This document shows positions 1 to 40,564 of a stretch of DNA of 40,564 nucleotides, piece by piece. This stretch comes from an uncultured Eubacteriales bacterium (GTDB lineage: Bacteria; Bacillota; Clostridia; Christensenellales; Aristaeellaceae). Each line of letters opens with the position of its first letter. Position 1 is the first letter of the stretch. The translations under genes and the position numbers were made by a program. The stretch is from assembly GCA_902765305.1 (NCBI GenBank), contig CACWZI010000009.1:1-40564 (forward strand). Direction: 5' to 3'. The notes under the pieces are model-generated. The model was not told where the DNA came from. It searched no databases and saw nothing but the letters and a program-made list of their open reading frames with translations.

Positions 1-97
1 AAACCTAAAACCTAAAACCTAAAACCTAAAACCTAAAACCTAAAACCTAAAACCTAAAACCTAAAACCTAAAACCTAAAACCTAAAACCTAAAACCT
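1..97. repeat. Heptanucleotide tandem repeat (AAAACCT)n
   Basis: Thirteen perfect copies of the 7-mer AAAACCT run without interruption after a 6-base partial copy at the window edge, so the array probably continues outside the window. It abuts the 98-134 hairpin and lies downstream of the minus-strand LacI-like gene. Degenerate copies of the same heptamer occur beside an almost identical hairpin at 37848-37880, so array and hairpin form one unit. The repeat resembles but does not equal plant telomere repeats; the bacterial genes starting at 137 argue against a telomere. Confidence 0.95.
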
Positions 98-134
98 AAC
101 TACTGATTTGTCGCAGTGCGACAAATCAGTAGTT
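98..134. repeat. Perfect 17-bp-stem hairpin, element end
   Basis: The arm AACTACTGATTTGTCGC (98-114) and its exact complement (118-134) are separated by a 3-base loop. The stop codon of the minus-strand LacI-like gene lies two bases away at 137-139. The arms are identical to those at 37881-37917; only the loop differs (AGT against AGC). It could terminate transcription of the signalling operon, but no clean U-tract follows on the minus strand. Reading it as the end of a repeated element fits the copies elsewhere better. Confidence 0.85.
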
Positions 135-136
135 GC

Positions 137-976
137 CTACACCGCCCCGATCGTTCCTCCTTCGATCAGCTCCACGGGGAAGATGGTGGGCTTGCGGGAG
201 GCGGCCTCGGGGGATTCGATCAGCTCAATCAGGCGCTTTGCGGCCGTCTGGCCAATATCCTCGCTGCTCTGGCGGATGGTGGTCAGGCGGGGCGACATGG
301 CCTGGGTGAGCGGTATGCCGTCATAGCCGCCGAAGGCGATATCCTCGGGGATGCGCAGGTTCATCTCCCAGGCCGCCTCCTGGGCGCCCAGGTAGGCCAC
401 GTCGTCGGGCAGCAGTATGCAGGTAGGGCGCTCGGGCAGGCGCAGCAGCTCCAGGACGAGCTTGCGGGTGAGGCCGATGGCGTCGTACAGCCCCTGCTTC
501 AGGTACTCCGGCGGCACAGGCAGGTCGTGATAGGCCATTGTGTTGTGGAACTGGCTGACGCGCGTGCGGGTGACGACGGAGTTGTCGTGGCCATAGATAA
601 AGGCGATGCGGCGATGGCCCTTTTTGATGGCGTACTCCACCAGCTTCTGCACGCCGGTCTCGTTGTCCGAGAGCACCGCGGGCACGCGCTTGTAGATGTG
701 GTCTATGGTGACACAGGGGATCCCGCTCTCCGCCAGCGCCTTGAACTGCGGCGCGCGGAAATCCAGGCAGACCATACACACCCCGTCGATGCCGCCCCTG
801 CGACAGTGCTCCGCGCAGTCCTCGTCCGCACCCGGATGCATGAATGTGATGTCATACCCCCGCGACGCAGCTTCCTCCTTGATCGCGTTCAGGATCAGCA
901 CAAAGAAGGGATGCGTGAGCCCCCTCCCACTCTCTTCCGCATACAGTATGCCCAGGTTGGGCGCATGCTCGGTCAT
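137..976 (-). CDS. LacI-type ligand-binding domain protein without HTH
   Basis: The 279-residue protein covers only the effector-binding part of a LacI/PurR-family regulator (periplasmic-binding-protein-like fold, Peripla_BP_3). It opens directly with the first strand of that fold (NLGILYAEES, then HPFF), carries a typical GGYDGIPLTQAMSPRLTTI segment near residues 225-245, and ends in the family's normal last strand. The roughly 60-residue N-terminal helix-turn-helix of LacI proteins is absent, and there is no signal peptide, so it should be a cytoplasmic small-molecule (probably sugar-like) binding protein that cannot bind DNA in the usual way. ATG at 976 is preferred because GGAGG lies 8 bases upstream; a GTG at 985 overlaps that site. 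It starts about 44 bases after the permease-kinase gene, so it is probably the last gene of the signalling operon. A sensory partner for the kinases is an inference. Confidence 0.8.
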   Translation of the reverse strand: MTEHAPNLGILYAEESGRGLTHPFFVLILNAIKEEAASRGYDITFMHPGADEDCAEHCRRGGIDGVCMVCLDFRAPQFKALAESGIPCVTIDHIYKRVPAVLSDNETGVQKLVEYAIKKGHRRIAFIYGHDNSVVTRTRVSQFHNTMAYHDLPVPPEYLKQGLYDAIGLTRKLVLELLRLPERPTCILLPDDVAYLGAQEAAWEMNLRIPEDIAFGGYDGIPLTQAMSPRLTTIRQSSEDIGQTAAKRLIELIESPEAASRKPTIFPVELIEGGTIGAV

Positions 977-1019
977 GGCTGCCACCTCCGTTGTGTGGTC
1001 GTTCGGGTATGCCGCGCCT

Positions 1020-4000
1020 TCAGCGTGCGGCGTGAATCAGCTTGTCAAGGGTCTCATACAGCCGCTCCGGCTCTACGGGCTTGGACAGGTGCGCCGTCAT
1101 ACCCGCTTGCAGGGAACGCTGCACGTCCTCGTCAAAGGCGTTGGCTGTCATGGCGATGATGGGCACCGTTTGGGCGTCCGGCCGGTCCAGCGCGCGTATG
1201 CCCCGGGTGGCCTCCAGGCCGTCCATCACCGGCATGCGCACGTCCATCAGCACCGCGTCGTACTGGTTCGGCGAAGAACACTCGAACATCTCCACCGCCA
1301 GCTGGCCGTTCTCGGCGTGGTCGGCTTCTATACCCTCCATCTCCAGCAGGTCCATCAGGATCTCCGCGTTGATCTCCATGTCCTCGGCAATCAGCACGCG
1401 GCAGCCCTCCAGGCCATGCTCCGTCTCGCCGGAAGCGTCCTCCGCCTCTGGCGCAGGACCGCCGGAAGCGCCGGCGCCGCGCCGTTCAATGATGCCTGTC
1501 AGCTCGCGCATCAGGCTGTCTGTGAACAGGGGCTTGGACATGATGCCGTCCACGCCCGCAGCCTTGGCCTCATCCTGCATGTCATCCCAGCTGTAGCCGG
1601 TCAGCACGATGATGGCCGTCTGATCGCCTTCGACCGCGCGTATGGCCCGGGCCAGCTCGATGCCGTTCATGTCGGGCATCCGGTAATCCGTCAGCATGAA
1701 GCCATAGGGGCTGCCCTGGTTGCGGAAGGTTTGCAGCCGATCCAGCGCCTCCCTGGCGCTGTGCACGGTATCCGCCTCCACGCCGATGGCGTTCGCCACC
1801 AGGCGCGCGTGCTCGCAGGCCACCTCGTCGTCGTCCACCACCAGGATCCGCAGTCCGCTTGGCAGCGCGTTTCCATGCTCGGAATGGACGCTGCGGCTGG
1901 AGGATTTCAGCGTGACGGTGACGGTGAAGGTTGTGCCCACGCCCTTCTCGCTGTCCACGGCAATGTCGCCATTCATCATATCGACGATGTTCTTGGTGAT
2001 CGCCATGCCCAGGCCGGTGCTGCCGTACTTGTTGGCCGCGCCGGAATCCTCCTGGGAGAAGGCCTCGAAGATCTTCGGAATGTATTCCTTGCTCATGCCG
2101 ATGCCGGTGTCCTTCATGATGAAGCGCAGCGTGCAGTGACCCTCGAATTCGGCGATCTGCTCCACCGTGAAGGTGACGGCGCCGGGCACCGGAGTGAACT
2201 TTACGGCGTTGCCCAATATGTTGATCAGCACCTGCTTCAGCTTCATGTCGTCGCCGATGTAGTAGTCGTTCACCTGGCCGATGATGTGGCAGTTGAAGCT
2301 CAGGCCCTTGTCCACGCACTGGCCGTTGACCATGACGTTGATCTGGTCGATGAAATCACGGAAGCTGAACTCCTCGCTCTTGAGCACCATGCGCCCGGAT
2401 TCGATGCGGCTCATGTCCAGTATGTCGTTGATGAGCCCCAGCAGGTGTCGCGCGCTGGCCCCGATCTTTTCAAGCTGCTCCCGGGTGTGGGGCGTCAGGT
2501 TTGGGTCCTTCAGGGCGATGTTGTCCAAGCCGATGATGGCGTTCATCGGCGTGCGGATCTCGTGGCTCATGTTGGACAGGAAGCTGGTCTTGGCGCGGCT
2601 GCTCTCCTCTGCCAGCACCTTTTCCACCTCGATCTGCTTCTCGCGCTTCTGCATCAGGTAGAAGATGCGGAACAATATCGCCAATGCCGCCACGATCAGC
2701 ACGGTCTGGATCATGCTGTTGCGGATCAGCGCATTGCCCACGTTGTCCAGCACCTCGCGCAGGTAGCTGTCCACGGGCCGGGTCGAGGTGGAAACGATGT
2801 CCACGCCCGCTTCTTCCAGCTTTTGGGTGTAGAAAGCCTGTATGGGCGTCACGGCCTCTTCGGTGGCCATCTCGGTGGCCTGGCGCATCCAGATGGTGGA
2901 TGTGAATATGATCAGCGCCAGCAACACCACCCACACCACCGGCGATCGCCCAAGGCGGCGGGCGGTATCCTTTCGGAACAGGTACAGGAAAAACAGGAAG
3001 CCCAGTATGCCCCAGGCCGCCAGGATCAGATAGGACTCGGCGGAGAGGGTCTTCACCGCCATCAGGTTGGGAATCAGGAAGTAGAGCATGAACATCAGCG
3101 AGATGGCCATGCCCACAAAGCCAATCGCCCGCGCCCGCCGGTTGCCGTCGAGCCTGCCGGACTTGGCCGCCGCGGCGGAGGCATAGGCGTAGGCAATGGT
3201 GGCGCCCACCGTGGTCACGTCCACGATCCAGCTGATGGCCGTCCGGCCCAGCAGGGGCAGCACTGCGGAAATCGCGAGCACGAATACGATGGCGTTCCGG
3301 GGCACGCCGTGTTCATCCAGCCTGCCCATCCATTTGGGCATCATATCGTCCTCGGTCATCGCGTAAAGCAGGCGGCTGGAGGCGATGGTGTTGCCCACCA
3401 GCCCGGTGAAGATGGCGCCCAGCGCCGTAAGCCCCAGCGCCACAGGGCCGATCGCGCCCATGAGCGTCTTCGCCGCATGGAACGTGGGCAGGCCCTTGAT
3501 GCCCGAATAGCTGCCCAGTTCGGAGATGTAATCCATCCAGCCCGCGCAGCCTTCCGGCAGCGCGCACACCGCCAGAATCGCCAATGAAGCATAGGCGACG
3601 GCAGCCGTGATGACCGCAATCGCCATGATTTTAAAGCTCTTTTTTAACGGAAAATCGAATTCCACCGCCGAATGGGAGATCGATTCGAAGCCCACGTAGG
3701 CCCAGGGCGCGAGGGCGACGATCGTAAAAACACCCGCGGCTGGCGAACTGCCGGGAACAAAGGGCGGCGCGATGCTTCCCAATTTGCTGGCAGGATTCGC
3801 GACCGCAAACGCCATGGCGGCGACGATGCCGCCGCCCAGCAGCAGCGCCATGACGATCTGCACCCTGGCGGCCACCCGATTGCGCAGGCAGCACAGCGCT
3901 GCGAAGGCCAGCGCCGCTACGGCCAGCAGCACCTCGCCCATGTAAATATCGTACCCGGCAATTTGATAATGGAAGCCGAACTGGAACAGGTCGCCGAACA

Positions 4001-4379
4001 GGTGCCGGGCAATCAGGGGCAGCGCCGTGGCGTTTGCCCAGATGATGGCCACATAGGTCAGCAGCATGAACCAGCCGTTCAGGAAGCCGTGGTCATAGCC
4101 AAAGAGATGCTTGGCATAGGCATAGGTGCCTCCCGCATCCGGGTCCCGATTCATCAGGTAGTGGTAATTCATGCCGATGACCAGCATGATCAGGCCGCCG
4201 ATCGCGATGCCCAGCACCGTTCCCAGGGGGCCTGCCACCGGCAGGAAGGTGGTTCCGGGCATGACAAAGGCGCCCCAGCCCACGCTGCAGCCAAAGGCCA
4301 GCGCCCACGCTCCCAGGGGCGACAGGTAGCGGAGGAGTCCCTTCCCCTGCGTTTTTTGAGATGGATTCAACCGGATCAC
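1020..4379 (-). CDS. APC amino-acid permease / hybrid histidine kinase fusion
   Basis: One uninterrupted 1119-residue frame. Residues 15-495 are an APC-superfamily permease (about 12 membrane segments; the GWGAFVMPG motif near 34-42 matches the family's TM1 substrate loop). A short extracytoplasmic stretch and another membrane helix (about 555-575) follow. Then come HisKA with H606 in SHEIRTP, HATPase with N724, DTGIGM (757-762) and GSTGLGM (786-792), a first receiver (D898, K949) and a second receiver (D1046, K1100). All catalytic residues are present, so an active kinase is expected; whether the permease part transports or only senses its ligand is unknown. It recalls CbrA, where an SSS-type transporter is joined to a kinase, but here the transporter is APC type. 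The start is GTG at 4379, with AAAGGG just upstream; a slightly downstream start is possible. It lies 109 bases after the Hpt gene and probably uses it for phosphotransfer. Confidence 0.93.
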   Translation of the reverse strand: MIRLNPSQKTQGKGLLRYLSPLGAWALAFGCSVGWGAFVMPGTTFLPVAGPLGTVLGIAIGGLIMLVIGMNYHYLMNRDPDAGGTYAYAKHLFGYDHGFLNGWFMLLTYVAIIWANATALPLIARHLFGDLFQFGFHYQIAGYDIYMGEVLLAVAALAFAALCCLRNRVAARVQIVMALLLGGGIVAAMAFAVANPASKLGSIAPPFVPGSSPAAGVFTIVALAPWAYVGFESISHSAVEFDFPLKKSFKIMAIAVITAAVAYASLAILAVCALPEGCAGWMDYISELGSYSGIKGLPTFHAAKTLMGAIGPVALGLTALGAIFTGLVGNTIASSRLLYAMTEDDMMPKWMGRLDEHGVPRNAIVFVLAISAVLPLLGRTAISWIVDVTTVGATIAYAYASAAAAKSGRLDGNRRARAIGFVGMAISLMFMLYFLIPNLMAVKTLSAESYLILAAWGILGFLFFLYLFRKDTARRLGRSPVVWVVLLALIIFTSTIWMRQATEMATEEAVTPIQAFYTQKLEEAGVDIVSTSTRPVDSYLREVLDNVGNALIRNSMIQTVLIVAALAILFRIFYLMQKREKQIEVEKVLAEESSRAKTSFLSNMSHEIRTPMNAIIGLDNIALKDPNLTPHTREQLEKIGASARHLLGLINDILDMSRIESGRMVLKSEEFSFRDFIDQINVMVNGQCVDKGLSFNCHIIGQVNDYYIGDDMKLKQVLINILGNAVKFTPVPGAVTFTVEQIAEFEGHCTLRFIMKDTGIGMSKEYIPKIFEAFSQEDSGAANKYGSTGLGMAITKNIVDMMNGDIAVDSEKGVGTTFTVTVTLKSSSRSVHSEHGNALPSGLRILVVDDDEVACEHARLVANAIGVEADTVHSAREALDRLQTFRNQGSPYGFMLTDYRMPDMNGIELARAIRAVEGDQTAIIVLTGYSWDDMQDEAKAAGVDGIMSKPLFTDSLMRELTGIIERRGAGASGGPAPEAEDASGETEHGLEGCRVLIAEDMEINAEILMDLLEMEGIEADHAENGQLAVEMFECSSPNQYDAVLMDVRMPVMDGLEATRGIRALDRPDAQTVPIIAMTANAFDEDVQRSLQAGMTAHLSKPVEPERLYETLDKLIHAAR

Positions 4380-4410
4380 TTACCCTTTCGATGCAGCGCG
4401 ATTGCATGCG

Positions 4411-4483
4411 GCGGCAGTTTTCGGGCTGCCGCGTCCTTACACGTTATTATTGGTATATGGCGGCGTGGACGCCGCCGCTACAG
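4411..4483. repeat. Double hairpin, GGCGGC...GCTACAG family
   Basis: Two palindromes lie in the gap between the Hpt and permease-kinase genes: GCGGCAG/CTGCCGC (4411-4432) and GGCGGCGT/ACGCCGCC (4459-4476) followed by GCTACAG. The second has the same hairpin-plus-GCTACAG structure as the ends of the elements at 14871-14946 and 15956-16021 and, with GTTACAG, at 36124-36147. It is a dispersed REP-like repeat. Inside an operon it could attenuate or stabilise the transcript, but that is inference. Confidence 0.7.
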
Positions 4484-4488
4484 TCCCA

Positions 4489-4860
4489 TTAAACGCCGGC
4501 TTCATACTCCTCGATGCCCTTCACGGTATTCCGTAAGCGCGTCAATAAAGCCTCCACCTTCTCGCGCACCTCGGCATCGGTGAGCTTCCTGGAATTGCCG
4601 GATCGGAATTCCTCGGTGATCTCGTCGGCGGCGATTGCCAGCGCATCCAATCCCAGGTTGGCGCAGACGCCCTTCATGGCGTGGGCGCTCTCAAACAGCT
4701 TTGCGGCGTCCATCGCCTCGCCGGCCCAGGCCAGCTGCTCGCCCGCGTCGCTGTCTTTCAGCTTGCGGACGTATTTGTCGATCAGCTTGTCCTTCTTCAT
4801 CACCCGGACGGCCTGCTCATAGTTGCCGCCGATTTTCTCATACAACTGCTGGATCGTCAT
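4489..4860 (-). CDS. Hpt-domain phosphotransfer protein
   Basis: The 123-residue, all-helical soluble protein is a stand-alone histidine phosphotransfer (Hpt) domain. The segment SAHAMKGVCANLGL carries the phosphorylatable His60 in the normal Hpt motif (HxxKGxxxxLG). Stand-alone Hpt proteins pass phosphate between receiver domains, here plausibly from the receivers of the two hybrid kinases encoded on either side to the receiver of the EAL protein encoded just upstream. Its ATG overlaps the stop codon of that gene (ATGA at 4857-4860), so translation of the two is coupled. Partner choice is inferred from gene order only. Confidence 0.88.
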   Translation of the reverse strand: MTIQQLYEKIGGNYEQAVRVMKKDKLIDKYVRKLKDSDAGEQLAWAGEAMDAAKLFESAHAMKGVCANLGLDALAIAADEITEEFRSGNSRKLTDAEVREKVEALLTRLRNTVKGIEEYEAGV

Positions 4861-6560
4861 ACGCCATTCTCCCTTTCGATCTGTTGCTCCTTAACGATCA
4901 GACTCTCGAATTCCTCCGGCGGCAGCGGACGCGAGAAATAATAGCCCTGCACCAGGTCGCACCCCGCGCCCTTCAGCATACTGAGCTGCGCCTCGGTCTC
5001 CACGCCCTCGGCCACCACGGGCACCTTCAGATATCTGGCGATGTCCAGCACCAACTCGACCAGTTTGAAGTCCTTTTCACTCTGGGTGATGTTGCGCACA
5101 AACTGCATGTCCATCTTCAGCACGTCGATGGGCATGTAGGACAGCATGTTCAGCGACGAATAGCCGGAGCCAAAGTCGTCCATCTCGATCTCAAAGCCCT
5201 TTGCCCGCAGCCGGTTGATCAGTTCGATCATCTGCTCCGCGTTGTCGGTATAGGCGGATTCGGTGACCTCCAGCTTCAGGGCCCTGTGTTCCAGCCCGTA
5301 GCGCTCGATCAGCCCCTCCAGGCGCGCCTCCAGCGTCGGGTCGAAGACGTCCACCCGCGACAGGTTCACCGACACCGGCAGGGTGATCCTGAACTTTTCC
5401 CGCCATTCGGCGATCTGCCGGGCGGCCTCGTTCCAGACGAAGCTGTCCACAGCGCTGATCTGGCCGTTGCCCTCAAACAGCGGTATGAAGCGGCCCGGCG
5501 GCACCATGCCCAGCTCCGGGTGTTTCCAGCGAATTAACGCCTCCGCGCTGCACAGCTTCGGCGGGTCGCACTGCACGTTGTACTTGGGCTGGTAGAAAAC
5601 CGTCAGCTCCCTTTCCTCCACCGCCCGGCGCAGGTCGTTCAGCAGGCGCTGGTCCATCAGCTCCCGCTGGTGCATTTCCTCATCGTAGACCATCAGGCGG
5701 GTCTTGTAGTTGCCGCGGACCATGCTGCAGGCGGCCCGGGCGCTGTCAAACAGCAGCACCGGCTCCACATCCCTGCGCCAGGGCGCGACGCCCATGCGCA
5801 GGCGGATGCTGGCGTTGATCGAGAGGGCGTTCACCTCATCCTGCAGCCGGTCCAGCAGCGCCTGGTAGTCGTCCGGATGCTGGCAAAAGATCTCAAAGCG
5901 GTCCGCCTCGAAGCGGCTGGCAATGCCCTCGGTATCGGCCAGGAAGCCGCGAATGCCGTCGCCGATGGCCGCCAACACCCGGTCGCCGAATTCGCGCCCG
6001 TTCAGCGCGTTCACCGAATGGAACTGTTCGATGTTGATGACGATGGCGTCCATGTGCCAGTTCGGATGGTATTGGTGGATCCGGTTGGCATATTCAAAAA
6101 AGAAATTCCGACTGTACAGCTTGGTCAGGCTGTCGAACTCCGCCGCCTGGATCAGCTGGCGTCCCTCGCTCAGCTCGATGATGCGCCCCACGCGGGCCAG
6201 TATGACCTCGTGCATGTCGAAGGGCTTGGTGATAAAGTCCGCTGCGCCCATCTCCAGCGCCTTGAGCTCGGCATTTCGCTCTGCGGTCAGCACGATGATG
6301 GGAATGGCCTTCAGCAGATCGTCGTTGCGCACACAGTCCAGCACCTTGAAGCCGTCCATCTCAGGCATGATCAAGTCCAGCAGCACCACGGAAAGACTAT
6401 CGCGATATTCTTCGATCATTTGCAGCGCTTCCCTGCCGTTGGAAGCGTATAGGATATCATAATCGTCCTCCAGGATCATACCCAGCACATCGCGGTTGAT
6501 CTCCTGGTCGTCTACAATCAAAACCAGTTGAGGCTTTTTCAGTTGTTTGGATTTGATCAT
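4857..6560 (-). CDS. Response regulator Rec-GGDEF(degenerate)-EAL, c-di-GMP phosphodiesterase
   Basis: ATG at 6560 is chosen because GGAGG lies 8 bases upstream; a TTG at 6575 overlaps that site. The protein has 567 residues. Residues 10-130 are a receiver (phosphoacceptor D62, in LLDLIMPEMDG). Residues about 140-295 are a GGDEF-like domain whose signature has decayed to EADRF, so cyclase activity is unlikely. Residues 310-560 are an EAL domain with the catalytic set intact: E340 of EAL, N399 (VSVNLS), E431 (LEVTES), D461/D462 (MDDFGSG), K482 and E518 (AEGVET). The predicted activity is hydrolysis of c-di-GMP, controlled by receiver phosphorylation. The degenerate GGDEF may be a GTP or c-di-GMP sensing module. 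It is coupled to the Hpt gene by a 4-base overlap and preceded by a hybrid kinase gene. Confidence 0.93.
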   Translation of the reverse strand: MIKSKQLKKPQLVLIVDDQEINRDVLGMILEDDYDILYASNGREALQMIEEYRDSLSVVLLDLIMPEMDGFKVLDCVRNDDLLKAIPIIVLTAERNAELKALEMGAADFITKPFDMHEVILARVGRIIELSEGRQLIQAAEFDSLTKLYSRNFFFEYANRIHQYHPNWHMDAIVINIEQFHSVNALNGREFGDRVLAAIGDGIRGFLADTEGIASRFEADRFEIFCQHPDDYQALLDRLQDEVNALSINASIRLRMGVAPWRRDVEPVLLFDSARAACSMVRGNYKTRLMVYDEEMHQRELMDQRLLNDLRRAVEERELTVFYQPKYNVQCDPPKLCSAEALIRWKHPELGMVPPGRFIPLFEGNGQISAVDSFVWNEAARQIAEWREKFRITLPVSVNLSRVDVFDPTLEARLEGLIERYGLEHRALKLEVTESAYTDNAEQMIELINRLRAKGFEIEMDDFGSGYSSLNMLSYMPIDVLKMDMQFVRNITQSEKDFKLVELVLDIARYLKVPVVAEGVETEAQLSMLKGAGCDLVQGYYFSRPLPPEEFESLIVKEQQIERENGV

Positions 6561-6672
6561 AAATCGTTCCTCCAATCAACAAAACCCTTTAGTTTTTATT
6601 CCGCCTTTTTTCAGCGGCGAATTCAGGACGCCTAACGCTTCGCCATCGCGGTAGCACGCAGGCTGGCGGTTT

Positions 6673-8145
6673 TTACGCTACCAGTGCCCTGAGTGTATCG
6701 TACAGCTGGTCGGTATCCACCGGCTTGGCAAGGTGGGCATTCATGCCCGCATCCAGCGACTGGCGCACGTCCTCCTCGAAGGCGTTCGCAGTCAGGGCGA
6801 CGATGGGCACCGCCTTCGCATCCTCCCGAGGCAGCGCACGTATGGCCCTGGTCGCTTCCAGGCCATCCATCACGGGCATTCGCAAATCCATCAGTATGGC
6901 GTCGAAATGCCCGGGCGGCGCCTGGGAGAAGGCGTCCACCGCCACGCGGCCGTTTTCCGCCCGCTCGCTGGTGACGTCCTCCAGCTCCAACAGATCCGCC
7001 AGCAGGTCGGCATTGAGATCGACGTCCTCGACGATCAGCATGTGCTTTCCGGCCAGCGAGCGGTCTTCCAGGGCTTCGCCGGTCGCCTCCGACGCCTCGG
7101 CGACGTCGACTGCGCCAAGCCTGACCGTCACGGTGAAGGTACTGCCCTCGCCCTTTCGACTGGCGACGGCGATATCGCCGTCCATCATTTCCACCAGCCG
7201 CTTGGTGATCGCCAGGCCGATGCCGCTGCCTGTGGAGCGGTTTATGGCGTTGGCGTCCTCCTGGGCAAAGGAATCAAACAGCTTGGGCATAAAGGCCTCG
7301 TCGATGCCCACGCCTGTATCGCTGACGGTAAAGCGCAGCACGCAACGATCGCCCTCCCGGGGCAGCTGCTCGGCCACAAAGCGCACCGAGCCCCCCTCGG
7401 GCGTGTATTTGGATGCGTTTGACAGTATGCTCAGCAGCACCTGCCGCAGGCGCAGCGAATCGCCGATGCAGGCGCCCTCCAGCTCGCCGACCACCTCGTG
7501 CCGGTAGACCACGCCCTTTTCCTCGCACATCATCCGCGCGAGCACGTTCACCAGATTCAACAGATCCGCAGGTGAGAAGGCCTCCGCCTTCAGGACCATT
7601 TCACCCGATTCGATATGGTTCATGTCCAGGACGTCGTTGATCATGTCCAGGAGGTGATGGGCGCTGATTTCCACCTTTTCCAGCCTGTCGCGGGTCTGGG
7701 GCGTCAGGCTGTCATCCTTCAGTGCGAGCTCGTTCAGGCCGATGACCGCGTTCAGCGGGGTGCGCATCTCGTGGCTCATGGTGGCCATGAAGCGGCTTTT
7801 GGCCTGATTGCTCTCCTCTGCCGCCATCAGCTCTGCCTCCAGGTGCTCCCGCTCGACGATGCGCTGGGTGATGCCATTGAGCAGCTTGTAGATGACGAAT
7901 ACGAACACACTGCCGCCGAAGAGTATGCCGGCCATGATCATATCCGGCTTGCCGAACAGGCCCACCGCCAGATAGCCCAGCAGGAAGCAGACCAACAGTA
8001 TGATGGGCACGTACAGTATGCGGTCGTTCGCGTTCCAGGAATCGAGTTTCTTTACATAGCGGGCAAACCGCACGAAGCTGTAGATATTGTATACCATGAG
8101 CAGGCTGCCAAGGAACACCATGCCCCGAATCAGCCATTGGACCAT
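6673..8145 (-). CDS. Membrane-anchored hybrid histidine kinase
   Basis: ATG at 8145 has a strong G-rich ribosome-binding site (AAGGGGGGG) just upstream; GTG and TTG alternatives overlap that site. The product has 490 residues. Three hydrophobic segments (about 5-23, 45-63 and 68-88) are followed by a short coiled linker, HisKA with H125 (MSHEMRTP), HATPase with N243 and the DTGVGI and STGSGIGL loops, and a C-terminal receiver with D420 and K474. No recognisable sensor domain is present; the membrane helices or a partner protein must supply the signal. The kinase and last receiver resemble those of the permease fusion, which points to duplication. First gene of the five-gene operon. Confidence 0.92.
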   Translation of the reverse strand: MVQWLIRGMVFLGSLLMVYNIYSFVRFARYVKKLDSWNANDRILYVPIILLVCFLLGYLAVGLFGKPDMIMAGILFGGSVFVFVIYKLLNGITQRIVEREHLEAELMAAEESNQAKSRFMATMSHEMRTPLNAVIGLNELALKDDSLTPQTRDRLEKVEISAHHLLDMINDVLDMNHIESGEMVLKAEAFSPADLLNLVNVLARMMCEEKGVVYRHEVVGELEGACIGDSLRLRQVLLSILSNASKYTPEGGSVRFVAEQLPREGDRCVLRFTVSDTGVGIDEAFMPKLFDSFAQEDANAINRSTGSGIGLAITKRLVEMMDGDIAVASRKGEGSTFTVTVRLGAVDVAEASEATGEALEDRSLAGKHMLIVEDVDLNADLLADLLELEDVTSERAENGRVAVDAFSQAPPGHFDAILMDLRMPVMDGLEATRAIRALPREDAKAVPIVALTANAFEEDVRQSLDAGMNAHLAKPVDTDQLYDTLRALVA

Positions 8146-8183
8146 GCGATTCACCCCCCCTTGCAAACAGGCTTCAGCACGCT

Positions 8184-8213
8184 TTTATATGTGCACGCTT
8201 CCCTGCGCGGCAA
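8184..8213 (-). promoter_or_regulatory. Promoter of the signalling operon
   Basis: Minus strand: -35 TTGCCG (8208-8213), an 18-base spacer, and -10 TATAAA (8184-8189). It lies about 40 bases before the hybrid-kinase start and immediately after the terminator of the upstream cyclase gene. Confidence 0.6.
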
Positions 8214-8266
8214 TATAAAACAAAAAGGGCGCCTGTTTCGTATATCATATCACAAAACAGCCGCCC
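8213..8266 (-). terminator. Intrinsic terminator of the diguanylate cyclase gene
   Basis: On the minus strand GGGCGGCTGTTT (8255-8266) pairs with AAACAGGCGCCC (8227-8238), with one mismatch in 12, and is followed by TTTTTGTTTTA. It lies 35 bases after the cyclase stop and separates that gene from the signalling operon. Confidence 0.8.
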
Positions 8267-8300
8267 GTGCAATCACAAAACGCGCTTAATTCGCCTGTAT

Positions 8301-9647
8301 TTATTCTCCGACACGGCAACCGTGGCCCCCCGCCGCCTTCACCGCGTACAGAGCCGCGTCAGCCCGCCTGAAGATCTCCTCGGTATCCTGCCCTTCGTCG
8401 CCGAAGGCCACGCCACAGCTCAGGCTGATTGGCGGCAGCCCGTCCTCGCCCTTGCCCAGGACCTCGTTGATGTGGGCCACCTTCTGCTTCACCAGCGCGT
8501 TATGTCCGGGGTCGGTGTGTACCATGATGACCGCGAACTCATCTCCGCCGATGCGGCAGACGTGGTCCTGGGAGCGGAAGCTCTTGAGTATCGTACCGGC
8601 CACCTTGACCAGGGCCCTGTCCCCCAGCTCGTGACCGTTGCCATCATTGATATGCTTGAACTTGTCCACGTCAAACAGCAGCAGCGCCGAGCTTTCCCAG
8701 TTTGTGTTCTTCAGGAAGAACACATAGCCACTGCGGTTGTGTATGCCTGTCAGCTGGTCGTGGGTGGCGTCGTAGGTCAGGCGCTCGGTCTTTTCCTGGT
8801 TGGCCTCATACATCAGGTTGTAGGTCTTTGCCAGGAACCGGAATTCGTTGGAGCCCTTGATGGGGATCGGCTGGTCCGCGCGAATGTACACCACGGCCCG
8901 CAACAGCGGGCTGACCACCAGCAGCGTGGTCAGCAGCATCGTAAACAGCGTGGCGAGTATCGCGATGAGTATCAGTGTGCGCTCCTTGAACAGCATGTCG
9001 TCCAGCGCGTCGGTGGCCGCCTTCTGGTGGGCGTCCACCTCCCTGGTCAGGGTATCCAGGCAGTCCTGCACATGGGCGGAAATGGATTCCTTCTTCATGT
9101 GATAGACGTCGTCGAACACCATATTCCGGGCCCGCACCGCTTGCTTGTCCCGGGGCAGCAGCGCGTCCTCCTCCGACAGCTCCACCTTCCGAATGGCCTC
9201 GGGGTAGTCGTTCACGTCGTAGCCGTAGGCCGCGACGGCCATGCGCATCGCGTAATACTCCCGGTCCATCAGCGCGACGGACTCCTTCATCGCCGTCTCG
9301 AGCGACGCATAGGCTTCGTTGTCGTCTGTGATCGCGCGAATGCTCTCAAGCGCCTGGTCCCGACGCCTGTCGACGTTCGCCTCTTTGAAGTAGTTGTCCA
9401 GATACTCCCGTTTCCCCGTCTCTACAAAGCAGCGCGACTGCTCGGTCAGGTAGTCCGAGGCCATCTGCAGCTTGTCGGCGTCCCGCTGCCAGAGGATATA
9501 ATCGCCGGTATATTCCCGCATGCGGGAATAACCCATCTTGGTCCTGAAGGTTGTGAACAACAGCAGCAGGGAAATCACCAGCAACAGCAGGGCCATCAGC
9601 AACTGGATCCTTTGAATGGAGATGCCCTTTGTTTTGTCGCGAAGCAT
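8301..9647 (-). CDS. Membrane diguanylate cyclase (GGDEF)
   Basis: ATG at 9647 follows GGAG closely. The 448-residue protein has a membrane helix at about 13-31, an extracytoplasmic helical sensor region of roughly 190 residues (no family recognised; four-helix-bundle-like, charged, coiled), a second membrane helix at about 224-246, then a GGDEF domain. The domain contains DQLTGIHNR, the active-site GGDEF at 367-371 and an inhibitory-site RxxD (RSQD) five residues before it, so it should make c-di-GMP from two GTP and be inhibited by its product. It has its own promoter and terminator. It is transcribed towards the operon that encodes the EAL phosphodiesterase, so synthesis and breakdown of c-di-GMP sit side by side. 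The signal sensed is not predictable. Confidence 0.92.
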   Translation of the reverse strand: MLRDKTKGISIQRIQLLMALLLLVISLLLLFTTFRTKMGYSRMREYTGDYILWQRDADKLQMASDYLTEQSRCFVETGKREYLDNYFKEANVDRRRDQALESIRAITDDNEAYASLETAMKESVALMDREYYAMRMAVAAYGYDVNDYPEAIRKVELSEEDALLPRDKQAVRARNMVFDDVYHMKKESISAHVQDCLDTLTREVDAHQKAATDALDDMLFKERTLILIAILATLFTMLLTTLLVVSPLLRAVVYIRADQPIPIKGSNEFRFLAKTYNLMYEANQEKTERLTYDATHDQLTGIHNRSGYVFFLKNTNWESSALLLFDVDKFKHINDGNGHELGDRALVKVAGTILKSFRSQDHVCRIGGDEFAVIMVHTDPGHNALVKQKVAHINEVLGKGEDGLPPISLSCGVAFGDEGQDTEEIFRRADAALYAVKAAGGHGCRVGE

Positions 9648-9706
9648 GCTCTCCGACCTCTTTTGTCTTATTAAACGGCTGTTTCCAAACCGTAAAGCCA
9701 ATCATT

Positions 9707-9735
9707 ATTATACTATAGAAAAGCGTGCATGTCCA
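9707..9735 (-). promoter_or_regulatory. Promoter of the diguanylate cyclase gene
   Basis: Minus strand TGGACA (9730-9735), 17-base spacer, TATAAT (9707-9712), about 60 bases before the ATG at 9647. The surrounding 9660-9870 stretch is A+T-rich and holds no gene. Confidence 0.7.
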
Positions 9736-9843
9736 TATGTGTCGACATATTTTAGCCCAGATTGTAAATTTTTTACCATACATATCATTTTGGTTAAATT
9801 TTTAATTGATATGCGAACAGTCGTGGTGATTGTTTCCGGGCTG

Positions 9844-9852
9844 TGATATAAT
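9844..9852 (+). promoter_or_regulatory. Extended -10 promoter element
   Basis: TGATATAAT (TGn plus TATAAT) lies 35 bases before the ATG at 9887. A -35 box is poor (TGGTGA at 9824-9829), as is common for extended -10 promoters. Confidence 0.6.
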
Positions 9853-9886
9853 GATTTTGATTTTTGCTTAGGAGAGCGATGCCCGA

Positions 9887-10426
9887 ATGACCCTCAACGG
9901 CTATTATTTCACAGCCACCGGCATCACGGAATACGCCTTCTTCCACGGCGATCGAAGCATCCTGCGCGTGGTCCATGACAGCCTGCCAGACGTGCCCGTA
10001 AGGATTTACGCCGCCTCCGGTGCGGAATTTGCCTTCAACGCGCCATATAGCTGGGAGGAATCCCCCATGGGCAGAAAAATGCCCGCTCCCGGCGCCTCAT
10101 ACCCATTTCTCGGCCAGGATGGCTCGGAGGTGGGATGGCTGTATCTGCTTGGCGCTGATCACTTTGCCGTCGCGATACCCGGCGCGGCCCTGGGCGGTCG
10201 GATCATTCACGAGCGCCTGCACCGCAGCATCTATTATACGACTCTGGACGACGAACCCATAGCCCGCGTGGAGTATGGCCTTGAGCGCATACTGACCCGC
10301 GAGCAATTTGGCGAATGGTTCCCCCGCCGCTATGTCGCCGAGGTCGCAAAGCAGCCGGAGGAAGCGCTGCTGACCCTGGCGCTTTCTGTCCCGTTCCTGG
10401 GCTTCGACGCGCTGGAGGTGCGGTAA
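9887..10426 (+). CDS. Conserved-looking protein of unknown function
   Basis: The 179-residue protein has no signal peptide or membrane helix. It looks rich in beta strands, with many aromatic residues (NGYYFTATGITEYAFF; SIYYTTLDDEPIARVEYG), and ends in a helical hydrophobic segment with PFLGFD. The pattern is loosely like tubby/LURP-type beta-barrel proteins, but I cannot assign it. It is transcribed alone, divergently from the cyclase and convergently with the transglutaminase-like gene. An ATG-CCC-GAA-TGA mini-frame (9879-9890), four bases after GGAG, overlaps the start codon (ATGA), so the gene may be translated by coupling to a three-codon leader. Codon use resembles the neighbours. Confidence 0.75.
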   Translation: MTLNGYYFTATGITEYAFFHGDRSILRVVHDSLPDVPVRIYAASGAEFAFNAPYSWEESPMGRKMPAPGASYPFLGQDGSEVGWLYLLGADHFAVAIPGAALGGRIIHERLHRSIYYTTLDDEPIARVEYGLERILTREQFGEWFPRRYVAEVAKQPEEALLTLALSVPFLGFDALEVR

Positions 10427-10521
10427 TACCAATCTCAACCCAAACCTTTACAATCCTGCGGTGCCGCCGTATTGTGCGGTATTTCCTTAAAGCCCCTTGA
10501 CTTGCCAAGTACGCGCAGGTG

Positions 10522-10576
10522 AACAGGAGGAGTCCCCGATCGATCCCATAGCGGACGATCCGGGGCTCCTCCTGTT
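10522..10576. terminator. Bidirectional hairpin between convergent genes
   Basis: AACAGGAGGAG (10522-10532) pairs exactly with CTCCTCCTGTT (10566-10576), and further G/C pairs lie inside the stem. It is placed between the converging 9887-10426 and 10589-13357 genes. The U-tract is poor on both sides. Confidence 0.6.
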
Positions 10577-10588
10577 GCATTCCATACA

Positions 10589-13357
10589 TCAATATATCCT
10601 GAACCTCACCGTCGCCTTTGAAGGCAGCAGGTAGTTTCTGTTGGAGAGTGCGGTGGCCGTGGCGGTGTAGGCGCCCTTTTTCTTCTTCGCCCCGCTGACC
10701 GTCACCCTGCACCTGTCGCCCTTGATCAGCCCGATCGCCGTAGCCGTGGGCTTTTGTTTCTCGCCGTTGTATTTCAGCCTGGTCCCGGTCCACTTCAGCC
10801 TGACCGTCTTCTTCCTGATGGTGCAGATCCTTGTCCGCGCCTTTGGAAGGGCATAGTTTGCATTGGAGAGCCCGGCTGCCTTTGCCCTGTAATTCCCCGC
10901 GTTCCTGCGGCCGCCTGTCACCGTCACCGTACACTTGTCGCCGGATACCAGACCCGTGGCCTTCACTGTAGGCTTTTGGGTCTTTCCGTTGTAGGTCAGG
11001 CTGGTCCTGCTCCACTTCAGTTTTACCGTCTTCGGCGCAATGGTGAACGTCTGCGTCGTGGTCTTCGGCAACGCATAGTTGCCGTTGGACAGGGCACTGG
11101 CCTTCGCTGTGTAGCTGCCCGCGTTCTTCTTCCCACCGAGCACCGTCACCGTGCAGCTGTCGCCAGAGACCAGGCCCGTGGCCTTCACGGTGGGGCTTTG
11201 TATCTTGCCGTTGTAGGTCAGGCGGGTCCTGCTCCACTTCAGCCCCACCGTCTTTGGCGCAATGGTGAACGCCTGCATCGCGGACTCCGGCAGCGCATAG
11301 TTGCCGTTGGACAGGCCGGTCGCCGTCGCCGTGTAGCTGCCCGCGTCCGTCTGCCCACCGAGCACCGTCACCGCGCAGCTGTCGCCGGAGACCAGGTTGC
11401 TCACCGCCGCCCTGGGCCCCTGCGCTTTGCCGTTGTAGGTCATGTCGGTGTTCGTCCAAGCCAGCTGAGCGACCCTTTGGGAAATCGCAAAGGTTCGTGT
11501 CACAGTGGACGGCAGCTTATAATTCCCGTTGGACAAGCCGGTCGCCCTGGCTGTGTAGCTGCCCGCGTTCTTCTGTGCGCCACTCACCGTCACCGCGCAC
11601 TTATCGCCGGAGAGGAGTCCCGTGGCCGTCGCCGTGGGCGCGTAGGCATTGCCGTCGTAGGTGAAAGCGGTGTTTGCCCAATTCAGATCCACCGTCTTCG
11701 GCGCGATGGTCACCCACGTCTGGCCTTCCACGATCCCGTAATCCTTTATATCAGCGCAAAAATACACGGTATACGATCCCGCGTTCTTCCATGTGGGGCT
11801 GCTGCTCCTGTCATATACGCCCTTTTCCGTGCCGTAAGAAACCGTTCCGTCGCCATCCAGGAATACGCTGGCCCCATGGGCGCTGCCGTCATAGGTCCCG
11901 CTGAAGCTCTGGACGGTATAAACAGCCTCACCGTAGTTGAAGGGAGACATCGTCAGCCATTCACTGGAAAAATTCTCAAGTGTCTCTGCTCTGTAGGTAT
12001 AGGTGAGCGTGCCGCAGGTGAAGGCGGTGCTTGTCTGGCCCTTACAGCCCTTCAGAAAATACTTTTCGTTGCAGGCGTCGCCGCCGTCGCTGTTGGTGAT
12101 ATCCGCCAGGTAGACCCGACCGTCGGGCATGCGCAGCGCGTTCCACATGTGTGCGCCGGGAATGCCGCCGCTCATCAACTCGCAGGCCACGTCCCCATCG
12201 AAGTCGCTCAGGTCGCAGAGGTACTTGAAGCCCTTGGAGTAGCCCTCGCAGACCACCTTGGTGCTGTCGTCCCCGTCGAATATGTACACCAGCTGCCAGG
12301 GATCGCCGTAGGGCGTGTTTTTATCGCTCGCCGCGTCGCGGTTGTATTCCACCAGGCTGCAAATTGCATTCGCATACGCCCTCACCTTGGACAGGTCGTC
12401 CTTGCCCGCGTTGTCCGAAACGATGCCATTGATATTCGAAACCGCAACGCTCACCCGGGTGGGCAGGTCGTTCACCTCATAGGTGCCGATTGCATCGTCT
12501 TTGGAGTAATCCTTGGCGACAGCCATCTTCGCGGTCAGGGACGATAGTCTGGCCTTACCATCCTGCTTCATAATCCCATAGTTCCAGCGCATGCCGATGG
12601 TCGCCTTGTCAAACCAGTAGAGTTCGTAGGGATAATCCGCCAGCAAAGCCTGCATGAACTTCTTCTGCGCATTCTGCGCAAATCCTTCCTTTGACAGCAG
12701 GGCCGAACCAAGATCCTCGTCATCCAGGCTTTCAAGCCCCAGCGCCTCGGCGGTCCACCAGCTGTCCGTAAGTCCGGCGGCATCGTCGCTGATCGCGAAC
12801 GCGGTGGATGTTCGCGACCCTTCCGCAACCTCCCGAATCATCGGCGCCAGCGCGTCGTACAGCTTCAGGCTGATGCCGTCCAGCATGGCGCGCCCGGAGA
12901 AGGCGGAGCGCAGGTTGCGCCTCGGCGCCATGCCCGGCAGCATCCGATTCATCCATGCCTCGAACAGCGCGTCGTTGTCCATGCCGCCGGAGGTCGTGAC
13001 GCTTTCCGTTGCGCCCTCGGCATCGGCCTGTATGCCATCCACGTCAACGACAGCCGCCTCCAAGCCCAGGGCGGCCTCGTCCCCCACCCCGAGCAGCGCG
13101 TTCTCGTCCAGCTGAAGCGTCAGCAGGCCGTCAAGGAGCAAGCCGTCATCCGGACTGTCGTCCTGAATCAGGGCATCGCCGTCCAGTATGAGCGCTTCAT
13201 CATCCGAAAATGTCTCTTCGCCATCCAATTCAATGTCGATCCCGTCCGGGTCCGCCACCACTGTTTCCACCACGCCGGCCGACGCGGAAATAACCGGCGT
13301 GGACAGCACCGCCAGCATCAGCATCAGCGCGATCCTGCAAAGCATCCGACGCTTCAT
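10589..13357 (-). CDS. Secreted transglutaminase-like protein with MBG/YDG repeats
   Basis: ATG at 13357, with GGAGG 8 bases upstream, gives 922 residues. A signal peptide (about 1-27) is followed by an acidic, leucine-rich low-complexity stretch (about 30-115). A transglutaminase/protease-like core has a plausible triad C370 (VVCEGYSKG), H403 (GAHMWNAL) and D419 (LADITNSD). One divergent and five well-conserved Ig-like repeats of about 74 residues follow (pattern: TYNGK, then GLVSGD.C.VTV, AGSYTA, LSNGNYALP). The fold fits extracellular peptidases or crosslinking enzymes with a repeat stalk. There is no LPXTG or other sorting signal at the C-terminus, so it is probably released or held non-covalently. 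The triad reading is by motif only; substrate unknown. Confidence 0.85.
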   Translation of the reverse strand: MKRRMLCRIALMLMLAVLSTPVISASAGVVETVVADPDGIDIELDGEETFSDDEALILDGDALIQDDSPDDGLLLDGLLTLQLDENALLGVGDEAALGLEAAVVDVDGIQADAEGATESVTTSGGMDNDALFEAWMNRMLPGMAPRRNLRSAFSGRAMLDGISLKLYDALAPMIREVAEGSRTSTAFAISDDAAGLTDSWWTAEALGLESLDDEDLGSALLSKEGFAQNAQKKFMQALLADYPYELYWFDKATIGMRWNYGIMKQDGKARLSSLTAKMAVAKDYSKDDAIGTYEVNDLPTRVSVAVSNINGIVSDNAGKDDLSKVRAYANAICSLVEYNRDAASDKNTPYGDPWQLVYIFDGDDSTKVVCEGYSKGFKYLCDLSDFDGDVACELMSGGIPGAHMWNALRMPDGRVYLADITNSDGGDACNEKYFLKGCKGQTSTAFTCGTLTYTYRAETLENFSSEWLTMSPFNYGEAVYTVQSFSGTYDGSAHGASVFLDGDGTVSYGTEKGVYDRSSSPTWKNAGSYTVYFCADIKDYGIVEGQTWVTIAPKTVDLNWANTAFTYDGNAYAPTATATGLLSGDKCAVTVSGAQKNAGSYTARATGLSNGNYKLPSTVTRTFAISQRVAQLAWTNTDMTYNGKAQGPRAAVSNLVSGDSCAVTVLGGQTDAGSYTATATGLSNGNYALPESAMQAFTIAPKTVGLKWSRTRLTYNGKIQSPTVKATGLVSGDSCTVTVLGGKKNAGSYTAKASALSNGNYALPKTTTQTFTIAPKTVKLKWSRTSLTYNGKTQKPTVKATGLVSGDKCTVTVTGGRRNAGNYRAKAAGLSNANYALPKARTRICTIRKKTVRLKWTGTRLKYNGEKQKPTATAIGLIKGDRCRVTVSGAKKKKGAYTATATALSNRNYLLPSKATVRFRIY
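10592..11704 (-). repeat. Five tandem ~222-bp coding repeats
   Basis: The 3' part of the gene consists of five tandem units of about 74 codons. Units 3 and 4, counted from the N-terminal side, are the most alike, which suggests recent duplication or gene conversion; the last is the most basic and divergent. A sixth, poorer unit precedes them. Confidence 0.85.
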
Positions 13358-13416
13358 CAAGCGCACCTCCAAAAGTCCTGTATGTAAACGGCCATCCATA
13401 CGCTCATTATATATTC

Positions 13417-13445
13417 ATAATACAGAATTCGCCCTGGCTTGTCCA
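13417..13445 (-). promoter_or_regulatory. Promoter of the transglutaminase-like gene
   Basis: Minus strand TGGACA (13440-13445), 17-base spacer, TATTAT (13417-13422), about 60 bases before the ATG at 13357. Confidence 0.6.
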
Positions 13446-13457
13446 GCGTTGCAACTG

Positions 13458-13482
13458 AAAAAACCGGGGTTTGCCCGGTTTT
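13458..13482 (-). terminator. Terminator after aspartate kinase
   Basis: On the minus strand AAAACCGGG pairs with CCCGGTTTT around a 5-base loop, and the stem runs into six T residues. It lies directly after the aspartate kinase stop at 13495. Confidence 0.85.
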
Positions 13483-13494
13483 CTCAACATATTA

Positions 13495-14832
13495 TTATGC
13501 GCCCTCGTTCTGCATGCTGTCGTCGATGGCGGCGTAGATGACCCGTATGGCGTCCTCGTAGCGGTCCTCCGGTACGCCCACCAGCAGGTTCAGCTTGCCC
13601 GCGCCCTGGTTGGCGGTGTTGATGGGCACGCCCTCCCGGGCCAGCGCATGGAGTACCCGTACGTTGGCGTCGCTGGATTCGGTGTCTCGCTCGCCGATGA
13701 CCGCGATCATCGACAGGTTTTCCGTCAATCCCAGGTAATCCGGGGCCAGCTTTTCCCGGATCTCGGCGAACAGCTCCTCCTTGCAGGGAGCCAGCAGGTC
13801 GCTGCGGATCACCAGCGTCACCGTGTCGATGCCCGTCAGGCACTGCTCAAAGGGCAGCTTTCGGTTCTTCAGCATGTCCAGCATGACGGCGGTGAAGCCC
13901 GATTCGTCGCTGACCATCACCTTTTCCACCTGGATCACCGACATGCCCTTGCGCCCGGCCACGCCCACGATGGGATATTTCGTCTCGCCGCGGGGCAGCT
14001 TGCGCACGATGGTGGTCCCGGCGTCGGCTGGCCGGTCGGTATTGCGGATGTTGATGGGAATGTCCAGGTCCGAGACCGGCAACACCGCGTCGGTGTGCAG
14101 CACCGACGCGCCCATGTAGGACAGCGTGCGCAGCTCCCGGTAGCTGACGTACTTCACGGTCCGGGGGGTGGAAACGATATGGGGATCCGCCGCCAGCAGG
14201 CCTGAGACGTCCGTCCAGTTCTCGTACAGGTCGGCGTGGATGGCCGCAGCGGCCAGGCTGCCGGTGACATCGGAGCCGCCCCGGGTCATCGTGTGCACCT
14301 GCCCGGCCATGTCCGCGCCGTAAAACCCGGCGATCACCGCGTTCTGCAGGGGCCGCAGGGCCGCGCCCAGCGTGCGTCGGGTCATGGCATTGTCCAGATG
14401 GCCGGCGTCGTCAAAGCACACGCACCACTCCGGATCCACGAAAGTAAAGCCCAGCCAGGCGGCCAGCAGCCGGGAATTCAGGTACTCGCCCCGGCTGACC
14501 ACATAATCCCTCCGGGGTTCGCCATCAAGGTGCGCCCTCAGGGCCTGAAGCTCGTCGTCCAGCGGAAAATCCAGCGACAGCGCGCGGGCAATGCTCCTGA
14601 AGCGCGCGCCGACGGCGTCCAGCTCAGCGCTGTAATCCGCCCCCGCCGCAGCCTTATCATAGCAGGCCAGCAGCAGGTCCGTCACCTTCACGTCCTCCGG
14701 GCTGCGCTTGCCCGGCGCGGAGGCCACGATGAACCGGCGGGCCGGGTCGGCGCGCACGATGTCCCGCACCTTGCGAAACTGATCCGCGTCGGCCAGCGAC
14801 GTACCGCCGAACTTCGCCACAACCGTTCTCAT
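13495..14832 (-). CDS. Aspartate kinase
   Basis: Phosphorylates L-aspartate, the first step of lysine, threonine, methionine and diaminopimelate synthesis. ATG at 14832 is chosen because the protein then begins MRTVVAKFGGTSLAD, the usual start of the family, with GAGGGGAAG upstream. It has 445 residues. The amino-acid kinase domain carries KFGGTS at 7-12 and TRGGSDVTG in the middle. Two C-terminal ACT domains (about 300-440) should give feedback control by end-product amino acids. Length and ACT layout fit monofunctional aspartate kinases of the ThrD/YclM or LysC type; which isoenzyme cannot be told. It follows cysK on the same strand after a 150-base gap occupied by a palindromic element. 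I saw no lysine-riboswitch-like structure upstream. Confidence 0.95.
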   Translation of the reverse strand: MRTVVAKFGGTSLADADQFRKVRDIVRADPARRFIVASAPGKRSPEDVKVTDLLLACYDKAAAGADYSAELDAVGARFRSIARALSLDFPLDDELQALRAHLDGEPRRDYVVSRGEYLNSRLLAAWLGFTFVDPEWCVCFDDAGHLDNAMTRRTLGAALRPLQNAVIAGFYGADMAGQVHTMTRGGSDVTGSLAAAAIHADLYENWTDVSGLLAADPHIVSTPRTVKYVSYRELRTLSYMGASVLHTDAVLPVSDLDIPINIRNTDRPADAGTTIVRKLPRGETKYPIVGVAGRKGMSVIQVEKVMVSDESGFTAVMLDMLKNRKLPFEQCLTGIDTVTLVIRSDLLAPCKEELFAEIREKLAPDYLGLTENLSMIAVIGERDTESSDANVRVLHALAREGVPINTANQGAGKLNLLVGVPEDRYEDAIRVIYAAIDDSMQNEGA

Positions 14833-14870
14833 ATGTGATCTTCCCCTCGAGTTCCGTACATGCCCCGCAC

Positions 14871-14946
14871 CTGTAGCGGCGGCCCTAAAGGACAAATTTC
14901 GTGTCGCAATCTGCCGCCATGTGGCGCCTGATAGGCGCCGCTACAG
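14871..14946. mobile_element. 76-bp MITE-like element with 11-bp terminal inverted repeats
   Basis: It begins CTGTAGCGGCG and ends with the exact complement CGCCGCTACAG. The right end also forms a hairpin (GGCGCC, tgata, GGCGCC). The first 50 bases match, in inverse orientation, the copy at 15972-16021 (44 of 50). No clear target-site duplication is visible. It occupies the gap between cysK and the aspartate kinase gene. A non-autonomous element or a REP-type palindrome are both possible; no transposase is in the window. Confidence 0.7.
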
Positions 14947-14981
14947 AAGCAGCCGTGCAGTGCTGTTTCGCCTTCTCTCTG

Positions 14982-15911
14982 TCAATCCCCGAACAGCTGG
15001 GTGGAATAGTAGCGCTCCGCCGTGTCGGGCAGCACTGTGACCACCGTCTTGCCCGGGCCCAGCTTCTTCGCCAGCTTCAATGCCGCAGCCACGTTGGTGC
15101 CCGAGGAAATGCCGACCATCAGGCCCTCCTCCTTCGCCAGGCGACAGGCGGTGTCGATGGCCTCGGCGTCGGTGACCACGTAGATGTCGTCGTAGATCTC
15201 ACGGTTCAGGATCTCCGGGATGATGCCGTCGCCAATGCCCATCTGGATGTGGGTGCCGATGGTACCCCCCGCCAGTATGGCGGCGTTCTCCGGCTCCACT
15301 GCCCAGATCTCGACGTCCGGATACCTGTCCTTCAGCACCTCGCCGATGCCGGTGAGGGTGCCGCCGGTTCCGATGCCGCTGCAATAGCCGTGGATCGGCC
15401 CGCCCACCTGGTCGATGATCTCCAGCGCCGTATGCTTCTTGTGGGCCATGGTGTTGTTCGGGTTTTCAAACTGCTGGGGCACGAACACCTTGGGGTTCTT
15501 CGCCTTCATTCGCAGTGCGCAATTCAGACATTCCTCGATGCACTTGCCGATATCCCCGGCATCGTGGATCAGCTTGACCTCCGCCCCGTAGTGGCGCACC
15601 AGCTTGCGCCGCTCCTCGCTGACAGAATCGGGCATGACGATGATCGTCCGGTACCCCTTCACCGCGCCCACGAGGGCCAGGCCGATGCCCTGGTTGCCGC
15701 TGGTGGGCTCGACGATGATGGTATCTTTGTCGATCAGACCTTCCCGCTCGGCGGCCTCGATCATATTCAGCGCCGTCCGGGTCTTGATGGAGCCGCCCAC
15801 GTTCAGCGCCTCCACCTTCACCAGTATCTCGGCGCTTCCCGGCCCCGGCATGCGGTTGAGCCGCACCATCGGGGTATTACCGACGGCTTCAAGTATGTTC
15901 TGGCAAATCAA
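14982..15911 (-). CDS. cysK: Cysteine synthase (O-acetylserine sulfhydrylase), PLP-dependent
   Basis: Makes L-cysteine from O-acetylserine and sulfide. TTG at 15911 is preferred: GGAGG lies 8 bases upstream, and the product then starts (M)ICQNILEAVGNTPMVRLNR, exactly where the family begins; a TTG at 15926 would overlap the ribosome-binding site. It has 309 residues. Visible are the Schiff-base lysine K43 in GGSIKTR, the substrate loop TSGN (70-73), the phosphate-binding GTGGT loop, and PDTAERYYST near the C-terminus. The lysine context SIKTR departs from the common SVKDR, so an allied substrate such as O-phosphoserine cannot be excluded. A strong promoter precedes it, and its leader contains a repeat copy; the aspartate kinase gene is probably co-transcribed. 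I saw no T-box motif in the leader. Confidence 0.93.
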   Translation of the reverse strand: MICQNILEAVGNTPMVRLNRMPGPGSAEILVKVEALNVGGSIKTRTALNMIEAAEREGLIDKDTIIVEPTSGNQGIGLALVGAVKGYRTIIVMPDSVSEERRKLVRHYGAEVKLIHDAGDIGKCIEECLNCALRMKAKNPKVFVPQQFENPNNTMAHKKHTALEIIDQVGGPIHGYCSGIGTGGTLTGIGEVLKDRYPDVEIWAVEPENAAILAGGTIGTHIQMGIGDGIIPEILNREIYDDIYVVTDAEAIDTACRLAKEEGLMVGISSGTNVAAALKLAKKLGPGKTVVTVLPDTAERYYSTQLFGD

Positions 15912-15955
15912 GTTGAATGCCTCCAATTCATGGGTATTGCCGGAGCCCTCGGTTC

Positions 15956-16021
15956 ATCTGCCATATCCTCCCTGGTGGCAGATTGCGACACGAAGTCGGT
16001 CCTTCAGGGCCGCCGCTACAG
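15956..16021. repeat. Inverted partial copy of the CTGTAGCGGCG element
   Basis: Bases 15972-16021, read on the minus strand, begin CTGTAGCGGCGGCCCT and match 44 of the first 50 bases of the 14871-14946 element. The distal half is replaced by a different hairpin (ATCTGCCA 15956-15963 with TGGCAGAT 15976-15983). It lies in the transcribed leader of cysK, about 45 bases from the start codon, so a regulatory effect is possible. Confidence 0.7.
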
Positions 16022-16054
16022 CGCTGTCCGAGGCGATCCGGGCACATCGTTCTT

Positions 16055-16083
16055 ATTATAGCACCAACCTCCGCCCACCGCAA
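16055..16083 (-). promoter_or_regulatory. Promoter of cysK
   Basis: Minus strand TTGCGG (16078-16083), 17-base spacer, TATAAT (16055-16060) with an extended TGC just before it. It predicts a leader of about 135 bases. Confidence 0.75.
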
Positions 16084-16138
16084 GCATCTGACGCAGAAAC
16101 AAACAGTTAAGAGTAGAAATTATAAGGGTAGGATGTGG

Positions 16139-16179
16139 GCAAATTGTGGTTTGCCGCAACGGGACAAACCATAATTTGC
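16139..16179. repeat. Imperfect hairpin related to the TTTGTCGC family
   Basis: GCAAATTGTGGTTTGCC and its near complement pair around a short loop with two mismatches. The inner part (TTTGYCGC/GYGACAAA-like) and the size match the hairpins at 98-134 and 37881-37917, but there is no heptamer array here. It lies between the divergent cysK promoter and the promoter at 16244. Confidence 0.5.
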
Positions 16180-16243
16180 AAACGACCATTCAGCTACGCA
16201 GCCCGTCATGGCGCTAGAAAAACGCGCTTTCGCACCGTTCTTC

Positions 16244-16272
16244 TTGACAACCCTCCGGTTTACAGCTACAAT
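16244..16272 (+). promoter_or_regulatory. Near-consensus promoter
   Basis: TTGACA (16244-16249), 17-base spacer, TACAAT (16267-16272), 35 bases before the ATG at 16308. It drives the secreted-protein gene and perhaps the PAQR gene after it. Confidence 0.85.
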
Positions 16273-16307
16273 AATGGAAGAGAAGCTGGTTTTAGGAGCG
16301 GATGATC

Positions 16308-16994
16308 ATGAAGAAAACCGTTGCAATCGTATTGTGCGCGCTGCTGATGGCGCTTGGCGCTATGGCGCTGGCCGAAGCTCCCTTTGGCGGGCTGTTCGAC
16401 AGCCTTCCCGGCGAGCCGGGGGGCGACACCCCGCCCCGCGGCGACGTCGAAGCCTCTGACGGCATAACCCTTACGGTGGACGGCGAAACCGTTCAGCTGG
16501 CCTACGACGCCTCGCCCCAGTATTCCTCCATTCAGGGCGGACTCGTGCAGGCCTCCTATTATGCCTACGGTGCGGACGGCAAGACGCTCTACGAGCTGTA
16601 CATCACCTTCCCCGAAACAGCCCGGGCCGGCATGGTGATCACGCCCGAATACGCCGCCATGACCAACGAGGAAAGCTCCGTGGTGCTGATCGTTTCCAAA
16701 GACGGCCTGGAAACCTATTATTTTTCAAGTCTGCTGGACGGCAGCGTCTACCCCACCGGGTCCGGCTTCTCCATCGCCATCGACAGCATCGGCGACGAAG
16801 GCGGCATGGTCAGCTACGCGGGCACGCTGTCCGCGAACCTGATCGCCCTGGACATGGTCTCCGGCGAGGTGGCTGCCAACCTGGACATCCCCGCCACGCC
16901 CTTCAGCTTCACCGTCTCCGGCCAGCTGTCCACGCCCCTGCCCGACGACGGTCCCCGAGCTACGCCCCAGCCGGAGGATATGCGCAAGGTATAG
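16308..16994 (+). CDS. Small secreted protein of unknown function
   Basis: The second ATG (16308) is chosen, since TAGGAG lies 9 bases upstream; an ATG at 16302 is too close. It has 228 residues. A typical signal peptide (MKKTVAIVLCALLMALGAMA, cleavage near AEA) is followed by a glycine/proline-rich acidic linker and a beta-rich domain (TLTVDGETVQLAYD; LYELYITFPE; FSFTVSGQLSTPLP). There is no lipobox cysteine and no anchor, so it is probably released. The short proline-rich, charged tail suggests no further domain. No family recognised. It is followed after 51 bases by the PAQR gene in the same direction. Confidence 0.8.
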   Translation: MKKTVAIVLCALLMALGAMALAEAPFGGLFDSLPGEPGGDTPPRGDVEASDGITLTVDGETVQLAYDASPQYSSIQGGLVQASYYAYGADGKTLYELYITFPETARAGMVITPEYAAMTNEESSVVLIVSKDGLETYYFSSLLDGSVYPTGSGFSIAIDSIGDEGGMVSYAGTLSANLIALDMVSGEVAANLDIPATPFSFTVSGQLSTPLPDDGPRATPQPEDMRKV

Positions 16995-17045
16995 CGCCTC
17001 GACAATTTCCCGGCACTTGATCATCAAACGAAGGGAGGCACCCCC

Positions 17046-17720
17046 ATGAAGCGAACCCCACTGGCCGAACGCACGCTGCCCGATTACACCCGGAGCGAAG
17101 AGATCTGGAACATGATCACCCATATCCTCGGCGGCGCGCTGGGGATACTGGCGCTGGTACTCTGCCCTGTGTTCGGCGCGCGGCACCACAGCGCCTGGGG
17201 CGTGGTGTGCGGGTGCATATTTGCTTTCTGCATGCTGGTGCTTTACGCCATATCCAGCGTCTATCACGGCCTGAGCCCCCGGCTGCACGGCAAGCGGGTG
17301 ATGCAGGTGCTGGACCATTGCAGCATCTTCCTGCTGATCGCGGGCACCTACACCCCGATGGCCCTGTGCGCCATACGCCCCTACAACTGCGCGCTGGGGT
17401 GGGTGCTTTTCGGCGTGATCTGGGCGACGGCGGCGCTGGGCATCACCTTCAACGCCATCGACCTGAAGAAATACGCCAAGTTTTCGATGATCTGCTACTT
17501 GCTGATGGGCTGGGCCATCGTAGTGCGCATCGACCTGATCTACAGGCTGATCACCCCTGCGGGCTTCTGGCTGCTGCTGTCGGGCGGGCTGGCCTACACC
17601 GTCGGCGCGGCGCTATACTTGGTGGGCAAGAAGCGCCGCTACGCCCATACCGCCTTCCACGTGTTCACGGTCGTCGGCAGCCTGCTGCACTTTTTGTGCA
17701 TATTGCTGTACGTAATTTAA
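17046..17720 (+). CDS. trhA: Hemolysin III / PAQR-family membrane protein
   Basis: The 224-residue protein has seven predicted membrane helices and the conserved PAQR histidines and acid: H26 (first helix, MITHILGG), H74 (SSVYHGLS), D90-H91 (VLDHCSIF), and H201/H205 near the C-terminus. These form the zinc or metal site of the adiponectin-receptor-like superfamily. Bacterial members (TrhA, formerly hemolysin III, YplQ/YqfA) affect membrane fatty-acid and fluidity homeostasis; haemolysis is not implied. GGAGG lies 7 bases before the ATG. It is the second gene after the promoter at 16244 and ends at a strong terminator. Confidence 0.92.
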   Translation: MKRTPLAERTLPDYTRSEEIWNMITHILGGALGILALVLCPVFGARHHSAWGVVCGCIFAFCMLVLYAISSVYHGLSPRLHGKRVMQVLDHCSIFLLIAGTYTPMALCAIRPYNCALGWVLFGVIWATAALGITFNAIDLKKYAKFSMICYLLMGWAIVVRIDLIYRLITPAGFWLLLSGGLAYTVGAALYLVGKKRRYAHTAFHVFTVVGSLLHFLCILLYVI

Positions 17721-17727
17721 ACGAACC

Positions 17728-17772
17728 CCATGCAAAACGGGACCGTCCGGCGGACGGTCCCGTTTTGCATGG
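17728..17772. terminator. Strong bidirectional terminator
   Basis: A perfect palindrome of about 22 bp per arm is centred at 17750 (CAAAACGGGACCGTCCG and its complement), with A4 and T4 tracts in the outer stem. It is placed exactly between the converging PAQR and L,D-transpeptidase genes. Confidence 0.85.
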
Positions 17773-17777
17773 TTGCT

Positions 17778-19772
17778 TTAATACACCTCGACCCGCGTAT
17801 TGCTGGGGCAGTTGTTCCAGATCCACTTGGCGTCGTCCACGCTCAGGCGCACGCAGCCGTGGGAGGCCCGGCTGCCCAGGTGGTTGACCGAGCTCTGGGT
17901 CACCTTGCCGCCCTTCTGGCTGTACAGCACCGAGTGGAACATGATGTCCCCCTGGATATAGAAGGCGTACTGCGCCCAGCAGTTGAACTTCTTGAAGAAG
18001 TGCCAGCGCGCGCCGGGAGCGGTGTCGGTGAAGGTGCCCGTGGGCGTGGGCGTGCCCTTGCGGCCCGTGGAGCACTTCATCGTGCGCACCAGGTCGGTGT
18101 ATTCGCCGTTGCGGTCCGGGGCGTAGGCATAGACCCGCTGATCGGCCACGCTCACCTTCAGCACGTAGGGCTTCAGCGCCTTCTTCGCGTTTTCGTTGAA
18201 CAGCGCCGCCATGGTGCTGCGATCGGCCACGCCGGTCTCGGGCAGGTCGTTGCGCCGCTGGAAGTCGGACACCGCCTTGACCGTGCCGGAGCCGTACTGG
18301 CCGTCCAGCCCGTCGTAGTAGTAGTCGAGGCAGCTCAGCCGCCGCTGCAGGCGCACCACGTCGCGGCCCTCCGAACCGGTGGCCATCTCGGCTGGCACAG
18401 CGGGGAAGCTGTCGGCATAGAAGTCGTCCAGCAGCAACGGGTCCGCCACGCCGTTGACTTCGACGGACAGCGGACGCTCCTCCGCACCCTCCGGCGCGGC
18501 CGTCGCCGCCAGCGTCTCCGCTTCCATCTGCCGCATATACTGCTGCAAATTCTCCACGCCGGCCTTGGTGGACGCGCCGTAGCCACCGTCCACGGCGATG
18601 GACGCGAAGCCCAGCACCCGCAGGCGCTTTTGCAGCCTGGAAACGTCTTCGCCCGAGGAGCCCATGGTCAGCATGGCGTTGTCCGGGGCCTTGGCCGCGC
18701 CGGAGAACAGCGCCGCCTGGGTGGCTCCGTCGGCGATGCCGGTCTGGTCCAACCCGTTGTAGTGCTGGAATATCCGCAGCGCGCGCGCCGTGCCGCCGCC
18801 GTAGATGCCGTCCGCGGCGTCGGTGGTGTACCCCAGCGCGTTCAATCGGATTTGCAGGCGGCTGACGTCGTCGCCCTCGTCGCCCATGCCCAGGTCCTTG
18901 CGCGCCAGTTTGAAGTCGTCGCTGTACAGATAGGCCTGCAACAGTCCGTCCGCCACGCCGTCCACGACGGTCATCGGGGTCGGGCCGGGGTTGACGGTGG
19001 GCTCCGCGCTCGCCCCGGCTTCGTCAGCGTCGTCCTCCGGCGCAGGGGTCGCAGCGGGCGCTGGTGTGGGCGTTATGCCCAGGGCCGCGTCGATCTCGTC
19101 CTGCTCCAGCCGGCGAACGTATTCCTCCAGGCGCATCACCGCGGCCTTCGTATTCTCGCCATAGTAACCGTCCGCACTGCCCGTGAGGTAGCCCAGGTCG
19201 ATCAGCTTCTGCTGCAGGCGCCGGGTGGCGTCGCCGTTCACGTCGACGGTCAGCTCGGGGTAGAAGGGCACGGTGCAGACGATGTCATTGAGCAGCAGGT
19301 CCTCGCTGGCCCAGGCGGGCATGCCGGTCTCGCCGGGCACGGCGGCGACGCGCTGGGCGCGATAGCCGTCGTAGATCACGTGGGCCAGGGATTCGGAATC
19401 CGCCTGGACGTACTGCACCGATCCCAGCACCAGCTGCTTCAGCCACTGTTCGACGGTGGCCCACTGGCCCTCGCCCATGGCGGCACCCCTGACCGTAAAC
19501 CTGAATTCGACGTTCAGCACGTCGCCCCTGCTGCTGATCAGCTCCTGGTTGAAGGCGCGCTGCTGGGCGGCCTGGTCTCCGGGAACATCGACGTCGAGGT
19601 GGATGGTGGTGCTCTTCGGCGCGCTCTCCGGGCGCATCAGCGACAGTATATCCGCCTGAATCGGCTGCTTTTGTTCTGCCTGATCTATATTCTCAGCGCC
19701 GGCAAACCCCACCAGGGAAGCCACAAGGGCCGTGGCCAGCAGCATCGACAGTATTTTCTGCAATCGCTTCAT
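17778..19772 (-). CDS. L,D-transpeptidase with four peptidoglycan-binding repeats
   Basis: ATG at 19772 is chosen (GGAGG 8 bases upstream); the product has 664 residues. A signal peptide (about 1-26) precedes an N-terminal region with no recognised family (about 30-165). Four PG_binding_1 repeats lie near 175-220, 285-345, 355-405 and 450-500 (pattern: V.RLQ.RL..LGY...DG.YG..T..A...FQ). A Pro/Ala/Glu linker separates the first two. The C-terminal YkuD domain (about 520-660) has the catalytic SHGCVRLS motif (H638, C640). Such enzymes make 3-3 crosslinks in peptidoglycan or attach proteins to it, outside the membrane. A second, smaller L,D-transpeptidase is encoded at 27475. It is transcribed alone from the promoter at 19902. 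Confidence 0.93.
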   Translation of the reverse strand: MKRLQKILSMLLATALVASLVGFAGAENIDQAEQKQPIQADILSLMRPESAPKSTTIHLDVDVPGDQAAQQRAFNQELISSRGDVLNVEFRFTVRGAAMGEGQWATVEQWLKQLVLGSVQYVQADSESLAHVIYDGYRAQRVAAVPGETGMPAWASEDLLLNDIVCTVPFYPELTVDVNGDATRRLQQKLIDLGYLTGSADGYYGENTKAAVMRLEEYVRRLEQDEIDAALGITPTPAPAATPAPEDDADEAGASAEPTVNPGPTPMTVVDGVADGLLQAYLYSDDFKLARKDLGMGDEGDDVSRLQIRLNALGYTTDAADGIYGGGTARALRIFQHYNGLDQTGIADGATQAALFSGAAKAPDNAMLTMGSSGEDVSRLQKRLRVLGFASIAVDGGYGASTKAGVENLQQYMRQMEAETLAATAAPEGAEERPLSVEVNGVADPLLLDDFYADSFPAVPAEMATGSEGRDVVRLQRRLSCLDYYYDGLDGQYGSGTVKAVSDFQRRNDLPETGVADRSTMAALFNENAKKALKPYVLKVSVADQRVYAYAPDRNGEYTDLVRTMKCSTGRKGTPTPTGTFTDTAPGARWHFFKKFNCWAQYAFYIQGDIMFHSVLYSQKGGKVTQSSVNHLGSRASHGCVRLSVDDAKWIWNNCPSNTRVEVY

Positions 19773-19901
19773 ACGCATAACCTCCATCGCGAAGTTGCAT
19801 TACATAGACGGGCAACAACGCGATTTTGTTCATTTCGTTTTTCCTTGTAACATCTGGCAGGGCCGCCAGATGAAATACTTTTGTAATATTTATCAGGTTT
19901 G

Positions 19902-19931
19902 ATTATACTCCAACACGCTGTTTATTCTCAA
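19902..19931 (-). promoter_or_regulatory. Promoter of the L,D-transpeptidase gene
   Basis: Minus strand TTGAGA (19926-19931), 18-base spacer, TATAAT (19902-19907). Confidence 0.65.
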
Positions 19932-20141
19932 CCAAATACAATCGACAAAATAAGCACAGCTTTGTGGCAGGATATCATTAATATAATTATCTTTACGGCA
20001 GTGCTTTCATGTGATAATATATATATTGAAGCCTCTCATCCCCCTCACGGGAACAATCAAAAGATGAACTGGAAGTGAATATCAACATGCAATATTGTGA
20101 TTCTCTATTGCAGGAATCCAACCGGGATTGCCCTATAGAAA

Positions 20142-20205
20142 ATCCTTCGCTTCGCTCAGGATGACAACGACAGGAAAACGTGTCATCCGGAGCGAAGCGA
20201 AGGAT
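20142..20205. repeat. 64-bp inverted repeat, 25-bp arms
   Basis: Arms 20142-20166 and 20181-20205 (core CCTTCGCTTCGCTC ... GAGCGAAGCGAAGG, flanked by GGATGACA and TGTCATCC) pair with a single mismatch around a 14-base loop. It stands about 80 bases beyond the atpC stop and may serve as the operon's terminator, though no U-tract follows. The build (long near-perfect arms, short loop) is that of a dispersed MITE-like repeat. Confidence 0.75.
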
Positions 20206-20285
20206 CTGTTCAATTCGGAGCAGGGAGACATGCGAATCAGCGGATGTTCCTGCAAAAGATTAAACGGTCCGATAAAACGGTCGCG

Positions 20286-20555
20286 CTACTCCTCCATCCA
20301 ACGGAAGTGATTGGTGATCACCTGTACATCGTCGCTGGAGACGTGCAGCAGGCCGCCCTGAAACTCTCCGCGGCGGACCCTGCCGTCGGGTTCGGTCACG
20401 CGGGCCTGACCAGCCTCCGCCAGCGCCGCGGAATAGTCGATGTGATGCGGCAGTATGGCCACGTCGCCGCCGGTGGTGCGCACCATGACCCGTTGGGCGC
20501 CGTCATCGTAGTACTTGCCCTCGGGGGTGACGATCTTCAGGTGGATCAGCGCCAT
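20286..20555 (-). CDS. atpC: ATP synthase epsilon subunit, short form
   Basis: The 89-residue protein matches only the N-terminal beta-sandwich domain of F1 epsilon (LKIVTPEGKYY; VMVRTTGGDVAILPHHIDY; GEFQGGLLHVSSDDVQVI). The usual C-terminal pair of helices (about 45 residues), which binds ATP and inhibits hydrolysis in many bacteria, is missing. The frame stops cleanly after HFRWMEE, and no sign of a frameshifted continuation was seen. The beta-sandwich alone is enough to couple gamma to the c-ring. Its start lies 3 bases after the atpD stop, with GAGG upstream. Last gene of the operon. Confidence 0.93.
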   Translation of the reverse strand: MALIHLKIVTPEGKYYDDGAQRVMVRTTGGDVAILPHHIDYSAALAEAGQARVTEPDGRVRRGEFQGGLLHVSSDDVQVITNHFRWMEE

Positions 20556-20558
20556 GGT

Positions 20559-21983
<1,425 letters not shown>

Positions 21984-21986
21984 TTA

Positions 21987-22829
21987 TTAATGCTCGGCGC
22001 CGGCGACGATCTCGGTGAGCTCCTGGGTGATGGAGCTCTGCCTGGCGCGGTTGTAGCGCAGGCTGAGATCCTCGATCATCTCGCCCGCGTTCTTGGTGGC
22101 CGAATCCATGGCCACGCGGCGCGCGGCCTGCTCGCTGGCGAAGGAATCGCAGGCGGCGGAGTAGATCAGCCCCGCAAGGTACTGGGGCAGGAATTCCTTC
22201 AACAGCGTATCCGCGCCGGGCTCGCACAGCATCTGCTTGCTGGTGCGCTCCGGAGCGTCCCTGGCGTCCAGGGGCAGCAGCGGCTTCAGCTTGGTCTTTT
22301 GAAGCAGCACCGACACGAAGCTGGTATAGGCCAGCACGATCTCGTCATACTCCCCGGCGTCGTAGCTCTCCAGGATACGCCTGGCGATGTTGCCGCAGGC
22401 CTCCAGGCTCAGCCCCTCGACCTTCTCCACGCTGGTGACGATGGGCATCCTGCTGTGGGCGTAGTATTCGATGGCCTTGCGCCCGATGGGAATGACGCAG
22501 CACGCGGCGTCGCGGCTGTCCCACTCGATGCGCTTGAACATGTTGGCATTGTAGCTGCCCGCCAAGCCGCGGTCGCCGGCGATGACGATGTAGCAGCGCT
22601 GGCTGATCTGGCGGGGAATGACGTAATGGCTCTGCGCGCCGGTGTTGTGCAGCGCGATGTCCCACACCGCGGTCCGGGCCACCTTCATGTAGGGCTTGCT
22701 GGCCTCCATGCGGGCGCGGGCACCCCTCAGCTTGGATGAGGCCACCAGCTGCATCGCCTTCGTGATCTGCATCGTGCTTTCCACGCTTCGGATCCGCAGC
22801 TTGATATCCTTCATCGATGCTCCGGCCAT
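21987..22829 (-). CDS. atpG: ATP synthase gamma subunit
   Basis: Central rotor shaft of F1; 280 residues. The N-terminal helix (KDIKLRIRSVESTMQITKAM) and the C-terminal helix (YNRARQSSITQELTEIVAGA) that form the coiled coil are both conserved. AAGGAG precedes the ATG. It begins 4 bases after the atpA stop. Confidence 0.97.
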   Translation of the reverse strand: MAGASMKDIKLRIRSVESTMQITKAMQLVASSKLRGARARMEASKPYMKVARTAVWDIALHNTGAQSHYVIPRQISQRCYIVIAGDRGLAGSYNANMFKRIEWDSRDAACCVIPIGRKAIEYYAHSRMPIVTSVEKVEGLSLEACGNIARRILESYDAGEYDEIVLAYTSFVSVLLQKTKLKPLLPLDARDAPERTSKQMLCEPGADTLLKEFLPQYLAGLIYSAACDSFASEQAARRVAMDSATKNAGEMIEDLSLRYNRARQSSITQELTEIVAGAEH

Positions 22830-22833
22830 GGTA

Positions 22834-24360
22834 TCACTCCTTATCCGTGTGCAGCTTCAGGAAATCGGCGGTAAAGGCCTGTATGGCGGCCTTCAGTTGG
22901 TTTTCCGTTTCCTTGCTCAGGTCACCGGTTTCGCGGATGGTCCTGAGCATGTCGGCGTGCTGGGCGTCCAGCCGCTCGTAGAGGGTGGTTTCGTACTCGT
23001 TGATCAGCTCCACCGGCACATCCTTCAGGTAGTCGTGGATGACCGCGTAAAGTATGCACACCTGGTGCTCCACGGACACGGGGGCGTTGTGGTTCTGCTT
23101 CAGCACGGCCACGATGCGCTCGCCCTGGCCCAGGCGGGCCCGGGTGTCGTCGTCCAGGTCGGAGCCGAACTGGGCGAAGCTCTGCAGCTCGCGATACTGG
23201 CTGTAGAGCAGCTTCAGCGTGCCCGAGACCTTCTTCATGGCCTTGATCTGGGCGTTGCCGCCCACGCGGGAAACGGAGATGCCGGGGTTCACGGCGGGCA
23301 TGATGCCTGCGTGGAACAGCTCGGTCTCAAGGAAGATCTGGCCGTCGGTGATCGAGATGACGTTGGTGGGAATGTAGGCGGAGACGTCGCCCGCCTGGGT
23401 CTCAATGATGGGCAGCGCCGTAATCGACCCTCCGCCGTACTCCGGCGCGACCCGCGCGGCTCGCTCCAGCAGGCGGCTGTGCAGGTAGAACACGTCGCCC
23501 GGATAGGCCTCGCGTCCCGGCGGGCGGCGGATCAGCAGCGACAGCGCGCGATAGGCCACCGCGTGCTTGGACAGGTCGTCGTACACGATCAGCACGTCCT
23601 TGCCCTGGTCCATGAAGTACTCGCCCATGGCGCAGCCGGAATAGGGCGCGATGTATTGAAGGGGCGCCATCTCCGACGCCGTGGCGGAGACTACGATGGT
23701 GTAGTCCATCGCCCCGGCCTCGGTCAGGCTGTCCACCACCTGGGCCACCGTCGAGCGCTTCTGCCCGATGGCCACGTAAATGCACAGGCAGTCCTTGCCC
23801 TTCTGGTTGATGATGGTGTCCACGGCGATGGTGGTCTTGCCGGTCTGGCGGTCGCCGATGATCAGCTCTCGCTGGCCACGGCCGATGGGGATCATGCTGT
23901 CGATGGCCTTGATGCCCGTCTGCAGCGGCACCGAAACGCTCTTGCGCTCGATGATGCCGGGGGCAGGGTTCTCGATGCGGCGCTCGCCCTGGGCGGCGAT
24001 GGGGCCCTTGCCGTCGATGGGCTGGCCCAGCGCGTCCACGACGCGGCCGATCAGCGCCTCGCCAACGGGCACGGAGACCACCTCGTGGGTACGCTCCACC
24101 GTGTCGCCCTCCTTGATGTCGGCGTCATCGCCCAGCATGACCACGGCCACGGAGTTCTCCTCCAGGTTCAGCGCCATGCCCAAGGTGCCGTTGGAAAAGC
24201 GCACCAGCTCGTTGGCCATGCAGTTCTCCAGCCCGGATACCCGCGCGATGCCGTCGCCCACCAGCAAAACCGTACCGACGTCGGTTTGGATGATCTGGTT
24301 GTCGTAATGCTTGATCTGATCCTTGATGATCTTGGATATTTCTTCAGGTCTGAGCTGCAT
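22834..24360 (-). CDS. atpA: ATP synthase alpha subunit
   Basis: Non-catalytic nucleotide-binding subunit of F1; 508 residues, full length. The P-loop GDRQTGKT is at 169-176 and the family signature [13 protein letters not shown] lies in the second half. The N-terminal helix that binds delta ([14 protein letters not shown]) is present. AGAGGG lies 7 bases before the ATG. Confidence 0.98.
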
Positions 24361-24376
24361 CTGCTTGCCCTCTTTC

Positions 24377-24913
24377 CTACAGCGCCTGGGTCAGGCTGCG
24401 CTTGAGCCTGCCGAGCCTGTCTTGAATCGTGTTGTCATAGCGCCTGCCGTCCATCTCCACGCGCACGCCGCCGATCAGCGACGGATCCACCGCCGTGATC
24501 AGCTTCACCTGGCGGCCGGAGATGTGGGCAAGCCGCACCCGCAGCGCGGACAACTCGTCCTCGTTCAGCGCCACGGCGCTGGTCACGAAAGCCTCCACGA
24601 TGCCTCTGTCGTCGTTGAAGCGCTGGTGAAACCACTCGGCGCACAGCAGAAAGGCGTCGAAATGCTCCTTCTCCACCAGCAGCTTCATGAAGTTGGTGAC
24701 ATAGGGGTGCACATGGTTGCCGAAGGTATCGTCGATGATCTTCAGCCGAACGCCGCGCTCGACGGCACGCGAACACAGCAGCCGTATGAACCGGGGCTGC
24801 GCCTTCAGGATCGCGCAGATGTCGTCCAGCTGCTCAAAGATCAGCAGACCGAGGTCTTCATCCCGCGCCAGCTCGTAAAGGCCCTCGCCGTATTCCCTCG
24901 CCAGGCCTGTCAC
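24377..24913 (-). CDS. atpH: ATP synthase delta subunit
   Basis: Peripheral-stalk subunit linking alpha to the b dimer; 178 residues. The N-terminal helical bundle ([15 protein letters not shown]) and the C-terminal sandwich ([20 protein letters not shown]) are typical. The GTG start overlaps the atpF stop (GTGA), so translation is coupled. Confidence 0.94.
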
Positions 24914-25413
24914 GACGCTTCACCTGCACTTTTGATGAATTCTTTTACCAGCTCGCGATGGTCATCCGCGTTGATTTCGCGCTCCACCATGCGTCCGGCG
25001 ATGTCCGCCGCCATGCCGGAGATCTCACCCATCAGCTCGGAATAAGCCTTGCGCTTCTCCTGCTCGATGTCCCGCTCCGCCTTCTGCTTGAGATGGGCGG
25101 CCTCGGCCTTGGCCTCGTTCACGATGCCTTCGCCCCGGCTGTGAGCGGTATCCACCGCGTTCTTCACCAGCCGGTCGGCCTCTTCCCGGGCGCTGCTCAT
25201 GCGCTCGGTATAGTCCTCCTTCAGCTGTGCGGCCTCGCGGCGGTCCTTGCCCGCGGCGTCGTAGATGCCGTCGATCTCCTGCTGACGCGCCTCCAGCACC
25301 GCCATTACGCGCTTCCAGAGGAACTTCCGAACCAACAGCAGCAGGATCAGCAGGTTGCAGATCTGGAAGATGATGGTCCAGGCATCGATCGAGATAAACT
25401 CCAGTACTTTCAC
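24910..25413 (-). CDS. atpF: ATP synthase b subunit
   Basis: Peripheral-stalk subunit; 167 residues. One N-terminal membrane helix (about 8-28) is followed by a long charged coiled coil. The start is GTG with GGAGG 7 bases upstream. It is the only b-type gene here, so the stalk is presumably a homodimer. Confidence 0.95.
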   Translation of the reverse strand: MKVLEFISIDAWTIIFQICNLLILLLLVRKFLWKRVMAVLEARQQEIDGIYDAAGKDRREAAQLKEDYTERMSSAREEADRLVKNAVDTAHSRGEGIVNEAKAEAAHLKQKAERDIEQEKRKAYSELMGEISGMAADIAGRMVEREINADDHRELVKEFIKSAGEAS

Positions 25414-25458
25414 TTTTTTACCTCCGAGAAATGATCGCGTCTCAAAGATAAAGGGAAA

Positions 25459-25764
<306 letters not shown>

Positions 25765-26523
25765 TCATTCCTCTGCAGCAGCGCTGATGTTCATCATCAT
25801 CAGCATGCAGAAGATGAACGCCTGAAGGAGAGCGGAAAAGATATCAAAGTAGATCGAGAAGACCGCAGGGATGCCCACCTGCAGAATGGGAATCTGGCCG
25901 AGCACGCGGCCCAATACGCCCGGGAGCTTCGAGAAAATCACATAGGACAGATTGGCCAGCGCCCACCTCAGCAGGCCCATGATGACGGTGCCCGAGGCGA
26001 TGTTGCCGAAGTGACGGAACGCCATGGACATGGGCGTCGCCACCTCCGAAATAATGTTGAAGGGCAGCAGCACTGGAATGGGCTGGAAATAGCCCTTGAT
26101 ATAGCCCACGGGACCGCCGGCGCGGAACTTGTTGTAGGTGATCAGCACGAACACCACCAGCGACCAGGCCAGCAGCGTGTTGAGATCAGAGGTCGGAGCG
26201 TACAGACCCACCATGCCCGACAGGGAACCCAATGCCGACAGGGCCATGACCGAGGCGATCAGCGGCGCGTAGCCCACCTGCAGGAAGTGCTCGCCCATGT
26301 TTTCGCCCACCATGCCGTTGACCTTTTTGACGATGAACTCCGCGACGACCTGGCGCTTTGTGCGGCAGTGCACCTGCAGGCCGCTGGTCAGAAACAGGCA
26401 CAGCCCCACGATGACCGCCATGACGATCCAGGTGTTCACCACCGTCTCGGTGATGGCGATGCCGCCCAATACCGGAATCTCAAACAGCACCTTTGCGCCG
26501 GTTACGGTAAATTCCTGGTTCAA
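25765..26523 (-). CDS. atpB: ATP synthase a subunit
   Basis: Membrane stator subunit that conducts the ion to the c-ring; 252 residues with five or six membrane helices. The essential arginine is R170 in MSMAFRHFGNIASG. The start is TTG and overlaps the atpI stop (TTGA at 26520-26523), with AAAGGAAG 9 bases upstream. It lies directly before atpE, as expected. Confidence 0.95.
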   Translation of the reverse strand: MNQEFTVTGAKVLFEIPVLGGIAITETVVNTWIVMAVIVGLCLFLTSGLQVHCRTKRQVVAEFIVKKVNGMVGENMGEHFLQVGYAPLIASVMALSALGSLSGMVGLYAPTSDLNTLLAWSLVVFVLITYNKFRAGGPVGYIKGYFQPIPVLLPFNIISEVATPMSMAFRHFGNIASGTVIMGLLRWALANLSYVIFSKLPGVLGRVLGQIPILQVGIPAVFSIYFDIFSALLQAFIFCMLMMMNISAAAEE

Positions 26524-26972
26524 GGATTGTCACTTCCTTTGGTTTCGGGGGCCTTTTTTGCCTCCACGATTTGCAGTACCCTTATCACGACCGATGGAAA
26601 CAGCGCGGCCAGTATCGATGCCAGCGGATCGAAGTGAAACACGGCAATGCCCAGCACCAGCAGCGCGAACAGCGCGAACATGCGCACGTTATAGGAAAGG
26701 CGCATTCGGTTTTGCATTTGCAGGCTCAGGTCCGCGATCTCCTGCTCGGTGCGCTGGCGCTCGGCCATGCGGTCCGCGACATCCTGCACCATCATGCCCA
26801 TCACGAAGAAGTTCGCGATGCCCAGGGCCCCGGCGTAGAGCGCCCCGAAGACGACCGGCGGCTTCAGCCTGCCAATGGCGGCATAGATGATCAGCATCAC
26901 CGCCACCAGCGCCGCCACGCCCAGCGCGACACGCGCCGTCTGATCCAAAACCGTTTTGTCCGGCTTCCTCAT
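26520..26972 (-). CDS. atpI: AtpI-like membrane protein
   Basis: The 150-residue protein has four predicted membrane helices in two pairs (about 12-32, 38-60, 97-113 and 116-135) with a charged, coiled stretch between them. It heads the ATP synthase operon, the position of AtpI, which assists c-ring assembly in several bacteria. Sequence similarity to AtpI is weak by eye, so the name rests partly on place. AGGGAG precedes the ATG. Confidence 0.75.
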   Translation of the reverse strand: MRKPDKTVLDQTARVALGVAALVAVMLIIYAAIGRLKPPVVFGALYAGALGIANFFVMGMMVQDVADRMAERQRTEQEIADLSLQMQNRMRLSYNVRMFALFALLVLGIAVFHFDPLASILAALFPSVVIRVLQIVEAKKAPETKGSDNP

Positions 26973-27043
26973 CCGATACTCCCTGAATCCGCACCTTGCG
27001 GCGTTCTTCTATGATTAATCAAAAAAATACACCTGTTCTTCTT

Positions 27044-27072
27044 TTTATAGCGCAAAACGGACAGCGATGCAA
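27044..27072 (-). promoter_or_regulatory. Promoter of the ATP synthase operon
   Basis: Minus strand TTGCAT (27067-27072), 17-base spacer, TATAAA (27044-27049), about 70 bases before the atpI start. Confidence 0.65.
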
Positions 27073-27145
27073 GCCCAAATAGATTAATTGTTTGCGTAAA
27101 ATACAGGGAAAACAAATCAGATGAATAAAGAGCCTTATCACACAG

Positions 27146-27181
27146 TTAAAAAAGAACCGCGCTGCGTGAAACACAGCGCGG
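27146..27181 (-). terminator. Terminator after tRNA-Lys
   Basis: On the minus strand CCGCGCTG pairs with CAGCGCGG around a small loop, followed by TTCTTTTTTAA. It begins 4 bases beyond the tRNA CCA end. Confidence 0.9.
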
Positions 27182-27185
27182 CGAT

Positions 27186-27261
27186 TGGTACACCATCAGG
27201 GGCTCGAACCCTGGACACCCTGATTAAGAGTCAGGTGCTCTACCAACTGAGCTAATGGTGC
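27186..27261 (-). tRNA. tRNA-Lys (anticodon CTT)
   Basis: The minus strand folds into a full cloverleaf: acceptor GCACCAT with ATGGTGT (first pair G-U), D loop AGCTCAGTTGGTAGAGC, anticodon arm CCTGA-CTCTTAA-TCAGG, TpsiC loop GGTTCGAGCCC, discriminator A and an encoded CCA. The anticodon CTT reads AAG. It has its own consensus promoter and terminator, so it is a single-gene unit. Confidence 0.97.
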
Positions 27262-27281
27262 TTGTCCTTTCGACGTGGGTT

Positions 27282-27310
27282 ATTATATCGCTTTTCCGTT
27301 CGTCTGTCAA
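27282..27310 (-). promoter_or_regulatory. Consensus promoter of tRNA-Lys
   Basis: Minus strand perfect TTGACA (27305-27310), 17-base spacer, perfect TATAAT (27282-27287), about 20 bases before the tRNA 5' end. Confidence 0.9.
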
Positions 27311-27384
27311 TACCCTTATTCCCCTCAAGCGCGTTGAATTATATACATAATTGCATTTTTTCTGTGTAAAGTGTGTAAGATGCA

Positions 27385-27413
27385 TTGCACAACCAGGCCT
27401 TTCTGAGTAAAAT
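27385..27413 (+). promoter_or_regulatory. Promoter of the second L,D-transpeptidase gene
   Basis: TTGCAC (27385-27390), 17-base spacer, TAAAAT (27408-27413), about 60 bases before the ATG at 27475. Confidence 0.65.
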
Positions 27414-27474
27414 GATTAAGTTGCCTGATAAACAGTCTTTCCAGCTTGAATTGAGAAATCCGGAGGTATTACAA

Positions 27475-28518
27475 ATGTCGAGCCGGCTTCTTCGGGTGGC
27501 CGTTTTACTGTGTACCGCGCTGCTTTGGTCCACGTCATTCACCCCCTGCCTGGCGCAGGCGGCCGACGCGGACACCTATTGCGTCGAGGTTGACGTCACC
27601 AATCAAATCACCACCGTGTATCGCACCGCCGACAGGCGGATCGTGCGCCAGATGATCTGTTCAACCGGCATAAATGATTACACGCCGCTGGGCACCTTTA
27701 AAATGGAACAGACCCGGCCGCTGACCGACCGCATAGAGTGGTATTACATCACCAAGTTCAAATGCTATGTCAAGTATGCCACCCGAATCAAGGGTGGGAT
27801 ACTGTTCCACTCCATCCCCTATGCCAAAAAGGACATGCAGACCATCGACCAGGAGGCGCTGGCCCAGCTGGGCACGAAGGCCTCCCACGGCTGCATCCGC
27901 CTGCTTTGGGAGGATGCCCGCTGGATCTCCGAGCATTGCCCGGTGGGCACCACGGTCAAGATCTTCAACGGCGCCGCGAAGAAGTCCGGGCTGCGCGCGC
28001 TGCTGAAGGTCCAGGGCTATACCGAGGATTGCCGGCTGACCTACCGGCAGTTTCTGGACGCCAGTCCCGTGGAAGCCCTTTCCGGCGTCATGGGACCCGG
28101 CTCATCCGGCGAGGCGGTCACTTCCCTTCAGCAGCGCCTCATCGGGCTGGGCTTCTACGAGGACGGCCCCACCGGCAACTACGACGAGGCCACCACGCTG
28201 GCCGTCATGCGCTACCAGTCCGCCGCCTCAGAGACGGTGAACGGCGTTGTCAGCCGCGCGCTGCTGGAACGGATCATGACTGAAGACGACATCACCGCCG
28301 AATACGCGACCCTGATCCCGGGCTGTGAGGGCCCGCTGGTGGCAAAGCTGCAGCTGGCCATGGCCTCCATCGGTTATTATGACGGCAGCATCGACGGCCG
28401 GTTTAACAGCCGCCTGGCCACCGCCGTGTCCGATTATTGTGCCTCCAACGGGTTGCAGGCGGTTCAGTCCGTCTCCCCCGCGCTGCGCGCCGGGATCTAC
28501 GAGCTGGCGAAAGCGTAG
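27475..28518 (+). CDS. L,D-transpeptidase with C-terminal peptidoglycan-binding repeats
   Basis: ATG at 27475 has GGAGG 8 bases upstream and gives 347 residues; the frame is open further upstream without a ribosome-binding site. After a signal peptide (about 1-29) comes a YkuD domain (about 35-175) with the catalytic SHGCIRLL motif (H138, C140). Two peptidoglycan-binding repeats follow, near 206-260 and 285-340 (SSGEAVTSLQQRLIGLGFYEDG; GPLVAKLQLAMASIGYYDG). The order of domains is the reverse of the 664-residue enzyme at 17778. Predicted role: 3-3 crosslinking or modification of peptidoglycan outside the membrane. Confidence 0.92.
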   Translation: MSSRLLRVAVLLCTALLWSTSFTPCLAQAADADTYCVEVDVTNQITTVYRTADRRIVRQMICSTGINDYTPLGTFKMEQTRPLTDRIEWYYITKFKCYVKYATRIKGGILFHSIPYAKKDMQTIDQEALAQLGTKASHGCIRLLWEDARWISEHCPVGTTVKIFNGAAKKSGLRALLKVQGYTEDCRLTYRQFLDASPVEALSGVMGPGSSGEAVTSLQQRLIGLGFYEDGPTGNYDEATTLAVMRYQSAASETVNGVVSRALLERIMTEDDITAEYATLIPGCEGPLVAKLQLAMASIGYYDGSIDGRFNSRLATAVSDYCASNGLQAVQSVSPALRAGIYELAKA

Positions 28519-28532
28519 TCCATTCATACGAC

Positions 28533-28566
28533 ACAGCGGGCATCGGTTCAATCCGATGCCCGCTGT
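28533..28566. terminator. Bidirectional hairpin between convergent genes
   Basis: ACAGCGGGCATCGG (28533-28546) pairs exactly with CCGATGCCCGCTGT (28553-28566). It lies between the converging L,D-transpeptidase and caspase-like genes. T-tracts are weak. Confidence 0.7.
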
Positions 28567-28582
28567 CTTGTATGTGAGATCA

Positions 28583-30700
28583 TCATTCCGGCCGGTAGAT
28601 GACCAGGTTCTTCAGGTTGCCCGCATAGAAGCGCGTCTTCTGAACCTTGCTCGTTTCTCCCCAATACCAGGATTTTTTCATGTACGTCGGGATATTGACG
28701 TCGATGCAGTTGGCTGCGAAGCTGTAAAATTCGCCCAGCGTCGCCGCGCCGTCGCCGTTGCCCTTTTTATCGGCCAGGAAATAGCCGGGATAGCTGCCCT
28801 TATCGGCGTCGGCGTTCTTCGTCCACCAGCCCTCCTTCTCGTTATACCCGAGGCCCTGCAGCAGGAAGAACGTGAAGAAATCCACGGACTTGGCCTTGTT
28901 GGTGTAGAAGGTCGCCTTGGTGTTGGAGGCCGCCGCGAGCACAGCGATCCTGCCGTCCTCGTCGTCCAGCCTGCCCTTCATGTCGTTGATGAAGGTGCCG
29001 CTGTAGCAGGAATCCAGGATCAATATGACGTTGCCCTTTATGGCCTGAACGCTGTTGAATATCTCCTTGGCGGTCAGGTAATACCTGGAATTGTTCTTGT
29101 GGCTGTCGTAGCCCATCAGCGAGAGCCTGTAGCTGGAATAGCTGCTCTTGTTGTTGTGGCCGTGGGAGCAGAGGTAGACGATGCTCACGTCGTTGTCGTC
29201 CGCTTCCTTGAAGAAGCTGGCAATGCCGGACTGGATGCCGGACTTGCTGGGGTTTCCCAGGACCTTCGTGGTGTAGCCCTGCCCGTCAATGTCTGATTTT
29301 TTGAAAACGGTGGCCATGCTCTCGGAATTGCGCTTGACGAAGGGCAGACTGTCGTAATAGCTGTAGGCCGCAAACAGCCGGTAATTCACCCTGTTCGTCT
29401 CTTTTTCGGTGACCGTTACGCTACAGCTCGCCTGGACACCGTTGGAGGTCGTCACCGTAACGGTACCGCCGCCCGCCTTCAGGCCCGTCACGACGCCGCT
29501 TTCGCTGACGCCCAGCACGCTTTCGTCGCTGCTGGAAACGGCGTAGTCCGCGCCTTCGATCACCGAGCCGTCCTTGGCCAGCACCCGTGGCGCCAGGTCA
29601 ATGGTGTCGCCGACGCCGATGGTGGCGTCAGTGGCGGCCAATTCGACCTTTTCCGGCGCCTTGACCACTTTGACGATGCAGAAGGTCTGCACCGGTTCGC
29701 CGTTGACCAGATGGGTCGAAACGCCGTTGTGGGCGGTGACGTAGATGAAGGCGGTTCCCTCGGCGGTGCCCTTGATCCTGCCGGTCGTGGTATTGACGGA
29801 AACCTTACCCGTGCCGTTCTGGACGCTGTATGTAAAGGTGGCAGGCACCTCGACGCCGTTGGCGTCGACGGCGGTCGCGGCGACGGTTGCCTTCTGCTTA
29901 AGGTAAACCGTCAGCTTATCGGGCAGGAAGACCTCGGCCGGCGCCTCCACGACGGTCAGGTTGCAGGCGGCCTTATGGCCGTTGAAGGTCTTGACGGTTA
30001 TCGTGGTCCTTCCGGGAGCCACCGCGGTGACGACGCCGGTGCGCTTGTCCACCGTGGCGATCTTCTTTTTCCCTGAGGTATAACTCAGCGTCGAGCCCGT
30101 GCCCGACGGCAGCTTCCCCTTGAGCCTGTAGCTGTCGCCCACGGACAGCGTCAGCTCGGCGGGCGTGACCGTCACGCCGTCCGGGGCCTTCCTGACGGTG
30201 ACCACGCAGCTGGCCGACAGGCCGCTTTCCGTCCTGGCCGTGATGGTCGCCTGGCCTTTTTTGACGCCGGTGATCTTCCCGGTCTGCTTATTGACCTTGG
30301 CCACGGAGCGCTTGCTGGAAGACCAGGTGACGGCATCGCTGCTGTCCTCGGGGATTCGCGTCGCCCTGAGGAGCGTGCATTTCTCCCCTATGCCGATCAG
30401 GAGCTTTGAAGCGCTGAGCTCAAGCCTGGCGTCGCTTTGATCCCCGTCGTTGACGGCTTCCACCACTTCCAGGCCCTCCGGTTCCCCTGAGAGCAGCCCC
30501 TGATCCGCGTCAGGCAGGCTCAGCTCCAGGTCCTCCGGCAGGGCAATTTCAATGCCATCCGCCAATTCGTCGACCAGCAATCCGTCCTCCGCCACATCCA
30601 CGGTCGCGGCGCCGTCTTCAAGCGCGATCTCCTCTGCAAGGGAAAACGCCCCCATACCCATGACCAGCACCAGCGCCAGGCATAACCATCGTTTAAACAT
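28583..30700 (-). CDS. Exported caspase-like protease with four Ig-like (BIG2) repeats
   Basis: ATG at 30700 follows AGGGGTG; the GTG at 30709 lies inside that site. It has 705 residues. A signal peptide (about 1-22) precedes an acidic low-complexity segment (about 23-88). Four bacterial Ig-like domains of about 80-90 residues follow (near 92-170, 172-250, 253-345 and 348-432; pattern ATVDKRTGVVTAVAPGRTTI). The C-terminal domain (about 438-705) has the caspase-fold dyad H513 (VYLCSHGHNN) and C565 (ILILDSCYSG), as in metacaspase/peptidase C14-like families. It is thus an extracellular cysteine protease or a caspase-fold binding protein. No cell-wall anchor motif is seen. Substrate and activation are unknown; bacterial caspase-like proteins commonly favour basic residues, which cannot be tested here. 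Confidence 0.88.
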   Translation of the reverse strand: MFKRWLCLALVLVMGMGAFSLAEEIALEDGAATVDVAEDGLLVDELADGIEIALPEDLELSLPDADQGLLSGEPEGLEVVEAVNDGDQSDARLELSASKLLIGIGEKCTLLRATRIPEDSSDAVTWSSSKRSVAKVNKQTGKITGVKKGQATITARTESGLSASCVVTVRKAPDGVTVTPAELTLSVGDSYRLKGKLPSGTGSTLSYTSGKKKIATVDKRTGVVTAVAPGRTTITVKTFNGHKAACNLTVVEAPAEVFLPDKLTVYLKQKATVAATAVDANGVEVPATFTYSVQNGTGKVSVNTTTGRIKGTAEGTAFIYVTAHNGVSTHLVNGEPVQTFCIVKVVKAPEKVELAATDATIGVGDTIDLAPRVLAKDGSVIEGADYAVSSSDESVLGVSESGVVTGLKAGGGTVTVTTSNGVQASCSVTVTEKETNRVNYRLFAAYSYYDSLPFVKRNSESMATVFKKSDIDGQGYTTKVLGNPSKSGIQSGIASFFKEADDNDVSIVYLCSHGHNNKSSYSSYRLSLMGYDSHKNNSRYYLTAKEIFNSVQAIKGNVILILDSCYSGTFINDMKGRLDDEDGRIAVLAAASNTKATFYTNKAKSVDFFTFFLLQGLGYNEKEGWWTKNADADKGSYPGYFLADKKGNGDGAATLGEFYSFAANCIDVNIPTYMKKSWYWGETSKVQKTRFYAGNLKNLVIYRPE

Positions 30701-30762
30701 GCACAGCACCCCTCGGTTCAGCGTTTATTCGCTGCATACAGTCTATTTGACATTACAGCCAT

Positions 30763-30792
30763 ATTTTACCTCATCCGCCATGTTCCTGTCAA
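30763..30792 (-). promoter_or_regulatory. Promoter of the caspase-like gene
   Basis: Minus strand TTGACA (30787-30792), 18-base spacer, TAAAAT (30763-30768), about 60 bases before the ATG. Confidence 0.7.
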
Positions 30793-30853
30793 TCCTTCCC
30801 CGCGCCAGGATATGGCAAAACCCGGGCTTTTCAGCAGAAATGCGCGTCCTGTT

Positions 30854-31429
30854 TCAAAAGCCATAGGCCACGATGCCGCAGACAGCAGAAAAGAGTATCA
30901 GCAGGACCGGCGAGAAGGGCTTTTTCAATCCCCTGCGCCATATCAGCCCTCCTGCGCACAGCGCCAGGGCTATGCCGACCTGGCGCATATCCGGCCGGAG
31001 CGTCACGCCGCCTTCCCCCGCCTGAAGCAGCAGGCAGCGCACGGCGGTCCAAAGGCCCGCCGCCAGGATCATCCCCGCGACCACGGGGCGAATGCCCGAC
31101 ATCGCCGAGCGCACGAGGGTATTCTCCCTGAATCCCTTCAGCGCCGCGGCAATCAGCAGCATCACCAGCAGCGCCGGGAGGACCACGCCCAGCGTCGCGC
31201 AAGCCGCGCCGGCCAGGCCCGCCTGTGTGCTGCCCACGAAGGTGGCCATGTTCACCGCGATGGGGCCGGGTGTGGATTCGCAGACGCCGATAAACCGGAC
31301 CAACGTCTGCTCATCCATCCAGCCCCGGGAGAGGGCCTCCTGCCGGATCAGGGGCAGCATGGCATAGCCGCCGCCGAAGGTGAACAGCCCGATCTTGAAG
31401 AAAACGGAAAACAGCTCCAGCAGCGTCAT
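30854..31429 (-). CDS. Chromate transporter, half-size subunit 2
   Basis: A 191-residue CHR-family membrane protein with the N-terminal signature FFKIGLFTFGGGYAMLPLI and the STPGPIAVN motif. Short CHR proteins are coded in pairs and together equal one full ChrA; they are annotated as chromate transporters, though the natural substrate in anaerobes is unclear. The ATG overlaps the stop of the upstream partner (ATGA, 31426-31429), so synthesis is coupled. The frame is open upstream to 31882, but that part is out of frame with the partner's real sequence. Confidence 0.9.
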   Translation of the reverse strand: MTLLELFSVFFKIGLFTFGGGYAMLPLIRQEALSRGWMDEQTLVRFIGVCESTPGPIAVNMATFVGSTQAGLAGAACATLGVVLPALLVMLLIAAALKGFRENTLVRSAMSGIRPVVAGMILAAGLWTAVRCLLLQAGEGGVTLRPDMRQVGIALALCAGGLIWRRGLKKPFSPVLLILFSAVCGIVAYGF

Positions 31430-32004
31430 CGCCAGCCGCCCCCCTCCCCCTTCGCACCGCGCCTGAACAGCAGGCCCGCGACGCCGCCGCAGAGGATCAG
31501 CCAGACCGTGGAAAACCGCCAGCCCAGGGCGTCGATCGCCAGCACCAGCAGCGCCGCCGCGACGCAAACGCCCAGCTCGAATCCCCTTCGGGGCAGCCTG
31601 ACAGCCAGCCGAAGGCCCGCCCGCAGGATCAGGAAGGCTACGGCCACCTGGATACCCCTGAATGCGTTGGCCACCACGCTCAGCGCCATGAATCGCTCGA
31701 AGAACAGCGAAATCGCATAGATGATGATAAACGAGGGCATCACCACCCCCAGCGTCGCCCACACGCCCCCGGCCACGCCCTCCCGGCGATAGCCCACATA
31801 GGTGGCGCAGTTCACGGCGATGGGCCCCGGCGTAGACTCCGCAATGGCGAAGACCTCGGTCAGCTCGTCCGGACTGATCCATCGCCTGCGCTCGCCGATC
31901 TCATGCCCGATCAGCGAAATCATGGCGTAGCCGCCGCCGAAGGTAAACAGCCCGATTTTGAAAAACACGCCGAACAGCTCCAGCAAACGACGACAGCGTC
32001 GCAT
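31426..32004 (-). CDS. Chromate transporter, half-size subunit 1
   Basis: A 192-residue CHR-family partner of the following gene, with the same N-terminal motif (FFKIGLFTFGGGYAMISLI) and STPGPIAVN. ATG at 32004 is chosen because GGTGG lies about 7 bases upstream; ATGs at 32010 and 32022 are in frame. Five or six membrane helices are predicted. The pair resembles the YwrA/YwrB arrangement of Bacillus. It is divergent from the ABC exporter, and the gap between them holds a repeated octamer. Confidence 0.9.
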   Translation of the reverse strand: MRRCRRLLELFGVFFKIGLFTFGGGYAMISLIGHEIGERRRWISPDELTEVFAIAESTPGPIAVNCATYVGYRREGVAGGVWATLGVVMPSFIIIYAISLFFERFMALSVVANAFRGIQVAVAFLILRAGLRLAVRLPRRGFELGVCVAAALLVLAIDALGWRFSTVWLILCGGVAGLLFRRGAKGEGGGWR

Positions 32005-32027
32005 TTTCATTCCACCTTTCATAAACA

Positions 32028-32056
32028 ATGACACCCGTTGTGGGCGATATGACACC
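32028..32056. promoter_or_regulatory. Direct repeat ATGACACC, possible operator
   Basis: ATGACACC occurs at 32028-32035 and 32049-32056, exactly 21 bases apart (two helical turns), between the divergent chromate-transporter and ABC-exporter starts. A binding site for a regulator of either gene is inferred from spacing only. Confidence 0.35.
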
Positions 32057-32083
32057 AATTTTCCAAATCTTTATACTTTTCTC

Positions 32084-32111
32084 TTGACTTTTACCGCCAA
32101 AATTCTATTAT
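32084..32111 (+). promoter_or_regulatory. Promoter of the ABC exporter gene
   Basis: TTGACT (32084-32089), 16-base spacer, TATTAT (32106-32111), 32 bases before the ATG. Confidence 0.6.
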
Positions 32112-32142
32112 AAAAACAATACCAGATACCGGAGGCCCTCCC

Positions 32143-33915
32143 ATGCAGCAAACCCGCAAGCGTCGCTCCGCAGGCGAGACCCTGCGCCTGTTCAAAACCT
32201 TCCTGCCCTACTTCAGGCCGTACCTGCCGGTTCTTCTGCTGGACCTGTTCTGCGCGGCGCTGACCACGGTCTGCGACCTGGTGCTGCCGATGCTCGTGCG
32301 CTACATCACCAGCATGGGCGCGACGAACCTGCCCGCGCTCACCGTGGCGACGGTGCTGCGGCTGGGGGCGCTTTACGTGGCGCTGCGCATCGTGGACACT
32401 GCGGCCAACTACTTCATGCAGTCCGTGGGCCACATCATGGGCACCCACATCGAGACCGACATGCGCCGCGACCTCTTCGCCCACCTGATGGAGCTGCCCC
32501 ACGCCTACTACAGCGGCACCAAGATCGGGCAGATCATGTCCCGCATCACCAGCGACCTGTTCGACATCACGGAATTCGCCCACCACTACCCGGAGGAGCT
32601 GTTCATCACCAGCCTGAAGGTGATCGTCGCCTTCATCATACTCTGCGGCATGAACGTGCCCCTGACGCTGATCATATTCGCGTCGCTGCCGCTGATGGTG
32701 CTGTGCAGCAACCACTTCGCCAGGCCCATGCAGAAGTCCTTCAAGGATTCCCGGTTCCAGCTGGGCGAGATCAACGCCCGGGTGGAGGACAGCCTGTCCG
32801 GCATACGGGTGGTGAAGTCCTTCGCCAACGAGGACGTGGAAATGGAGAAGTTCAAGCGCGACAGCCATGCCTTCCTGGCCGTCAAGAAGCGCATGTACCG
32901 GGCCATGGCGGGCTTTCACTCGGTCACCCGCATGTTCGACGGCATCATGTACATACTGGTGGTGTGCGTCGGCGCGATCTTCATGATCCGCGGGCGCATC
33001 ACCGCGGCGGACCTGGTGGCCTACCTGCTGTACGTCACCACGCTACTGGCGTCGATCCGCCGGCTGGTGGAATTCACCGAAAACTTCCAGCGGGGCATCA
33101 CCGGCATCGAACGCTTCGCCGAGGTGATGGACGTGCCCGCGTCGATAACGGACCTGCCCGGCGCAGTGGAGTTGAATGACGTTCGGGGCGAGCTGGCATT
33201 TGACGACGTGTCCTTCGCCTACGCCGAGGGCGGCACGGACGTGCTCAGCCACATCAGCCTGCACGTCAGACCCGGCCAGAGCGTGGCGCTGGTGGGGCCC
33301 TCGGGCAGCGGCAAGACCACGCTGTGCAACCTGATCCCCCGGTTCTACGAGGTCAAGTCCGGCGTCATTCGCGTGGACGGCACGGACATCCGGCAGTATA
33401 CGCTGAAATCCCTGCGCCGGCAGATCGGCATGGTGCAGCAGGACGTGCACCTGTTCTCAGGCACGGTGCTTTCAAACATCGAATATGGCCGTCCCGGCGC
33501 CAGCCGGGAGGACGTGATCCAGGCGGCGAAGCTGGCCGGCGCCCACGAGTTCATCATGGCGCTGGAAAAGGGCTACGACACCTACGTGGGCGAGCACGGC
33601 GTCAAGCTGTCCGGCGGCCAGAAGCAGCGCATCTCCATCGCCCGTGTGTTCCTGAAAAACCCGCCGATACTGATCCTCGACGAGGCCACCAGCGCCCTGG
33701 ACAACGAATCGGAGCAGCTGGTGCAGCGGTCCCTGGAGGGGCTGATGAAGGGACGCACCACGTTCACCATCGCCCACCGCCTGACCACCATTCGCAACGC
33801 CAACACCATATTGGTGCTGACCGACGAGGGCATCGTCGAACAGGGCAGCCACTCAGAGCTGATGGCGAAAAAGGGCGTCTATTACAAGCTGTACAGCATG
33901 TACCAGGACCGGTGA
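32143..33915 (+). CDS. ABC exporter, fused permease and ATPase
   Basis: The 590-residue half-transporter has six membrane helices in the N-terminal 330 residues (type IV / ABC_membrane fold), then an ATPase domain with Walker A GPSGSGKT (385-392), the signature LSGGQKQR from 489, Walker B with D513-E514 (ILILDEATSALD) and the H-loop (IAHRLTT). All catalytic residues are present. It is of the MsbA/multidrug type and works as a dimer, here probably a homodimer since no partner gene is adjacent. Substrate unknown. GGAGG lies 7 bases before the ATG. Its TGA directly abuts the stop of the converging methyltransferase gene (TGATCA). Confidence 0.95.
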   Translation: MQQTRKRRSAGETLRLFKTFLPYFRPYLPVLLLDLFCAALTTVCDLVLPMLVRYITSMGATNLPALTVATVLRLGALYVALRIVDTAANYFMQSVGHIMGTHIETDMRRDLFAHLMELPHAYYSGTKIGQIMSRITSDLFDITEFAHHYPEELFITSLKVIVAFIILCGMNVPLTLIIFASLPLMVLCSNHFARPMQKSFKDSRFQLGEINARVEDSLSGIRVVKSFANEDVEMEKFKRDSHAFLAVKKRMYRAMAGFHSVTRMFDGIMYILVVCVGAIFMIRGRITAADLVAYLLYVTTLLASIRRLVEFTENFQRGITGIERFAEVMDVPASITDLPGAVELNDVRGELAFDDVSFAYAEGGTDVLSHISLHVRPGQSVALVGPSGSGKTTLCNLIPRFYEVKSGVIRVDGTDIRQYTLKSLRRQIGMVQQDVHLFSGTVLSNIEYGRPGASREDVIQAAKLAGAHEFIMALEKGYDTYVGEHGVKLSGGQKQRISIARVFLKNPPILILDEATSALDNESEQLVQRSLEGLMKGRTTFTIAHRLTTIRNANTILVLTDEGIVEQGSHSELMAKKGVYYKLYSMYQDR

Positions 33916-34485
33916 TCATCCCTTCTTCTTCACCGCGATCAGCTGCGGCGGGTCGTTGGGCTGGTTCATGTAGCATTCCAGCAGGGCATCGTAGATTTTT
34001 GAATCCAGCTGCCGCGCCCATTCCGTCAGGGCCTTCAGTTCCCGCGCGCCCTCTTCGTGGCCCGGATACACGCAGACCGTCATAAGGCCCTGGGGCTTGA
34101 GCAGCGTCAGCGCCGCGTCCACGGCGCGGAGCGTGGTCTCGGTCCGGGTGGTGACGGCATGCTCGGCCCCCGGCAGCCAGCCCAGGTTGAACATCACCGC
34201 GTCCACCGGCTCGGGCACGCATTCTGCCATGCGCTGATGCCCCTGGCAAAAGAGCGTCGCCCTGTCCGAAAGGCCCGCGTCAAGCAGACGCTGGCCGGTC
34301 CTTTCCACCGCCTCCTGCTGAACGTCGAAGGCATAAACGTGCCCGTCCGGCCCAACGCGCTGGCACAGCCAAAGCGTGTCCCGCCCGTTGCCCATCGTAG
34401 CGTCCACGGCCCGCGCGCCGGAAAAGAGCGCCGTCTCCATCAGCGCCGCCGACCAGAACCGGGCAGACCTGAAATCCTGTGACAT
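33916..34485 (-). CDS. SAM-dependent methyltransferase, YtqB/MnmM family
   Basis: ATG at 34485 has GGAGGG 8 bases upstream; the frame is open further but without a signal. The 189-residue product has the length of Bacillus YtqB. The SAM-binding loop DATMGNG is at 28-34, followed by YAFDVQ (acidic end of strand 2) and the family motif FNLGWLPG. YtqB (MnmM) methylates the wobble-uridine modification nm5(s2)U34 to mnm5(s2)U34 in tRNA, so that role is likely. It converges with the ABC exporter with zero bases between the stops. Confidence 0.88.
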   Translation of the reverse strand: MSQDFRSARFWSAALMETALFSGARAVDATMGNGRDTLWLCQRVGPDGHVYAFDVQQEAVERTGQRLLDAGLSDRATLFCQGHQRMAECVPEPVDAVMFNLGWLPGAEHAVTTRTETTLRAVDAALTLLKPQGLMTVCVYPGHEEGARELKALTEWARQLDSKIYDALLECYMNQPNDPPQLIAVKKKG

Positions 34486-34509
34486 GGCCGCATCCCTCCT
34501 GTCAAACCC

Positions 34510-34538
34510 ATTATACAGTAAACGGCACGCCTTGAAAA
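34510..34538 (-). promoter_or_regulatory. Promoter of the MnmM-like gene
   Basis: Minus strand TTTTCA (34533-34538), 17-base spacer, TATAAT (34510-34515), about 25 bases before the ATG. Confidence 0.6.
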
Positions 34539-34591
34539 GAGGCGCGTCAGAGCCAGCCTGTGAATTGTATGAAATCTTTTCACGGCGTTCG

Positions 34592-34620
34592 TTGAAGCGC
34601 TTTCTCATCTATGATACAAT
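34592..34620 (+). promoter_or_regulatory. Promoter of the MATE gene
   Basis: TTGAAG (34592-34597), 17-base spacer, TACAAT (34615-34620) preceded by TGA (extended -10). Confidence 0.7.
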
Positions 34621-34663
34621 TTTATGAATTGAGATACAAACCGATAAACAAGGAGCCGCCCCC

Positions 34664-36073
34664 ATGCAAAGCGATTTGAGAAACCGCCGTTCATTGAAGT
34701 CCGCATTGATCGGAAACCGTGCTTTTTACGTCCTGGTGCTCTCGATCCTGGTTCCCATCGTCGTTCAGAACGCCATCTCCAACTTTGTGAACCTGCTGGA
34801 CAACATCATGGTGGGCCAGGTTGGCACGGAGCAGATGTCCGGCGTGTCCATCGTCAACCAGCTGATGTTCGTGTTCAACCTGTGCGTATTCGGCGGCATC
34901 TCCGGCGCAGGCATATTCTCCGCCCAGTACGCAGGCGCGAACAACCAGGAGGGCGTGCGCCACTGCTTCCGCTACAAGCTGTACCTGTGCGCGGTGCTGA
35001 TCTTCGCGGCCCTGGCGATCTTCCTGGGCGGCGGCGAATTCCTGATCAACCGCTTCCTGCACGACGAAGCGGACCCTGCCCGCATCGCTACGACGCTGAG
35101 CCACGGCATGGATTACCTGCACGTCATGCTCTGGGGCATGCTGCCCTTCGCGCTGACCCAGGTCTACGCCAGCACTCTGAGGGAAAACGGCGAAACGAAG
35201 CTGCCCATGATCGCGGGCATCGTGGCGGTGTTCGTGAACCTGGCCTTCAACTACCTGTTGATCTTCGGCCACCTGGGCTTCCCCCGCCTGGGCGTGCGCG
35301 GCGCGGCCATCGCCACGGTGTTCTCCCGGTTCGTGGAGCTGGCCATCGTCGTCGTCAGCACCCACGCGAATGCCGAACGGTATCCCTTTTCAAAGGGCGT
35401 GTACGGCAGCCTGCGGGTGCCCGGCGACCTGGCGAAGCAGATCACCCTGAAGGGCATGCCTCTGCTGATCAACGAATGCCTTTGGTCCACGGGCATGACC
35501 GTGCTGGTGCAGTGCTATTCCCAGCGGGGACTGGACGTGGTGGCCGCCATGAACATCTCCAGCACCGTCTCCAACCTGTTCTCCGTGGCCATACTGTCCA
35601 TGGGCAGCGCCACCGCCATCATCGTGGGCCAGGCCCTCGGCGCAAACGACATGGCGCGCGCGAAGGACCAGGCCTGGAAGCTGGTATTCTTTTCGCTGTG
35701 TCTCAGCGTCGGAACGCTGGTTTTGATGCAGCTGGTCGCGCCGCTGATCCCACAGCTCTACCAGACCTCCGACGCCGTGCGCCATCTGGCGACCCGGCTT
35801 TTGCGGATCTATGCGCTGTGCCTGCCCCTGATCTCGTTCTGCAACAGCGCCTATTTCATACTGCGCTCCGGCGGCAAGACGCTGATCACCTTCCTGTTCG
35901 ACAGCGGCTATACCTGGCTGATCAGCGTCCCCATCGCCTGGAGCCTGGTCCACCTGACGGGCCTGCCGGTGGAAACCATCTATCTGCTGGTACAGTTGGC
36001 CGAGATCATCAAGTGCGCCTTCGGCTATGTGCTGCTGCGCAGGGGCGTATGGATGAACAACATCGTGGCATGA
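34664..36073 (+). CDS. MATE-family efflux transporter
   Basis: The 469-residue protein has about 12 membrane helices in two similar halves, opening with the typical PIVVQNAISNFVNLLDNIMVG helix and carrying QYAGANN and ASTLRENGETKLPM loops. Such proteins export organic cations or drugs in exchange for Na+ or H+; Na+ would fit the Na+-type ATP synthase but is not shown. AAGGAG lies 8 bases before the ATG. It forms a single-gene unit from its own promoter and is divergent from the MnmM-like gene. Confidence 0.93.
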   Translation: MQSDLRNRRSLKSALIGNRAFYVLVLSILVPIVVQNAISNFVNLLDNIMVGQVGTEQMSGVSIVNQLMFVFNLCVFGGISGAGIFSAQYAGANNQEGVRHCFRYKLYLCAVLIFAALAIFLGGGEFLINRFLHDEADPARIATTLSHGMDYLHVMLWGMLPFALTQVYASTLRENGETKLPMIAGIVAVFVNLAFNYLLIFGHLGFPRLGVRGAAIATVFSRFVELAIVVVSTHANAERYPFSKGVYGSLRVPGDLAKQITLKGMPLLINECLWSTGMTVLVQCYSQRGLDVVAAMNISSTVSNLFSVAILSMGSATAIIVGQALGANDMARAKDQAWKLVFFSLCLSVGTLVLMQLVAPLIPQLYQTSDAVRHLATRLLRIYALCLPLISFCNSAYFILRSGGKTLITFLFDSGYTWLISVPIAWSLVHLTGLPVETIYLLVQLAEIIKCAFGYVLLRRGVWMNNIVA

Positions 36074-36123
36074 GAAGGAGGCCGTCTCATAAACGCATGC
36101 CGCTTTCCTGATGGAAATCACAT

Positions 36124-36147
36124 GGCGGCAGCTTGCCGCCGTTACAG
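36124..36147. repeat. Hairpin GGCGGCA/TGCCGCC plus GTTACAG
   Basis: A 7-bp perfect stem with a 3-base loop followed by GTTACAG belongs to the same family as 4459-4483 and the ends of 14871-14946. It is placed between the converging MATE and CAP genes, where it could act as a terminator. Confidence 0.6.
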
Positions 36148-36196
36148 CATGGCTTCGAGACAGCCCCCGCATTGCGCAACGCTAATTATGTCAGAT

Positions 36197-36676
36197 CTAT
36201 TTGCCGAACAGCTGCACCCAGTAGGTAACGCCGCCGGAGACGACGGCGCACACGCCGATGCTGCCATAGCTGGCGCGCAGTATGTTGGCCCTGTGGCCGC
36301 TGGAGGTCATCCAGGCCGCCATCACCTTGTCCGCCGTGCGCTGGCCCATCGCGATGTTCTCGCCGTAGGCGGCGCTGCTGACGGTGCGCCAGGCGGTGCC
36401 GTCGGGGCGGGTGTGGCTGAATTTGCGGGTGATCTCACTGGCCCGTATCCGGGCCGCCCGGCTCAGCTCCGCGCTGACCCTCAGCGCACCGAGCCCCCGC
36501 CCGGTGCGCTCCCGGTTGACCTGGCGCACCACCTCGCCTGACAGGGATGTTTTGACGGCAACGGTCGAACGGGCGCTTTGCGCGGCGCTCCCCGCCCATG
36601 TCAGCGCGATGGCCCCCTCATGCACAACCAGCATAATACCAACAGCCAACAGCAATGCAAGTATCCTTTTATTCAA
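36197..36676 (-). CDS. Secreted CAP-domain (SCP/PR-1-like) protein
   Basis: The start is TTG at 36676, since AAGGAAG lies 6 bases upstream and a good signal peptide begins there (NKRILALLLAVGIMLVVHEG). The 159-residue protein holds one CAP domain (about 45-157) with the family's usual motifs: VNRERTGRGLGALRVS, FSHTRPDGTAWRTV, YGENIAMG, and AWMTSSGHRANIL with the conserved His. CAP proteins of Bacillota (YkwD-like) are secreted and of uncertain function. It is a single-gene unit with its own consensus promoter. Confidence 0.92.
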   Translation of the reverse strand: MNKRILALLLAVGIMLVVHEGAIALTWAGSAAQSARSTVAVKTSLSGEVVRQVNRERTGRGLGALRVSAELSRAARIRASEITRKFSHTRPDGTAWRTVSSAAYGENIAMGQRTADKVMAAWMTSSGHRANILRASYGSIGVCAVVSGGVTYWVQLFGK

Positions 36677-36705
36677 TCTGTGCTTCCTTCTTTCTGTCGT
36701 GTATA

Positions 36706-36753
36706 TGAAATATATTTCAAAGTTATTTTATGTATATCGCATAATTTTGTCAA
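36706..36753 (-). promoter_or_regulatory. Promoter and palindrome of the CAP gene
   Basis: Minus strand perfect TTGACA (36748-36753), 17-base spacer, TAAAAT (36725-36730). A perfect 14-bp palindrome TGAAATATATTTCA (36706-36719) covers the expected transcription start and may be an operator. Confidence 0.7.
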
Positions 36754-36815
36754 CATAATATCAGGCAATATGCATAAATTGGCAGAAATGGAAGCCCATG
36801 GAAGGCGGATAGCCC

Positions 36816-37634
36816 ATGACAAACGTCGAAACCATGCGTGCGGACGCGGCGCTGGCGGCGCGGGGACTCGCGCCCAGCCGTGAGCGCGCCCGATCCCTGA
36901 TCGAAGTAGGACTGGCCACTGTGAACGGCGTCCCCATCGACAAGCCCGCCCGACGGGTGAGCGAAGCCGACCGACTGGCGGTCATCGGCGACACCCACCC
37001 CTACGTCAGCCGGGGCGGATTGAAGCTGGAGAAGGCGCTCCATGTCTTCGGCGTGGATGTGTCCGGCCTGGTTTGCTTGGATGTGGGCGCGTCCACCGGC
37101 GGCTTTACCGACGTGCTGCTCAGAAGCGGGGCAAGACACGTCTACGCCGTGGACGTGGGCACCGCCCAGCTGCACGAATCGCTGCGCGGCGACCTCCGGG
37201 TGACGAGTATGGAACGGGTCAACGCCCGGGCGCTGTCCCGCGCCATGTTCCCTGAGCCGCCGGTCCTGGCTGTGATGGACGTTTCCTTCATCTCCATACG
37301 TCTGATCCTCCCTGCCCTCTTCGAAATCCTGGGCGAGAATGGCCGGGTGATCAGCCTTGTAAAGCCCCAGTTTGAGGCCGGACGCCAGCGCATCGGCAAG
37401 AACGGCATCGTATCAAAGCCCGGAACCCACCGGGCCATACTGAAGGAAATCGTCGATTTCGCGCCGACACTGGGCTGGCGGGTGGCAGCCCTGGACTTCT
37501 CCCCCATCGCCGGCGGCGACGGCAACGTGGAGTTTTTGGCGGATATGAAGCCGGAAGCCCGCTGTGAAACGCCGGTGGACGAGACCGTCATAGAGGCCAT
37601 CGTACGGGAGGCCCATGAAGCGAGACTTCGATAG
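36816..37634 (+). CDS. tlyA: TlyA-family RNA methyltransferase (hemolysin A type)
   Basis: The 272-residue protein has an N-terminal S4 RNA-binding domain (about 5-65; LAARGLAPSRERARSLIEVG) and a FtsJ/RrmJ-type methyltransferase domain with the SAM motif DVGASTGG (89-96), then VMDVSFISIR and SLVKPQFEAGR. TlyA proteins 2'-O-methylate ribosomal RNA (16S and 23S in mycobacteria); many Clostridia carry a copy near sporulation or DNA-repair genes, which are not seen here. The start region has GGCGGA, a modest ribosome-binding site, 7 bases before the ATG. It ends 14 bases before the composite repeat element. Confidence 0.93.
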   Translation: MTNVETMRADAALAARGLAPSRERARSLIEVGLATVNGVPIDKPARRVSEADRLAVIGDTHPYVSRGGLKLEKALHVFGVDVSGLVCLDVGASTGGFTDVLLRSGARHVYAVDVGTAQLHESLRGDLRVTSMERVNARALSRAMFPEPPVLAVMDVSFISIRLILPALFEILGENGRVISLVKPQFEAGRQRIGKNGIVSKPGTHRAILKEIVDFAPTLGWRVAALDFSPIAGGDGNVEFLADMKPEARCETPVDETVIEAIVREAHEARLR

Positions 37635-37648
37635 GCAGGGATACGCCA

Positions 37649-37917
37649 AATACTGATTTATCGAGCTCTGCTCGATAAATCAGTATTCAGGTTTTAGGTT
37701 TTAGGGGTTAGGTTTTAGGGGTGGTGCAAATCCATTAACGCTTCGCTAGGCCTTCGGCCACGGGATTTGTTTGATTCAAAGGAATCGGCAGTAGTTACTA
37801 CGTTTCTCTGTCCTTTGAATAAAAAAAATCCGTCAGGATTTCTACCTTCCCTAACACCTAAAACCTATAACCTAAAACCTAACTACTGATTTGTCGCAGC
37901 GCGACAAATCAGTAGTT
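37649..37917. mobile_element. 269-bp mirror-symmetric hairpin/heptamer element
   Basis: Order: an 18-bp perfect hairpin (AATACTGATTTATCGAGC, 37649-37687), GGTTTTAG-type heptamers (37689-37720), a central part with three hairpins (CAAATCC/GGATTTG 37727-37769, ATTCAAAGGA/TCCTTTGAAT 37774-37820, AAATCC/GGATTT 37826-37841), complementary CCTAAAA-type heptamers (37848-37880), and a 17-bp perfect hairpin (37881-37917). Both outer parts are inverted repeats of each other. There is no coding capacity. It fills the gap between converging tlyA and tmcAL genes. It reads as a non-autonomous mobile element or a structured RNA/terminator; no transposase is present. Confidence 0.75.
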
Positions 37918-37927
37918 GTCCCTCCCC

Positions 37928-39091
37928 CTACACCACCACAAACCGCTCCGTATACTCCCGTCCCGCGGCGCGCAGCTGCGGGGCGTCGTGTAGCAGCGAC
38001 CAGGTGTCTGTGGCGCGGCACTCCCACTCAAAGCAGGCGTCCCCCCGCAGCGCGGCGGCGCGGGAGACGATGGGCATCGCTGCTCTGGCCTTCAGTTCCG
38101 CCAGCAGTGGCCCGGCATCCCGCCGTATACCGATGAGCCGCGCGTAGGCTGGATGTGGCACCGCCTCCAGCGCTGCCCGGTCGATGCCCAGCAGCGCGTG
38201 GGTCAGCATCCGGCTCAGGCGCGCGCGGGTGTACCGCTTGCACTTCAGCGCGTCCAGCAGCGCCTCCCGCCCGGAAGCCTCCCTGCAGAGGCGATACAGG
38301 CGGTGCTCCAGCCCCTCGCCCACATCCGGCAGCGCTGCCAGCGCCCCGGTGGACATTCCCCGGAGCCGGTACAGCAGCATATCGTCCATCGGGTGAAGGG
38401 CGTCGGGCATCGCCCAGGGCCACGCCGCCCCGGGAATGGCTGCCATGGCCCCCGCGACGTCTCCCCGGGCGAAGGCGGCGCGTATGGCGGTCGCCGAGGC
38501 GAACACCCCCAGCGCAGCATCGTGATAGCTGCCCTGCCTGGGTATGGCCAGCGGCGTCATGCGGGCGTCACCGCCTGTCAGAGCCCGCATGTACTCAACG
38601 GCCAGCACGGCATTGGGGCGGTTGAGGACCTCCGGCGGGACGCCCAGGTATGCGCCCACAGCCTCCCCCCATGCCCTGGCGTGGGACATGCCCGCATCCA
38701 GGTTCCTTGCCATGGCTCCGGAGACGGCCATGGGCTCGCTGTCCCGCAGCGACGCAAGCCTCGTGAGCAGCGCAAGATCGGTGATCTCGCTGCCGAAGGA
38801 CAGCGCGTCCGCACCCAGGCCAGCCAATATGCCGACGCCGCCCCGGGCAAAGGCATCCGCCGTGCGGACGGTGAACAGCGCAGGCAGCTCGAACACGGCG
38901 TCCGCACCGCAGGCCAGCGCCATGCAGGCCCGGTCCCACTTGGACAATATTGCCGCTTCGCCCCGCTGGGTGAAGTGACCGCCCATGCACACGATCACAC
39001 AGTCATACCCGGCTGCCCGCGTGCGGGCGATGTGCCACGCGTGACCGTTGTGAAACGGATTGTATTCAGCGATGATGCCCGCGATCCTCAC
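37928..39091 (-). CDS. tmcAL: tRNA(Met) cytidine acetate ligase
   Basis: The start is GTG at 39091, with GGAGGAGGGG upstream; the product then opens (M)RIAGIIAEYNPFHNGH, the family's invariant N-terminus. It has 387 residues. The nucleotidyltransferase motif AEYNPFHNGH (8-17) and MGGHFTQRGEAA are clear; the rest is the usual YlbM extension. TmcAL uses acetate and ATP to form N4-acetylcytidine at the wobble position of elongator tRNA-Met. Single gene; it stops 10 bases from the composite repeat. Confidence 0.94.
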   Translation of the reverse strand: MRIAGIIAEYNPFHNGHAWHIARTRAAGYDCVIVCMGGHFTQRGEAAILSKWDRACMALACGADAVFELPALFTVRTADAFARGGVGILAGLGADALSFGSEITDLALLTRLASLRDSEPMAVSGAMARNLDAGMSHARAWGEAVGAYLGVPPEVLNRPNAVLAVEYMRALTGGDARMTPLAIPRQGSYHDAALGVFASATAIRAAFARGDVAGAMAAIPGAAWPWAMPDALHPMDDMLLYRLRGMSTGALAALPDVGEGLEHRLYRLCREASGREALLDALKCKRYTRARLSRMLTHALLGIDRAALEAVPHPAYARLIGIRRDAGPLLAELKARAAMPIVSRAAALRGDACFEWECRATDTWSLLHDAPQLRAAGREYTERFVVV

Positions 39092-39180
39092 GGAATCCCC
39101 TCCTCCCCATCGGTGCCGTTGATATCCGGGACTCATTATCGCACATTCCGCCCACCTTCGCAAGTCAATCAACATTTAAA

Positions 39181-39230
39181 TTGACGCCCGATGCAATCGG
39201 GTCTATACTGTTTATAACGACACTGTGTCG
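39181..39230 (+). promoter_or_regulatory. Promoter with two palindromes before malic enzyme
   Basis: TTGACG (39181-39186), 17-base spacer, TATACT (39204-39209). A perfect palindrome CCCGAT-gca-ATCGGG (39187-39201) fills the spacer, and CGACAC-T-GTGTCG (39218-39230) covers the predicted start of transcription. Both look like repressor sites. Confidence 0.65.
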
Positions 39231-39261
39231 CCCACACTGCACACCGGAAGGATGATAACCC

Positions 39262-40437
39262 ATGAACTACGCAGAGGAATCTTTAAAAAAGCACGCGCAA
39301 TGGCGCGGCAAAATCGAGGTGGTCGCCGTGCCCCCGGTCAAGACCAAGGACGACCTCTCCCTGGCCTACACCCCTGGCGTGGCCCAGCCCTGCCTTGAGA
39401 TCCAGAAGGACATCGAAAAGAGCTATACGCTGACCCGCCGCTGGAACATGTGCGCAGTGGTCACCGACGGCACCGCAGTGCTGGGCCTGGGCGACATCGG
39501 CCCCGAGGCCGGCATGCCCGTGATGGAAGGCAAGTGCGTGCTGTTCAAGGTCTTCGGCGACGTGGACGCCTTCCCGCTGTGCATCAAGTCCAAGGATGTG
39601 GACGAGATCGTCAACACCGTCTACCTGCTCTCCGGCTCCTTCGGCGGCGTGAACCTGGAAGACATCTCCGCGCCCCGCTGCTTTGAGATCGAGCGCAAGC
39701 TGAAGGAAAAGTGCGACATCCCCATCTTCCACGACGACCAGCACGGCACGGCCATCATCACGCTTGCGGGCCTGATCAACGCCCTGAAGCTGGTGGGCAA
39801 AAACAAGGACGAAATTCGCGTGGTCACCAGCGGCGCGGGCGCCGCGGCCACGGCCATCACAAAGCTGCTGCTGTCCTGGGGCATAAAGGACGTCATCATG
39901 TGCGACCGCGCCGGGGCCATCTACGAGGGCCGCCCGGACCACATGAATCCCGCCAAGGACGAAATGGCGAAGCTGACCAACCGCCAAAGGCGCGCCGGCA
40001 GCCTTGCCGACATGCTCTTGGGCGCGGACGTGTTCATCGGCGTATCCGCTCCCGGCACCGTGACCTGCGACATGGTCAGGACCATGAACAAGGACGCCAT
40101 CATTTTCGCCTGCGCCAACCCCACGCCCGAGATCTTCCCCGACGAGGCCAAGGCGGGCGGCGCGCGGGTGATCTCCACCGGCCGCAGCGACTATCCCAAC
40201 CAGATCAACAACGTGCTGGCCTTCCCCGGCGTGTTCCGCGGGGCCTTCGACGTGCGGGCCAGGGACATCAACGAGCCCATGAAGATCGCCGCCGCCTACG
40301 CGCTGGCGGGCCTGATCGCAGACGAGGAGCTGAGCGAGGACTACATCATCCCCGCCCCCTTCGACCCCAGGGTCAAGGACGCCGTGGCCAGCGCCGTGGC
40401 GCAGGCGGCGAGGGATTCCGGCGTGGCAAGGCTGTAA
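39262..40437 (+). CDS. Malic enzyme (oxaloacetate-decarboxylating malate dehydrogenase)
   Basis: The 391-residue short bacterial form converts malate to pyruvate and CO2 with NAD(P)+. Visible are the catalytic tyrosine Y36 in LAYTPGVA, lysine K91 or K96 in CVLFKVFGD, metal-binding E133/D134 (NLEDISAP) and D158-D159 (FHDDQHGTA), and the Rossmann loop (VTSGAGAAATAI). The cofactor cannot be assigned safely. CGGAAGG lies about 10 bases before the ATG. It sits alone behind a strong promoter with palindromic sites. Confidence 0.95.
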   Translation: MNYAEESLKKHAQWRGKIEVVAVPPVKTKDDLSLAYTPGVAQPCLEIQKDIEKSYTLTRRWNMCAVVTDGTAVLGLGDIGPEAGMPVMEGKCVLFKVFGDVDAFPLCIKSKDVDEIVNTVYLLSGSFGGVNLEDISAPRCFEIERKLKEKCDIPIFHDDQHGTAIITLAGLINALKLVGKNKDEIRVVTSGAGAAATAITKLLLSWGIKDVIMCDRAGAIYEGRPDHMNPAKDEMAKLTNRQRRAGSLADMLLGADVFIGVSAPGTVTCDMVRTMNKDAIIFACANPTPEIFPDEAKAGGARVISTGRSDYPNQINNVLAFPGVFRGAFDVRARDINEPMKIAAAYALAGLIADEELSEDYIIPAPFDPRVKDAVASAVAQAARDSGVARL

Positions 40438-40470
40438 GCCAGGCATATATAGTATCTGTTCAGTAAGGCA

Positions 40471-40525
40471 AATACTGATTTGTCGGGGAGACGAGGGAAC
40501 AGGGAACAGGGAACAGGGAACAGGA
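40471..40525. repeat. Half element: AATACTGATTTGTCG plus (GGGAACA)4
   Basis: Bases 40471-40485 (AATACTGATTTGTCG) match one arm of the 37649 hairpin with one mismatch, but the complementary arm is missing. Nine bases later four perfect copies of GGGAACA follow (40495-40522), a different heptamer from the AAAACCT arrays. It starts 33 bases after the malic-enzyme stop; the last 40 bases of the window hold nothing I can identify. Confidence 0.7.
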
Positions 40526-40564
40526 ATGGCGGCTGCCGCGAACATTTCGATATTGTACGAGTTG

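Follow-up and report, generated by a model that had tools for sequence, protein, structure and literature searches.

Organisation of the permease-kinase

The window, that is the whole 40,564-nucleotide stretch of DNA analysed here (contig CACWZI010000009.1 of an uncultured Eubacteriales bacterium), contains on its minus strand a single open frame that runs from a GTG start at position 4379 to position 1020 and encodes a protein of 1119 residues. The original prediction, which gave no strand, had this frame joining an APC-type amino-acid permease to HisKA, HATPase and two receiver domains, and a Pfam search bears this out. AA_permease (PF00324) matches residues 30–462 (E 1.1e-23, 84.1 bits against a cut-off of 24.6) and PF13520 matches with 79.7 bits against 27; both scores exceed the curated cut-offs over the whole domain, placing the N-terminus in the APC family, as proposed. 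HisKA at residues 596–662 (E 6e-18) and HATPase_c at 709–824 (E 2e-26) are followed by two Response_reg domains (together E 2e-44), REC1 at 843–966 and REC2 at 993–1114. A long plus-strand frame overlapping the gene (696–3587) is taken to be spurious.

The kinase carries H606, the N-box residues N720 and N724, DTGIGM from residue 757 and GSTGLGMAI from residue 786, while the receivers contribute Asp898 and Asp1046, with the motifs SKPLF and SKPVEP. The protein has the domains, the H, N and G boxes and the phospho-acceptor aspartates of a hybrid histidine kinase. H606, N720, N724, D757, G759, G789, G791 and D1046 do not vary across the 32 aligned fusions (hand-picked from 48 alignment rows, truncated and odd rows being mostly omitted), so the claim that the catalytic residues are intact stands.

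The permease module occupies residues 17–470 (2970..4331, minus strand) and is followed by a coupling segment at residues 471–580 (2640..2969, minus strand), made up of TM13, a loop of about 58 residues and TM14. A plain hydropathy scan assigns 12 hydrophobic segments to the permease and puts another two, at residues 480–498 and 557–575, around the loop; the "about 12 helices" of the original prediction fit the permease, with the whole chain having 14. Judged by sequence, the solved structures nearest the module are those of cationic amino-acid transporters, then xCT/LAT-type carriers and the bacterial amino-acid transporter 5oqt, which we take to be GkApcT; the solved lysine-specific permease 9eyd is also among its sequence relatives.

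Neighbouring genes and putative phosphorelay partners

Upstream of the permease-kinase gene, also on the minus strand, lie genes for an Hpt phosphotransfer protein (PF01627, 123 residues, 4489..4860), a REC-GGDEF-EAL response regulator (572 residues, 4857..6575) with a degenerate GGDEF motif and intact EAL motifs, and a second hybrid kinase, HK-REC (497 residues, 6673..8166), with a hydrophobic N-terminus and no sensor domain recognised. A GGDEF protein (8301..9701, minus strand) heads the presumed operon. The end of the regulator gene shares four bases with the Hpt gene. A sigma-70-like promoter match (11/12; 9707..9735, minus strand) immediately precedes the GGDEF gene; it is one of 7 sites found by a scan in which 4.0 (sd 1.9) were expected. 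The last gene of the run (137..985, minus strand) encodes a LacI-type effector-binding protein without a DNA-binding domain. An Hpt protein and a terminal response regulator, the gene complement of a multistep phosphorelay, are thus encoded with the kinase.

This arrangement recurs elsewhere. Among the loci listed with at least 350 bases upstream, the Hpt gene directly precedes the two-receiver form in 23 of 24, L071 being the exception, and the order HK-REC, REC-GGDEF-EAL, Hpt, APC-kinase is found in 15 of the 19 with upstream DNA of 4 kb or more; these counts include the single-receiver loci L021 and L022 (a cut contig) and leave out L015 (no upstream DNA) and duplicates. Of the other two-receiver loci listed, only L006 was seen to have the operon headed by a GGDEF gene on the same strand. 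Single-receiver fusions have an Hpt gene among their listed neighbours in only 5 of 20 cases. All 26 aligned Hpt homologues keep the histidine. In the cluster of 25 regulators, some of which are near other APC fusions and one of which has no receiver, GG[DE]EF is lost at the aligned place in all 25 (a further C-terminal GGDEF in four of them is outside this count) and the EAL motifs are intact in 24.

Distribution and modular architecture of the fusions

A survey of other genomes for such fusions, suggested with the original prediction, found many. Relatives were scanned in a separate genome collection with one genome per species, 78 loci coming from the best 80 of 587 relatives. An APC frame is present at 39 of the 78 loci listed, fused to a signalling output at 37 of them and unfused or broken at L036 and L063, and the total is higher; at the other 39 loci listed, no APC frame was found in the stretch covered. 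Most of the locus records are titled as ruminant gut samples or as RUG bins, presumably from the rumen. Among the loci listed, the only fused one with a strain name and titled neither as a metagenome-assembled genome nor as uncultured is that of Lachnospiraceae AC3007 (L035), on a 232-kb contig. The record labels name Bacillota, Chloroflexota (2), Actinomycetota (1) and Pseudomonadota (1), a mixture that suggests transfer, and the binning of metagenome-assembled genomes may mislead here. At E 1e-60, a profile built from 38 modules (A2) matches 19 of 120 genomes in the family of the window organism and 11 of the 398 in its phylum, counts that include its own genome and in which not every match is a fusion. 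Two of the matches come from genome G086 (L096), in which each of the two APC-GGDEF genes is broken by an in-frame stop. In a second family, picked as a centre on account of having a match, 39 of 101 genomes match, and 58 of the 59 match rows are in frames of at least 814 residues.

The APC frames were sorted into classes with domain probes seeded by proteins of the window, with fragments included and the duplicates L084–L087 and L102 left out. Among the loci listed, this gave 23 APC-HK-REC-REC, 20 APC-HK-REC, one APC-HK-HK-REC, five APC-HK, seven APC-GGDEF, six APC-GGDEF-REC-GGDEF-EAL and 15 APC alone. Pfam agrees with the probe classes on the examples submitted and supports APC plus GGDEF in three of three such proteins; L071 is APC-PAS-HK-REC-REC by Pfam, and for L088, classed as APC-HK, it gives the permease, HATPase_c below the cut-off only and no HisKA. 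The first GGDEF, next to the APC module, is intact in 13 of 13 APC-GGDEF fusions; the six long ones have the motif in this first GGDEF only and also contain an EAL motif. Directly behind an APC-kinase gene, an APC-GGDEF gene is found at L019, L095, L029 and L034 among the loci listed, which form two pairs of near relatives and so amount to about two cases. In a quick tree of 70 APC rows, a single change separates the sensors from nine free-standing relatives, and kinase and cyclase outputs are split by two changes (shuffled mean 11.1).

The window organism's own genome contains four PF13520 genes, in frames of 1451, 1119, 935 and 551 residues, two of which are also found with PF00324. They encode an APC-GGDEF-REC-GGDEF-EAL protein, the window protein, an APC-HK-REC protein and one output-less APC protein, all members of the sensor family. 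The output-less protein has, by eye, two further hydrophobic stretches and ends where an output would start. Neither PF13520 nor PF00324 detects in this genome an APC gene that lies outside the sensor family; as the genome is 93% complete, an ordinary APC carrier could sit in the missing part. Both models find genes in 11 of 14 control genomes and therefore are not blind to ordinary carriers. The APC transporter fold appears to have been turned into a plug-in receptor for kinases or second-messenger enzymes. The finding is thereby wider than the original prediction, in which the sister diguanylate cyclase fusions and the conserved Hpt/REC-EAL operon were both missed.

Conservation of the permease and the coupling segment

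Glycine-rich breaks in TM1 and TM6 are a mark of the APC amino-acid permease family. The window protein has both, GCSVGWGAF at residue 30 and APWAYVGFE at residue 224, and TM1 (VGWG) and TM6 (PWAFVGFE) are conserved across the family. The lysine that occupies a Na2-like site in TM5 of proton-coupled carriers of the ApcT/GkApcT type is absent, with Leu181 at the aligned place (the register against GkApcT was aligned by hand), and none of 71 rows, free-standing relatives included, has a lysine, arginine or histidine within four residues of this position. Because the free-standing relatives are also without the lysine, its absence is no mark of lost transport.

Asn116, Glu149, Arg379 and Trp384 are invariant in 70 sensors and 20 free-standing rows, and Trp35 and Asp387 nearly so. 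A different set, Asp96, Trp114, Ala115, Glu232, Tyr284 and Asp471, marks the sensors, being present in 96–100% of the 70 sensors and in at most 15% of the 20 free-standing rows. In TM6, the sensors differ from the free-standing relatives by Glu232 in place of aspartate, Ser, Thr, Cys or Ala235 in place of proline and mostly His236 in place of glutamine. Purifying selection acts on the permease part (dN/dS 0.20–0.27 in five of five pairs) about as strongly as on the receivers (0.13–0.35); the kinase is more tightly constrained (0.06–0.20) and the hinge between the receivers more loosely (0.27–1.67).

The coupling segment is found in kinase and GGDEF fusions alike and was not recognised at E 1e-4 in L001, L003 and L052. 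Its loop keeps 89 and 93% identity in the nearest two orthologues, is strongly variable across the family and is much shorter in L016, L020 and L048.

Clues to the ligand

Judging by the fold, the ligand of the APC module is probably an amino acid or an amine, with which the neighbouring genes agree weakly. Beyond the APC fold itself, nothing in the window points to an amino acid. Among the loci listed, one protein cluster adjoins L014, L021 and L071, and the member checked (L021) is an SBP_bac_3-PAS-GGDEF protein, a weak hint at amino acids. Near free-standing relatives there are enzymes with roles in taurine, beta-alanine and omega-amino-acid metabolism: sulfoacetaldehyde acetyltransferase (above the cut-off) and a class-III aminotransferase at L092, a class-III aminotransferase and alanine dehydrogenase (above the cut-off) at L094, and an aldehyde dehydrogenase within 6 kb of the permease at five loci of one genus (L093, L133, L135, L136 and L137), which scores slightly below the MMSDH cut-off at the two of these that were scanned, L093 and L133. 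The other neighbours of free-standing relatives scanned are glutamate dehydrogenase and housekeeping genes. Four of eight extra regions of free-standing relatives (two of them contigs of less than 6 kb) gave no match to any probe, and neither did L091. This context hints at taurine, beta-alanine or other omega-amino acids and is to be taken as a lead and no more, because the free-standing relatives share 29–38% identity with the domain of the window protein.

Proposed mechanism

By its sequence, the protein is an APC module with conserved substrate-site backbone motifs, joined via two helices and a loop to an intact hybrid kinase, and its gene lies with those for an Hpt protein and a REC-GGDEF-EAL regulator of which the EAL, and not the GGDEF, is intact. 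We consider it fairly probable that it is a receptor built from an amino-acid permease, through which an amino-acid-type ligand would set c-di-GMP via a phosphorelay. An amino acid or similar small amine would bind in the permease site, and the altered state would move TM13, TM14 and the segment before HisKA, switching the protein between kinase and phosphatase activity. Phosphate would pass from His606 to a receiver, on to Hpt and then to the receiver of the response regulator, and the phosphorylated regulator would alter the breakdown of c-di-GMP by its EAL domain. In the sister proteins, the same APC module sits directly on an active-looking GGDEF domain; because of these fusions, one receptor family may influence both the making and the breakdown of c-di-GMP. 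Less in keeping with this reading are the Hpt gene near only 5 of the 20 single-receiver fusions, the two unfused APC frames and the in-frame stops of G086.

Of the two inputs raised by the original prediction, amino-acid uptake and occupancy of the carrier, the second is probably the one that signals, the module transporting little or nothing: binding seems a likelier input than uptake because the TM5 lysine is absent and neither Pfam model turned up an APC gene beyond the sensor family in the 93% complete genome. A true transceptor like CbrA, in which uptake of an amino acid through the APC domain would drive the kinase by way of the transport cycle, would sit well with the intact TM1 and TM6 motifs, the core residues shared with free-standing relatives, the purifying selection on the permease and the uptake of histidine reported for CbrA (PMC13022988, in the part of the text available), and the lysine missing from the free-standing relatives too need not mean lost transport. 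Against these points stand the same two observations that favour binding, together with a TM6 unlike that of the free-standing relatives at residues 232, 235 and 236, and we regard such a transceptor as rather unlikely. More improbable still is a permease that is a mere membrane anchor or dimer-maker, with the signal being read by the TM13–TM14 loop or by a partner protein. The roughly 58-residue loop is well preserved in the two closest orthologues and the HK-REC partner has a hydrophobic N-terminus with no known sensor, which would fit such a role; across the family, however, the loop varies strongly and is much shorter at three loci, and a bare anchor would hardly keep Asn116, Glu149, Arg379 and Trp384 invariant over 70 sensors. 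On these two grounds the anchor was set aside as less likely.

That the permease-kinase is an ordinary recent fusion or an assembly artefact might be argued from the window organism being known here only from one assembly of 177 contigs. The probability of this is negligible: fusions at 37 of the 78 separate loci listed, including that of AC3007 on its 232-kb contig, and the long frames of the second family rule out an artefact, and the purifying selection on the permease likewise speaks for a genuine fusion.

Taking the receptor reading further, we tentatively propose, and hold slightly less probable than its opposite, that these proteins are a bacterial counterpart of Ssy1: an ex-carrier APC lineage serving as plug-in (omega-)amino-acid receptors on phosphodiesterase-controlling phosphorelay kinases and on diguanylate cyclases, sometimes as tandem pairs that sense one kind of ligand to opposite effect, in gut bacteria labelled as four phyla. 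The question touched by such receptors is how a transporter fold hands ligand binding to a kinase; the activating signal of CbrA is still called elusive in the available text of PMC13022988. Here the same input module is found on kinases and cyclases, with free-standing relatives as controls, and for this reason receptor-specific residues can be read from the alignment. A 2024 paper states, in the part available, that reported membrane transceptors are exclusively eukaryotic, by a definition that omits CbrA (PMC11109136). If the proposal is true, the APC receptor family would be a large bacterial set of transceptors, and amino-acid supply would be directly tied to c-di-GMP in rumen bacteria. 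Among the open-access papers listed, judged by titles and the starts of abstracts, we found no APC-kinase or APC-GGDEF fusion, nor a description of the family-wide modularity of the APC receptor; automatic annotation of APC fusions in InterPro/UniProt is likely.

Comparison with known systems

Transporter-kinases are already known, namely the SLC5-STAC kinases such as CbrA, and Ks-Amt5. The window protein has no SSS (SLC5) and no STAC linker match in Pfam at E 1e-3, the library used presumably containing the STAC model, and its linker is the TM13-loop-TM14 segment; membership of the CbrA family of SLC5/STAC sensor kinases was rejected on this basis. The original prediction set the design apart from the SSS-type CbrA, which is right as to family and not as to fold: from the accessible part of PMC7918813, the SSS/SLC5 and APC families have the LeuT fold and the APC superfamily in common. 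The permease-kinase resembles CbrA and CrbS/MxtR in that a carrier of the APC superfamily is joined to a histidine kinase, and CrbS/MxtR also in having a receiver (PMC13022988 and PMC7918813, as far as available). It differs from both in having a carrier from the APC family proper (PF00324/PF13520), in its TM13-loop-TM14 coupling and in having Hpt and EAL partners and sister proteins with GGDEF output.

LysP is a member of the APC family. In E. coli LysP/CadC, a signalling protein is likewise informed of the substrate by a 12-helix lysine permease (PMC5936718). LysP and CadC are separate proteins, whereas the APC-kinase is one chain with a phosphorelay, or in its sisters a c-di-GMP, output. 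Ks-Amt5 is also an uptake protein turned kinase receptor without a HAMP, PAS or STAC linker, and binds ammonium without translocating it, according to the available text of PMC5764959. It has an Amt fold instead, and that same text names neither a response regulator for it nor a receiver domain (PMC5764959).

Yeast Ssy1 and Gap1, in the excerpts available on them, provide the precedent of a permease fold serving as an amino-acid receptor. To our knowledge, neither has a kinase or cyclase on its chain. They are eukaryotic, and Ssy1 is described in those excerpts as signalling through partner proteins, whereas the bacterial permease-kinase carries its output on the same polypeptide.

APC sensors and neighbouring genes

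The genome of the window organism also contains a gene cluster with APC sensors on contig C77 (loci L001 and L002). Over about 15 kb, this cluster encodes an APC-HK-REC protein, two HK-REC-REC proteins and a 1451-residue APC-GGDEF-REC-GGDEF-EAL protein. Genes of the APC-GGDEF type are also found as an adjacent pair in locus L096 (genome G086, contig C63); in both, a single in-frame stop interrupts the permease-encoding portion.

In four loci, tandem pairs of APC-HK proteins lack a receiver (L088, 4507-9406; L089, 396-5382; L143 and L144). The kinase motifs of the L088 pair look eroded, and a motif-pattern search likewise detected none in the L089 pair. A CheB-like gene is located upstream of the L088 pair, and a gene of the same protein cluster is present in L089. 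These receiver-less proteins are perhaps heterodimeric or pseudokinase receptors.

GGDEF proteins of about 1140 residues, belonging to a single family, are encoded next to APC-kinase genes in L014 (4567-7968), L021 (10888-14316) and L071 (563-3991); the L021 member contains SBP_bac_3 and PAS domains. In the REC-GGDEF-EAL regulator of L026 (5627-7375, reverse strand), erosion affects not only the GGDEF motif but also the EAL motifs.

In the window, the gene behind the kinase gene (137-985, reverse strand) encodes a LacI-fold effector-binding protein without a helix-turn-helix, which was not found in its L006 and L015 relatives either; the L007 relative retains the LacI DNA-binding domain. A 936-residue reading frame matching MBG_2 (10589-13399, reverse strand) perhaps encodes a surface protein.

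The free-standing APC permeases of L092, L094 and their relatives, which have no fused signalling output, adjoin genes for sulfoacetaldehyde acetyltransferase, class-III aminotransferases and alanine dehydrogenase, and are possibly carriers of taurine or omega-amino acids.
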